From contig VBFH01000040.1 of NCBI GenBank assembly GCA_005883575.1, positions 1-43,260 of the forward strand: a DNA stretch of 43,260 nt, read 5' to 3'. Within the stretch, counting starts at the first letter, position 1; every line of letters begins with the position of its first letter. The translations under genes and the position numbers were made by a program. Source of the DNA: Chloroflexota bacterium. Its GTDB lineage: Bacteria > Chloroflexota > Dormibacteria > Dormibacterales > Dormibacteraceae. Shown here in pieces: positions 1 to 43,260 of the stretch. A model generated the notes under the pieces. That model was given only the letters and a program-made list of their open reading frames with translations. It was not told the DNA's origin and did no database searches.

Positions 1-288
1 ATGCACAACGGCACGGCGCCGATTCCAGTTTGGTCGGGGAATCATGAACGTCATCGTCTCAACCGCGGCGGCAACCGCCAGCTCAACGTTGCGCTCCACC
101 GAATCGCAATCACCCAGATGCGACTCGGTGGCGCTGCCACCGCTTACATTGCACGTCGCCTGACCATCGGCAACACCAAGACCGAAGCCATAAGAGCGCT
201 GCGCCGCCAAATCTCTGACGAGGTTTACCGGCGCCTCCGGCAAGACCACTCACAGCGCGCCACCGCCCCCATTGCGGCGGCCGCTTGA
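1..288 (+). CDS. IS110-family transposase, C-terminal part (cut by window edge)
   Basis: This is the C-terminal part of an IS110/IS116/IS902-type transposase. The run GTAPIPVWSG followed by a basic segment and RGGNRQLN is the usual signature of the C-terminal Transposase_20 region, where the family carries its catalytic serine; S12 of the visible part is the candidate. The N-terminal DEDD (RuvC-like) domain would lie outside the window, so I cannot tell an intact element from a remnant. The stop at 286-288 is only 14 bases before the next gene, so little or no right-end sequence separates the element from the flavin reductase. IS110 elements lack classical terminal inverted repeats and none was looked for outside the window. 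Confidence 0.8.
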   Translation: MHNGTAPIPVWSGNHERHRLNRGGNRQLNVALHRIAITQMRLGGAATAYIARRLTIGNTKTEAIRALRRQISDEVYRRLRQDHSQRATAPIAAAA

Positions 289-302
289 CATAGGAGCTTC
301 AC

Positions 303-776
303 GTGATCGATGCGCAGCGATTTCGCGAGGTCATGGCGAGCTTTCCGAGCGGTGTTGTCGTGCTGACGGCCTTCGGCGACGACGCCGGGCCGCGGGGGCT
401 GACGGTCAGCGCCTTCTGTGCCGCCTCCCTGGATCCTCCGCTGGCGCTCGTCTGCATCGACAAGACCTCGAACACGCTGCCGGCAGTTCAGCACACCGGC
501 GGCTTCACGGCCAACATCCTCGCGGCCGGCCGCGAGTCGCTCGCCGGGCGGATGGCGACGAAGCTCAGCGACAAGTTCGACGGCCTGGAGTGGCATCGGC
601 CCGCGAGCAAGTTGGGGGGACCTATTCTCCGGGAGGACACAGCCGCCTACGCCGTGTGCGCGCTGCGCGACACGATCGAGTCAGGCGACCACTGGGTGCT
701 CATCGGGCTGGTCCTCGAGGGCGCCCAGCGCGAGGGCATCAAGCCGATGGTCTTCACGCGGCGGGTGTATGGCTGA
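303..776 (+). CDS. Flavin reductase family protein (FMN-binding split barrel)
   Basis: A 157-residue protein of the flavin-reductase-like family, which uses NAD(P)H to reduce FMN or FAD, often for a partner monooxygenase. Family landmarks are visible: FPSGVVVLTA near the N terminus (about 13-22), GLTVSAFCAASLDPPLALVC (about 32-51), where flavin is bound, and FTANIL (about 68-73). Length is normal for the single-domain family. The start is GTG at 303, chosen because AGGAG at 292-296 lies 6 bases upstream. No monooxygenase partner is adjacent, so the physiological partner is unknown. It is convergent with the ccdA gene, ending 31 bases from its stop. Confidence 0.85.
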   Translation: MIDAQRFREVMASFPSGVVVLTAFGDDAGPRGLTVSAFCAASLDPPLALVCIDKTSNTLPAVQHTGGFTANILAAGRESLAGRMATKLSDKFDGLEWHRPASKLGGPILREDTAAYAVCALRDTIESGDHWVLIGLVLEGAQREGIKPMVFTRRVYG

Positions 777-807
777 TGGCTTACGACGCCGCATGACCAT
801 CGAAGTT

Positions 808-1566
808 TCAGAGTGAGGGCGAGGGCCACGAGGGGATCAGCTGCGTAAGCCCCGCTGACAGCCACGTCAGCCTGTTCGTCAACAGCAAGATGCCCATCAC
901 GACCAACACGGCAGCGGAGGCGAGGTCGATGGCCCGGCGGTGGACACTCACGTAGATGACGAGCGGCCGCGCGTTCTCCAACCCGAAGGCGAGTGCGAGA
1001 AACGGCAGGCCGAGGCCGAGGCAGTACGCGATCATCAGGCTCAAGCCCTGCGGCGTCGTGCCCACGGTCACCGCCGAGCTCAGCACCGCGCTCAAGGTCA
1101 CGCCGATGCATGGCGTCCATCCGCTGGCGAAGCCCATGCCGAGCAGGAAGCCGCCCGCCGCGCCGCCGCCTTGGGGTGCGGTCTTCATCAGCCGGTACTC
1201 GGTGGACAGGAAAGGGATCCGGATCAGGCCCGCAACGTTCAGGGCCATCACGATGACGAAGATCCCCGCGACCACGGGAACATAGGCGCGGATGGGCTGG
1301 ACGGCGAGCGAGAACGCATAGAAGAAGAGGATGAAGATGAGGGAGAGGCCGGCGACGAAGGCGGCACCCGCGAGCGCATATCCCCCCGTCCCCGCCCGGC
1401 GCTTCGCGGCGACCTCCCCAGCAAGTGGGGAGGTGAAGACCATATCGTCCGGCCCTCTGCTTCCTAGATAGGCCAGGTAGGCGGGGACTAGCGGCAGGAC
1501 GCACGGAGACACAAACGAAGCCAGTCCGGCGAGGAATGCGATCGCGGGGTTGAGGGCGTTCAGCAC
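808..1566 (-). CDS. ccdA: Cytochrome c biogenesis protein CcdA family (thiol-disulfide transmembrane transporter)
   Basis: A 252-residue polytopic membrane protein of the CcdA/DsbD-beta family, which passes reducing equivalents from cytoplasmic thioredoxin to extracytoplasmic thiol proteins, for example in cytochrome c maturation. The two redox cysteines are present: C22 in SPCVLPL and C153 in GWTPCIG. About six hydrophobic segments can be seen. The start is GTG at 1566, and the first 7 bases overlap the end of the alpha/beta hydrolase gene, so the two are probably co-transcribed. Residues about 44-62 (TSPLAGEVAAKRRAGTGG) are foreign to the family: this stretch is a palindromic intergenic-type repeat read in frame, placed in the loop after the first membrane segment. 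Neither redox cysteine is affected. Confidence 0.88.
   Translation of the reverse strand: MLNALNPAIAFLAGLASFVSPCVLPLVPAYLAYLGSRGPDDMVFTSPLAGEVAAKRRAGTGGYALAGAAFVAGLSLIFILFFYAFSLAVQPIRAYVPVVAGIFVIVMALNVAGLIRIPFLSTEYRLMKTAPQGGGAAGGFLLGMGFASGWTPCIGVTLSAVLSSAVTVGTTPQGLSLMIAYCLGLGLPFLALAFGLENARPLVIYVSVHRRAIDLASAAVLVVMGILLLTNRLTWLSAGLTQLIPSWPSPSL
1381..1437 (-). repeat. REP-like palindromic element inside ccdA
   Basis: On the minus strand, CCTCCCCA and TGGGGAGG form a perfect 8-bp stem around a 5-base loop, followed by a GC-rich tail (CGCCGCGAAGCGCCGGGCG) and a G run. Read in frame it gives the SPLAGEVAAKRR peptide, which I recognise as the translation of a widespread bacterial intergenic palindrome. 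A related element lies at 22332-22367. Its in-frame location inside a membrane-protein loop indicates insertion tolerated at a surface loop. Confidence 0.7.
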
Positions 1567-2390
1567 GAGGCCGCGGTCTGGCCGGCAAGCGCGGCGATCG
1601 CGTCGGCGACCTCATCCCAGACACGCCTGGGGACGTCATGGCCCATGCCCGCGATCTCCACCAGGCGGGCACCGGGCACCGCCGCGGCGACGTTGCGGCC
1701 GTTCTCAACCGGGACGAGGATGTCGGCGTCTCCGTGGATGACGAGCGTCGGCACGCGCACCGAGTGTAGGCGCTGCAGACGGCCCTTCGCCGCCATAATC
1801 GCCCCCAACTGGCGCGCGAAACCCGCCGGATGATAAGCCCGATCGACGGCGCGCTCGATCCTCGGCCGCTCATACGCCTCATCGAATGGATCGGCCGGCC
1901 CGAGCAGGTGCCTCTTCGCCCACACCCCGAGCTCGATCTGCTCGTCGCGCGTATCCGGCGCGGGCGCCATCAGGACGGCGGTTCCCTCGTCGGTCGGCCG
2001 GACCTGGTCTTCGCCGTTCGGCCCGGACATGATCGACGTGAGCGTCAGCACGCGCTCGGGGTAGTTCAGTGCGACCAGCTGGGCGATGAACCCGCCCATC
2101 GACGCCCCGACGACGTGCGCCGCGCGAATGTCCAGCGCGTCCAGCAGGCCGACCGCGTCTGCGGCCATATCGTCGAGCGTGTACGGGTCCTGCATCCACG
2201 TCGAGCGGCCGGCATCGCGGTTGTCGAAGCGAATCACGTGAAAGCCGCGGCTCGCCAGAAGGCGGCAGAAGTCCTCGTCCCAGCTGAGCAGCTGGGCGCC
2301 AAGACCGGCGATCAAGAGCAGGGGCGCGGCGTCGGGCTCGCCGAAGGTCTCGAACTCGATCTCGATTCCGTTCGCGGTGGCGCGTGGCAT
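1560..2390 (-). CDS. Alpha/beta hydrolase fold protein
   Basis: An alpha/beta hydrolase of 276 residues from ATG 2390. The fold is clear: a lipase-like LLIAGLGAQLLSWDEDF (oxyanion region), the strand-loop HVIRFDNRDAGRS, the nucleophile elbow GASMGG, an acid region in VIHGDADILVPVENG and the catalytic histidine in GMGHDVP near the C terminus. The family includes esterases, peroxidases and dehalogenases; the substrate cannot be named. The open frame extends upstream to 2552, but that part overlaps pepF on the other strand and has no family similarity. A TAGCAT box (2398-2403, minus) ends 7 bases before ATG 2390, which fits a leaderless start; ATG 2399 is the alternative. The downstream end overlaps ccdA. 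Confidence 0.85.
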   Translation of the reverse strand: MPRATANGIEIEFETFGEPDAAPLLLIAGLGAQLLSWDEDFCRLLASRGFHVIRFDNRDAGRSTWMQDPYTLDDMAADAVGLLDALDIRAAHVVGASMGGFIAQLVALNYPERVLTLTSIMSGPNGEDQVRPTDEGTAVLMAPAPDTRDEQIELGVWAKRHLLGPADPFDEAYERPRIERAVDRAYHPAGFARQLGAIMAAKGRLQRLHSVRVPTLVIHGDADILVPVENGRNVAAAVPGARLVEIAGMGHDVPRRVWDEVADAIAALAGQTAASC

Positions 2391-2397
2391 CGGACCC

Positions 2398-2408
2398 ATG
2401 CTACTAAT
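2398..2408. promoter_or_regulatory. Overlapping divergent -10 boxes for hydrolase and pepF
   Basis: The only non-coding space between the two divergent genes is about 25 bases. It holds TACTAAT at 2402-2408 on the plus strand, 4 to 7 bases before GTG 2413 and GTG 2416 of pepF, and TAGCAT at 2403-2398 on the minus strand, 7 bases before ATG 2390 of the hydrolase. No good -35 box is visible for either. The layout suggests leaderless transcripts in both directions. Prediction only. Confidence 0.35.
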
Positions 2409-2415
2409 CCCTGTG

Positions 2416-4242
2416 GTGAAGCCTCTTCCGAACCGGTCCGACATCGACAAGCGCTTCACCTGGGACGCCGAGAGCGTCTTCCCGGAGGAGTCGGGCTGGG
2501 ACCACGCGGTCGACACGATCCTCTCGAGCCTGCCCGACCTGGCCGAGTTCAAAGGTCACCTGAGCGACTCGCCTGACGCGCTGGCGGACTGGTTCGAGGC
2601 CAACGAACGCGCCCACCGGCTCATGGCCAAGGTGATCGTCTTCACGACCATGTCGTACTCGGTCGACGTGGGCGACCAGGAGGCCGCGGCGCGCACGGAC
2701 CGCGCTCGGTCGGTCGCCGCGCAACTGGGCGCGGCCGCCTCGTTCGCGGTTCCGGAGATGCTGGCGATCGGCATCCCCAACCTGCGCAAGTGGGTGGCGA
2801 CCTCCCCGCGACTCGCGCACCTCGGCCACTACTTCGACCGGTTGGAAAAGCTGCAAAGCCGCATCCGGAGCGCCGAAGTCGAAGAGCTCCTGACGCAGGT
2901 CTCCGATCCCCTTGCGACCGCGCTCTCGGTGCACAGCGTGCTCGCTAACACCGACCTCAAGTTCGCGCCGGCTGTCAGCTCCGACGGCGAGCTCCATGAG
3001 GTGGCACAGGGCACGGTCGCTGCGCTACTCACGAACCAGGACCGTGAGGTCCGGCGCACGGCGTTCGAGAGCTATGCGGACCAGCATCTGGCGATGCGCC
3101 ACGCCATGGCCGCGAGCCTGGCAGGTGGGGTGAAGCGCGATGTCTTCTTCGCGCGGGCGCGCGGCTACGCGTCCTCGCTGGAGGCTGCACTCGAGCCGAG
3201 CCACATCCCCGTCGAGGTCTACCACAACGTCGTGCAGACGTTTCGCGACAACGTCAGCACCTGGCACCGCTACTGGCGCATCCGCCGCGAGGCGCTCGGT
3301 CTGGAGGTGTTGAAGCCTTACGACACGCGCGCGCAGATCAGCTCGAGCGGGCTGAAGGTGCCCTACGAGAAGGCCGTCGACTGGATCGCCGAGGGCGTGG
3401 CGCCGTTGGGCGACGAATACGTTGAGGTCCTTCGCCAGGGCGCGTTCGTAGATCGCTGGGTGGACATCTATCCGAACAAAGGCAAGCGCATGGGCGCGTT
3501 CTCGACCGGTTCGATGGACACGCCGCCCTTCATCTTCATGAGCTACAACGACGACATCTACTCGATGAGCACGCTGGCCCACGAGCTTGGGCACTCGATG
3601 CACTCGTATCACACCCGCGGATCGCAGCCTTACGTCTACTCCAACTACGGGCTTTTCCAGGCCGAGGTGGCTTCGAACATGCACCAGGCTCTGACCCGCC
3701 GGCACCTGCTCGCCACCAAGACCGATCCTGAATTCCAGATCGCGGTCATCGAAGAGGCGATGTCCAACTTCTACCGCTACTTCTTCATCATGCCCTCACT
3801 CGCCCGGCTCGAACTCGAGGTCCACGAGCGCGTGGAGCGAGGCGGAGCCCTGACGGCGGAGTACCTGAACAACCTGATGGCGGACCTGATGCTCGAGGTC
3901 TACGGGTCGGAGGTCGACGTCAACGAGCGCGACCGCGAGCGGATCGGGTCCACATGGGCGCAGTTCCACACCCACCTGTACAGCAACTTCTACGTCTACC
4001 AGTACGCGACCGGGATCGCGGCCGCGGATCATCTTGTCGAGCGCGTCGCCGCCGGCGAGCGCATTGCGGTCGAGTCTTATCTCGCGTTCTTGAGGAGCGG
4101 CGGCTCGATGTATCCGCTCGAGGGTCTGCGCATGGCCGGGGTGGACATGACCTCGCCGGAGCCGGTCAAGGCCGCGTTCGCAACGCTGTCGTCGATGGTG
4201 GATCAGCTGGAGAAGCTGACGGTCAAAGCACGATCCGCATGA
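2416..4242 (+). CDS. pepF: M3-family oligoendopeptidase F
   Basis: A zinc metallopeptidase of the M3B family that cleaves short peptides (roughly 7-17 residues) in the cytoplasm. Counting from GTG 2416, the HELGH zinc motif is at residues 389-393 and the third ligand is E417 in FQAEVAS, 24 residues on, as the family requires. The total of 608 residues is typical. I chose GTG 2416 because it begins (M)KPLPNRSD, the usual N terminus of oligoendopeptidase F, and because a TACTAAT box lies just before it; GTG 2413, ATG 2398 and GTG 2377 are upstream alternatives that would run through the divergent promoter. The 3' end overlaps the convergent GNAT gene by 20 bases. Confidence 0.92.
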   Translation: MKPLPNRSDIDKRFTWDAESVFPEESGWDHAVDTILSSLPDLAEFKGHLSDSPDALADWFEANERAHRLMAKVIVFTTMSYSVDVGDQEAAARTDRARSVAAQLGAAASFAVPEMLAIGIPNLRKWVATSPRLAHLGHYFDRLEKLQSRIRSAEVEELLTQVSDPLATALSVHSVLANTDLKFAPAVSSDGELHEVAQGTVAALLTNQDREVRRTAFESYADQHLAMRHAMAASLAGGVKRDVFFARARGYASSLEAALEPSHIPVEVYHNVVQTFRDNVSTWHRYWRIRREALGLEVLKPYDTRAQISSSGLKVPYEKAVDWIAEGVAPLGDEYVEVLRQGAFVDRWVDIYPNKGKRMGAFSTGSMDTPPFIFMSYNDDIYSMSTLAHELGHSMHSYHTRGSQPYVYSNYGLFQAEVASNMHQALTRRHLLATKTDPEFQIAVIEEAMSNFYRYFFIMPSLARLELEVHERVERGGALTAEYLNNLMADLMLEVYGSEVDVNERDRERIGSTWAQFHTHLYSNFYVYQYATGIAAADHLVERVAAGERIAVESYLAFLRSGGSMYPLEGLRMAGVDMTSPEPVKAAFATLSSMVDQLEKLTVKARSA

Positions 4243-4654
4243 CATCCGACTCGCGGATGCGAAAGCCAAGCCTCTGATAGAGGCGATGCGCGGCCTCGCG
4301 CGCCGGCCCGCGTCCTGACTGCAGCTCGGCAACCTGAGCCCCTTGATCGCGGCCGACGTCGAGCGCCGCCTTGACCAGCGCCTCCCCCACGCCCTTGCCG
4401 CGGGCGGCATCGTCGACGACGACCTCGTCGAGTCGGGCCTTGATCCAGAACGGCGTCGTGTAGACGATGACCGTGGTGGTGCCCACGATCTGATCGCCGT
4501 CCCTGGCGACGAGGAGGGTGACGTCGGGGTCGGCGAGCAGCCGCTCAAGGCGCTCCATGTCGGGGACCGTCAGCGTCGGGTTGAGCTGTGGCAGGAGGCG
4601 GGTCAGCGCGGCGTGAATCTCGGGTGTCGCCCGGGTGACCGCTTCGATCTTCAT
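4223..4654 (-). CDS. GNAT-family N-acetyltransferase (third gene of MFS-GNAT-GNAT operon)
   Basis: A 143-residue single-domain GNAT acyltransferase, using acetyl-CoA to acylate an unknown amine. The acetyl-CoA loop is seen as ARGKGVGEAL (about 84-93, matching the R/Q-x-x-G-x-G/A motif), preceded by the strand LDEVVVDDA, and the C-terminal LYQRLGFR is the usual motif B ending. The start ATG (4654) lies in an ATGA overlap with the stop of the preceding GNAT gene, which implies translational coupling. It is the last gene of a three-gene operon with an MFS exporter; acetylation plus efflux may act on one toxic amine, which is inference. Confidence 0.85.
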   Translation of the reverse strand: MKIEAVTRATPEIHAALTRLLPQLNPTLTVPDMERLERLLADPDVTLLVARDGDQIVGTTTVIVYTTPFWIKARLDEVVVDDAARGKGVGEALVKAALDVGRDQGAQVAELQSGRGPAREAAHRLYQRLGFRIRESDVMRIVL

Positions 4655-5157
4655 GTCAGCTCGAGAAGCATCGTCCACGCTGTACCGACCCTTTGCACCC
4701 TCGTGAAGCCGAGGCCGGTGTACAGGCGGGCGGCTCGTGAGTTGCCGTCCTCGACGCTGAGGCTGAGACCGCGGAGGCCCATCCGCCTGGCGCGCTCGAT
4801 GAGCGCCTGCATCAGCATCCGGCCCAATCCCTGACCGCGCGATCGCTTGCTGAGGGCGATTCCGAGCTCGGGAATCTCCTCGGCGACGAAGCCGTATCCG
4901 GGCTCTGCTGCGGAGAAGAACCGAAACCACGCGGCGCCGAGCCGCTCGCCGGAGCCGGAGGCCGCGATGACCGCGGTGTCGCCTTGGCGGCCCCATTCGG
5001 AGAAGTACCTGGCCACTTCAGGAATCGCGAGGAGCTCATCGACAGCGGGGCGTGCGGCGTCTTCGCGCCACAGCATCGCTTCGAGGCTCATCTCGCGCAG
5101 AAATTCATGGTCGTCAGGTCGGGCGTCGCGCAGTGTGATCGACTGCTGCCCGTTCAT
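4651..5157 (-). CDS. GNAT-family N-acetyltransferase (second gene of operon)
   Basis: A 168-residue GNAT acetyltransferase. Motif A is RSRGQGLGRML (about 106-116), followed by LYTGLGFTRVQ near the C terminus. The N-terminal third (LRDARPDDHEFL, then MLWREDAARPA) matches the RimI-like group with an extended first helix. The start ATG (5157) overlaps the MFS stop as ATGA, and its own stop overlaps the next GNAT start the same way. It shares fold but little close identity with its downstream neighbour, so this is not a recent duplication. The substrate is unknown. Confidence 0.85.
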   Translation of the reverse strand: MNGQQSITLRDARPDDHEFLREMSLEAMLWREDAARPAVDELLAIPEVARYFSEWGRQGDTAVIAASGSGERLGAAWFRFFSAAEPGYGFVAEEIPELGIALSKRSRGQGLGRMLMQALIERARRMGLRGLSLSVEDGNSRAARLYTGLGFTRVQRVGTAWTMLLELT

Positions 5158-6362
5158 GGTGCCAGCACCGGCCCTTTTCGGACGCTCGGCGCCGCCGTCG
5201 TCAGCGCCGCCACGACCAGCATTCCTGCACCCGCGATGAGTCCGGCCGTCGCCGGACCGAAGGCTTGCACCAGCAGGCCGCCGGCAAGGGCCCCGAGCGG
5301 CAGCGCGCCGAACGCAGTGAGTGAGCCGACGCTCGAGACCCGCGCAATCAGACGGTCGGGGATCAACCGCATGTAGATCGTGCCCACCGAGATGTTCCAG
5401 ATCGCGCCAACCATCGCGAGGGTGCCGAGCAGCGCGACAAGCAGGATCGGGTTGCCGACCACGCCCACCAGCGGTGTCATCGCCACCCACAACCACAGGG
5501 TCGTGATGACGACGAGATTCGACCGCACCCGCTGCGACAGCCAACCGCCGGTCAGCGAACCGATCACCCCACCGATGCCGAAGCCGGCCAGCACGAGACC
5601 GATCAACGATGCCGAGGCGCCGCGATCTCTCTCGGCCACGATGACGACGAGGATGACCACCTGGAAGAAAGCGTTGGTCACAGAGGCCGCCAGGTTGACG
5701 ATCAGGATGTAGGGCTGGCCCCACAGCCACCTGATTCCTTCCTGGATCTCTTTGAGCATCGGCTGCGACTGCCCCGTCCGGGCTTCCTCGAACGGCGTCC
5801 GGATCAGCAACAGTGTGGCCAGCGAGATGACATACGAGAGCGCGTCGGCGAGAAACGGAGCGGTCCGGCCGACGTCGAAGAGAAACCCGCCGATCGGGTT
5901 GCCGAGGAGCGTGGCCGCCCTGAGCCGAGCCTCGTTCTGGGACAGCGCGGCGGGGTATTGCTCCGGCGGAACGACGATGCGGACCGCCGACACCTCGCCC
6001 AGGCGAAAGACGACGAACATGGTGCCCTCGATGAACGCGACGATCACGACCTGGACGATGGTCAGTCCGCCCAGCAGCGCCGCGACGGGGATGCTCCCGA
6101 GCGCCGTGAGGCGGATGAGGTCGCACGCGATCATGAGCCGGCGGCGGTTGACCCGATCCATCATCGCCCCGGCCGGAAGCTGGAACAGGATGTAGGGCAG
6201 CGTGCCGACGAAGCCCACGATGCCGGCCGTCGCGGCGGAACCCGTCATCGCCAGCACCAGCAGCGGGTAGGCGATCTGCGAGACCCGTGATCCGAGGACC
6301 GAGATCGCCTGCCCGGCCCACAGGAGCTGGAAGTCGCGATTCTTGCGGAGCGGCGTGGCGAT
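5154..6362 (-). CDS. MFS transporter, start codon unresolved
   Basis: A major facilitator superfamily exporter of the 12-helix, enterobactin-exporter/MFS_3-like type. The N-terminal LRKNRDFQLLWAGQAIS and following segment, then the loop DRVNRRRLMIACDLIR (motif A region), are typical. Family similarity begins at about 6353, but the frame opens only at 6371 (after the azlD stop TAA at 6374-6372), and no ATG, GTG or TTG occurs in frame before GTG 6257, which would remove most of helix 1. I give ATC 6362 as a placeholder. A rare start codon, reinitiation after azlD or an indel upstream are possible. The gene leads a coupled MFS-GNAT-GNAT operon and may be the tail of the azlCD transcript. Confidence 0.75.
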   Translation of the reverse strand: MATPLRKNRDFQLLWAGQAISVLGSRVSQIAYPLLVLAMTGSAATAGIVGFVGTLPYILFQLPAGAMMDRVNRRRLMIACDLIRLTALGSIPVAALLGGLTIVQVVIVAFIEGTMFVVFRLGEVSAVRIVVPPEQYPAALSQNEARLRAATLLGNPIGGFLFDVGRTAPFLADALSYVISLATLLLIRTPFEEARTGQSQPMLKEIQEGIRWLWGQPYILIVNLAASVTNAFFQVVILVVIVAERDRGASASLIGLVLAGFGIGGVIGSLTGGWLSQRVRSNLVVITTLWLWVAMTPLVGVVGNPILLVALLGTLAMVGAIWNISVGTIYMRLIPDRLIARVSSVGSLTAFGALPLGALAGGLLVQAFGPATAGLIAGAGMLVVAALTTAAPSVRKGPVLAP

Positions 6363-6371
6363 ATCGCGAGG

Positions 6372-6671
6372 TTAAAGCAGTCGCAGGAGCGCGGCGGTTG
6401 CGCCAGCGACGGCGACGACGACTAGGAATGGCGCCCGCAAAACGACCGCCGCCAAGGCGACCACGAGCGCCGCCGCCCGGACGTCGAGGACGAGGTGCCG
6501 GCCGGTGGCAAACGTCTGCGTCGCAACGAGCGCGGCCAGAAGCGCGATTGGGATGAGGGGCACGGTGCGCTGGATCCGGCGGTCTTGCAGCCAGCGCTGC
6601 GGCAGCGAAAGACCCGCCAGCTTCAGCGCGTAGCACGAGACGGAGGCAACGAGAAGGCCGGCCCAGATCAC
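6372..6671 (-). CDS. azlD: AzlD-type branched-chain amino acid transport subunit
   Basis: A 99-residue membrane protein with about four hydrophobic segments, the size and pattern of AzlD/YgaH, the small subunit that works with AzlC to export branched-chain amino acids. The start is GTG 6671, which overlaps the azlC stop as GTGA. The sequence LPLRWLQ-like LPQRWLQDRRIQRTVPLIP region matches the conserved loop before helix 2 of the family. Position directly after azlC confirms the assignment. The next gene (MFS) follows immediately after the stop. Confidence 0.85.
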   Translation of the reverse strand: MIWAGLLVASVSCYALKLAGLSLPQRWLQDRRIQRTVPLIPIALLAALVATQTFATGRHLVLDVRAAALVVALAAVVLRAPFLVVVAVAGATAALLRLL

Positions 6672-7345
6672 TTCTTGAAGATCCCAAACAGCGCGACCAG
6701 CAGCGCAACTACAAGCAGCGGCACGCCCGCCGGCACAAGCGGCAGCACCGCGATGGCGATCACCGCGGAGGCGATCGCGATCGCCAAGGGTTCGCGCGCC
6801 CTGAGGCGCGGAGCGAGAAGGGCGAGAAAGGCGGCAGGCGGCGCGGCGTCGAGACCGAACAGTTTCGGATTCGATAGCGCATGTGTGGCCAGGGCGCCGA
6901 TCAGCGTGCCTGTGTTCCAGAGTGTGAACAGGGCGATGCCGGTGGCCCAGAAGGCAAAGCGGCTGTGGGTCGGATCGTCGCGGGCGATTGCCATCGCGGT
7001 GGTCTCGTCGATCACCAGATGCGACGCGAGCAGCCGGCGCCACCCTCGCACGTCGAGCAGCGAGGAAAGCCGGAGGCCGTAAAGCGCGTTGCGCGAACCG
7101 AGCAGAGCCGCCGCGGCAGCGCCGGCCCACACGCTTCCGCCCGCGCCGACCACGCCGACGAGCGCGAACTGGGAGGCGCCGGTGAACATCAGGATCGAGA
7201 GCGCGCAAGTTTGCAGCAGCGAGAGCCCGGCGGCCGTGGAGATAGCGCCGAAGGAGATCGCGTAGGCGCCGCTGGCGATCGCAATCCCGAGCGCGTCTCG
7301 CAGGATGCCTCGGGTTGCCCGTTGCGAGGTCGCGGGCGTTACCAC
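6668..7345 (-). CDS. azlC: AzlC-type branched-chain amino acid transport subunit
   Basis: A 225-residue membrane protein of the AzlC/YgaZ family, the large subunit of a two-part exporter for valine and related amino acids. Landmarks are IAISFGAISTAAGLS-like helix 1, the FTGASQFALVGV segment (about 54-65), and NALYGLRLS (about 86-94) followed by HLVIDETTAMA (about 108-118), all conserved in the family. The start is GTG 7345; a TAACTT box on the minus strand (7357-7352) lies 6 bases before it, hinting at a leaderless message. It is coupled to azlD by a 4-base overlap. Confidence 0.88.
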   Translation of the reverse strand: MVTPATSQRATRGILRDALGIAIASGAYAISFGAISTAAGLSLLQTCALSILMFTGASQFALVGVVGAGGSVWAGAAAAALLGSRNALYGLRLSSLLDVRGWRRLLASHLVIDETTAMAIARDDPTHSRFAFWATGIALFTLWNTGTLIGALATHALSNPKLFGLDAAPPAAFLALLAPRLRAREPLAIAIASAVIAIAVLPLVPAGVPLLVVALLVALFGIFKK

Positions 7346-7380
7346 CCGCAGAAGTTAACCGGGTATCGCTTTCAGCACCC

Positions 7381-7866
7381 TTACTTGGTCGTGACAGCAA
7401 CTCCAGAGGGCTTTACTACCCACCACAGGTCACCGAAACCATTGACGCCTTGCCCCGTCGTATCCCCGGGCGCCTTGTCGGTGGCGAAGTAGTAAAGCGG
7501 GTGCCCCGCGTACGTGACCTCGACCTTGCCGTCGGTTCGCGTGGTGGCCCCGAGGAGAGACGCGTCGACGCCGACCCCTGCCTGCGGTTTGCCTGTCGTG
7601 AGCACCGGCGGCCAGAACGTCGCGCATTGTGCATAGCATGTCGACGCCGTGCCGGTGTCCTTGACGAAGAGGTAGACCGTCATGCCCTTGTCATCGACCA
7701 GGATCGGTCCGTACTTCGGGTGGTTCGCGACGGCGATCTTCTCGCCCGTCACGGCCGGGCTCGAAGACGGGCTCGAGCTCGCGGTCGATGGGCTCGATCC
7801 ACCACATCCCGCGCTCAGCAAAGACAAGGCCGACAGCGCGCCGGCGGCCAGCATTTTTGCTTGCAT
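7381..7866 (-). CDS. Secreted lipoprotein of the COG4315 / Lipoprotein_15 type
   Basis: A 161-residue predicted lipoprotein. A signal peptide with lipobox LSAGC (Cys21) is followed by a Ser/Pro/Thr linker to about residue 40, and then two copies of the family repeat: PILVDDKGMTVYLFVKD with a CYAQCATFWPPV segment, and HPLYYFATDKAPGDTTGQG. These are the Yx(F/W/Y)xxD repeats of PF03640, a family of secreted proteins of unknown function frequent in Actinobacteria and Chloroflexi. The cysteines in CYAQC could bind heme or metal, but no role is established here. Start ATG 7866; an internal ATG at 7854 is also possible. Confidence 0.85.
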   Translation of the reverse strand: MQAKMLAAGALSALSLLSAGCGGSSPSTASSSPSSSPAVTGEKIAVANHPKYGPILVDDKGMTVYLFVKDTGTASTCYAQCATFWPPVLTTGKPQAGVGVDASLLGATTRTDGKVEVTYAGHPLYYFATDKAPGDTTGQGVNGFGDLWWVVKPSGVAVTTK

Positions 7867-7896
7867 GCACCCGGTACCGAGCCGGGTTACGCCTGA

Positions 7897-8664
7897 TCAC
7901 TCGGGCGTAACGTAAGCCGCCGTGAGCCCCCCATCGACCAGAAAAGTCGCTCCATTGACGTAGCTCGACTCATCACTGGCCAGGAACAGCGCGGCGTTGG
8001 CGATTTCGCGTGCCTTGGCCAGCCGCCCCATCGGCAGGTGCACTCGCCGCCGCTGATACGCGCCCGGATCCTCGTTGAAGATCCGCATCAGCAACGGCGT
8101 CTCCACCGGTCCGGGACACAGCGCATTGACACGCACCCCCTGCCTGGCGAACTGCACCGCCAGCTCGCGCGACATCGACAGCACCGCCCCCTTCGACGCT
8201 GTGTACGCGATCTGAGACGTCGCCGCGCCGACCAGCGCGACAAACGACGCGACGTTGATCACCGAACCTCCGCCCGCCTTCAGCAAATACGGGATCCCGT
8301 ACTTGCAGCACAGGTACACCCCCTTGGCGTTCACGGCCTGGACCCGATCCCACGCGTCGGGCTCGGTGGTGAGGATCGAATCGTCGTCGGGCGGCATGAT
8401 GCCGGCGTTGTTGTACAGGACGTCGATGCGCCCGTAGCGCTTCTCGGTCTCCGCGTACATCGCCTGCACGCTTTCCGAATCGACGACGTCGGCGGCAAAG
8501 AAGAACGCGTCGCGGCACTCGGACGCCGTCTTCTCCCCGGCCTCGCGCCCGACGTCGGCCACGCACACACTGGCGCCTTCAGACGAAAACAGCAACGCGG
8601 CTTCGCGGCCGATTCCACCCGCTGCGCCGGTGATAACCGCTACCTTGTTGTCGAGTCGTCCCAA
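7897..8664 (-). CDS. Short-chain dehydrogenase/reductase (SDR), last gene of permease-ligase operon
   Basis: A classical SDR of 255 residues using NAD(P). Visible are the cofactor loop TGAAGGIG (12-19), NNAG (85-88), a serine at 140 and the catalytic YTASK (Y154, K158). The acidic D37 after strand 2 suggests NAD preference. The start is TTG 8664, 3 bases after the stop of the GS-like gene. Because it follows an amine ligase and an ethanolamine-type permease, it may oxidise the alcohol group of a gamma-glutamylated amino alcohol; this is inference and no substrate can be read from the sequence. Confidence 0.88.
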   Translation of the reverse strand: MGRLDNKVAVITGAAGGIGREAALLFSSEGASVCVADVGREAGEKTASECRDAFFFAADVVDSESVQAMYAETEKRYGRIDVLYNNAGIMPPDDDSILTTEPDAWDRVQAVNAKGVYLCCKYGIPYLLKAGGGSVINVASFVALVGAATSQIAYTASKGAVLSMSRELAVQFARQGVRVNALCPGPVETPLLMRIFNEDPGAYQRRRVHLPMGRLAKAREIANAALFLASDESSYVNGATFLVDGGLTAAYVTPE

Positions 8665-8667
8665 CGA

Positions 8668-10044
8668 TCAGCCGCGCTCAAAGAGCCGCTCGCGTTCGTA
8701 GTTCGTCACGACCTTGTCGAACAGTGACTGCTCGGTGCGCGCGTAGTTCAAGTAGTGGTCGATCACATCGTCGCCGAAAGCCGCGCGAGCCATCGCACCG
8801 TTCTCAAGCAACCCGATGGCCTCGCGCAGGGAGCTTGGGAACCGCTGCACATCCGACTCGTATGCGTTGCCCTTGAACTCGGGCGGCAGCTTTAACCTCT
8901 CCTCGATGCCGCGTAGACCCGCGGCGAGCAGCGCCGCGAAGCACAGGTAAGGATTCACGTCTGCCCCCGGAATCCGCGACTCGGTGCGCAGATGCTGCCC
9001 GTGGCCGACGATGCGAAAGCCACACGTCCGGTTGTCATGACCCCACGCCAGGGTGGTCGGCGCCCAGCTCCCGGCCGCGTAACGCTTGTAGGAATTGATG
9101 TTGGGCGCGAGGAAGATCGCGAGCTCCGACGCATATGCGATGTGCCCGCCGAGATATTGCTTGAACACAAGAGACTCGCCGTCAAACGCGTTGCCTTCGT
9201 CGTTCCAGAGGCTCGAGTGCACATGACACGAGCTTCCGATCCATCGGTGGTCGGGCTTGGCCATGAATGTCACCGAGCAGCCCGCCTGATGCGCCATCTC
9301 CTTGATCCCGTTCTTGTAGATGACGTGGTTGTCGGCCATCGTGAGTGCGTCGGCGAACCTGAAGTTGATCTCCTGCTGCCCGGGCCATGCCTCCCCTTTC
9401 GAGCTCTCGACCGGGATTCCGGCCGCCTTCATCCCCTTGCGCACGGCGCGGAGGAAGGGTTCGTCATAGGTCGTCGCGAGGATGTGGTAGTCGAGGATGT
9501 ACGGGACTGAGGGCGTGAGGTCGATGTAATGCTTGGCATGCGCCTCGGCGTATGTCTCCTTGAGCAAGAAGAACTCGAGCTCGGAGCCGAACATCGGCTC
9601 GAAACCCAAAGCTCTTGCGCGCTCGACTTGCGCCCGCAAAACCTGGCGCGGCGAGGGCCGTACGGGTTTGCCGTCGTGCCAGGCCACGTCGCATAGAACA
9701 AGTGCCGTGGCGTCGAGCCAGGGGATAAGTCGCAGTGTGGCGAAGTCAGGCACCAGATCGAAGTCGCCATAACCCCTCTCCCAGTTCGCCATCGCGTATC
9801 CCGGAATCGGGTCCATCTCCATATCGAGGGCAAGCAGGTAGTTGCATCCCTCTACCGACTCCCCATGGCCGGCTGATTCCATGAAGTATTCGGCGTCGAT
9901 GCGCTTGCCCATCAGGCGGCCCTGCATGTCGGTGAAGGCGACGACGACGGTGTCGATCTGGCCGGCCTTGACGTCGGCGGCGAGCTGGTCTTTGCTCAGC
10001 GCCGGCTCACGTTTCGGGCGAGCCACCTTGTCCTTCGTCAGCAT
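8668..10044 (-). CDS. Glutamine synthetase-like gamma-glutamyl amine ligase (GlnA3/GlnA4/PuuA type)
   Basis: A 458-residue enzyme of the glutamine synthetase superfamily. It has the beta-grasp domain (about 1-110), the metal and ATP ligands in GSELEFFLL, the HVH histidines in SSCHVHSSLW, NSYKRY, and RTESRIPGADVNPYL near the C terminus. Divergence from housekeeping GlnA and the amine-permease neighbour place it with ligases that glutamylate amines, such as PuuA or the GlnA4 gamma-glutamylethanolamide synthetase of Streptomyces. The start ATG 10044 is preceded at 5 bases by a strong AGGAGGTG (10057-10050, minus), so the further upstream start at 10068 is unlikely. The substrate (ethanolamine versus polyamine) is inferred from the permease. 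Confidence 0.88.
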   Translation of the reverse strand: MLTKDKVARPKREPALSKDQLAADVKAGQIDTVVVAFTDMQGRLMGKRIDAEYFMESAGHGESVEGCNYLLALDMEMDPIPGYAMANWERGYGDFDLVPDFATLRLIPWLDATALVLCDVAWHDGKPVRPSPRQVLRAQVERARALGFEPMFGSELEFFLLKETYAEAHAKHYIDLTPSVPYILDYHILATTYDEPFLRAVRKGMKAAGIPVESSKGEAWPGQQEINFRFADALTMADNHVIYKNGIKEMAHQAGCSVTFMAKPDHRWIGSSCHVHSSLWNDEGNAFDGESLVFKQYLGGHIAYASELAIFLAPNINSYKRYAAGSWAPTTLAWGHDNRTCGFRIVGHGQHLRTESRIPGADVNPYLCFAALLAAGLRGIEERLKLPPEFKGNAYESDVQRFPSSLREAIGLLENGAMARAAFGDDVIDHYLNYARTEQSLFDKVVTNYERERLFERG

Positions 10045-10079
10045 CTCGACACCTCCTGGTGGCCCCAATCATGAAACAG

Positions 10080-10113
10080 TTGCTGGTGAGCGCTCGCGCA
10101 CGCCCACCAGCAA
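10080..10113 (-). other. Intercistronic hairpin between permease and GS-like gene
   Basis: TTGCTGGTG (10080-10088) and CACCAGCAA (10105-10113) form a perfect 9-bp stem around a 16-base GC-rich loop. It lies in the 93-base gap after the permease stop and before the strong ribosome site of the GS-like gene. No U-run follows on the minus strand, so it is not a convincing intrinsic terminator; RNA processing or differential expression within the operon is possible. Confidence 0.55.
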
Positions 10114-10137
10114 GCTAATGCAATGAAACCGGCTGGG

Positions 10138-11736
10138 TCAGCCTGTCGGCGCCTCCTGTGGCTTGGTCGGCGGAGTCGCGCCTTCCGCGGGAATGTCCGC
10201 CACCTTGGTCTGGCCGTAACCCTCCGTCTCGGGATGGCCGTGCTGACCCTGGGTCAGGGCGAACTCTTCCTCGGGCGACAGCACCAGTCGGTGCCGACCC
10301 ACGATCGCGAAGTAGAGGATGCCGATCACGAAGTAGATCAGCGTGCCGACCACGCCTGGCCGATAGGTCTCGTTGGCGTAGAGGGAGATCAAGGAGATGA
10401 CCGCTATCACCCCGGCGATCCCAGCGCCCCAGACTCCGACAGGGCTTCGGTACGGGCGCTCGATGTTGGGCAGGCGCCGGCGCAGAAAGATGAACGAGGC
10501 GCACTGCATGGCGTATGAGACGACGGCGCCGAACACCGCCATGTACAGAAGAGCGCCGACCACCTGGCCCGCGACCAGGTTCTTCTGCGTTCCGAGGTAA
10601 GTCAGAAGAATCGCCAAAGCACAACCGACCACGCCGCCCGCGATCAACGCCACGTGCGGCGTTTTCAAGGTTGGGTGCGTGATCGACAGAAAGTGCGGGA
10701 AGTAGCCTGCGCGTGACAGCGAGTACGTGTTGCGGCCGTAGGCGTAGATGATCGTGAAGAAGCTGGCGATCAGCCCGACGAGGCCGATCAACGCGAGCAG
10801 CGCCGCCCCGGTGCCTGAGCCAAATACCGCCTTGAAGCCGTCGAACAGCGGCGTGGCCGAGTTGCCCAGGTCCTTTGCGCCGCCGCCAACTGCGGGGTTC
10901 AGGAGAAAGATCAGCGCGCCTGTGATCACAAGGGTGGTCAGGCCCCACACCGCGGCTCGTGGGATGTCGCGCTTGGGGTCGTGCGACTCCTCGGCGGCAA
11001 GAGGAAGCTCCTCGATCGCAAGGTAGAACCAGATCGCGAACGGGATGGCGGGGAAGATGCCCGCCAGGCCGAACGGCAGGAACCACGACTGGCCGCTCTG
11101 CGGCGTGATGTTTGTCAGCAGGCTCAGGTTCAGCTTGCCGGAGAAAATGACCGACAAAAAGAAGATCGCCAGGATTCCGAGGGCGATGGCGTTGATCGCG
11201 ACCGTAAACCGCATCGTGGCCACGATGCCCCGGATGTTGATGCCGACGAAAACGATGTAAGAGATGATGAACCAGACATACGGGGTGTTCCACCACGGGT
11301 CGCCCTGAACGTTGAACAGCGACTGGACGATGGCCTGGCATAGAAATCCCATCGCGCCCACCACGACCGCCGGCGTGATGACGTATTCCATGTTCTCGGC
11401 CAGACCGGTGATGAATCCGCCCCAAGGCCCGAACGCCGACCTGGCGAACGAATAGGCCCCCCCGGTGTGGGGCAGCGCCGGCGACATCTCCGCGATGCTG
11501 AAGACCAGGCCGTAGTACATGACGGCGATGACGATGGTCGCGATGAGCAAACCACCAAACCCGCCCACACCCAGACCGAGGTTCCAGCCGTAGAAGTCGC
11601 CGGAGATGACCGCCGCGACCCCGAGCGACCAGAGTGACCAGAACGCCGCGTGCCGCTTGAGAGCACGCTTGGCGAAATAGGCCGGGCTCGCCTCCCGATA
11701 AGCAACCGTTCCTACCTTGCGCCGCTCCTCAGACAA
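10138..11736 (-). CDS. APC-superfamily amine/amino acid permease, ethanolamine permease-like
   Basis: A 532-residue permease with about 12 membrane helices. The stretch VISGDFYGWNLGLGVGGFGG in helix 1 and SIAEMSPALPHTGGAYSFAR followed by GPWGGFITGLAENMEYV match the ethanolamine permease group of the APC superfamily closely, as I recall that family. The role is probably proton-coupled uptake of ethanolamine or a similar small amine. The start is TTG 11736, supported by AAAGGGGGT (11752-11744, minus) 8 bases upstream. It begins an operon with the GS-like ligase and SDR, divergent from the GntR operon. A promoter TTGACT/17/TAGCAT is visible upstream. Confidence 0.85.
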   Translation of the reverse strand: MSEERRKVGTVAYREASPAYFAKRALKRHAAFWSLWSLGVAAVISGDFYGWNLGLGVGGFGGLLIATIVIAVMYYGLVFSIAEMSPALPHTGGAYSFARSAFGPWGGFITGLAENMEYVITPAVVVGAMGFLCQAIVQSLFNVQGDPWWNTPYVWFIISYIVFVGINIRGIVATMRFTVAINAIALGILAIFFLSVIFSGKLNLSLLTNITPQSGQSWFLPFGLAGIFPAIPFAIWFYLAIEELPLAAEESHDPKRDIPRAAVWGLTTLVITGALIFLLNPAVGGGAKDLGNSATPLFDGFKAVFGSGTGAALLALIGLVGLIASFFTIIYAYGRNTYSLSRAGYFPHFLSITHPTLKTPHVALIAGGVVGCALAILLTYLGTQKNLVAGQVVGALLYMAVFGAVVSYAMQCASFIFLRRRLPNIERPYRSPVGVWGAGIAGVIAVISLISLYANETYRPGVVGTLIYFVIGILYFAIVGRHRLVLSPEEEFALTQGQHGHPETEGYGQTKVADIPAEGATPPTKPQEAPTG

Positions 11737-11787
11737 GTCGATTACCCCCTTTCACGGGTCCCCTCCCCGGGTCTCCCGCGTGAGCAA

Positions 11788-11906
11788 GTTGTCTGACGCC
11801 CGATGTCGTGCCCGAATGCTAGGCGAGGCCCAATTGCAAGTCAAGGGCGGCCTTGGTGGACTAGACAACTGTTCACCTTGACCGGCTAGATGTCTGACAA
11901 CATACT
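11788..11906. promoter_or_regulatory. Divergent promoter-operator region of permease and gntR operons
   Basis: Two sigma70-like promoters face away from each other. Minus strand: -35 TTGACT (11844-11839), 17 bases, -10 TAGCAT (11821-11816), start near 11809. Plus strand: -35 TTGACC (11878-11883), 17 bases, -10 CATACT (11901-11906), start near 11912. The motif AGNTGTCTGAC occurs twice as a direct repeat: at 11787-11797, just after the minus-strand start point, and at 11888-11898, between -35 and -10 of the plus-strand promoter. TGTCTGACA is itself a 4-1-4 palindrome. A further imperfect dyad, GGTGGAC (11855-11861) and GTTCACC (11871-11877), lies against the plus -35 and encloses AGACAAC. These are likely GntR operators. 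Confidence 0.6.
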
Positions 11907-11910
11907 AGGC

Positions 11911-12672
11911 ATGCCCATGGGTAACGTCGACGAGCGCGCCCGCCCACGGAGCGCGCAGGTCAGGGACGAGCTCACTCATCGGATCGATCGGGGCCTTTTG
12001 CCGGCCGGTTCACGCCTGCCGTCCGAGCCTGCGCTGGCCACGGAGCTGGGCGTGTCCCGGGCGACGCTGCGAGAGGCGCTGCGGGCGCTCGAGAACGAAG
12101 GCCTAGTCCGCCGGATGTGGGGCGCCGGAACCTTCGTCGCCGACGGCCGGCGCGTGGCCAACAGCCTGGACGCGAACTTCGGCGTGACCGATGCGATTCG
12201 CGCCGCCGGGATGCAGGCCGGCATCGAACAGGCCAGCTACTGGGTGGAGCCTGCGACGGTGAGCGAAGCGGCCCGCCTCGAGCTGCAGCCCGGATCCGAC
12301 GTGCTTGTCGTGGAGCGGGTGCGCACAGCGGACGGTAAGCCGGTGGTGCTTTCGAGAGACATGCTGCCCGGCCGGCTGGTGGCCAAAGCCCCCCACCTCG
12401 CAGACGAGATGCTCAAGCGCTCCATCTATGACGTGCTGGAGCGCGACCTCGGGATCGCCATCCACCACGGTGTGGCCAGCTTTCGTCCGGTAAAGGCAGA
12501 TGTCACCGTCGCGCGCCGGTTGAACATCGCCCGCGGCGAGCTCCTGCTCGCGATCTGGCAGGTCGACTATTCCGAGGACGGCGTGCCGGTGCTCTCATCG
12601 TATGAGTACCACCTCGCCGACGCCTTTGAGTTCACCGTGCTGCGGCGCGGCCCAGGAAGGAGGTTGTCGTGA
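11911..12672 (+). CDS. GntR-family transcriptional regulator with UTRA effector domain (HutC subfamily)
   Basis: A repressor of the GntR/HutC subfamily, 253 residues from ATG 11911. The winged helix has the pattern LPAGSRLPSEPALATELGVS followed by RATLREALRALENEGLVRR; the C-terminal UTRA domain binds the effector (LVVERVRTADGKPVVLSRD, then SIYDVLERD and WQVDYSEDGVPV). An ATG at 11890 is in frame but lies inside the promoter, upstream of the -10 box (11901-11906), so I prefer 11911 or 11917; the message would be leaderless or nearly so. The end overlaps the aldolase start (GTGA), and the aldolase ribosome site AGGAAGGAGG lies in its last codons. It probably controls its own operon and the divergent permease operon. 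Confidence 0.88.
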   Translation: MPMGNVDERARPRSAQVRDELTHRIDRGLLPAGSRLPSEPALATELGVSRATLREALRALENEGLVRRMWGAGTFVADGRRVANSLDANFGVTDAIRAAGMQAGIEQASYWVEPATVSEAARLELQPGSDVLVVERVRTADGKPVVLSRDMLPGRLVAKAPHLADEMLKRSIYDVLERDLGIAIHHGVASFRPVKADVTVARRLNIARGELLLAIWQVDYSEDGVPVLSSYEYHLADAFEFTVLRRGPGRRLS

Positions 12673-13511
12673 TCAGAGGAGTTGGCAAGTCCATGCGCAT
12701 GAAGCGCGTCATCGATCACGCGGGCGCCTCGGTGATCTGCGCCCTCGACCATGGAATGACCTCGCCGCAGTTCCTCGAGCCGCTTGCGGACATCGCTACG
12801 CGAACCGCCGAGGCTGTGGCCGGCGGCGCCAACGTGATCATGATGTCGAAGGGGATGATCCGCCTGGCCGAGCCGGCGTTTGCGCCGACGACCTCGCTGG
12901 CGCTGTTGCTGTCCGCCTCGGCGAATCCCGAGCAAGGCGAGCCCGAGGTGGTGCAGATCGCCGAGGTCGAGGAGGCGGCCCGTCTCGGCGCCGACGCTGT
13001 CGTCCTGTTCACAGCCCTAGGCGGACAAAACGAGCCAGGCATGGTCCGCATGCTCGCCGGGGTTGGCCGCGCTTGCGAATCTCACGGCATCCCCTTCATC
13101 GCGGAAGCCGAGTTTCCGACCACCTATGCGTCGGTCGACGAGCTCAAGCAGCGCTATGGATTCGAGTACCTGCGGCGCAACGTGCGGCTATGCGCCGAGC
13201 TCGGCGCAGACATCGTCAAGACCAACTGGCCAGGTGACGAGGCGTCTTTCCGGCGCCTCGTGGAATCGGCCAACGGCATCCCTGTCGTCCTCGCCGGTGG
13301 ATCGCGTCTGGAGGATGACGTGCTCCTGAGCCGAATGGAGTCCGCCATGTCGGCGGGGGCGATCGGGTGCTCGGTAGGCCGGAACATCTTCATGCACCGA
13401 TCGCCAGAGGCGATCACGCGCGCGCTCTCCAGGGTGATCCGCGAACGGTGGAGCGCAAGCAAAGCCATCGCCGAGCTGAAACAGGGGCTTGGCACGGTGG
13501 CGGCGCGATGA
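12669..13511 (+). CDS. Class I aldolase, DhnA/FbaB/LsrF type
   Basis: A 280-residue TIM-barrel aldolase of the archaeal-type class I FBA/DeoC/LsrF group. The N-terminal strand CALDHGM (D27, H28) and the Schiff-base lysine K184 in DIVKTNWPGD are conserved, and the phosphate-binding end is seen as VVLAGG (strand 7) and GCSVGRNIF (strand 8). It would split a phosphorylated sugar, probably the product of the FGGY kinase two genes downstream. Start GTG 12669 overlaps the GntR stop (GTGA) with AAGGAGG 5 bases upstream. The exact sugar phosphate cannot be read; LsrF-type thiolase activity is an alternative. Confidence 0.85.
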   Translation: MIRGVGKSMRMKRVIDHAGASVICALDHGMTSPQFLEPLADIATRTAEAVAGGANVIMMSKGMIRLAEPAFAPTTSLALLLSASANPEQGEPEVVQIAEVEEAARLGADAVVLFTALGGQNEPGMVRMLAGVGRACESHGIPFIAEAEFPTTYASVDELKQRYGFEYLRRNVRLCAELGADIVKTNWPGDEASFRRLVESANGIPVVLAGGSRLEDDVLLSRMESAMSAGAIGCSVGRNIFMHRSPEAITRALSRVIRERWSASKAIAELKQGLGTVAAR

Positions 13512-14560
13512 AAGCAGCTTTCATGACTGGCGTCGACATGGTCGAGATCCGGCCCGCACCGGAGCCCCAGCTCAACCCTGAAGGGGCGCTCTTGCGTGTG
13601 GAGGCCTGCGGCATCTGCGGCACCGACGCCCGCACGTTCTTCAACGGCGATCCACGCGCCCCGGCTCCGTGGATCCTCGGCCACGAGCCCGTCGGGGTCC
13701 TCGAAGAGGTCGGTCCGCGCGCGGTGCTGCCGCCCGGGATCAAGAAGGGCGATCGCGTCTTCCTTGGCTCGATCCTGACATGCGGCCGCTGCCGGTACTG
13801 CATGGAAGGCCTGCAGAACCTGTGCGACGAGCACCTTCTGTACGGCTATGACCCTTACCCGGGGGCATACGCCGAGTACGCAGCGGTGCCGCCCATCGCG
13901 GTCAAGAACCTGATCCCCCTCCCCGCCGACCTCCCCTCCGATCTCGCTACCGTGGCGGACCCGTTTGCGTGCGCGCTCAACGGGATCGAGATGCTCGACA
14001 TACGCCTGGGGGATACGGTCGTGATCATCGGCTCGGGCCCCATCGGGTGCTGGCAGTCGGTGATGGCGCGCGACCGCGGTGCCAGCAGGGTCTTCCTGAC
14101 CGACGTCAACCGGCAGCGACTCGACGTCGCTCTTGGGGCGGTCGGGACCTTTGTCGACGAGGCGTGGGTGGCAGGCGACGACAACGGCGTCGCCGAGGCG
14201 CTGGAGCATACAGCGGGGCGCGGACCCGAGCGGGTCATCGTGGCCGCGCCATCAAAACAGGCGCAGCAGGCCGCGCTCGAGATGGCCGCCAAACGGGCGC
14301 GCGTCGTCTATTTCGCCGGCCTTCCCAAGCACGATCCCGTCGCACACCTCGACATGAACCAGCTGCACTACAAGGAGCTTTCGATCCTGGGCGCATACGG
14401 CGCCACCCACCGCCAGTACCGGATCACGATGGATTATCTGGAGCGCCGTCGCCAAGAGCTGGCCTCGGTGGTCACGCACCGTTTTCCGCTCGCGCAAATC
14501 GGGGAAGCGTTCAACACGATCCGTTCGGGTTCTGGATTGAAAGTCGTCATCGTTCAGTGA
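13508..14560 (+). CDS. Zinc-dependent medium-chain dehydrogenase (polyol/threonine dehydrogenase-like)
   Basis: A 350-residue MDR-family enzyme. Catalytic zinc ligands C37, H59 and E60 (CGICGTD and GHE) and the structural zinc cysteines C92, C95, C98 and C106 are all present. The Rossmann motif VVIIGSGPIGCWQ follows, with VFLTDVNRQR giving D at the end of strand 2, so NAD is likely. It resembles sorbitol, threonine or sugar-alcohol dehydrogenases, oxidising a secondary alcohol to a ketone. The start ATG 13508 overlaps the aldolase stop (ATGA); a longer frame from 13367 lies inside the aldolase gene and is rejected. With the following kinase and preceding aldolase it makes a polyol-to-triose set. 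Confidence 0.9.
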   Translation: MKAAFMTGVDMVEIRPAPEPQLNPEGALLRVEACGICGTDARTFFNGDPRAPAPWILGHEPVGVLEEVGPRAVLPPGIKKGDRVFLGSILTCGRCRYCMEGLQNLCDEHLLYGYDPYPGAYAEYAAVPPIAVKNLIPLPADLPSDLATVADPFACALNGIEMLDIRLGDTVVIIGSGPIGCWQSVMARDRGASRVFLTDVNRQRLDVALGAVGTFVDEAWVAGDDNGVAEALEHTAGRGPERVIVAAPSKQAQQAALEMAAKRARVVYFAGLPKHDPVAHLDMNQLHYKELSILGAYGATHRQYRITMDYLERRRQELASVVTHRFPLAQIGEAFNTIRSGSGLKVVIVQ

Positions 14561-16044
14561 GCGGGCCGTATGTGATCGGCTGCGACGTCGGGAGCCAGGG
14601 CACCAACACTGCCCTCTATTCCGCCGACGGCCGGCTGGTCGCCTCCGCCTACCAGCCATACGACGTCCTGTTTCCGCATCCGGGGTGGGCCGAGCAGGAT
14701 CCGAGAGCCTGGATCAGGGCTCTCCACAAGACAATTCGGCAGGTTCTCGACCAGGCGGAACCTTCCGCCGTGAAGGCGGTCTCGTTCGGGTCGCAGCTCG
14801 ACGGGATGGTCGTCTGCGACGCCAAGGGCGCGCCGTTGCGCGACGCGTTGATCTGGATGGACCGGCGCGCCGAAGCCCAATCGGCCGCGTTTGCCAAGCG
14901 CGTGTCGCGAGAAGACTTCTATCACCACGCAGGCGCCAACCTGGATTCGTCGCACGCGATCTTCAAAGCGCTCTGGGTCAAAGACGAGGAGCCCGACATC
15001 TTTGAGAGGGCGGCGTGCCTGATGCCGCCCGGCTCTTACGTGCTCCAGGAGGCTGCCGGCGTCCGGATGGTCGATTACTCGAACGCGTCCTCACTCGCCT
15101 TGCTCGATCCGCGGACGCGGACGTGGTCGGACGAGATCCTGGAGGCCGCCGATCTCGACGCTCGAATGCTTCCGGAGCTGGCGCCTGGAACTCAAAACGT
15201 TGGATGCGTGACCGATGCTTTCGCGGCGGTCACCGGGCTGTCGCGCGAGACGCGCGTGGTGGTGGGGTGCGGCGACGAGATGGCGGCCACGCTTGGTGCG
15301 GGAGTGTTCACGCCGGGCGAGGTCTGCGATGTCGTCGGCACAGCGGAACCGGTGTGCGCCGTTTCGTCCGCGCCACGAGAAGACCGCACGATGCTCGTCG
15401 AATGCCATCCGCACGGCGATCCGGACAGCTGGCTGCTCGAAAACCCCGGCTTCGTTTCCGGCGGCAACCTGCGCTGGTGGAGGGACCAGCTCTGCTCCAA
15501 GGACGACGAGTACGACGACGTCACCGCTCCCGCGGCCAATGTGGCGCCTGGCGCCGATGGACTGCTGTTCCTGCCGTGCATGCAGGGCGCGATGGCGCCG
15601 GAGTGGAATGGCGCGGCGCGAGGCGTCTTCTACGGACTGAGCCTGGCGCACACAAAGGCGCATATGACCCGGGCGCTGCTCGAAGGCAGCGCCTTCGCGC
15701 TGAGGGACATCCTGGAGGCGATGCGGAAAGCGGGACTGGATGTGCGCCGCCTGACCATCGTCGGTGGAGGCGCGAAAGGCGCGCTGTGGCGGCAGATCAA
15801 GGCCGATGTCACGGGGCTCCCAGTCCGCGTCCCGGAAAACATCGAGACGACCGCATCCGGGGCAGCGATCCTGGCGGCGGTCGGAGCCGATCTTTATCCG
15901 AACGTCGCCACGGCGGCCGGCGCATTCGTTCGTTATCGACCCGACGAGCACGCACCCGACCCCGAACGCGAAGCGGTCTATGCCGGGGCGTATCAGCGCT
16001 ACCGCGACGTGTACTTCGCGCTGAAGCCGGTGTTCGATGCCTGA
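14557..16044 (+). CDS. FGGY-family carbohydrate kinase (xylulokinase-like)
   Basis: A 495-residue sugar kinase of the FGGY family. The N-terminal phosphate loop DVGSQGTNTALY (10-21), the substrate region GSQLDGMVV and DALIWMDRR, the catalytic base D240 in GCGDEMAATLGAG and the C-terminal ATP motif VGGGAKGALWRQIKADV are all present. It would phosphorylate a ketose or polyol with ATP. The start is GTG 14557 in a GTGA overlap with the dehydrogenase stop; the long frame from 13969 is an out-of-frame shadow of that gene. Specificity is unknown; xylulose or erythrulose-like ketoses are candidates because a polyol dehydrogenase precedes it. Its end overlaps the next start by 8 bases. Confidence 0.9.
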   Translation: MSGPYVIGCDVGSQGTNTALYSADGRLVASAYQPYDVLFPHPGWAEQDPRAWIRALHKTIRQVLDQAEPSAVKAVSFGSQLDGMVVCDAKGAPLRDALIWMDRRAEAQSAAFAKRVSREDFYHHAGANLDSSHAIFKALWVKDEEPDIFERAACLMPPGSYVLQEAAGVRMVDYSNASSLALLDPRTRTWSDEILEAADLDARMLPELAPGTQNVGCVTDAFAAVTGLSRETRVVVGCGDEMAATLGAGVFTPGEVCDVVGTAEPVCAVSSAPREDRTMLVECHPHGDPDSWLLENPGFVSGGNLRWWRDQLCSKDDEYDDVTAPAANVAPGADGLLFLPCMQGAMAPEWNGAARGVFYGLSLAHTKAHMTRALLEGSAFALRDILEAMRKAGLDVRRLTIVGGGAKGALWRQIKADVTGLPVRVPENIETTASGAAILAAVGADLYPNVATAAGAFVRYRPDEHAPDPEREAVYAGAYQRYRDVYFALKPVFDA

Positions 16045-17386
16045 CGCGCTGGTTGCCAGCGATGCCACTCGGGTCTTCCCACTGGAGCTCGACCGACGCT
16101 ACCCCGTGGTTGTGCGCGGTGATGGCGCGTGGGTGGAAGACTCGTCGGGGAAACGCTACCTCGACGCGATGAGCGGCGGCTCGATGGCCGCGACGCTCGG
16201 GCATGGGCGGCGCGAGATCATCGCGGCCGCGGCCGCCCAGGCGGGCCGGCTTTCCTATGTTCACAACGAGCGGCTGACCAATCCTCAACGCGAGCAGCTG
16301 GCCGCCGAGCTGGTCGAGCTGGCACCTCCGGGGATGACGCGCGTGCGGTTCACGACGGGCGGCGCGGAATCGAACGAGATGGCGATCCAGATGGCACGCA
16401 GCTACCACGTGGAGCGCGGCGACACGAGCCGGTGGCAGGTCATCTCGCCGGCGCAGGCCTACCACGGCCCGACCATGGCCACTCTTGGGCTGACGGGACG
16501 GCCCGGGCTGCAGAGTCCGTTCGGACCTTACATCCCGCGTCACCGCCACATCCCGCCGAGCACGTGGCGGTTCGACCTCACCGGCCAGGCCGCCCTGGCC
16601 GCGCTCGACTCAGTGCTGGAAGAGGTGGGGCCAGAGAACGTGTCGGCGTACTTCTGCGAGCCGATCACAGCGGCTGCGCTCCCGGCCTACTCGCCGCCCG
16701 ATCGCTTCTGGAAGGGCCTTGCCGAACGGAGGGACCGCCACGGCTTTCTCATCTGCTACGACGAGGTGGTCACGGGCATCGGTCGCGCCGGCCATTGGTT
16801 CGCCGCCGAGAAGCTGCCCCTGGTCCCGGACATCATCGCCACGGCCAAAGGCCTGGGCGCGGGATACGCGGCGATCGGAGCCGTGCTCTGCGCAGACCAT
16901 GTGTATCAAGCGTTCGCCGACGGCTCGCGGAGGTTCACGCTCGGCCACACGTGGGACGGCGCTCCGCTCTCGTGCGCGGTCGGGCTCAAAGTCCTCGAGG
17001 TGCTGCGGAACGAAAGTCTGATCGAGCGGGTGCGCGAGAGAGGTCCGGACCTGAGGCATCAACTCGCGGCCGCGCTCGAAGGAATTCCGCTGGTGCGGGA
17101 GGTCCGTGGGCACGGCTTCCTGCTCGGCATCGAATATGTCGACCCTCGGGATGGGAATTCGTTCTTGCCGCCGGAGCTCGGGGTCGCCCGGCGCGTCGAC
17201 CTGACGGCGATGGACCTCGGCCTCATCGTTTACTCGACCATGCCGACGCGCGACGGCTTCGCCGGCGATCAGACCCTTTTCGCGCCTCCGTTCACCTCCT
17301 CCGATGAAGAGCTGGCTCAGATGGTCGCGCGGTTCGCGGACACAATCCGGACGGTGGCGCGATCGCTCGAGGGGCAGCTGCGATGA
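16037..17386 (+). CDS. Class III PLP aminotransferase (first copy)
   Basis: A 449-residue fold-type I, class III aminotransferase (omega-amino acid/GABA aminotransferase family). GGAESNEMAIQMAR, the YHG of AQAYHGPTMAT that stacks on PLP, the acidic pair in ICYDEVVTGIGR (D of DEV binds the pyridine nitrogen) and the Schiff-base lysine in TAKGLGAGYA are in order. It moves an amino group from an omega-amine or amino aldehyde to a keto acid. The start overlaps the kinase end by 8 bases. It is clearly paralogous to the enzyme at 18075-19388 (shared ISPAQAYHG, PSTWRFD and YFCEP/FFCEP stretches), with a glutamine amidotransferase gene between them. Confidence 0.9.
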   Translation: MPDALVASDATRVFPLELDRRYPVVVRGDGAWVEDSSGKRYLDAMSGGSMAATLGHGRREIIAAAAAQAGRLSYVHNERLTNPQREQLAAELVELAPPGMTRVRFTTGGAESNEMAIQMARSYHVERGDTSRWQVISPAQAYHGPTMATLGLTGRPGLQSPFGPYIPRHRHIPPSTWRFDLTGQAALAALDSVLEEVGPENVSAYFCEPITAAALPAYSPPDRFWKGLAERRDRHGFLICYDEVVTGIGRAGHWFAAEKLPLVPDIIATAKGLGAGYAAIGAVLCADHVYQAFADGSRRFTLGHTWDGAPLSCAVGLKVLEVLRNESLIERVRERGPDLRHQLAAALEGIPLVREVRGHGFLLGIEYVDPRDGNSFLPPELGVARRVDLTAMDLGLIVYSTMPTRDGFAGDQTLFAPPFTSSDEELAQMVARFADTIRTVARSLEGQLR

Positions 17387-18078
17387 ACCCGAGCTGGAAG
17401 CCAAGATCCCTCATCCTGCAGCACGAAGCCGCGACACCTCCGGGCCTGATCAAGAGCTGGCTGGAAGAGCAATCGGCGGAGGTGGAGACGCTTCGCATCG
17501 ACGAGGATGACCGCCCGGTGAACGCAGACGATTACGACCTCATCGTGTCCCTAGGCTCGGAGTTCGCCGCGTTCGACGACTCGGTTCCATTCGTGGCCCG
17601 CGAGGCCAGGCTCTTTGAGCAGGCGCTGGAGTCGGACGTTCCGATCCTCGGGCTGTGTTTCGGTGGACAGATGCTGGCGCGCGTGCTGGGCAGCCGCCTC
17701 TATCGCTCCGAGCAGTCAGAGATCGGCTGGCTTCAGGTGCGAAGTCACGATCCAGACCTCGTCAGCGCCGGCCCGTGGTTCCAATGGCATTTCGACACAT
17801 TCACCGCGCCGCCGGGAGCAAGGATCGTCGCCGAGACCGATGTCGGGCCCCAAGCGTTCATCGCGGGCCGGAGCCTCGGCCTCCAGTTTCATCCCGAGGT
17901 CACGCCCGAGATCATGGACGAGTGGGTGCGCGTCTACCCGCATGAGCTGGAGGCCGAGGGGGTCGATCCGCGCGGCTTGCTGGAAGAGACCCGGCGGCGC
18001 GCAGAACAATCGAAGCACATGACGTGGCGGCTCTTCGACCAGTTCCGCGACCAGATCGCCAGCCGCCGGAAGACATGA
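17383..18078 (+). CDS. Class I glutamine amidotransferase (possible gamma-glutamyl hydrolase)
   Basis: A 231-residue class I glutamine amidotransferase domain standing alone. The triad is intact: nucleophile C92 in GLCFGGQ, H170 and E172 in QFHPEV. Such free-standing proteins hydrolyse glutamine or gamma-glutamyl amides. Between two aminotransferases and upstream of a GS-like gamma-glutamyl ligase, a role in removing a gamma-glutamyl group from a pathway intermediate is the best guess; feeding ammonia to a partner enzyme is the alternative. ATGA overlaps join it to both neighbours. The C-terminal 50 residues are charged and helical, beyond the catalytic core. Confidence 0.87.
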   Translation: MNPSWKPRSLILQHEAATPPGLIKSWLEEQSAEVETLRIDEDDRPVNADDYDLIVSLGSEFAAFDDSVPFVAREARLFEQALESDVPILGLCFGGQMLARVLGSRLYRSEQSEIGWLQVRSHDPDLVSAGPWFQWHFDTFTAPPGARIVAETDVGPQAFIAGRSLGLQFHPEVTPEIMDEWVRVYPHELEAEGVDPRGLLEETRRRAEQSKHMTWRLFDQFRDQIASRRKT

Positions 18079-19388
18079 TCAGCGATCGGGTCTCGGCCGA
18101 CCAGACGAGCACCTTTCCGCGCTTTCTCGACCTGGCCTACCCAAACATCGAGAGCGCGGAGGGAGTTTGGCTGTCAACCACGAGGGGAGCAAAGATCCTG
18201 GACGCGTGCTCCGGCGGCGCCATGGTCTCAAATCTCGGCCACGGCGCCCCTGACATTGTCCAAGCAGGCGCGCGACAGGCCGAGAGGATCGCGTACTTCT
18301 ACATGGATCACTTCACCAACGAGCCACAGGAGGAGCTCGCCGCGCTGCTCGTCGCCGTGGCGGCGCCGGAGATGGCGCGCGTCCGCTTCGGTTCCAGCGG
18401 TTCGGAGGCGAACGAGACAGCACTGCGGCTGGCACGCGCTTACCACGTCGACCGCGGCGAGCCTGCGCGGTGGAGGGTGATCTCGCCCGCCCAGGCGTAT
18501 CACGGCTCGACCATGGCGACCCTTGCGCTCAGCGGCCGCAAGCACACGCTTCAGGAGCCGTACACGCCATATCTTTCGCATCACCTCCACATCGCGCCCT
18601 CGACCTGGCGTTTCGATGTCACGGGCGAGGCCGCCCTACGAGAGCTCGACCAGCGGCTGGAGGAGGCCGGTCCGGAGACGATCGCCGCCTTTTTCTGCGA
18701 GCCCGTCAGCGGGGCGGCGCTGCCGGCGTATTCGTCGCCCGACAAGTTCTGGCTCGGGCTCCATCAACGCCGCGAGAAGCACGGGTTTTTGATCTGCTTC
18801 GACGAGGTGGTCACCGGCATGGGCCGCGTCGGAAGCTGGTTCGCATATCAGCAGCTGCCGATCGAGCCGGACATCGTGACGATCGGCAAAGGCCTGGGCG
18901 CCGGCTATGCCCCGATCAGCGCGGTGCTGTGCAAGCAGCACGTCTACGACGCCGTGGAAAGGGGCTCGCGCTTCTTCGACCTCGGACATACGTGGGACGG
19001 CGCACCGATCTCGTGCGCCACCGGCCTGGCCGTGCTGAACGCCATGATCGATCAACGATTGATCGAGCGGGTGCGCGAGCGCGGCCCCCGATTGCTGGAG
19101 CAGCTGCAGGCCGCGCTGCACGGCAATCCGATCGTGGCCGAGGTTCGCGGCCGCGGGTTCCTGCTCGGGATCGACCTAGTCGATCTTCCGGAAGAGATGC
19201 ATGCCGACGAGCGAGTGGAAGATATAGCGCTTGGGCGCGGGCTGCTGGTGACGACGACACACTCGACGCAAGACGGCTACGCGGGTGACGAGGTGGTGTT
19301 TGCGCCGGCTTTCACAAGCTCCGACGGGGAGCTCGACATGATGATCGAGCGCCTTGCGGCGACACTCGGAGATGTAGCGTCCCGATGA
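18075..19388 (+). CDS. Class III PLP aminotransferase (second copy)
   Basis: A 437-residue class III aminotransferase, paralogue of the one at 16037-17386. SGSEANETALRLAR, AQAYHGSTMATL, ICFDEVVTGMGR and the catalytic lysine in TIGKGLGAGYA are present, so both copies look active. The start ATG 18075 overlaps the preceding stop as ATGA; the frame open from 18024 has no family similarity upstream. Divergence between the two copies is substantial, so they probably act on different intermediates or form a heteromer; this cannot be settled by reading. Its stop overlaps the start of the GS-like gene by 4 bases. Confidence 0.9.
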   Translation: MISDRVSADQTSTFPRFLDLAYPNIESAEGVWLSTTRGAKILDACSGGAMVSNLGHGAPDIVQAGARQAERIAYFYMDHFTNEPQEELAALLVAVAAPEMARVRFGSSGSEANETALRLARAYHVDRGEPARWRVISPAQAYHGSTMATLALSGRKHTLQEPYTPYLSHHLHIAPSTWRFDVTGEAALRELDQRLEEAGPETIAAFFCEPVSGAALPAYSSPDKFWLGLHQRREKHGFLICFDEVVTGMGRVGSWFAYQQLPIEPDIVTIGKGLGAGYAPISAVLCKQHVYDAVERGSRFFDLGHTWDGAPISCATGLAVLNAMIDQRLIERVRERGPRLLEQLQAALHGNPIVAEVRGRGFLLGIDLVDLPEEMHADERVEDIALGRGLLVTTTHSTQDGYAGDEVVFAPAFTSSDGELDMMIERLAATLGDVASR

Positions 19389-20701
19389 CGGAAACCAAGG
19401 TCGAGACTGCGCTTGGAACCGTTGATTTTCGACCTACGGAGCACGTCGAGTTCGTGCTGCTGGTCATCCCCGACGTGAACGGCTCGCTCCGCGGCAAGGC
19501 GCTTCGTCCGGATGCTTTCGAAGCCGCGGTTCGCCACGGCACTGTGATGACCGACCTGCTGTTGGCGCTCGACCCTGTGGACACGCCGATCGCCGATTAC
19601 GAACAGTTCGGCATCCGCTCCGGCGCCGCAGACCTGGTCGTGCATCCCGATTCCTCGACTCTCCACGACCTGCAATGGCGGCCCGGCTGGAGGATATGCC
19701 TGGGCACGCCGAGCTGGCCCGACGGCAGCCGCTGCGAGCTGGCCTCTCGCGAGGTGCTCCGCGTTGGGCTTGCGCAGATGCTCGAGGTCGGCTACGACGT
19801 GATGGCGGCGATCGAATACGAGGTGCGGCTCACAGACGCGCAGGACCGCCTTGTCACCAGCGGGATCAGCTACAGCGCCGGCGAGGTCGCCGCCCTCGAC
19901 GCATTCGTCAGCGCCCTGCGCCCAGCCCTGGAGGACCTGGGGGTGGAGATGACAGCCGTGCACACCGAGGCGGCTCCCGGATTGGTCGAGCTAAACCTCG
20001 CCGCTCGCCCAGGCCTCCAGGCTGCGGACGACGCCGCCTACACGAAGTTCGCGGTCAAGGATCTTGCCCGCTCGATGGGGATGCGAGCCAGCTTTCTTGC
20101 GAAGAGCGCCGCCGGCGAAGAAGGTTCCAGCGGCCACGTGCATTTCTCGTGCTGGCGTGGCGGCTCCAACGCTTTCGCCGAGTCCACCGAGGTGATGAAC
20201 TCGGCGATCGCGGGGGTGCTCGGGCACCTGCCGGCCGCGTCTTTGCTGCTCAACCCGACCATCAACTCTTACAAGCGACTCGTGCCGGGATGGTTCGCGC
20301 CGACAAACGTCAGCTGGGGGGTGGAGAACCGCTCCTGCGCCGTTCGCGCCATCCAATCCCCACGGCCTGAGCTCTGCCGTTTCGAGTGCAGGCGACCCGG
20401 CGCCGACGCCAACCCCTACCTGGCGCTGTCGGCGATCGTCGTCTCCGCCGCCGACGGCTTGCGCGGCAATGCCAGGGTGCCGGCGCCGGTGGAGGGAGAC
20501 GCGTACTCGCAACCGGGGCTCGCAGCGCTCCCTGGGTCGCTTGAAGCAGCCCTCAGGGAGTTCGAGGCTGACGCGACTTTGCGGCTTGGGCTTGGCGAGG
20601 TGTTCAGCGCTTACTACGCGACCTCACGTCGATGGGAGCTGAAAGCCTGGCAGGAAGCCGTGACGGAGTGGGAAAAGAGCCGCTACGACCGCAGCGTCTG
20701 A
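19385..20701 (+). CDS. Glutamine synthetase-like ligase (second GS paralogue)
   Basis: A 438-residue member of the glutamine synthetase superfamily, shorter and more divergent than the one at 8668-10044. Conserved points: IPDVNGSLRGK in the beta-grasp domain, AIEYEVRL (metal-binding glutamates), SSGHVHFSCW (histidine pair), NSYKRLVPGWFAPTNVSWG and RFECRRPGADANPYLAL. It probably forms a gamma-glutamyl amide of the amine processed by this operon. It is the last of eight plus-strand genes with overlapping ends. The final 19 bases overlap the convergent hydrolase gene. Confidence 0.88.
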   Translation: MTETKVETALGTVDFRPTEHVEFVLLVIPDVNGSLRGKALRPDAFEAAVRHGTVMTDLLLALDPVDTPIADYEQFGIRSGAADLVVHPDSSTLHDLQWRPGWRICLGTPSWPDGSRCELASREVLRVGLAQMLEVGYDVMAAIEYEVRLTDAQDRLVTSGISYSAGEVAALDAFVSALRPALEDLGVEMTAVHTEAAPGLVELNLAARPGLQAADDAAYTKFAVKDLARSMGMRASFLAKSAAGEEGSSGHVHFSCWRGGSNAFAESTEVMNSAIAGVLGHLPAASLLLNPTINSYKRLVPGWFAPTNVSWGVENRSCAVRAIQSPRPELCRFECRRPGADANPYLALSAIVVSAADGLRGNARVPAPVEGDAYSQPGLAALPGSLEAALREFEADATLRLGLGEVFSAYYATSRRWELKAWQEAVTEWEKSRYDRSV

Positions 20702-21369
20702 CTCCGCCGCGCCCGCTCGACGAAGCGTTCGAAGAGCCTCCGCGCCCAGGGAAGGTCGCAGGCAAGCTCTTCGGGATGGCACTGCACCGCGACGATGAGG
20801 CCGTCCGACGTCTCGACAGCCTCGACCGTGCCATCGTCACCGCGGGCCGTTTGGACCAGGCCGGGCGCCAGCGTCCCGATCGCCTGGTGATGGAGGCTGT
20901 TGACGCGGATCTTGTCTTTGCCGGCCGCCCGCCCGAGCTCTGAACCCGGATCGACGTCGATGGTGTGCGCCAGGTGGCCGCGCCCAAACGACCTGACCTC
21001 GTGGCCCTCGAGGTGCTGGACGAGAGATCCCCCCATAGCGACGTTGATCACCTGCTGGCCGCGGCAGATGCCCAAAACGGGCAGACCCTGGGCGCGGGCT
21101 TGACCAAACAGGCGGAGCTCGGTGTCGTCCAGGTCTCGGTCGATGGGTCCGATCTTGGGATCAGGCTCTTCTCCATAGAGGGCCGGGTCGACGTCCCAGC
21201 CGCCGGGAAGGAGCAGGCCGTCCACCGGCGGCAGCGAGGCGGTGCCTGGAGGTAGCTCGACGGGCTGCGCCCCCACGGCTTCCACGGCACGCTGATAGGG
21301 GACGTAATACTCCGCGCCGCGGCGCGGGCTGGTCGTGATGCCGATCCTAGGCCGTCCGTTATTGGGCAT
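20683..21369 (-). CDS. Gamma-glutamyl-gamma-aminobutyrate hydrolase family protein (peptidase C26, PuuD-like)
   Basis: A 228-residue class I amidotransferase of the peptidase C26 group, which hydrolyses gamma-glutamyl amides such as gamma-glutamyl-GABA. The early DGLLLPGGWDVDPALYGEE is characteristic of PuuD relatives, and the triad is C102 in GICRGQQ, H198 and E200 in VQCHPEE. It complements the two GS-like ligases at this locus by releasing glutamate. The start is ATG 21369; a promoter TTGACA (21412-21407), 17 bases, CGTAAT (21389-21384) on the minus strand would start the RNA about 8 bases before it. The gene is convergent with, and overlaps, the plus-strand operon. Confidence 0.88.
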   Translation of the reverse strand: MPNNGRPRIGITTSPRRGAEYYVPYQRAVEAVGAQPVELPPGTASLPPVDGLLLPGGWDVDPALYGEEPDPKIGPIDRDLDDTELRLFGQARAQGLPVLGICRGQQVINVAMGGSLVQHLEGHEVRSFGRGHLAHTIDVDPGSELGRAAGKDKIRVNSLHHQAIGTLAPGLVQTARGDDGTVEAVETSDGLIVAVQCHPEELACDLPWARRLFERFVERARRSQTLRS

Positions 21370-21383
21370 TGTTTTGCGACAAG

Positions 21384-21412
21384 ATTACGGGCGTTACCGG
21401 GCAACTTGTCAA
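21384..21412 (-). promoter_or_regulatory. Promoter of the PuuD-like gene
   Basis: On the minus strand, TTGACA at 21412-21407 and CGTAAT at 21389-21384 are separated by exactly 17 bases, a perfect -35 with a fair -10. The RNA would start near 21377, 8 bases before ATG 21369. GACAAG (21378-21383) and CTTGTC (21405-21410) form an inverted repeat spanning the promoter. Confidence 0.55.
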
Positions 21413-21426
21413 GGACCGTCCACATG

Positions 21427-21461
21427 GGCCTGAATAGGCCAGAAATGTAATGGCTGTTACA
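21427..21461 (+). promoter_or_regulatory. Putative RpiR operator at its own start codon, with adjacent dyad
   Basis: TGTAA (21446-21450) and TTACA (21457-21461) form a perfect inverted repeat with a 6-base spacer, overlapping the ATG at 21450. HexR, a member of the RpiR family, is known to bind TGTAAT-N-ATTACA-type palindromes, so this is a plausible autoregulatory site. Just upstream GGCCT (21427-21431) and AGGCC (21436-21440) form a second dyad with a 4-base loop. Confidence 0.5.
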
Positions 21462-22319
21462 GAGAAAGGAGTCGGAGAGGTCGTCCGGCAGCGCCTGGAC
21501 TCGCTGAGCCCGGCCGAACGCCGCCTCGCCCGGGTGCTCCTGGCGTCGTATCCGATCGCAGGGCTGGAGAGCGTGGCCCGCTTTGCAGAACGGGCCTCGG
21601 TCAGCCCTCCCACCGTGACGCGTTTCATCACCAAGCTCGGTTTTCGCGGCTACCCGGAGTTCCAGGAGAGCCTGCGTCGCGAGGTCCAATCCCGACTTAG
21701 CTCGCCCCTGGCGCGCTACCGCGACGAACCCAAACGCGACTCCGTCGTAAATGACGCGCTCGAGGTTTCCACTCACAACCTGAGAGCGACGCTCGGGCTG
21801 CTGTCCGACCGCGACGTCAAGGAGGCGGTGAAGCTGCTCGCGGACGTGCGCCGCCGGATCATGATCCTCGGCGGGCGCGTGAGCGCGCCGCTCGCGCGCT
21901 ACCTCGCCGGCCAGCTGCACCTGCTGCGCCCGGGGGTCGGACTCGTCGATGCGGAGCGGAGCGCGCCGGCGCAGCAGCTCATCGACATGCGCAAGACCGA
22001 CGTGCTCATCGTCTTCGATTACAGGCGCTACCAGCCCGACACGATCGAGTGCGCGCGCGTCGCGTCGAGCCGGGGTTGCGACGTGATCCTGTTCACCGAC
22101 CCGTGGCTCTCGCCCGCCTCGGCTTTTGCACGCCAGGTGCTCGTCACGAGCGTGGAGACTGTGGGACCGTTCGACTCGCTGGTGGGAGCGATGGCCGTGG
22201 TCGAAGCGCTCATCGCCGCCGTCCTGGGGGAGCTAGGCGCGCGCGCGGAGATGCGCATGCAGAGCCTGGAGCGGCTGCGGGCCGGCGACGTGCTAGGCGG
22301 GAGCGACTCGGGAAGCTAG
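21450..22319 (+). CDS. MurR/RpiR-family transcriptional regulator (HTH_6 plus SIS domain)
   Basis: A 289-residue regulator. The N-terminal HTH_6 domain (about 1-80) shows SLSPAERRLARVLLASYP, then SVSPPTVTRFITKLGFRGYPEF, a textbook RpiR helix-turn-helix. The C-terminal SIS domain (about 115-250; MILGGRVSAPLARYLAGQL, then DVLIVFDYRRYQPDT) binds a phosphosugar or related effector. The start ATG 21450 fits the family N terminus. A TGTAA/TTACA palindrome overlaps this codon and may serve autoregulation and control of the divergent PuuD-like gene. The SIS domain suggests that a sugar phosphate, perhaps from the kinase/aldolase branch, is sensed; this is inference. Confidence 0.88.
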   Translation: MAVTEKGVGEVVRQRLDSLSPAERRLARVLLASYPIAGLESVARFAERASVSPPTVTRFITKLGFRGYPEFQESLRREVQSRLSSPLARYRDEPKRDSVVNDALEVSTHNLRATLGLLSDRDVKEAVKLLADVRRRIMILGGRVSAPLARYLAGQLHLLRPGVGLVDAERSAPAQQLIDMRKTDVLIVFDYRRYQPDTIECARVASSRGCDVILFTDPWLSPASAFARQVLVTSVETVGPFDSLVGAMAVVEALIAAVLGELGARAEMRMQSLERLRAGDVLGGSDSGS

Positions 22320-22331
22320 TGCGAGCTTAAG

Positions 22332-22367
22332 CCCCTCACCCGGCCCCTCTCTCCGAGGGAAAGAGGG
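22332..22367. repeat. REP-like palindrome at the 3' ends of rpiR and xdhC
   Basis: CCCTCT (22345-22350) and AGAGGG (22362-22367) pair, with a further TCC/GGA inside, next to CCCCTCACCCGG (22332-22343). This is the common bacterial intergenic palindrome with a GGTGAGGGG tail. It encodes the last residues of the XdhC-YHS protein (PSERGAG) and lies between convergent genes, so it may also act as a bidirectional transcription stop. It is related in build to the element inside ccdA. Confidence 0.6.
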
Positions 22368-23307
22368 TGTACCGCTCGGGATCGCGCTCGAACTCGGACC
22401 GACACCCCGTCGAGCAAAACCAGAACGTAGTGTCACCGCGCACAGTCTTGTGCGGGCTCGTCAGCGGGTCCACCGTCATCCCACAAACCGGGTCGGTGGC
22501 GAACGTCACGGGTGAGGGGTCGATCGGCGCCGGTTTCGAGGCGCGCTTCCGTCGCGCGGTGACAACCTCCGCTAGCGCGAGCAGGGCGATCTCCTCCTGC
22601 GTCCCGCCGCGGACTTTCCCGGCCGGCGTCCGCACGCGCGCGATCGTGTGCTCGTCGAGGCCACGGCGCAGGAGCTCCGTCCGCACGGCGACAGCCCGGC
22701 GGGTGCTTGCGATGAGGCCGACGTCCAGGTCGGGATGACTCAGCGCGGCCTCCAGGGCGTCTTCGTCGTAGTGCCCCATCGTCGCCACTACCGCATAGGC
22801 GTCCCGGGCCGAAACCTCCAGCGTCGCCACCTCCGCCTGGCTTACGGTTCGGGCGCGAAAGCCGGTGAGCTCGCCTAGCTTTACCAGGGTCGTCGCCGCC
22901 GGACCCTCGCCGAACACCAGCAGCAGCGGCTTAGGCAGGCGCGGCTCGATGAAGATGTCGAGCGAGCCGCCGCTCGGGCATGTCGTCGCAATCATCAGCT
23001 CTCCGCGCGTGCGCGACTCCTTTACCTCCTCCCCTCCGACGATGTGGATGAGCTGCGCCGTGCCCTCGGCCAGCGCCCGGAGCGCCTCGCGCCTCACTGT
23101 CGGCTCGGAGCAGCTTCCCCCGATCCATCCGCGCAGCCGGCCGTCGGCGGTGATGACGGCCTTGTCGCCTGGCCGCGCGGAGGTGGGCGCCTCGCAGCGC
23201 ACGACCGTCGCCAGCACGCATGGCGTGCCCGCGGCCTCGTACTCACGCAGCAGGTCGAGCGCTTCTTCGCCTATTCGTTTACTCCCGCCGCTCGCAGCGC
23301 CGCCCAC
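22336..23307 (-). CDS. XdhC/CoxI-family molybdenum-hydroxylase maturation factor fused to a YHS domain
   Basis: A protein of 323 residues. The N-terminal XdhC_CoxI domain (about 15-90) shows PCVLATVVRCEAPTSARPG and GWIGGSCSEPTVRREALRAL; the middle Rossmann domain (about 120-240) begins LLLVFGEGPAATTLVKLGE. From about residue 272 a YHS domain follows, DPVCGMTVDP then FWFCSTGCRSEF, a small metal-linked module. XdhC/CoxI proteins help sulfurate and insert the molybdenum cofactor, here presumably of the adjacent CO dehydrogenase. The start is uncertain: GTG 23307 lies inside the end of coxL and is the only canonical codon before the conserved region. The last residues come from a repeat element. 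Confidence 0.82.
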   Translation of the reverse strand: MGGAASGGSKRIGEEALDLLREYEAAGTPCVLATVVRCEAPTSARPGDKAVITADGRLRGWIGGSCSEPTVRREALRALAEGTAQLIHIVGGEEVKESRTRGELMIATTCPSGGSLDIFIEPRLPKPLLLVFGEGPAATTLVKLGELTGFRARTVSQAEVATLEVSARDAYAVVATMGHYDEDALEAALSHPDLDVGLIASTRRAVAVRTELLRRGLDEHTIARVRTPAGKVRGGTQEEIALLALAEVVTARRKRASKPAPIDPSPVTFATDPVCGMTVDPLTSPHKTVRGDTTFWFCSTGCRSEFERDPERYTLFPSERGAG

Positions 23308-25625
23308 ACCTTGTCGGAGGTCACGGGCATGTCGATGTTGGTCACACCATAGGGCGCCAGCGCATCCATCACGGCGTTGACGTACGCCGCCGGCGAACCG
23401 ACCGTGGGTGACTCGCCGACGCCCTTGGCACCGAGCGGGTGATGAGGCGAAGGCGTGACGGTCTCCCCGAGCTCGAATCGCGGCGTCTCCCACGCCGTCG
23501 GCAGCAGATAGTCGATGAAGTTGGAGCCGATGCAGTTGCCTTCGGGATCGAATGTGATCAGCTCCATGAACGCGATGCCGTATCCCTCCGCGAGGCCGCC
23601 GTGGATCTGACCCTCGACGATCATCGGGTTGATCCGCACCCCGCAGTCGTCGACCGCGACCACCCGTCGGACCTTGACCTGGCCGGTTCCTTTGTCGATG
23701 TCGATCACGACCGCGTAGGTGCCAAACGGGTAGGTCATGTTCGGCGGGTCGTAGTAGTGCACGCCCTCGAGCCCGGCCTCCATGCCATCGGGGATGTTGG
23801 TGTAGGCGGCGAAGGCGATCTCCTGGATGGTCTTGGCCTTGTCCGGCGAGCCTTTGACGTAGAACCTGCCCGACTCCCACTCCAGGTCTTCTTCGGCCGC
23901 CTCGAGCAGGTGGGCCGCGATCTTCCGGCCCTTGTCCCGCAGCTTGCGCGCCACCATCGCGGTGGCCGCGCCGGCGACCGGCGTGCTGCGTGACGCATAG
24001 GTGCCGAGGCCGTACGGCGCCGTGTCCGTGTCCCCTTCTTCGACTGCGACGTCGGCCGCGGGGATGCCCAGCTCCTCGGTGACGATCTGGGCGAAGGTCG
24101 TCTCGTGGCCCTGGCCCTGCGACTTGGTGCCCATCCGCAGGATGGCCTTGCCGGTCGGATGCACGCGCAGCTCGGCGCTGTCGAACATCCGCAAGCCGAG
24201 GATGTCGAACTCGGCGCCATGTCCGGCACCGACGACCTCGGTGAAGCTTGCGATCCCGATGCCGGTGACCTCGCCCTTCTTGCGCCGCGCCTTTACGTCC
24301 TTGCGCAGCTCGTCGTAGCCGAGCTGCTCCAGCGCGACGTTCATCGCCTTCGGGTAGTCGCCGCTGTCGTAGACCCAACCCGTCGCTGAGTGGTACGGAA
24401 ACTGCTCGGGCTGGATGAAGTTCTTCATCCGGAACTCAGCCTGGTCCATGCCGAGCTCGATCGCGGCGTTGGTCACGAGGCGCTCGATCAGATAGCTCGC
24501 CTCGGTGACGCGGAACGAACAGCGATAGGCGACGCCGCCCGGCGCCTTGTTGGTGTAGTAGCCGTCGGCGGTAACGTGGGCAGTCGGGATGTCGTAAGAG
24601 CCGGTGACGATGTGGAAAAGCCCGGCCTTGAACTTCGTCGGCTGGGCGTCGGCGAAGAAGGCGCCGTTGTCGCTGTCCAGGTGGACCCGGAGCGCGAGCA
24701 TCTTGCCGTCCTTGTCGACGGCAAGGTCTCCGGTCATGTGGAAGTCGCGCGCGAAACCGGTCGAGATCAGGTTCTCGGTTCGGTCCTCGACCCATTTCAC
24801 CGGCCGGCCGATGAGCAGGCTCGCCGCTGTGGCGACGACGTAGCCGGGGTAGACCGGCACCTTGTTGCCGAATCCGCCGCCGATGTCTGGCGAGATGACC
24901 CTGATGTTCTGCTCCGGTAGACCGGTGACCAGGGCGAACACGGTCCGGATCGCGTGCGGCGCCTGGCTGGTCATGTAGATGGTCGCCTTGCCCGTCGCGC
25001 CGTTGACATCGGCGATGCAGCCGCATGTTTCCAGCGGTGCGGGATGGCAGCGCGGATAGAACGTGTGCAGGCGCACGACCTTGTCGGCCTTTGCGAAGGC
25101 GGCCTTGGTCGTCTCCTGGTCGCCTGCCTCCCAGTGGTAGATGTGGTTGTCCTTCTGGTTCTCCTTGTCGTCGCGGATCAGCGCCGCGCCGGCCTCCTTT
25201 GCCTGCTGCGGGCTGATGACCGCGGGGAGCACGTCGTAGTCGACCATGATCGCGTCGCGGGCGTCCTCCGCCTGGTACTTGCTCTCGGCGATGACCGCGG
25301 CCACCTCTTGGCCCTGGAAACGCACCTTGTCGGTGGCAAGCACCGCCTGGGTGTCGTAGCTCAGCGTCGGCATCCAGGCCAGTTTGTGCTGCGCCATCAG
25401 CTCGCCGGTCACCACCGCGATCACGCCGGGCATCCCGGACGCGGCGGCGGTGTCGACCGAGCTGATGCGTGCGTGCGCGTGCGGGCTGCGCAGGATCGCC
25501 ATGTGCAGCATCCCCGGCAGCTCGATGTCGTCGAGGTAGTTGCCTTTGCCGCGGATGAAGCGACCGTCTTCCTTGCGCTTGATCGACTCCCCGATCCGGC
25601 CGTGCATGTGGACTTCCGTCGCCAT
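23271..25625 (-). CDS. coxL: Aerobic carbon monoxide dehydrogenase, large (molybdenum) subunit, form I
   Basis: The 784-residue catalytic subunit of Mo-Cu CO dehydrogenase, which oxidises CO to CO2 and passes electrons via CoxS and CoxM to the respiratory chain. The active-site loop AYRCSFR is at residues 366-372 (24510-24530), the signature of true form I CoxL; C369 is the cysteine that holds copper. IGGGFGNKVPVYPG, SQGQGHETTFAQI and GAKGVGESPTVGSPAA (ending with the catalytic glutamate region) bind the cofactor. Start ATG 25625 shares one base with the coxS stop (TAATG). The transcribed order M-S-L also matches form I operons. Length is normal and no break is seen. Confidence 0.95.
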   Translation of the reverse strand: MATEVHMHGRIGESIKRKEDGRFIRGKGNYLDDIELPGMLHMAILRSPHAHARISSVDTAAASGMPGVIAVVTGELMAQHKLAWMPTLSYDTQAVLATDKVRFQGQEVAAVIAESKYQAEDARDAIMVDYDVLPAVISPQQAKEAGAALIRDDKENQKDNHIYHWEAGDQETTKAAFAKADKVVRLHTFYPRCHPAPLETCGCIADVNGATGKATIYMTSQAPHAIRTVFALVTGLPEQNIRVISPDIGGGFGNKVPVYPGYVVATAASLLIGRPVKWVEDRTENLISTGFARDFHMTGDLAVDKDGKMLALRVHLDSDNGAFFADAQPTKFKAGLFHIVTGSYDIPTAHVTADGYYTNKAPGGVAYRCSFRVTEASYLIERLVTNAAIELGMDQAEFRMKNFIQPEQFPYHSATGWVYDSGDYPKAMNVALEQLGYDELRKDVKARRKKGEVTGIGIASFTEVVGAGHGAEFDILGLRMFDSAELRVHPTGKAILRMGTKSQGQGHETTFAQIVTEELGIPAADVAVEEGDTDTAPYGLGTYASRSTPVAGAATAMVARKLRDKGRKIAAHLLEAAEEDLEWESGRFYVKGSPDKAKTIQEIAFAAYTNIPDGMEAGLEGVHYYDPPNMTYPFGTYAVVIDIDKGTGQVKVRRVVAVDDCGVRINPMIVEGQIHGGLAEGYGIAFMELITFDPEGNCIGSNFIDYLLPTAWETPRFELGETVTPSPHHPLGAKGVGESPTVGSPAAYVNAVMDALAPYGVTNIDMPVTSDKVWAALRAAGVNE
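24510..24530 (-). other. CoxL form I active-site signature AYRCSFR
   Basis: The codons GCC TAT CGC TGT TCG TTC CGC read on the minus strand give AYRCSFR, the motif AYXCSFR that distinguishes CO-oxidising form I CoxL from form II homologues (AYRGAGR). The cysteine is the copper ligand of the Mo-Cu centre. Confidence 0.95.
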
Positions 25626-26137
25626 TACTGACCACCCGGCGCGGCGCCGGCCTTCTCGCGCGTCGTCGCTGTCGCCGCCTCGCGCAGCATCGCCGCGTGC
25701 TTGATTGCCTTGACGATGTTCATGTAGCCGGTGCAGCGGCAGATGTTCCCGCTGATCGCCCAGCGGATCTCATCCTCCGTGGGATTCGGGTTGCGCTCCA
25801 GCAGCGATGTGCCGACCAGCATCATGCCCGGCGTGCAAAAGCCGCACTGGAGGCCGTGCTCCTCATGAAAACCGATCTGGATCGGAGAGAGGTTTGCCCC
25901 TTGAGCGAGCCCTTCCACCGTCGTGATGCTGCGGCCCGTCGCCTGCACCGCCAGGACCGTGCACGACTTGACCGGCTCACCCTCGATCAGGACCGTGCAC
26001 GCGCCGCAGCTTGACGTGTCGCATCCGACGTGGGTGCCCGTGAGGCGAAGGTTCGTGCGCAGAAAGTCGACGAGAAGCACCCGCGGTTCGACGTCGCCTG
26101 AGCGGTCGGAGCCGTTGACCGTGAGTGTGACTTTCAC
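25625..26137 (-). CDS. coxS: Aerobic carbon monoxide dehydrogenase, small [2Fe-2S] subunit
   Basis: A 170-residue iron-sulfur subunit. The plant-type [2Fe-2S] cluster cysteines are C39, C44, C47 and C59 ([10 protein letters not shown] and SC), and the second cluster cysteines C98, C101, C133 and C135 (QCGFC and CRC) belong to the four-helix C-terminal domain that contacts the molybdopterin. It carries electrons from CoxL to the FAD of CoxM. It is coupled to coxM by an ATGA overlap and to coxL by TAATG. The C-terminal tail of about 20 residues after AAMLREA is Ala/Thr-rich and not conserved. Confidence 0.95.
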
Positions 26138-27009
26138 GCTTTGACCTCCTTCGCGCGCGCGATCGCGGTTTTGAGGCCGCGCTGGACGAAGACCCGAACC
26201 ACGTCCTTCTTATATGCGGCGCTGCCGCGGAGGTCGTCTTTCGGTTCCGCGGCTTCGGCGGCAAGGCGCGCCGCCTCGGCGATGACCTGGTCAGTGGGCT
26301 CCTTGCCGTCGAGTGAGCGCTCTGCCTCGGTCGCTTTGATGTTGTGCGGGCCGACCGCGGTCAGACCGATGCCGCAGCTCGCCACCTTGTCGCCGTCGAG
26401 CTCAACCTGGACCGCGACCGCGACCGTGGCGAAGTCGCCGACCCTGCGCTCGAGCTTGAGGTAGGCACCGCCGGAGGGGCCCTTGCGTACCGGTATGCGG
26501 ACCTCGGTGGCGACCTCCTCCGCCTTCAGCGCGGTCTCGAACGGGCCCTTGAAGAAATCCGATGAGTGAAGCACCCGCTCGCTCGCCGCCGATCGGGCAA
26601 CGATCTCCGCGCTCAAGGCCAGCATCACCGAGCCCCAGTCACCCGCGGGGTCGGCGTGGCACACCGAGCCGACGAGCGTGCCGCGGTTGCGGACCAGCGG
26701 ATCGGCGATCCAGTTGGCGGCCTCGACCATCATCGGCGCCGTCTTCGCCAGCTCCTTGCTGCCGGCGATGTCGACATGGCGGACGAGGGCGCCGATCGCC
26801 AGGTGTCCGTCGTCGCGCCGGATGGTGTTCAGGCCGGGCAGGCGGGCGATGTCGACCACGAGCTCGGGGCGCGAGAAGCGGAGCTTGAGCAGGGGGATCA
26901 GGCTCTGGCCGCCGGCCATCACCTTGGCCGCCTCACCGTGCTGCTTGAGGACCGAAAGCGTCTCGTCAAGGCTGGTGGGAGCGCGATAGTCAAAAGCGGC
27001 AGGAAACAT
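26134..27009 (-). CDS. coxM: Aerobic carbon monoxide dehydrogenase, medium (FAD) subunit
   Basis: A 291-residue FAD-binding subunit. The first FAD motif is [13 protein letters not shown] (about 32-44), and the second is [17 protein letters not shown] (about 113-129); the usual TIGGS of this second motif reads TLVGS, a mild deviation. The C-terminal CO_deh_flav_C domain (about 185-285) is present. It accepts electrons from CoxS and hands them to quinone or another carrier. ATG 27009 is preceded by GGGGAGGT (27022-27015, minus). It is the first gene of coxM-coxS-coxL-xdhC. Confidence 0.93.
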
Positions 27010-27046
27010 GCCGTACCTCCCCAGAAAAAGCGGCTAGACCGCGCTC

Positions 27047-27075
27047 GTAATAACACCGCGGCCTGAGGTTGTCAA
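27047..27075 (-). promoter_or_regulatory. Promoter of the coxMSL operon
   Basis: On the minus strand TTGACA (27075-27070) and TATTAC (27052-27047) are spaced by 17 bases, giving a start near 27040 and a leader of about 30 bases with a good ribosome site. No clear dyad for a regulator is visible nearby. Confidence 0.5.
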
Positions 27076-27100
27076 ACAAGCTTGCGAGTACGATTCGGGC

Positions 27101-28435
27101 ATGGTCATAGAGGCCGTCAAGGCACTCAGCGCGCAAGAGATCACCGAGCTCTGCTTGCGTCACACGCTGTACGACTGGTCCGCCCAGTCGGGGTTGAACC
27201 CACTGCCCGTCTCGAGCGCGGAAGGCGTCCACTTCCAGACCGCGGACGGACGGCGGTTCATCGACTTCAACAGCCAGCTCATGTGCGTCAACGCGGGTCA
27301 CGGAGACCGGCGGATCATCGAAGCGATCAAACGGCAAGCCGACCAGCTGCCGTACATCAGCCCATTCATGGCCCACGAGCCGCGGGCGCGGCTGGGCGCG
27401 AAGCTCGCCGAGCTGCTTCCGGGCGACATCGACAAGTTTTTCTTCACGCTCGGCGGTGCGGAATCCAACGAGAACGCGATCAAGATGGCGCGCGCCGTGA
27501 CGGGGCGGCCGAAGATCCTTGCCCGGTATCGGTCGTACCACGGCTCGACCGGCGGCGCCGTGCAAGCGACCGGCGATCCGCGGCGGTGGCCGAACGAGGG
27601 CTCCGGCGCCGGCATCGTGCACGTCCTGGATCCGTACCACGGCATCCAGCGCGGGTGGGACACGGTCGAGGAAGCGCTCGCCAACCTCGAGGAGGCGATT
27701 CAGCTCGAGGGACCTTCGACCATCGCCGGCTTCATCCTCGAGCCGATCACCGGCACCAACGGCATTCTCGTGCCGCCAGACGGCTACCTCCAGGGCGTGC
27801 GCACGATCTGCGACCGCTACGGGATCCTGATGATCTGCGACGAGGTCATGACCGGCTTCGGGCGGACGGGCCGGTGGTTTGCGGTCGACCACTGGGGCGT
27901 GGTGCCGGACCTGATCACGATGGCCAAAGGCCTGACATCCAGCTACGTTCCTCTGGGCGCGGTCGGCATGCGGCCGCAGGTCGCCGCTTTTTTCGATGAC
28001 CACGTCTTCTATGGCGGGTTGACGTACAACAGCCATCCCCTCGCGTGCGCGGCCGCGCTGGGAGCGATCCAGGCCTACGAAGAGGACGACATGGTGGGCA
28101 ACTCGCGGCGCATGGGCGAAGTGCTCGTGCGCCTGCATCGACGGCTGCGCGAGCGGCATCCATGCGTCGGCGCGACGCGGTCGCTCGGTTTGTTCGGATG
28201 CCTCGAGCTTGTGCGCGACCGTCAGACCCTGGAGCCGCTGGCGCCGTTCAACGGGACCTCACCGGAGATGAAAGCGATCGCGCAGGCCCTTCTGGAAGGA
28301 GGGATGCACACCTTCGTACGCTGGAATACGATCATGACCAACCCGCCGCTGTGCATCACCGAGGCCGAGCTCGAAGAGGGCTTCGAGATCCTGGACGGCG
28401 CGCTTGAGATCGGCGACCGAGCCGTCCGAGATTAG
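27101..28435 (+). CDS. Class III PLP aminotransferase (third copy at this locus)
   Basis: A 444-residue class III aminotransferase, only distantly like the two at 16037-19388. GGAESNENAIKMAR, YRSYHGSTGGA, MICDEVMTGFGRTG and the PLP lysine in MAKGLTSSYVPLG mark a taurine/beta-alanine:pyruvate-type enzyme. Start ATG 27101 has no ribosome site; TACGAT (27089-27094) ends 6 bases before it, so a leaderless message is likely. It is divergent from coxM and its end overlaps the next gene by 32 bases. The amine substrate is unknown, but coupling to an adenylating enzyme suggests that the product is then activated. Confidence 0.88.
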   Translation: MVIEAVKALSAQEITELCLRHTLYDWSAQSGLNPLPVSSAEGVHFQTADGRRFIDFNSQLMCVNAGHGDRRIIEAIKRQADQLPYISPFMAHEPRARLGAKLAELLPGDIDKFFFTLGGAESNENAIKMARAVTGRPKILARYRSYHGSTGGAVQATGDPRRWPNEGSGAGIVHVLDPYHGIQRGWDTVEEALANLEEAIQLEGPSTIAGFILEPITGTNGILVPPDGYLQGVRTICDRYGILMICDEVMTGFGRTGRWFAVDHWGVVPDLITMAKGLTSSYVPLGAVGMRPQVAAFFDDHVFYGGLTYNSHPLACAAALGAIQAYEEDDMVGNSRRMGEVLVRLHRRLRERHPCVGATRSLGLFGCLELVRDRQTLEPLAPFNGTSPEMKAIAQALLEGGMHTFVRWNTIMTNPPLCITEAELEEGFEILDGALEIGDRAVRD

Positions 28436-29648
28436 CCAGGAGGAGCTGCGCGCTCTGCAGCTTGGGAAGCTGCGGGCGGGCCTGACGCACGTCCTGGCCA
28501 CCAATGCGTTCTGGCGCGAACGCCTTAACAGCCTGAGTGGCTGGGACGATTTCGAGCGCCTACCGTTGACGTCGAAATCAGAGCTTCTCGCGGACCAGAC
28601 CGCCCATCCACCGTTTGGCACCAATCTCACCTTCCCAGTGGATCGCTACGTGCGCCTGCACCAGACGTCGGGATCCAGTGGCGATCAACCGCTGAGGTGG
28701 CTCGACACCGAGGACTCCTGGGATTGGTGGATTCGGATCTGGGCCGGCCACGTATACCGGGCGGCCGGCGTCACCTCCACCGATCGCTTGTTTTTCGCGT
28801 TCTCGTTTGGACCTTTCATCGGTTTCTGGTCCGCGTTCGATGGGGCCCACCGGCTCGGCGCGCTTTGCATCTCTGGCGGTGCGATGACAAGCGAGCAGCG
28901 CGTGCGCAACATGCTCGACATTGGTGCCACCGTCCTGCTGTCGACGCCGACGTACGCGCTGCGGCTGGCCGAGGTGGCAAGGCAGATCGGAGTCAACGTT
29001 TCAGCGGCGGGGATCGGCAAGACCATCCATGCCGGCGAGCCTGGCGCGAGCATCCCTGCGACCCGGGACGCGATCGAGGCGGCTTACTCCGCGGTGTCTT
29101 TCGACCACACCGGCATGACCGAGCTTGGCCCGACCGGGTTCAGCTGCTCGGCGCGCGACGGCGTGCATCTGATCGAGTCGGAGTTCATCTTCGAGGTGGC
29201 CGCCGACGGCGAGCTGATCGCCACCAATCTCGGTCGCTGGGGGATGCCACTGATCCGTTATCGGACAGGGGATCGGGTCGTCGTTTCGCGCGAGCCGTGC
29301 TCGTGCGGGTCGAGCTTCATGAAGGTGGTGGGTGGGATCCGGGGGCGGGTCGACGACATGTTCACGGTGCGCGGCGTGAACCTGTACCCCTCCCAGGTCG
29401 AAGACATCGTCCGGCGGTACCAGGAAGTCACCGGGTTCGTGATCGAGCACCGGCGCGAGCGGCTCATGGACGAGGTCGCGTTGGTGATCGAGACACCGGT
29501 GGCTTCGTTTTCGACGGAGCGGTTGGAGGCGGACCTGCGCCAGGCGCTGGGCGTACGGCTGGATTGCCGGGTGGTCACGCCCGGCACGCTGCCGCGCTCG
29601 GACCTGAAGTCGCAGCGGATCGTGCGCGTCCCTCCCGCCGGAGGATGA
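28404..29648 (+). CDS. AMP-forming phenylacetate-CoA ligase-like enzyme (PaaK family)
   Basis: A 414-residue adenylating enzyme of the PaaK type, shorter than the roughly 430-450 of typical PaaK. The ATP loop HQTSGSSGDQPLRW (about 85-98) corresponds to the T-S-G-S-T-G region, TGMTELGP is motif A5 (about 237-244), and RYRTGDRVVV and RGRVDDMFTVRGVNLYP give the hinge and C-terminal motif typical of the family; CSCGSS is the PaaK cysteine segment. It would activate an aryl or other carboxylate as acyl-AMP or CoA ester. The start is TTG 28404, within the preceding gene. The acid is unknown; pairing with an aminotransferase is notable. Confidence 0.85.
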   Translation: MRSATEPSEISQEELRALQLGKLRAGLTHVLATNAFWRERLNSLSGWDDFERLPLTSKSELLADQTAHPPFGTNLTFPVDRYVRLHQTSGSSGDQPLRWLDTEDSWDWWIRIWAGHVYRAAGVTSTDRLFFAFSFGPFIGFWSAFDGAHRLGALCISGGAMTSEQRVRNMLDIGATVLLSTPTYALRLAEVARQIGVNVSAAGIGKTIHAGEPGASIPATRDAIEAAYSAVSFDHTGMTELGPTGFSCSARDGVHLIESEFIFEVAADGELIATNLGRWGMPLIRYRTGDRVVVSREPCSCGSSFMKVVGGIRGRVDDMFTVRGVNLYPSQVEDIVRRYQEVTGFVIEHRRERLMDEVALVIETPVASFSTERLEADLRQALGVRLDCRVVTPGTLPRSDLKSQRIVRVPPAGG

Positions 29649-29693
29649 GAGTCGCCGAGCTGCCGGCTCTGGCCGCTCCCGCATGAGGCACAG

Positions 29694-29772
29694 CGCCAGC
29701 TCCTTCTGAGTCTGAGGGGAAAGCTGTGGACGTTTGGGACGTGGGATTTTTGCGATTCAAATGAGCTGGCGC
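29694..29772. repeat. 10-bp inverted repeat in intergenic DNA
   Basis: The 245 bases between 29648 and 29894 hold no convincing gene. GCGCCAGCTC (29694-29703) and GAGCTGGCGC (29763-29772) are perfect inverted repeats 59 bases apart. They could form a long-range stem in RNA from either strand or be the ends of a small decayed element. Confidence 0.4.
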
Positions 29773-29893
29773 GGCTGCCCGGAGACACTGTGATCGTGAA
29801 GTCGCGCTACAGCGGGTTTCACGGCTCCGCTCTCGATTCGGGGTGGCCGGCTCGGAGGATGTCGCCACTTGTTTGAGGGACGGGCTGTAAAAC

Positions 29894-30727
29894 TTAAGGC
29901 TGAATAGAGAGGGATAGGCCCTCTTCCAACGCGAGCGACACCGTGGCGCGAGCCTTGGAAGCCGGCTCGACGCCGTACCGCGATAGCAACGGATCGGCGA
30001 GCTCGCGATAGACCCGGACGGTCGTGCGCATGGCATCGATCAGGAATTCCTTGTCGAAAGTGCCGTAGGTGCGCTCGATGGAAGCGGCGTGCTCGCCGAC
30101 CAATTGCTCAGCGAAACGCGCTCCTCGGTAGCGCTGCTCGTGGCTCAGGGCCAGCAGCCGAAACAGAACCACGTCCCTCACCAGGTTGAGAGCGCTGACC
30201 GCCTCCCAAAGCTCGCCGCGGAGAGTCTTGCACTGGATGTACCAGGCCCACGTCCAGATCCGTGCCTCCATGTAGGTCAGCTCGGCTACCGGGTCGGCGA
30301 CGTAGGACTTCGAGAGCGCTTCGGTCACGTCGTTGCGGCGCTGCCACAAAACAAGGACCTGTCTGCCTTCGTTCTTATCCCCCGCTTCGGCCAGTTCGGT
30401 GAACAGGAAGTCCACGTGCATAAGGTCCTCGTAGAGGGTGATCAGCAGATGAGGTTCGCCGACGTGGTCGCCCGTAAAAGCAGCGATAAGAGGGCCGCAT
30501 GCGCGGGCCAACTCCTCGCGGCGTGGGAACACTCGCCCAAACGATCCGTTGGCGAGAACGACGCGAAGATCGAGGTCCGAGTAGGAATCGGGCGCGCCGC
30601 CGACGAATGACCCTGCAATGGCCATGCCCACCACATCGTGCTCGGTCAAGCCCATCCGGCATGCCGCCACCAGGCGCTCTTTGTGCCGGGGCAGGTGGTC
30701 GATGCCGCTGGGCAGCCGGAAGTCCAT
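29894..30727 (-). CDS. Nucleotidyltransferase-domain protein
   Basis: A 277-residue protein with a pol-beta-type nucleotidyltransferase core: AGS (38-40), then SDLDLRVV with D51 and D53 as metal ligands, and a third acidic candidate in MHVDFLF at about 119. The C-terminal half (about 140-277) is helical, as in kanamycin- or aminoglycoside-modifying nucleotidyltransferases such as AadE-like proteins. Resistance activity is possible but not proven; many such proteins have unknown substrates. It stands alone on the minus strand with the MarR gene just upstream in genome position (gap 18 bases), so it may be the last gene of the transporter operon. Confidence 0.75.
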   Translation of the reverse strand: MDFRLPSGIDHLPRHKERLVAACRMGLTEHDVVGMAIAGSFVGGAPDSYSDLDLRVVLANGSFGRVFPRREELARACGPLIAAFTGDHVGEPHLLITLYEDLMHVDFLFTELAEAGDKNEGRQVLVLWQRRNDVTEALSKSYVADPVAELTYMEARIWTWAWYIQCKTLRGELWEAVSALNLVRDVVLFRLLALSHEQRYRGARFAEQLVGEHAASIERTYGTFDKEFLIDAMRTTVRVYRELADPLLSRYGVEPASKARATVSLALEEGLSLSIQP

Positions 30728-30745
30728 CCGCGGAGTATGGAGGAG

Positions 30746-31189
30746 CTACCTGCGCTCGTTCGCCCGAACGACCTCGGTCAGGAGCCTCAACAACTCGTCT
30801 CGTTGTCCCGCGTTCAATGGTCCAACCAGGCGCGCCGTCATCGCGTACGTGCGTGGGATCAGCTGCTGCACCGTCTGCAGCCCTTTGGTGGTCAGCTTGA
30901 TCGTCTTGCGGCGGCCGTCGCGAGTGTCGCGTTCGGTCCGAATCAGTCCGCGCGCGCTCAGGCGCGAGACCATTTCGGCCATCGTCGATCGGTCCAGCGA
31001 TACGCGCTGTCCCAGCGTGCGCTGGTCAAGGTTAGGTTCGCCATACAGGGCGTTGAGCGCCGCGAACTGAGGCGAAGTGATGGTGTGCGAGACCTCCTCT
31101 TCCCAGAGCAGGTTCATCGCCTGGACCGCGCGGCGCAAGAGGTGTCCGGGATGCTGCATCAGGTCTTCGGGTGGATGGGGCTCAGGCAT
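30746..31189 (-). CDS. MarR-family transcriptional regulator, last gene of the Liv-type operon
   Basis: A 147-residue winged-helix regulator. ITSPQFAALNALYGEPNLDQ, then LGQRVSLDRSTMAEMVSRL (recognition helix) and the wing RTERDTRDGRRKTIKLT are the MarR pattern. ATG 31189 overlaps the livM-like stop by 8 bases; the frame upstream of this start is a shadow of livM. MarR proteins commonly sense phenolic or aromatic acids, which fits the divergent pcaHG genes and a Liv-type importer that may carry an aromatic acid. Target sites were not identified with confidence; the dyad at 35848-35863 is one candidate. Confidence 0.88.
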   Translation of the reverse strand: MPEPHPPEDLMQHPGHLLRRAVQAMNLLWEEEVSHTITSPQFAALNALYGEPNLDQRTLGQRVSLDRSTMAEMVSRLSARGLIRTERDTRDGRRKTIKLTTKGLQTVQQLIPRTYAMTARLVGPLNAGQRDELLRLLTEVVRANERR

Positions 31190-32171
31190 CCCGCTTCTTC
31201 TCGACCACTCGATAGCCGACGGGCATGAGGCGCAGTCCCAATCTCTCCTCCACAGTGCCCCAAACACCGCGGGGCAGGACGAGGGCGAAAAGAGCGGCTG
31301 TCGCTCCAAGACCGACCAGATACCAGGGGCCACCCTGGGTGAATGTGGTCTGGATGGCGAATAGAAGGATCGCGCCCAGGATCGGACCTTCGAACGTGCC
31401 CAGGCCGCCGACCAGGACCATGAAGATCATGTACGCGGACCACTGCACGCTGAAGATCGAACCCGGTTCGATGAAGAGCGTGTTGGCGACGATGAGCACG
31501 CCCGCGGCACCGCAGCCCAGCCCGGCAAGCACGAACAGCAAGCGTTTGCGGGCGGCCACGCGAACCCCCAGCGAGCGCGCGGCGTCTTCGTCATCGCGAA
31601 TCGCCTGGAGCGACGCGCCGAGCGGGGACCGCAGCAGTAAGAACAAGGCGGCGAGAAAGACCACTGTGAAGGCCAGCGCGAGCCAGAAGGTGTACGCCTG
31701 ACGAAAGTTCGGTTCGTACTGGTTCAGCTGGGTCAGCGAGATGCCGGTGCCGGCGCCAAGGTTCTGGTCCAGCCTGATGATGATCGAGATCACCTCCGCG
31801 ATCACCCACATCCCGATCGCGAACTGCGCCGCCCGTAGGCGCAGGGCGAAGAGCGAGATGGGCAGTGACACGGCGCCGGCGAGCAGAGTCGCGAGCAGCA
31901 TCGCGGGATAAGGAGAGATGCCCAGACCGGAGAAGAAAACCGTGCCGTAGGCGCCGATGCCGATGAACGCCTGCTGGCCCACGGAGAGCAGGCCGCCGTA
32001 TCCGGCAAGCGCGTTCCACATCACCGCCAGCAGAACAAGGATGAGGAGCGTGGTGAGCTTCTGCACCACGTCCGGCTCAAAGATCAAGGGAACGCATGCG
32101 AGCAGGATCACCAGCCCGCCGGAGCCACCGGTGAACAGTTTCGAGGTGCGCGTCCAGCGCTCGACTTTCAT
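31182..32171 (-). CDS. livM: Branched-chain amino acid-type ABC transporter permease (LivM-like)
   Basis: A 329-residue permease of the LivM branch, with about nine to ten helices. WNALAGYGGLLSVGQQAFIGIGAY (about 53-76, an N-terminal transmembrane segment) and the cytoplasmic coupling loop RSPLGASLQAIRDDEDAARSLGV are diagnostic. ATG 32171 lies in an ATGA overlap with the livH-like stop. It forms the membrane channel with the LivH-like protein. The substrate is set by the binding protein at 34476-35789 and may be an aromatic acid or amino acid. Confidence 0.9.
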   Translation of the reverse strand: MKVERWTRTSKLFTGGSGGLVILLACVPLIFEPDVVQKLTTLLILVLLAVMWNALAGYGGLLSVGQQAFIGIGAYGTVFFSGLGISPYPAMLLATLLAGAVSLPISLFALRLRAAQFAIGMWVIAEVISIIIRLDQNLGAGTGISLTQLNQYEPNFRQAYTFWLALAFTVVFLAALFLLLRSPLGASLQAIRDDEDAARSLGVRVAARKRLLFVLAGLGCGAAGVLIVANTLFIEPGSIFSVQWSAYMIFMVLVGGLGTFEGPILGAILLFAIQTTFTQGGPWYLVGLGATAALFALVLPRGVWGTVEERLGLRLMPVGYRVVEKKRDA

Positions 32172-33042
32172 CCCATAGACCTGAGTAGAAGGCGGCCGCC
32201 GCCGAACCTGACGATCAGCACGGCGAGGAACAGGAGGTGGCCCGCCATCACCGCGAGCTGTGGGTGGATCTGCGCACCCAACGTCTGAGCGACACCGAGC
32301 GCGATTCCCCCGACGAGCGTGCCCCATAGCGAGCCCATGCCGCCAATCACGACCGCCTCGAAAGCGAAGATCAGCTGCGTCGGGCCGCTGACCGGGTCGA
32401 AAACGGACCTGATGCCGAGGAAAAGGCCACCAAGCGCGGCGATGCCCACCGCGATCGCCGTAGCGCGCGCGTACACCGCGTGGCTGTCGATGCCCACAAG
32501 CTCGGCCGCGTCGGCGTCCTCGGCGGTCGCGCGCATCATCCAGCCCACGCGCGTCTTGGAGAGAAACAGCTGCAGCCCGCCAAAGACGATCACCGCGACC
32601 ACCAGCACGAGCAGGCCGAGCGCGGAGACCGAGAGACCGCTCGTCACCTGCCAGCTCGCGGTCGTCACGCTCCCGGCGCTGCCGCCCAGCGAGTGCACAT
32701 CTGGCGAGAACCCGAGCTGGAGGAGGTTCTGGATCACGATCGAGAGGCCAAAGGTCGCGAGCAGTGGAGTCAGGATTCCCGCCTTGAGGCTGCGCTCCAG
32801 AACGATGGCCTGCAGGACGTAGCCCAACACGATCATCACGGGCAGCGCCACCGCGAACGCGACGAAGGCCGAGGCGCCGGTGTGCTCGACGATGACGAAG
32901 ATCACGTACGCGCCGAGCACCGCCAGGTCGCCGTGCGCCAGGTTGATGATCCTCATCACGCCGAACATGAGCGAGAGCCCGCACGCAAGCACCGCATAGA
33001 AGGCGCCGAGAAAGATGCCCTGGAGGACCGCGTTGACGATGG

Positions 33043-33046
<4 letters not shown>
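32168..33046 (-). CDS. livH: Branched-chain amino acid-type ABC transporter permease (LivH-like)
   Basis: A 292-residue permease of the LivH branch. GAFYAVLACGLSLMFGVMRI followed by NLAHGD near the N terminus is the family hallmark, and TRVGWMMRATAEDADAAELVGI is the coupling loop. The start is TTG 33046, overlapping the livF stop (TTGA); the longer frame from 33760 is antisense to the livF reading frame. It pairs with LivM. Confidence 0.9.
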
Positions 33047-33746
<700 letters not shown>

Positions 33747-33750
<4 letters not shown>

Positions 33751-34472
33751 GCCTTCCCACCGAGGTAGGCGTCGATCACGGCGGCCTGTGCGACCACGGT
33801 GGACGGAGGTCCCTCGGCGATCACCCGTCCCGCGTCCATGCAAACGAGGCGGCCGACCACCTGGAGGAGAACGTGAACGATGTGCTCGATCCACAGCACG
33901 GCGATGCCGCGGTCGCGAAGGCCGGCCACCATCTCGACCAGCGCGGCCGACTCGGCGTCGGTCAGGCCACCCCCGATCTCATCGAGAAGCAGGACGGCCG
34001 GCTCGACCGCGAGCGCGCGCGCCAGCTCCAGACGCTTGCGCTGCATAAGGCCAAGACCCTCGGCCCGACGGTTGGCGACATGGGTGAGGCTGCACTGGTC
34101 GAGAACTTGCAGGCAGAGCTCGTACGCGTCCGGGCCTTGCTTTCCGCCGCCCGACGTCGCCGCCACCAGGACGTTCTCGAAGACCGTCATGCCGACGAAT
34201 GGCCGTGGCACCTGATGCGTCCGCGCGATGCCGAGCTTGCATCGCTCGGCCGCGCTCTTCTGGGTGACGTCGCGGTCGCGGAACGTGACGCTGCCGGAGT
34301 CGGGCGCAAGCGCGCCGGAAAGCACGTTCAAGAGAGTTGTCTTACCCGCGCCATTGGGCCCGACGATGCCGACGACCTCACCTTGCGTCAGCTTGAGGCT
34401 GACACCCTCCAGCACCGCCAGCGCGCCGAAGCGTTTCCGGACGTCGACCGCGGCGAGGACCGCCGCCTCCAC
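33747..34472 (-). CDS. livG: ABC transporter ATP-binding protein (LivG-like)
   Basis: A 241-residue ATPase. Walker A GPNGAGKT (38-45), ARTHQVPRPFVGMTVFENV (Q-loop region), Walker B AVLLLDEIGGGL and the switch histidine in WIEHIVHVL are present. The signature motif is degenerate, GLGLMQRKRLELARALA in place of LSGGQ; some LivG relatives also lack the canonical form, so activity is still likely. It follows the binding-protein gene by 3 bases and overlaps livF. Confidence 0.88.
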
Positions 34473-34475
34473 TGC

Positions 34476-35789
34476 CTAGCCCGGGTAGGGCTGCAGGGTC
34501 GAGGCGATCGGCACGTTCGTGTCGGCGGAGTTCTCGCAGATCACGAAGTCGATCGGCCACTTGGAGACGCCCTGCTTCCACTGCCCGCCGATGATCGGCG
34601 TGCTCACCACCTGCGGCACCGGCACTCCCGCGAACGAGACCGGCTTCGACCAGTCGAGGTTGCCCACCGGGGTCTCGACTTTGAGCGTCTTCATCGCCTC
34701 GATGATTTTTGAGCGGTCTTTCGGCGCGCCGCTTGCGGTCAGCGCGGCGGCGGCGACGTCGAACAGCGAGAGGCTTGCTCCCAGCTGCTGGTTCCATTGC
34801 TTGCCGCTGGTCGACTCATAGCCGTCGCCAAGCTGCTTGCTGGTGACGCCGGTCAGCGAGGACTTGTATGGCCACGTCGGCGCCCAGTACACACCAGAGG
34901 CAAGCCCATTGCCGTGTGGAGCTACCGCCGTCACCTGCGAAGGAAAAAGGCCCGTCTTCGCGATCTGACCGATCTTCACGTGCTTCGTGTACCCCTGCTG
35001 CGCGGCCTGGTTCCAGAACGTGGTGAAGTCCGGCGGGATGGGGAAGGTATTGAAGATCTGGCAGTCCTCGCGAATGAACCGCTGGATCTGGACCGTGTAG
35101 TCGTTGGTCCCGTCCTCGTACGGACCGGGATCGACGATCTGGTAACCGGCGTTCTTGAGCAGCGGTCCGAGCGCAGCTCGGATCGCGTTTCCGTCAGCAT
35201 CGTTCGGCCACATGACGGCGACCTTTTTGTTGGTCGTCACCTGCGGCCAGAGGTGCGTGTACGCGAGAAAGAACTGCTCGACGCCGAAGCAGTAGTGGAA
35301 CGTCGACTTGTACGGCGAGGGCTGGCCGGGCTTGGCGCCGCGGCCGAGATACCACGCCTCCCAGGGCACCACCGTGGAGATGCAGGGAACGCCCGCCGCT
35401 TCGCACGCGTCGGAAACCGGGTTCACGGTCTCAGGTGTGGAGGTCGCGAGCATGAGGTCGACCTTTTGAGTCTGGATCAGCTCGTTGGCGACCTGCGCTC
35501 CCACCGAGGGCGTCGATTGCCCGTCGCGGTTGACGATCTCGACCAAGTAGTTGGTACCGCCGATCGACAGCCCTTTCTTGAAGGCGCTCCGCGCCAACCC
35601 GAGCACATACGCGTCTGGTTCGCCGAATCCTGATGCCGGGCCCGTGATGGGGCTGACGAAGCCGATCTTGATCGTGCCCGACGATGTCGACGTGGTCGAG
35701 GCAAGGCAGGACTCAAGCACACCGGGGACAGTCAGGCCTCCGAGGACAAGGCCGGTGGTCTTGAGCATCTCGCGACGTGTGATTGACAA
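34476..35789 (-). CDS. Liv-type ABC transporter substrate-binding protein (Tat lipoprotein)
   Basis: A 437-residue periplasmic-binding protein of the Peripla_BP_6/LivK fold. The N terminus TRREMLKTTGLVLGG is a twin-arginine signal, followed by a lipobox-like LESC with C28, so it is probably exported folded and lipid-anchored. The mature domain starts TIKIGFVSPITGPASGFGE, as in amino acid and aromatic acid binders. Two-lobe features such as VDLMLATSTPETVNPVSDACE are present. The start is TTG 35789, with GGAGG (35800-35796, minus) 6 bases upstream. It is the first gene of the importer operon, divergent from pcaHG, which suggests an aromatic substrate. Confidence 0.88.
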   Translation of the reverse strand: MSITRREMLKTTGLVLGGLTVPGVLESCLASTTSTSSGTIKIGFVSPITGPASGFGEPDAYVLGLARSAFKKGLSIGGTNYLVEIVNRDGQSTPSVGAQVANELIQTQKVDLMLATSTPETVNPVSDACEAAGVPCISTVVPWEAWYLGRGAKPGQPSPYKSTFHYCFGVEQFFLAYTHLWPQVTTNKKVAVMWPNDADGNAIRAALGPLLKNAGYQIVDPGPYEDGTNDYTVQIQRFIREDCQIFNTFPIPPDFTTFWNQAAQQGYTKHVKIGQIAKTGLFPSQVTAVAPHGNGLASGVYWAPTWPYKSSLTGVTSKQLGDGYESTSGKQWNQQLGASLSLFDVAAAALTASGAPKDRSKIIEAMKTLKVETPVGNLDWSKPVSFAGVPVPQVVSTPIIGGQWKQGVSKWPIDFVICENSADTNVPIASTLQPYPG

Positions 35790-35847
35790 GTGACACCTCC
35801 CCTTGTGTGAGAAGTGCGCCCTGCGCCGCGCCCGGCGTGAGGCGGCT

Positions 35848-35899
35848 GGAGCGCAATTGCTCCGTGTACCGACTATCGGAGTTTGCGCCGGTTCATAAT
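35848..35899. promoter_or_regulatory. Divergent promoter region between the binding-protein gene and pcaH
   Basis: The 124-base gap contains the dyad GGAGC (35848-35852) / GCTCC (35859-35863) with a 6-base centre, a possible regulator site. CATAAT at 35894-35899 is a likely -10 for pcaH, giving a start about 8 bases before GTG 35914; no good -35 is seen. Assignment to the MarR gene at 30746 is inference. Confidence 0.4.
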
Positions 35900-35913
35900 C
35901 CTCGTCAAGGGCT

Positions 35914-36597
35914 GTGGACGACCTCGAGTACGAGCCGCCCTACCTCTATCCGGAGTACCGCTCCACCGAGCGGCGCGCGCCCAAGCAAGAATTGGTCAAG
36001 CTTCCGGACGAGTGGTTTCATCGCGCCCGCGGGCCCGCATTCGGGCGCATCCCGGTAGGGCCGGACGACGCCGACCTGACGCGCCAGCATGCGGGCGAGC
36101 CGCTCGGCGAGCGGATCATCATCACGGGCCGGGTCATCGACTCCGACGGGCGGGCGGTGCGCAGCACTTTGATCGAGATCTGGCAGGCGAACGCGGCCGG
36201 ACGGTACGTCGACCCGGTCGACGATCACCCCGCGCCACTGGACCCGAACTTCACAGGCGCTGGACGATGTCTCACGGATGACGATGGTGTGTATCGCTTC
36301 GTCACGGTCAAGCCGGGCGCGTACCCGTGGCGCAATCATGCCAACGCGTGGCGACCGGCCCACGTGCATTTCTCACTGTTCGGGCCGTCGCTGGCGAGCC
36401 GGCTAGTCACGCAGATGTACTTCGCCGGCGACCCGTTGATCCCTTTCGATCCGATCCTCAACTCGATTCCCGATCCTCGCGGTCGCCAGCTGCTGTGGTC
36501 GAGGTTCGACCTCGAGACGACGGTGCCGGAGTGGGCGCTGGGCTATCGATGGGACATCGTCTTACGTGGTCGCGACGCGACGCCCGTGGAGCCGTGA
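35914..36597 (+). CDS. pcaH: Protocatechuate 3,4-dioxygenase beta subunit (intradiol dioxygenase)
   Basis: A 227-residue iron(III) intradiol dioxygenase, beta type. The four iron ligands are in place: Y98 (NAAGRY), Y137 (GAYPW), H150 and H152 (RPAHVHFS); the spacing matches the known PcaH ligands (Tyr, then +39, +52, +54). It cleaves the ring of protocatechuate to beta-carboxy-cis,cis-muconate with PcaG. The N-terminal EYEPPYLYPEYRSTERRAP is a typical PcaH extension. Start GTG 35914 follows a CATAAT box by 14 bases. The stop overlaps pcaG (GTGA). No further ketoadipate genes are in the window. Confidence 0.9.
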   Translation: MDDLEYEPPYLYPEYRSTERRAPKQELVKLPDEWFHRARGPAFGRIPVGPDDADLTRQHAGEPLGERIIITGRVIDSDGRAVRSTLIEIWQANAAGRYVDPVDDHPAPLDPNFTGAGRCLTDDDGVYRFVTVKPGAYPWRNHANAWRPAHVHFSLFGPSLASRLVTQMYFAGDPLIPFDPILNSIPDPRGRQLLWSRFDLETTVPEWALGYRWDIVLRGRDATPVEP

Positions 36598-37007
36598 CGC
36601 CCACCCCATCGCAGACCGTTGGGCCCTTTTTCGGCTTCGCGTTGCGGCGGGTCGATGACGGCGACGGAATTCCGGTCGAAGGTCAGGTGCTGGACGGCGC
36701 GGGTGAGCCAGTCGTGGATGCGCTCATCGAAGCGTGGCGCGAGGGTGATTTCGCGCGCTGCCGCACCGATGACGAGGGGGCATTTCGTTTCACCGCCCGC
36801 AAGAGGCGGTTCCTCAACATCACGGTCTTCGCGCGTGGGCTGCTCCGACATCTCAATACGCGGATGTACTTTCCCGGCGAACAAGATGCCATCCTCGAGA
36901 TGGTCGACCCAGGGCGCCGGCACACGTTGGTCGCGAGGCCCGACGGCGAGGTTCTGCGCTTCGACATCAGGCTACAAGGCCCAGAGGAAACGGTTTTCTT
37001 CGTCTAG
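36594..37007 (+). CDS. pcaG: Protocatechuate 3,4-dioxygenase alpha subunit, compact form
   Basis: The alpha subunit of protocatechuate 3,4-dioxygenase, 137 residues and thus notably shorter than the usual 180-200. TPSQTVGPFFGFALRR opens the protein, followed by GQVLDGAGEPVVDALIEAWR and the family end VFARGLLRHLNTRMYFPGE. Loops that normally lie between the ALIEAWR strand and the FARGLL strand are missing, including most of the region corresponding to the inactive iron site. The catalytic iron is in PcaH, so a trimmed alpha subunit can still be functional. Start GTG 36594 is coupled to pcaH by GTGA; the frame open from 36327 is not family-like upstream. Confidence 0.85.
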   Translation: MTPTPSQTVGPFFGFALRRVDDGDGIPVEGQVLDGAGEPVVDALIEAWREGDFARCRTDDEGAFRFTARKRRFLNITVFARGLLRHLNTRMYFPGEQDAILEMVDPGRRHTLVARPDGEVLRFDIRLQGPEETVFFV

Positions 37008-37068
37008 CGTCGTCTGAATCTATAGAAATCTGAGCGCCACTCCGTGGTTTCCTGAGATTCTTTAACCT

Positions 37069-37647
37069 ATGGGCGTGCGGAGCTGGCTGAGTCTGGACGA
37101 AGCTGCCAGGAGGCTGAGCGTCCACCCGGCGACGCTGCGCGAGTGGGCCGACAAGGGGCGCATCCGGACGTTTCGGACGCCCGGCGGGCACCGGCGGTTC
37201 AGCGAGTCGGACATCCTCGAGCTTGGCGCGCACGCGAAGCCGGACCTATCGCTGCTCATGCATGCGACCGTCGGCCAGGCGCGAATCGCGACCAGTGGGG
37301 GGCGGCTCGCTTCTCAGACGTGGTACGCGCGCTTCGACGACGCGGCCAAGCAGCGCCACCGCGAGCTGGGCATGGAGCTGGTGCAGATGCTCGTCGCCTT
37401 TCTCGCAGACGCGGAGCGGGATTGGAGCTCGGAGATCAAACAGGTCGGCGGACGCTACGCAGAGTTGGCGCGGGAGGCGGGCCTTTCGCTGGGCGACGCG
37501 ATGCGCGCCTTCCATCTCTTCGAGGGAATAGTTCGGTCGAGTGTCAGCGAGCTTGGAGCGGCGAAGGTCGGGAGTTCGGACCTCGAGGAAAACGTCGGCT
37601 GGTTTTTGAATGAGGTGAGGGTGGCGATGGTGGAGGCATTTTCGTGA
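37069..37647 (+). CDS. MerR/excisionase-type HTH protein with helical C-terminal domain
   Basis: A 192-residue protein. Residues about 5-50, LSLDEAARRLSVHPATLREW followed by GRIRTFRTPGGHRRFSESDI, form an HTH_17/MerR DNA-binding domain as in BldC-like proteins. The remainder (about 75-190) is helical and rich in charged residues (MELVQMLVAFLADAERDW; AMRAFHLFEGIVRSSVSEL), resembling the N-terminal regions of RsbR-like or other sensor proteins, but I cannot assign a family. ATG 37069 has no ribosome site. Its stop overlaps the membrane-protein start (GTGA), so the two are coupled and probably function together. Confidence 0.8.
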   Translation: MGVRSWLSLDEAARRLSVHPATLREWADKGRIRTFRTPGGHRRFSESDILELGAHAKPDLSLLMHATVGQARIATSGGRLASQTWYARFDDAAKQRHRELGMELVQMLVAFLADAERDWSSEIKQVGGRYAELAREAGLSLGDAMRAFHLFEGIVRSSVSELGAAKVGSSDLEENVGWFLNEVRVAMVEAFS

Positions 37648-38651
37648 GCGCGTTGAATGTCGTCCTGCCGCTGGGTTCGTCGGTGCTGAGCTTCATTTTT
37701 GCGGTGATGGTGCTGGACCAGTGGTGGCAGAGGCGCCACAGCTTTCAGCTCGTCTGGGGAATCGGCTTGCTGTGGTACGGGCTCAGTGCCGGCACCGAGT
37801 TCATGGGCAGCGCGTTCGGATGGAATGAACCGCTCTACCGCATGTGGTACCTGACCGGCGCCTTCTTCGTCGCGGCGTATCTGGGCGCGGGCACGATCTA
37901 CCTGCTGTCGAAGTCACGCTTTGGCTACTTTGCGGGCGCGACGATCCTAGTAGGCGGCCTGCTCTCGTTCCTGTTCAGCCGCTCGAGCCTGTACCCAGGC
38001 TCCTCGGGAGCGGGCACGGCCGCATTCGCGATCGCTCTGGTCGGAGGGGTAGCGGTCATCATTGCGACCGCGACGCGTCGTGCATTGGCGGCGCACATCG
38101 CGATGGGGGTGCTGGCCGTCGGCTCCCTTGCGGTCGCATACATGGTGCTTGGCGCCCATCTCGCTGCTCCGGGCTGGGCGGTCGATCCACACACGCACGT
38201 TCCGGTCGGCTCTGCGTTTCCAGGCTACGTGCGCGTCTTGACTGGACCGTTCAACATCGCCGGCGCGCTGTGCCTTGTCTTCGGCGCGATCTACTCCGCG
38301 TACGTGTACATGCCCAAGAAACGGGTGCTTCCGGCCCGCCTCGCGATACTGGCCGTCACCGTGAACTTCGTCGCCTCGCTCCCCGGAGCGGTGGTCGCAT
38401 TGATCCACGGCAAGCTCAACTCGCGCGTGCCGGCGACCATCCTGATCGCGATCGGCGCGTTCATCCCGGGCCTGACGAGTGGGCTCAACCGGTTCGGCGT
38501 GACGTGGTCGTTTTTCCTCGGCGAGTTCGTCGGCCTGGTCTTGATCTTCGTCGGGTTCCTGGTCAGCGAGGAGGTGTTTCGCAACGTTCGCATCGGGACG
38601 ACGCTGTGGTCGCGCTCGTCATCGGCGTCACTCGAACGTGAGGTCGGTTGA
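37644..38651 (+). CDS. Polytopic membrane protein of unknown function
   Basis: A 335-residue protein with about nine hydrophobic segments (for example 8-26, 36-52, 70-90, 97-110, 125-143, 152-170, 207-230, 240-260, 270-282, 293-318). No transporter or enzyme signature is recognised. The conserved-looking parts are QLVWGIGLLWYGLSAGTEFM and YRMWYLTGAFFVAAYLGAGT. Start GTG 37644 is in a 4-base overlap with the HTH gene, so a regulator/membrane sensor pair is plausible. The 3' end overlaps the convergent OsmC gene by 24 bases. Confidence 0.75.
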   Translation: MSALNVVLPLGSSVLSFIFAVMVLDQWWQRRHSFQLVWGIGLLWYGLSAGTEFMGSAFGWNEPLYRMWYLTGAFFVAAYLGAGTIYLLSKSRFGYFAGATILVGGLLSFLFSRSSLYPGSSGAGTAAFAIALVGGVAVIIATATRRALAAHIAMGVLAVGSLAVAYMVLGAHLAAPGWAVDPHTHVPVGSAFPGYVRVLTGPFNIAGALCLVFGAIYSAYVYMPKKRVLPARLAILAVTVNFVASLPGAVVALIHGKLNSRVPATILIAIGAFIPGLTSGLNRFGVTWSFFLGEFVGLVLIFVGFLVSEEVFRNVRIGTTLWSRSSSASLEREVG

Positions 38652-39092
38652 GATCTCGATCGCTTTCTCGATGCTCTTCGCCACAGGGCAGCGTGACGCG
38701 TGGTGCGAATGTGCGCGTTCGGCGGCTTCGCGCTTGTCTCCGGGACAGTCTCTGAGCGTGTAATGGACGCTGATCTTCTTGATCACCAGGACCTTGTCCT
38801 CGAGATAGATCTCACCTTCGGCTTCTGAGGTAAGCCTCCCGTCGGTCGCGTCAATCCCGCGCGCTTCCAGCGCGCCACCAAGGGTCCCGGTGAGTCAACC
38901 CGCGGCGGCGGCCACGACGTAGTCGAGGGTCGTGGCCTGGTCGGGATACTGGCCGGGAGCTGTTCCGTAGTGCTCCCGCACCGCGCCGTGGGTGCCGAAG
39001 GTGATCGGCTCGGTTTCAACGGGAAGGTAAGCCTGGCGGATGGGGCCGCGCTCACGCACGATCCTCACTCGAGAGACGTAGGTCGGCTCCAT
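38628..39092 (-). CDS. OsmC-family peroxiredoxin-like protein with in-frame TGA at the peroxidatic cysteine position (candidate selenoprotein)
   Basis: One continuous frame of 154 codons from ATG 39092 to TGA 38628-38630, interrupted only by TGA at codon 66 (38895-38897). Before it is TLDYVVAAAAG and after it LTGTLGGALEARGI, the helix that holds the peroxidatic cysteine in OsmC/Ohr proteins, so the TGA replaces exactly that cysteine. The second family cysteine is C135 in SRCPVAKSIEKA. Reading through with selenocysteine gives a normal-length OsmC protein; these reduce organic hydroperoxides. A 6-bp GC hairpin 25 nt downstream has SECIS features. The alternative is a pseudogene made by a single TGC-to-TGA change. 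No other disruption is seen in the 88 codons after the TGA, which favours function. Confidence 0.75.
38859..38897 (-). promoter_or_regulatory. Candidate bacterial SECIS element after the OsmC TGA codon
   Basis: On the minus strand, the TGA (38897-38895) is followed by 19 bases and then GCGCGC (38875-38870), loop TGGAA (38869-38865), GCGCGC (38864-38859). The apical loop begins 25 nt after the TGA and has G as its second base; bacterial SECIS hairpins usually lie 16-37 nt after the UGA with a G in the first two loop positions. CACC and GGTG in the lead-in could add a small lower helix. The GC-rich genome means chance stems occur, so this is suggestive only. Confidence 0.55.
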
Positions 39093-39160
39093 GAGACCGA
39101 GGTTACAGCCTGCCTGCGACGATGCGTCCAGGGCTCTGGTCGGGCCTGGCTAGCTTGCGA

Positions 39161-40291
39161 TTACGAGCCGAGAGAATTGACCGACAGCCCCGAGTCGACG
39201 GGAGCAGTTCCCGGGTCATGCGGGACGCCAACAGTCGTGGTACCTGAGCAGGTGCCGCCGTGGCCGTCGGAGGCGGTAAACGAGACCTGGTAGACACGTC
39301 CGTCGCCGAGTCCGCTGCGCTCCGCGCGCAGCATGACCGTGTTCGATGATCCACCAGGAGTGGCGTCGGGGCTCGAGTCACCGTCACCCAGCCCGTCGGT
39401 CGGCTCATTTTGAGTTACGCCGGTGATCGTGATCGTGACCGCATCGCCGTCCGGATCGGTGGCACCCACCAATCCCACTTGTCGCAGTTGGTGGTTGGCG
39501 GGCCACAGGATGCTCGAATCAGCATGAATCTGAGAGCAATCGGGTGCTTGGTTGGGGGCGAAAGTTATGGTCACGTTCAGCTCGGTGGTGTCGTAGGAGA
39601 TATCGCCGGCCGCCCCTGGGTCGACGACAAAATAAAGCGAGTCGCCCGCGCCGACGCTTGCCTGAAGGCCACTCGGAAAGGTGGCGCTTCCACCATTGGA
39701 TATAGACCCCGACGCGATGGTGACGGTGCCAGAGTCGACGAACCAGCGAATTCCATCGCCGCCGTTGGCGTCATCGTCCGCAACGCCACCATCGATCTGG
39801 ACGATGCCCGAAACGGGACTCTTCCAGCCGACGATCGCCATCTGCGGACTCCACTCGTGCATGAAGACGCTTCCTTGGGGAATCGTGAGTGTGCAGTCGG
39901 TCTGCGGGACAGACGTCGTATTGACGCCGACGAACGGTAGGCCCGGGGCGCAGGCGGATTGATTGTCGCTGTACCAGGCGGCCACGCCGGTGATCGCGGC
40001 AAAGTTAGCGGTGAAGTGCGGCAGCAGGGTGTAGTTGCCGTCATGCGCAAAGCTGGAGCTTTGCAAGAAACTCCATACGCCAGAGTTTCCATGGCTGTCA
40101 GGCGCTGGATTGGCAGTCGGATTTGCGGCAAAGTCGGTGGCAAGGTTCCAGGTTTCAGGGGCTTGTGCCCGGCTTTCGATGCGAGTTAGTGAGAATGCCA
40201 CCATGGCAAGGAGAACCGCGGCGAGGCTAACCAAGCCGACACGTCGAAGCACAGGTCGCTCGCTGACCGTGCTAGAACCCATTCCACCCAT
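39161..40291 (-). CDS. Secreted protein of unknown function with Asp-rich C-terminal domain
   Basis: A 376-residue exported protein. The signal peptide covers about 1-43 (arginines, then a hydrophobic core VSLAAVLLAMVAFSL, cleavage after RAQA). The middle region is beta-rich with four cysteines. From about residue 255, LWPANHQLRQVGLVGATDPD followed by ITGVTQNEPTDGLGDGD is a motif seen in many secreted repeat proteins of bacteria, with likely calcium-binding acidic residues, and it ends in a Fn3-like strand pattern (YQVSFTASDGHGGTCSG). No enzyme motif is visible. ATG 40291 is taken; ATG 40282 is equally possible. Confidence 0.75.
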   Translation of the reverse strand: MGGMGSSTVSERPVLRRVGLVSLAAVLLAMVAFSLTRIESRAQAPETWNLATDFAANPTANPAPDSHGNSGVWSFLQSSSFAHDGNYTLLPHFTANFAAITGVAAWYSDNQSACAPGLPFVGVNTTSVPQTDCTLTIPQGSVFMHEWSPQMAIVGWKSPVSGIVQIDGGVADDDANGGDGIRWFVDSGTVTIASGSISNGGSATFPSGLQASVGAGDSLYFVVDPGAAGDISYDTTELNVTITFAPNQAPDCSQIHADSSILWPANHQLRQVGLVGATDPDGDAVTITITGVTQNEPTDGLGDGDSSPDATPGGSSNTVMLRAERSGLGDGRVYQVSFTASDGHGGTCSGTTTVGVPHDPGTAPVDSGLSVNSLGS

Positions 40292-41309
40292 TCGGCCCTC
40301 TCCGCTGCCAAGACCTTAGCGATGGTCTCTGGCAGCAGCCACAGGATGCTATCCGCCGCAAGAGTGACATGTCAATGCATCGGCGAATTGAGGCCAGCCG
40401 GGGGACCCGACTTCGGCCTGGCGACGATGCTCTTCTACGTCGCCTGGCGCACGCTCCAGGCAGCAGCCATTGCGCCTGGCCGCCTTGATGGACGCATACC
40501 AGGAGATCGGTGCGGACGGTGGGTTTGCTGAAGAGCCGGGCTGTAGCAATCCCCGGCGGGGTCTGGACGCCCTCCGACTGATCTCGACATCAAGTCGATC
40601 GCAGCGGCGTGGATCTCGCCGGTGTTCGAGTTGTGTATGTCTGCATCATCCAGATCGGCTTCAAGCTCGATGTGGGGCGCCTGGCGGACGTTCGGGCCCC
40701 GACGCTCCTTCTACTTGGCGGTTCCAGTCCGCTCGCGATGCGAGATGGCACCGAGGCGATCGCAGGAGCCTTGCCGAACGCGGGTTATCCTCGCCGCGTG
40801 CGGGCGTTGATCTCCCGATACCGCGAAACCGCGATGCTCCTTGCCGTGCTGGCCGGGCTCTTCTTCGTCGTCGGCAGGGAATCTCGCGTTGGGGGCGGTG
40901 ACCCTCGCCAACTACCAGGGGAGGCCTGGAGGAGCGCTTCGAGGTGCTCGGCAGCCGGCGCCGAAAGATTGCTTTTCGAACGCGTCCTCGAGCAGCGCTC
41001 GCTGCTCCGACACGTGGAGGCCGCGATACCGGGGGCCCAAATTACCGTGGTTCGACTTCGTGCTCCCCTTCAGGTGATCGAGAAGCGTGTCTCGATCGTG
41101 AGACTGACATTCGGTCGATTGGCATATCCGGGCTGCGCGCTGGCTAACGGCCCCGGATGGACAAAAAGGGCTATCAAAGGTCGCCTTGTGGACAACGGCG
41201 ATGACCGCGACGCTGTTCGGACCGCCTCGACGAACTCGATAGGTCCGTTCTAGCGCGATGATGGGTGTCGGGGTTCGTCTGCCTCTGCAGGCGACCCGAA
41301 GGAGGACCC
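40292..41309. other. About 1 kb without an intact gene; decayed coding remnants
   Basis: No frame here has a convincing complete protein. Recognisable scraps on the plus strand: VRAPTLLLLGGSSPLAMRD (40699-40755), typical of the last part of an alpha/beta hydrolase; SRYRETAMLLAVLAGLFFVV (about 40813-40872), like the N terminus of a sugar ABC permease; and AIPGAQITVVRLRAPLQVIE (about 41026-41085), like a small P-loop kinase segment. They lie in one frame, but do not form a known protein. A 23-base sequence at 40621-40643 recurs inverted at 41785-41807. Confidence 0.55.
40678..40782 (+). pseudogene. Alpha/beta hydrolase C-terminal remnant
   Basis: RLADVRAPTLLLLGGSSPLA continues as MRDGTEAIAGALPNA and matches the strand-loop before the catalytic aspartate of alpha/beta hydrolases, but the usual aspartate is replaced and neither the nucleophile elbow nor the histidine region is present around it. 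It is a fragment. Confidence 0.5.
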
Positions 41310-41711
41310 GTGGCATCCAGGAAAGAGTGGCCGATTTCGGATTCGCCGGCGGTCGCACTTGCCCGAGCACATCTAGAGGCGTGGACCAATCACGACCTTG
41401 ACACTGCGCGAGGCAACCTTGCGGAGGACGTCCAGTTCTACAGCCCGGCCGCGAACTTGGTCGGAATTGGCGAATACATGGACGCTCCGAGGGGCCTGAC
41501 TCAATTCGCGAGACAGGTTGTACCTGGCAGTCTGCGCGTGATTGCCGCCATGGGCGATGATCGGAACGCTCTGATCATGTATGAAGTCAGCACCGAAGGC
41601 GGCCAGCTCGGATCAAAGCTGTTTCCCTCGGCTCAAACCTGGCTGCTGGATGACAATGGAAAGATCAAGGTCGAGCGGATCGTCTCCTACATGGCTCCGC
41701 GTGTCGTCTGA
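41310..41711 (+). CDS. NTF2-like / SnoaL-fold protein
   Basis: A 133-residue single-domain protein of the NTF2-like superfamily (SnoaL or limonene-epoxide-hydrolase-like). The opening ALARAHLEAWTNHDLDTARG followed by LAEDVQFYSPAANLVGIGEY is the usual helix-strand pattern of the fold, and it ends in a long strand (KIKVERIVSYM). The start is GTG 41310, with AAGGAGG at 41299-41305 four bases upstream; the open frame reaches 41265 without a ribosome site. Function is unknown; it is an isolated intact gene in a region of decay. Confidence 0.78.
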   Translation: MASRKEWPISDSPAVALARAHLEAWTNHDLDTARGNLAEDVQFYSPAANLVGIGEYMDAPRGLTQFARQVVPGSLRVIAAMGDDRNALIMYEVSTEGGQLGSKLFPSAQTWLLDDNGKIKVERIVSYMAPRVV

Positions 41712-42172
41712 GAGTCTTGCGTAGCGGGCCGCTGTCGGATCAGCCGACGTCCGCTCAATTCCTGAGACTTCGAAGTTGTGGACCCAGACATACACCACTC
41801 GAACACCTTTGAATTCGGCGGACGGCGCCTCCGGTTAGGTCTCAACCACAGCCGAGCCTCGGACCAAGCGCTTGCGGCGGTCCGCCGTTGTGGCTGAGCG
41901 CGGCACCCTGCCCACCGCTGCTTCGTGGACCCATACATGCATGAGCCCGTCCGAAAAGACGATCCGACGTCGCTTCGGCAGCTTTAAGGCGGCTGTCCAA
42001 TGCGCCGTCATCGACTTTGTTGACCCCGCGTGAACAGAAGCCACGGTGCATCGTTTCGCTTAGCTGCAGCGGGTGATGGCGGCGCCCGCTTCTATCCCGC
42101 TCGCGATCTGCCAGGCGAGATCAAAGTGCCGACGCTGGTGATGGCGGGAGTGACGCGGCTGGCGCCGGCGCG
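41712..42172. other. 460 bases without an intact gene; repeated peptide-like motifs and a hydrolase scrap
   Basis: On the minus strand two short frames carry a similar motif: VRVVYVWVHNFEVSG (about 41762-41805) and DGLMHVWVHEAAVGR (about 41906-41950), about 145 bases apart. The first coincides with the inverted copy of 40621-40643. On the plus strand EIKVPTLVMAG (42117-42149) resembles an alpha/beta hydrolase strand. No start, ribosome site or full domain is visible, so this is taken as decayed DNA. Confidence 0.5.
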
Positions 42173-42589
42173 TCAGCCATCGGCCGCCGCCGCCAGCCGG
42201 TCCAGGCCGGTCAACAGAGCCCGCCTATCCCCGGCCGACACCTTCTTCAGTGCGGCCGCCAATCGGACCAGGTCCAAAACGCTGTCCTGCCTCACTCGGG
42301 CGACCCCCACCTCGGTGAGGACAATCGAAAGCTGGCGCTCGTCCTCAGGATCGCGGTGGCGGGTGAGAAAGCCGCGGCGCTCGAGGCTTTTAACCTGCTC
42401 TGACGCTGAACTCTTGGGCATGCCGAGGTGGCGTGCGACGACGCCGAGTGGAATGCCTTTCTCGGCAGGCACGTGTTGGAGCAACTGGCGCTCGTGCTGG
42501 GAGAGGTCTGCGGTGTCGGCCTTGAGCAGGGCCCGCCACAGCCGTCCGTACAATTGATCGAACTGTTCGGCTTGCGATTGGTTCGCCAC
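42173..42589 (-). CDS. MarR-family transcriptional regulator
   Basis: A 138-residue winged-helix regulator from GTG 42589. LSQHERQLLQHVPAEKGIPL, then VARHLGMPKSSASEQVKSLE (recognition helix) and the wing RHRDPEDERQLSIVLTEVG are clear MarR features. Upstream frames reach ATG 42610 and 42655, but TATATT (42602-42597, minus) ends 7 bases before GTG 42589, so the shorter, leaderless form is preferred; ATG 42610 is the alternative. It is divergent from, and overlaps the promoter of, the SRPBCC gene, which it probably regulates. Confidence 0.85.
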   Translation of the reverse strand: MANQSQAEQFDQLYGRLWRALLKADTADLSQHERQLLQHVPAEKGIPLGVVARHLGMPKSSASEQVKSLERRGFLTRHRDPEDERQLSIVLTEVGVARVRQDSVLDLVRLAAALKKVSAGDRRALLTGLDRLAAAADG

Positions 42590-42599
42590 GCCGTACAAT
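42572..42599 (+). promoter_or_regulatory. Promoter of the SRPBCC gene
   Basis: TTGCGA (42572-42577), 16 bases, TACAAT (42594-42599), start near 42606, with ribosome site GGAGGAG (42631-42637) before ATG 42640. The sequence GTACAATATACAAC at 42593-42606 contains two TACAA direct repeats and overlaps the MarR start region, so it is a candidate operator. Confidence 0.5.
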
Positions 42600-42639
42600 A
42601 TACAACTCATGTCGGAAAGGGTTCGGTGGAGGAGGAGCG

Positions 42640-43113
42640 ATGATTGAGATAGCAAGGGAGCGGAACATCTCCGCGCCGGCAGCTCGCGTTTGGGAGGTCG
42701 TGGCCGAAGCCGAACGGCTACCCGAGTGGTACGCCAGGGCGGCCAGTGCTGAGGTGCTGGAGGGCGCCGGGCTCGGCCGCCGCCAGCGTCTGCGCAGCCA
42801 GTGGCATGGGCAAGACTCTGAGGTCGACCAACTGATCACCGCGTTCGAACCCGAGCACCTTCTCGAATGGCATCATGAGGCGGAGCGTCTCGGCGGGCAG
42901 CCCGCCCCCCGGTTTGCACTTGAAACTGTCGTCAGGATCAGGCTCGAGGCGCAGGGGCCCGATGCCACCCGGGTGGTTCTGGAGTCGCGCCAGCGGCCCG
43001 CCGATCCCGACAAGGAGCAGGCGATGCGCGGCAACTCCGAATACTTGGGCAAGATGTTGGAGGCATCGCTAGAACGCCTTGAACAGCTGGTCACGCGCGG
43101 GTCGGAGTCTTAA
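42640..43113 (+). CDS. SRPBCC (START-like) domain protein
   Basis: A 157-residue protein of the polyketide cyclase/SRPBCC fold, which binds hydrophobic ligands in a deep pocket. The N-terminal ISAPAARVWEVVAEAERLPEW is the family signature and the C terminus ends in the long helix GKMLEASLERLEQLV. Start ATG 42640 is backed by GGAGGAG two bases upstream. Paired with a divergent MarR regulator and followed by a VOC-family gene, it may belong to a small stress or xenobiotic response; the ligand is unknown. Confidence 0.85.
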   Translation: MIEIARERNISAPAARVWEVVAEAERLPEWYARAASAEVLEGAGLGRRQRLRSQWHGQDSEVDQLITAFEPEHLLEWHHEAERLGGQPAPRFALETVVRIRLEAQGPDATRVVLESRQRPADPDKEQAMRGNSEYLGKMLEASLERLEQLVTRGSES

Positions 43114-43127
43114 GGAGATGGGGTGAA

Positions 43128-43260
43128 ATGATTGATGGGGCTCACGCAATCATCTACAGCCACGACCCTGAGGCCGATCGAACATTCTTCAAGGAAGTGC
43201 TTGGGCTGCATCACGTAGACGCGGGCGGTGGTTGGCTAATCTTCGCGCTTCCGCCTGCCG
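43128..43260 (+). CDS. VOC (glyoxalase/bleomycin resistance) family protein, start only
   Basis: The first 44 residues of a VOC-superfamily protein, running off the window. AHAIIYSHDPEADRTFFKEV followed by LGLHHVDAGGGWLIFALPPA is the beta-alpha-beta-beta start typical of glyoxalase-like domains, with the first metal-ligand position in the opening strand (H6). ATG 43128 lies 14 bases after the SRPBCC stop, so the two are likely co-transcribed. Confidence 0.8.
   Translation, partial: MIDGAHAIIYSHDPEADRTFFKEVLGLHHVDAGGGWLIFALPPA

Follow-up and report, generated by a model that had tools for sequence, protein, structure and literature searches.

Here, we describe a gene in the genome of a soil bacterium of the phylum Chloroflexota that almost certainly encodes an OsmC-fold redox protein decoded with selenocysteine. 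The gene occupies positions 38628..39092 on the minus strand of the window, the whole 43,260-nucleotide stretch of DNA that was analysed, and specifies 154 residues, ending at an ordinary TGA stop codon (38630..38628). Its sole internal TGA, codon 66 (38895..38897, minus strand), lies where comparison of homologues places the attacking cysteine of OsmC proteins, and would be read as selenocysteine (U66). Such decoding had been claimed in the initial annotation of this DNA, and the claim is borne out by the conserved UGA, a constrained SECIS hairpin and complete selenocysteine machinery, to which we add the OsmC fold and the invariant pairing of U or C at position 66 with C135.

The sequence features described earlier were re-read and hold: a 154-codon frame with a single TGA at codon 66, flanked by VAAAAG before and LTGTLGGALEARGI after; C135, the codon of which (38688..38690, minus strand) lies in the motif RCPVAKS, at the resolving-cysteine position according to our alignment (A3) and the CP motif of 1ukk; and a hairpin made of a 6-bp GCGCGC stem and the loop UGGAA, said to start about 20 nt past the TGA and located at 38875..38859. 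With a G+C content of 66%, the window has 65 open frames of comparable size that are split by a TGA, and G+C-rich hairpins are frequent, so the frame, TGA and hairpin alone would not exceed chance. What raises this case above chance is that one Pfam domain spans the TGA, that 44 of the 46 distinct homologues retain the TGA, and that synonymous positions within the stem are frozen. A second assembly from another sample and MAG (L027, contig VBHX01000016.1) differs at one of 465 bases and has the identical TGA and hairpin. Because that contig was independently assembled and agrees, base-calling error is excluded as the source of the TGA.

Several lines of evidence place the protein in the OsmC superfamily. 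PF02566 matches residues 54-149 as a single domain crossing the TGA (51.9 bits; cut-off 27.5), leaving the N-terminal third of the protein outside the match, and all 35 aligned members of the family match this model as well. A profile search of PDB sequences found no relative at 1e-3, and fold comparison was used instead. The AlphaFold (AF2) model has a pLDDT of 96.9, and its best solved matches in Foldseek are OsmC/Ohr crystal structures, with a probability of 1.00 and a TM-score of up to 0.86 by target length. Moreover, a homologue with cysteine at position 66 (L115) can be aligned, with a weak E-value, to T. thermophilus OsmC (1ukk), such that its Cys falls in the active-site region and its CP motif in the resolving-cysteine region. 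Thus, the protein has in common with the OsmC/Ohr peroxiredoxins (E. coli OsmC 1nye/1qwi, T. thermophilus OsmC 1ukk, Ohr 1n2f/1usp) both the fold and the pair of attacking and resolving residues. It differs from them in carrying Sec in place of Cys at the attacking site, in its low identity (11-21%), and in the position of its acid. The nearest conserved acid is the invariant D57, nine residues before U66, whereas Ohr has a glutamate at -10 from the attacking Cys (Glu51-Cys61; PMC5962072). With Asp at -9 rather than Glu at -10, the geometry may differ, and the Ohr mechanism need not transfer exactly.

From the fold and the conserved residues, we infer that the protein is probably a selenocysteine-containing OsmC/Ohr-like peroxidase; the substrate class and reductant suggested here are likewise putative. 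The folded protein is expected to be a homodimer in which U66 sits on the central helix. On the model of Ohr (PMC5962072), the U66 selenolate would attack and reduce a hydroperoxide. The selenenic acid so formed would be resolved by C135 as a selenenyl-sulfide, which would then be reduced by a cellular dithiol, either thioredoxin or, as in the case of Ohr, a lipoyl protein. A less likely reading is that the selenoprotein is not a peroxidase but another enzyme of the broad OsmC superfamily, acting as a selenenyl-sulfide oxidoreductase or in repair or binding. The family scores only about 23 bits against the OsmC, Ohr and SACOL1771 peroxidase sub-models, which have cut-offs of 86-166; the glutamate spacing of Ohr is not retained; and the host genome already encodes three Cys OsmC paralogues, which indicates that selenium is not the sole solution in this cell. 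Against these points stand the invariance of both redox residues and the match of the fold to OsmC/Ohr peroxidases, and we continue to favor a peroxidase.

How does this protein relate to OsmC selenoproteins already on record? The initial annotation noted that such proteins had been listed in metagenome surveys, and this is correct. An OsmC-like selenoprotein with the motif UxxT (COG1765/PF02566) was found in the Sargasso Sea survey of 2005 (PMC1088965) and again in the GOS survey of 2008 (PMC2398784), and OsmC-like selenoproteins with UxxT also appear in reviews of 2022 and 2026. The NCBIfam model NF041052 (OsmC_like_Se) would, from the common motif, correspond to this marine family, and we used its members to stand in for the named marine proteins MBR72571.1 and MCS5647933.1. 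Proteins of the NF041052 type (L146-L157 among them) occur in 26 of 400 sampled Chloroflexota genomes, nearly all with TGA, and UxxT (typically AFULLTQLA) is found in all 11 TGA-bearing loci that were read. One locus among the NF041052 members, L150, has a Cys form. The two kinds of protein have in common the OsmC superfamily, Sec for the attacking cysteine, at the same position in the helix, and a downstream bSECIS-like hairpin, and both are found in Chloroflexota. It might thus be argued that the family described here, Sec-OsmC, simply belongs to the listed one. We regard this as improbable, for a number of reasons. No Sec-OsmC member scores above 21.6 bits with NF041052 (cut-off 95), and the window protein falls below the listing threshold of E 0.01. 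The Sec-OsmC motif is UxTGT or UMYGT, and UxxT is absent; the window protein reads AAAAGULTGTLGGALEARGI where the NF041052 type has AFULLTQLA. The hairpins differ in sequence. The two families form separate clades (support 97/98 for Sec-OsmC and 98/90 for NF041052), and at least three genomes, G020, G094 and G104 (NF041052 loci on C36, C24 and C63, respectively), hold both.

Sec-OsmC is therefore best described as what is apparently an uncatalogued branch, spread across Chloroflexota, of a known kind of selenoprotein. A literature search, which covered few subscription journals, found no paper describing a UxTGT Sec-OsmC family. Within Chloroflexota, the scope of the homologue search, relatives are present in the organism's own genus and family; at the level of the class, 31 of 110 genomes have one, as do 36 of the 400 genomes in a phylum-wide sample. 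A tblastn search of plasmids found no relatives. The distribution is patchy. Several members of the genus that have the selenocysteine machinery are without the gene, indicating that it is not essential. In one MAG, G013, three different Sec-OsmC copies are seen (C223, C57, C214), two of them akin to other lineages; with a bin contamination of 9%, these may reflect binning rather than paralogy. Overall, we lean toward the view that this is an uncatalogued, phylum-wide OsmC family in which Sec is ancestral, the Cys and Trp forms being rare and nested; that Sec was gained independently of the UxxT type; and that one genome can hold two distantly related selenocysteine OsmC enzymes along with Cys OsmC proteins. 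The independence of the Sec gains is uncertain, since long Cys branches in the tree make its root uncertain.

The machinery for selenocysteine insertion is complete in this organism. A search of the source genome for selA, selB, selD and tRNA-Sec (selC), suggested at the outset as a check, reveals all four: tRNA-Sec with anticodon UCA (71.4 bits), selA (510 bits), selB (345 bits) and selD, all scoring above curated cut-offs and selA and selB adjoining on one contig. The selD gene (L128, G000:C86:204300-205900) has an in-frame TGA in the motif HGAGUACKL, followed downstream by a hairpin of its own, and is itself a selenoprotein gene. Most relatives' selD genes likewise have an in-frame TGA. Close to the tRNA-Sec gene (L130, G000:C42:9500-14500) are genes for a thioredoxin (TIGR01068) and for a DNA glycosylase-like protein. 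Among near-complete genomes, tRNA-Sec is present in all 22 that have Sec-OsmC and in 200 of the 261 that do not (p = 0.004), while the Sec-OsmC genomes in which no tRNA-Sec was detected are MAGs less than 90% complete. Given that 305 of 400 sampled genomes of the phylum (76%) have tRNA-Sec, we view this co-occurrence as weak, supporting evidence.

The hairpin itself (GCGCGC-UGGAA-GCGCGC; 38859..38875, minus strand) has the properties of a bacterial SECIS element, as judged from pair counts, synonymous constraint, folding energy and a published model. Its first base is number 20 past the TGA, leaving a gap of 19 nt, and the distance from the UGA to the loop U is 25 nt. The bSECIS model calls for a loop of 3-9 nt, a stem of 4-16 bp, a G within the first two loop positions, a spacing of 16-37 nt and an MFE of -7.5 or lower, with the loop pattern N1-G-G-N-N2 (PMC13188914). 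A bSECISearch run had been proposed for this region; we applied its published constraints by hand, and the hairpin, with 5-nt loop, 6 bp, 25-nt spacing and -11.2 kcal/mol, lies within every one of these limits, the UGGAA loop matching the pattern. An Rfam scan of the window gave no match, which carries little weight for so short a hairpin. Comparative data are more telling. In 38 sequences, at conserved amino acids, the tree shows 0, 0, 0 and 1 synonymous changes for the stem-loop codons GCG, CTG, GCG and CGC, respectively, versus a median of 12 (minimum 5) for the 26 other four- and six-fold codons. The sole stem change, CGC to CGT, turns a G-C pair into G-U, and in the loop codon GA(A/G) the last base varies freely (7 changes). 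Across 43 distinct sequences, 99.3% of helix pair cells contain standard pairs, a level far above that obtained when the partner strand is slid, and double changes at one helix pair convert GC to CG and GC to AU. Members of the diverged UMYGT subfamily differ in stem letters and residues, but most have the helix in an unchanged position. The corresponding 17 bases of L115, the Cys homologue, have only a weak fold (-4.4 kcal/mol). We envision that SelB with Sec-tRNA(Sec) would bind the hairpin, allowing the ribosome to decode UGA-66 as selenocysteine. Other SelB/bSECIS selenoproteins (FdhF, SelD, Prx-like) similarly combine a UGA, a hairpin at 16-37 nt whose small apical loop bears a G, and SelA, SelB, SelD and tRNA-Sec; the decoding is alike, and the protein family differs.

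Homologues had also been proposed as a check, for TGA or TGC at codon 66 and for the hairpin. The hairpin is conserved, as described above, and among 46 distinct homologues, with identities as low as about 40%, codon 66 is TGA in 44, the exceptions being one TGC and one TGG. The TGC is that of L115 (G438), a Cys form nested inside the Sec family in the tree. The TGG occurs in L108 (G098:C49), which is a decayed copy, with a frameshifted 5′ end and one stem arm mutated, in a genome that retains tRNA-Sec. These two loci could be taken to suggest that a recoded or suppressor tRNA inserts Trp or Cys at the TGA, but this is very improbable. The terminal TGA of the same gene must act as a stop, making decoding context-dependent; the context at hand is the constrained bSECIS hairpin, and the genome has tRNA-Sec, SelA, SelB and SelD, the last with a TGA of its own. 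Furthermore, Trp is incapable of the chemistry, and the one Trp copy is frameshifted. Finally, the notion that the TGA is a true stop, leaving a pseudogene or a mere 65-residue peptide, can draw on the behavior of ORF callers, which would terminate the frame there, and on the visible decay of L108, yet its probability is negligible, since a single Pfam domain bridges the TGA, the sequence downstream is as conserved as that upstream throughout the phylum, with no variation at columns 66 (Sec/Cys) and 135 (Cys) among the 35 proteins of alignment A3, down to 37% identity, and 44 homologues contain no other stop or frameshift.

The neighborhood of the gene offers no operon partner that would point to the reductant. 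On the opposite strand, a convergent gene for a 335-aa predicted membrane protein (37644..38651, plus strand) runs 24 bp into the selenoprotein gene from its 3′ end. This protein, which has no Pfam or NCBIfam match, is a conserved neighbor in the genus, found by tblastn in the same place in 10 related loci at 64-100% identity. The upstream gene (39161..40291) is found only in the near-identical contig. Farther away, an apparent catabolic cluster at 33000..37650 of the window combines ABC transporter genes, including a binding protein of the amino-acid type (PF13458), with a gene of the protocatechuate dioxygenase type (PF00775); a MerR-type regulator gene is nearby.

These findings bear on how selenoproteins are recognized and on why they are used. 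It was claimed earlier that ORF callers would split or truncate this gene, and we concur: the called frame would end at the TGA. As a consequence, a redox enzyme that is widespread in uncultured soil Chloroflexota probably goes unannotated, and the NF041052 model misses the family as well. Sec-OsmC represents a second, apparently separate Sec family in the OsmC superfamily. With Sec and Cys paralogues present in one cell, the question of why selenium is used by some thiol peroxidases can be put to a paired test, for which the Cys form L115 and the decayed Trp copy L108 are natural comparisons.
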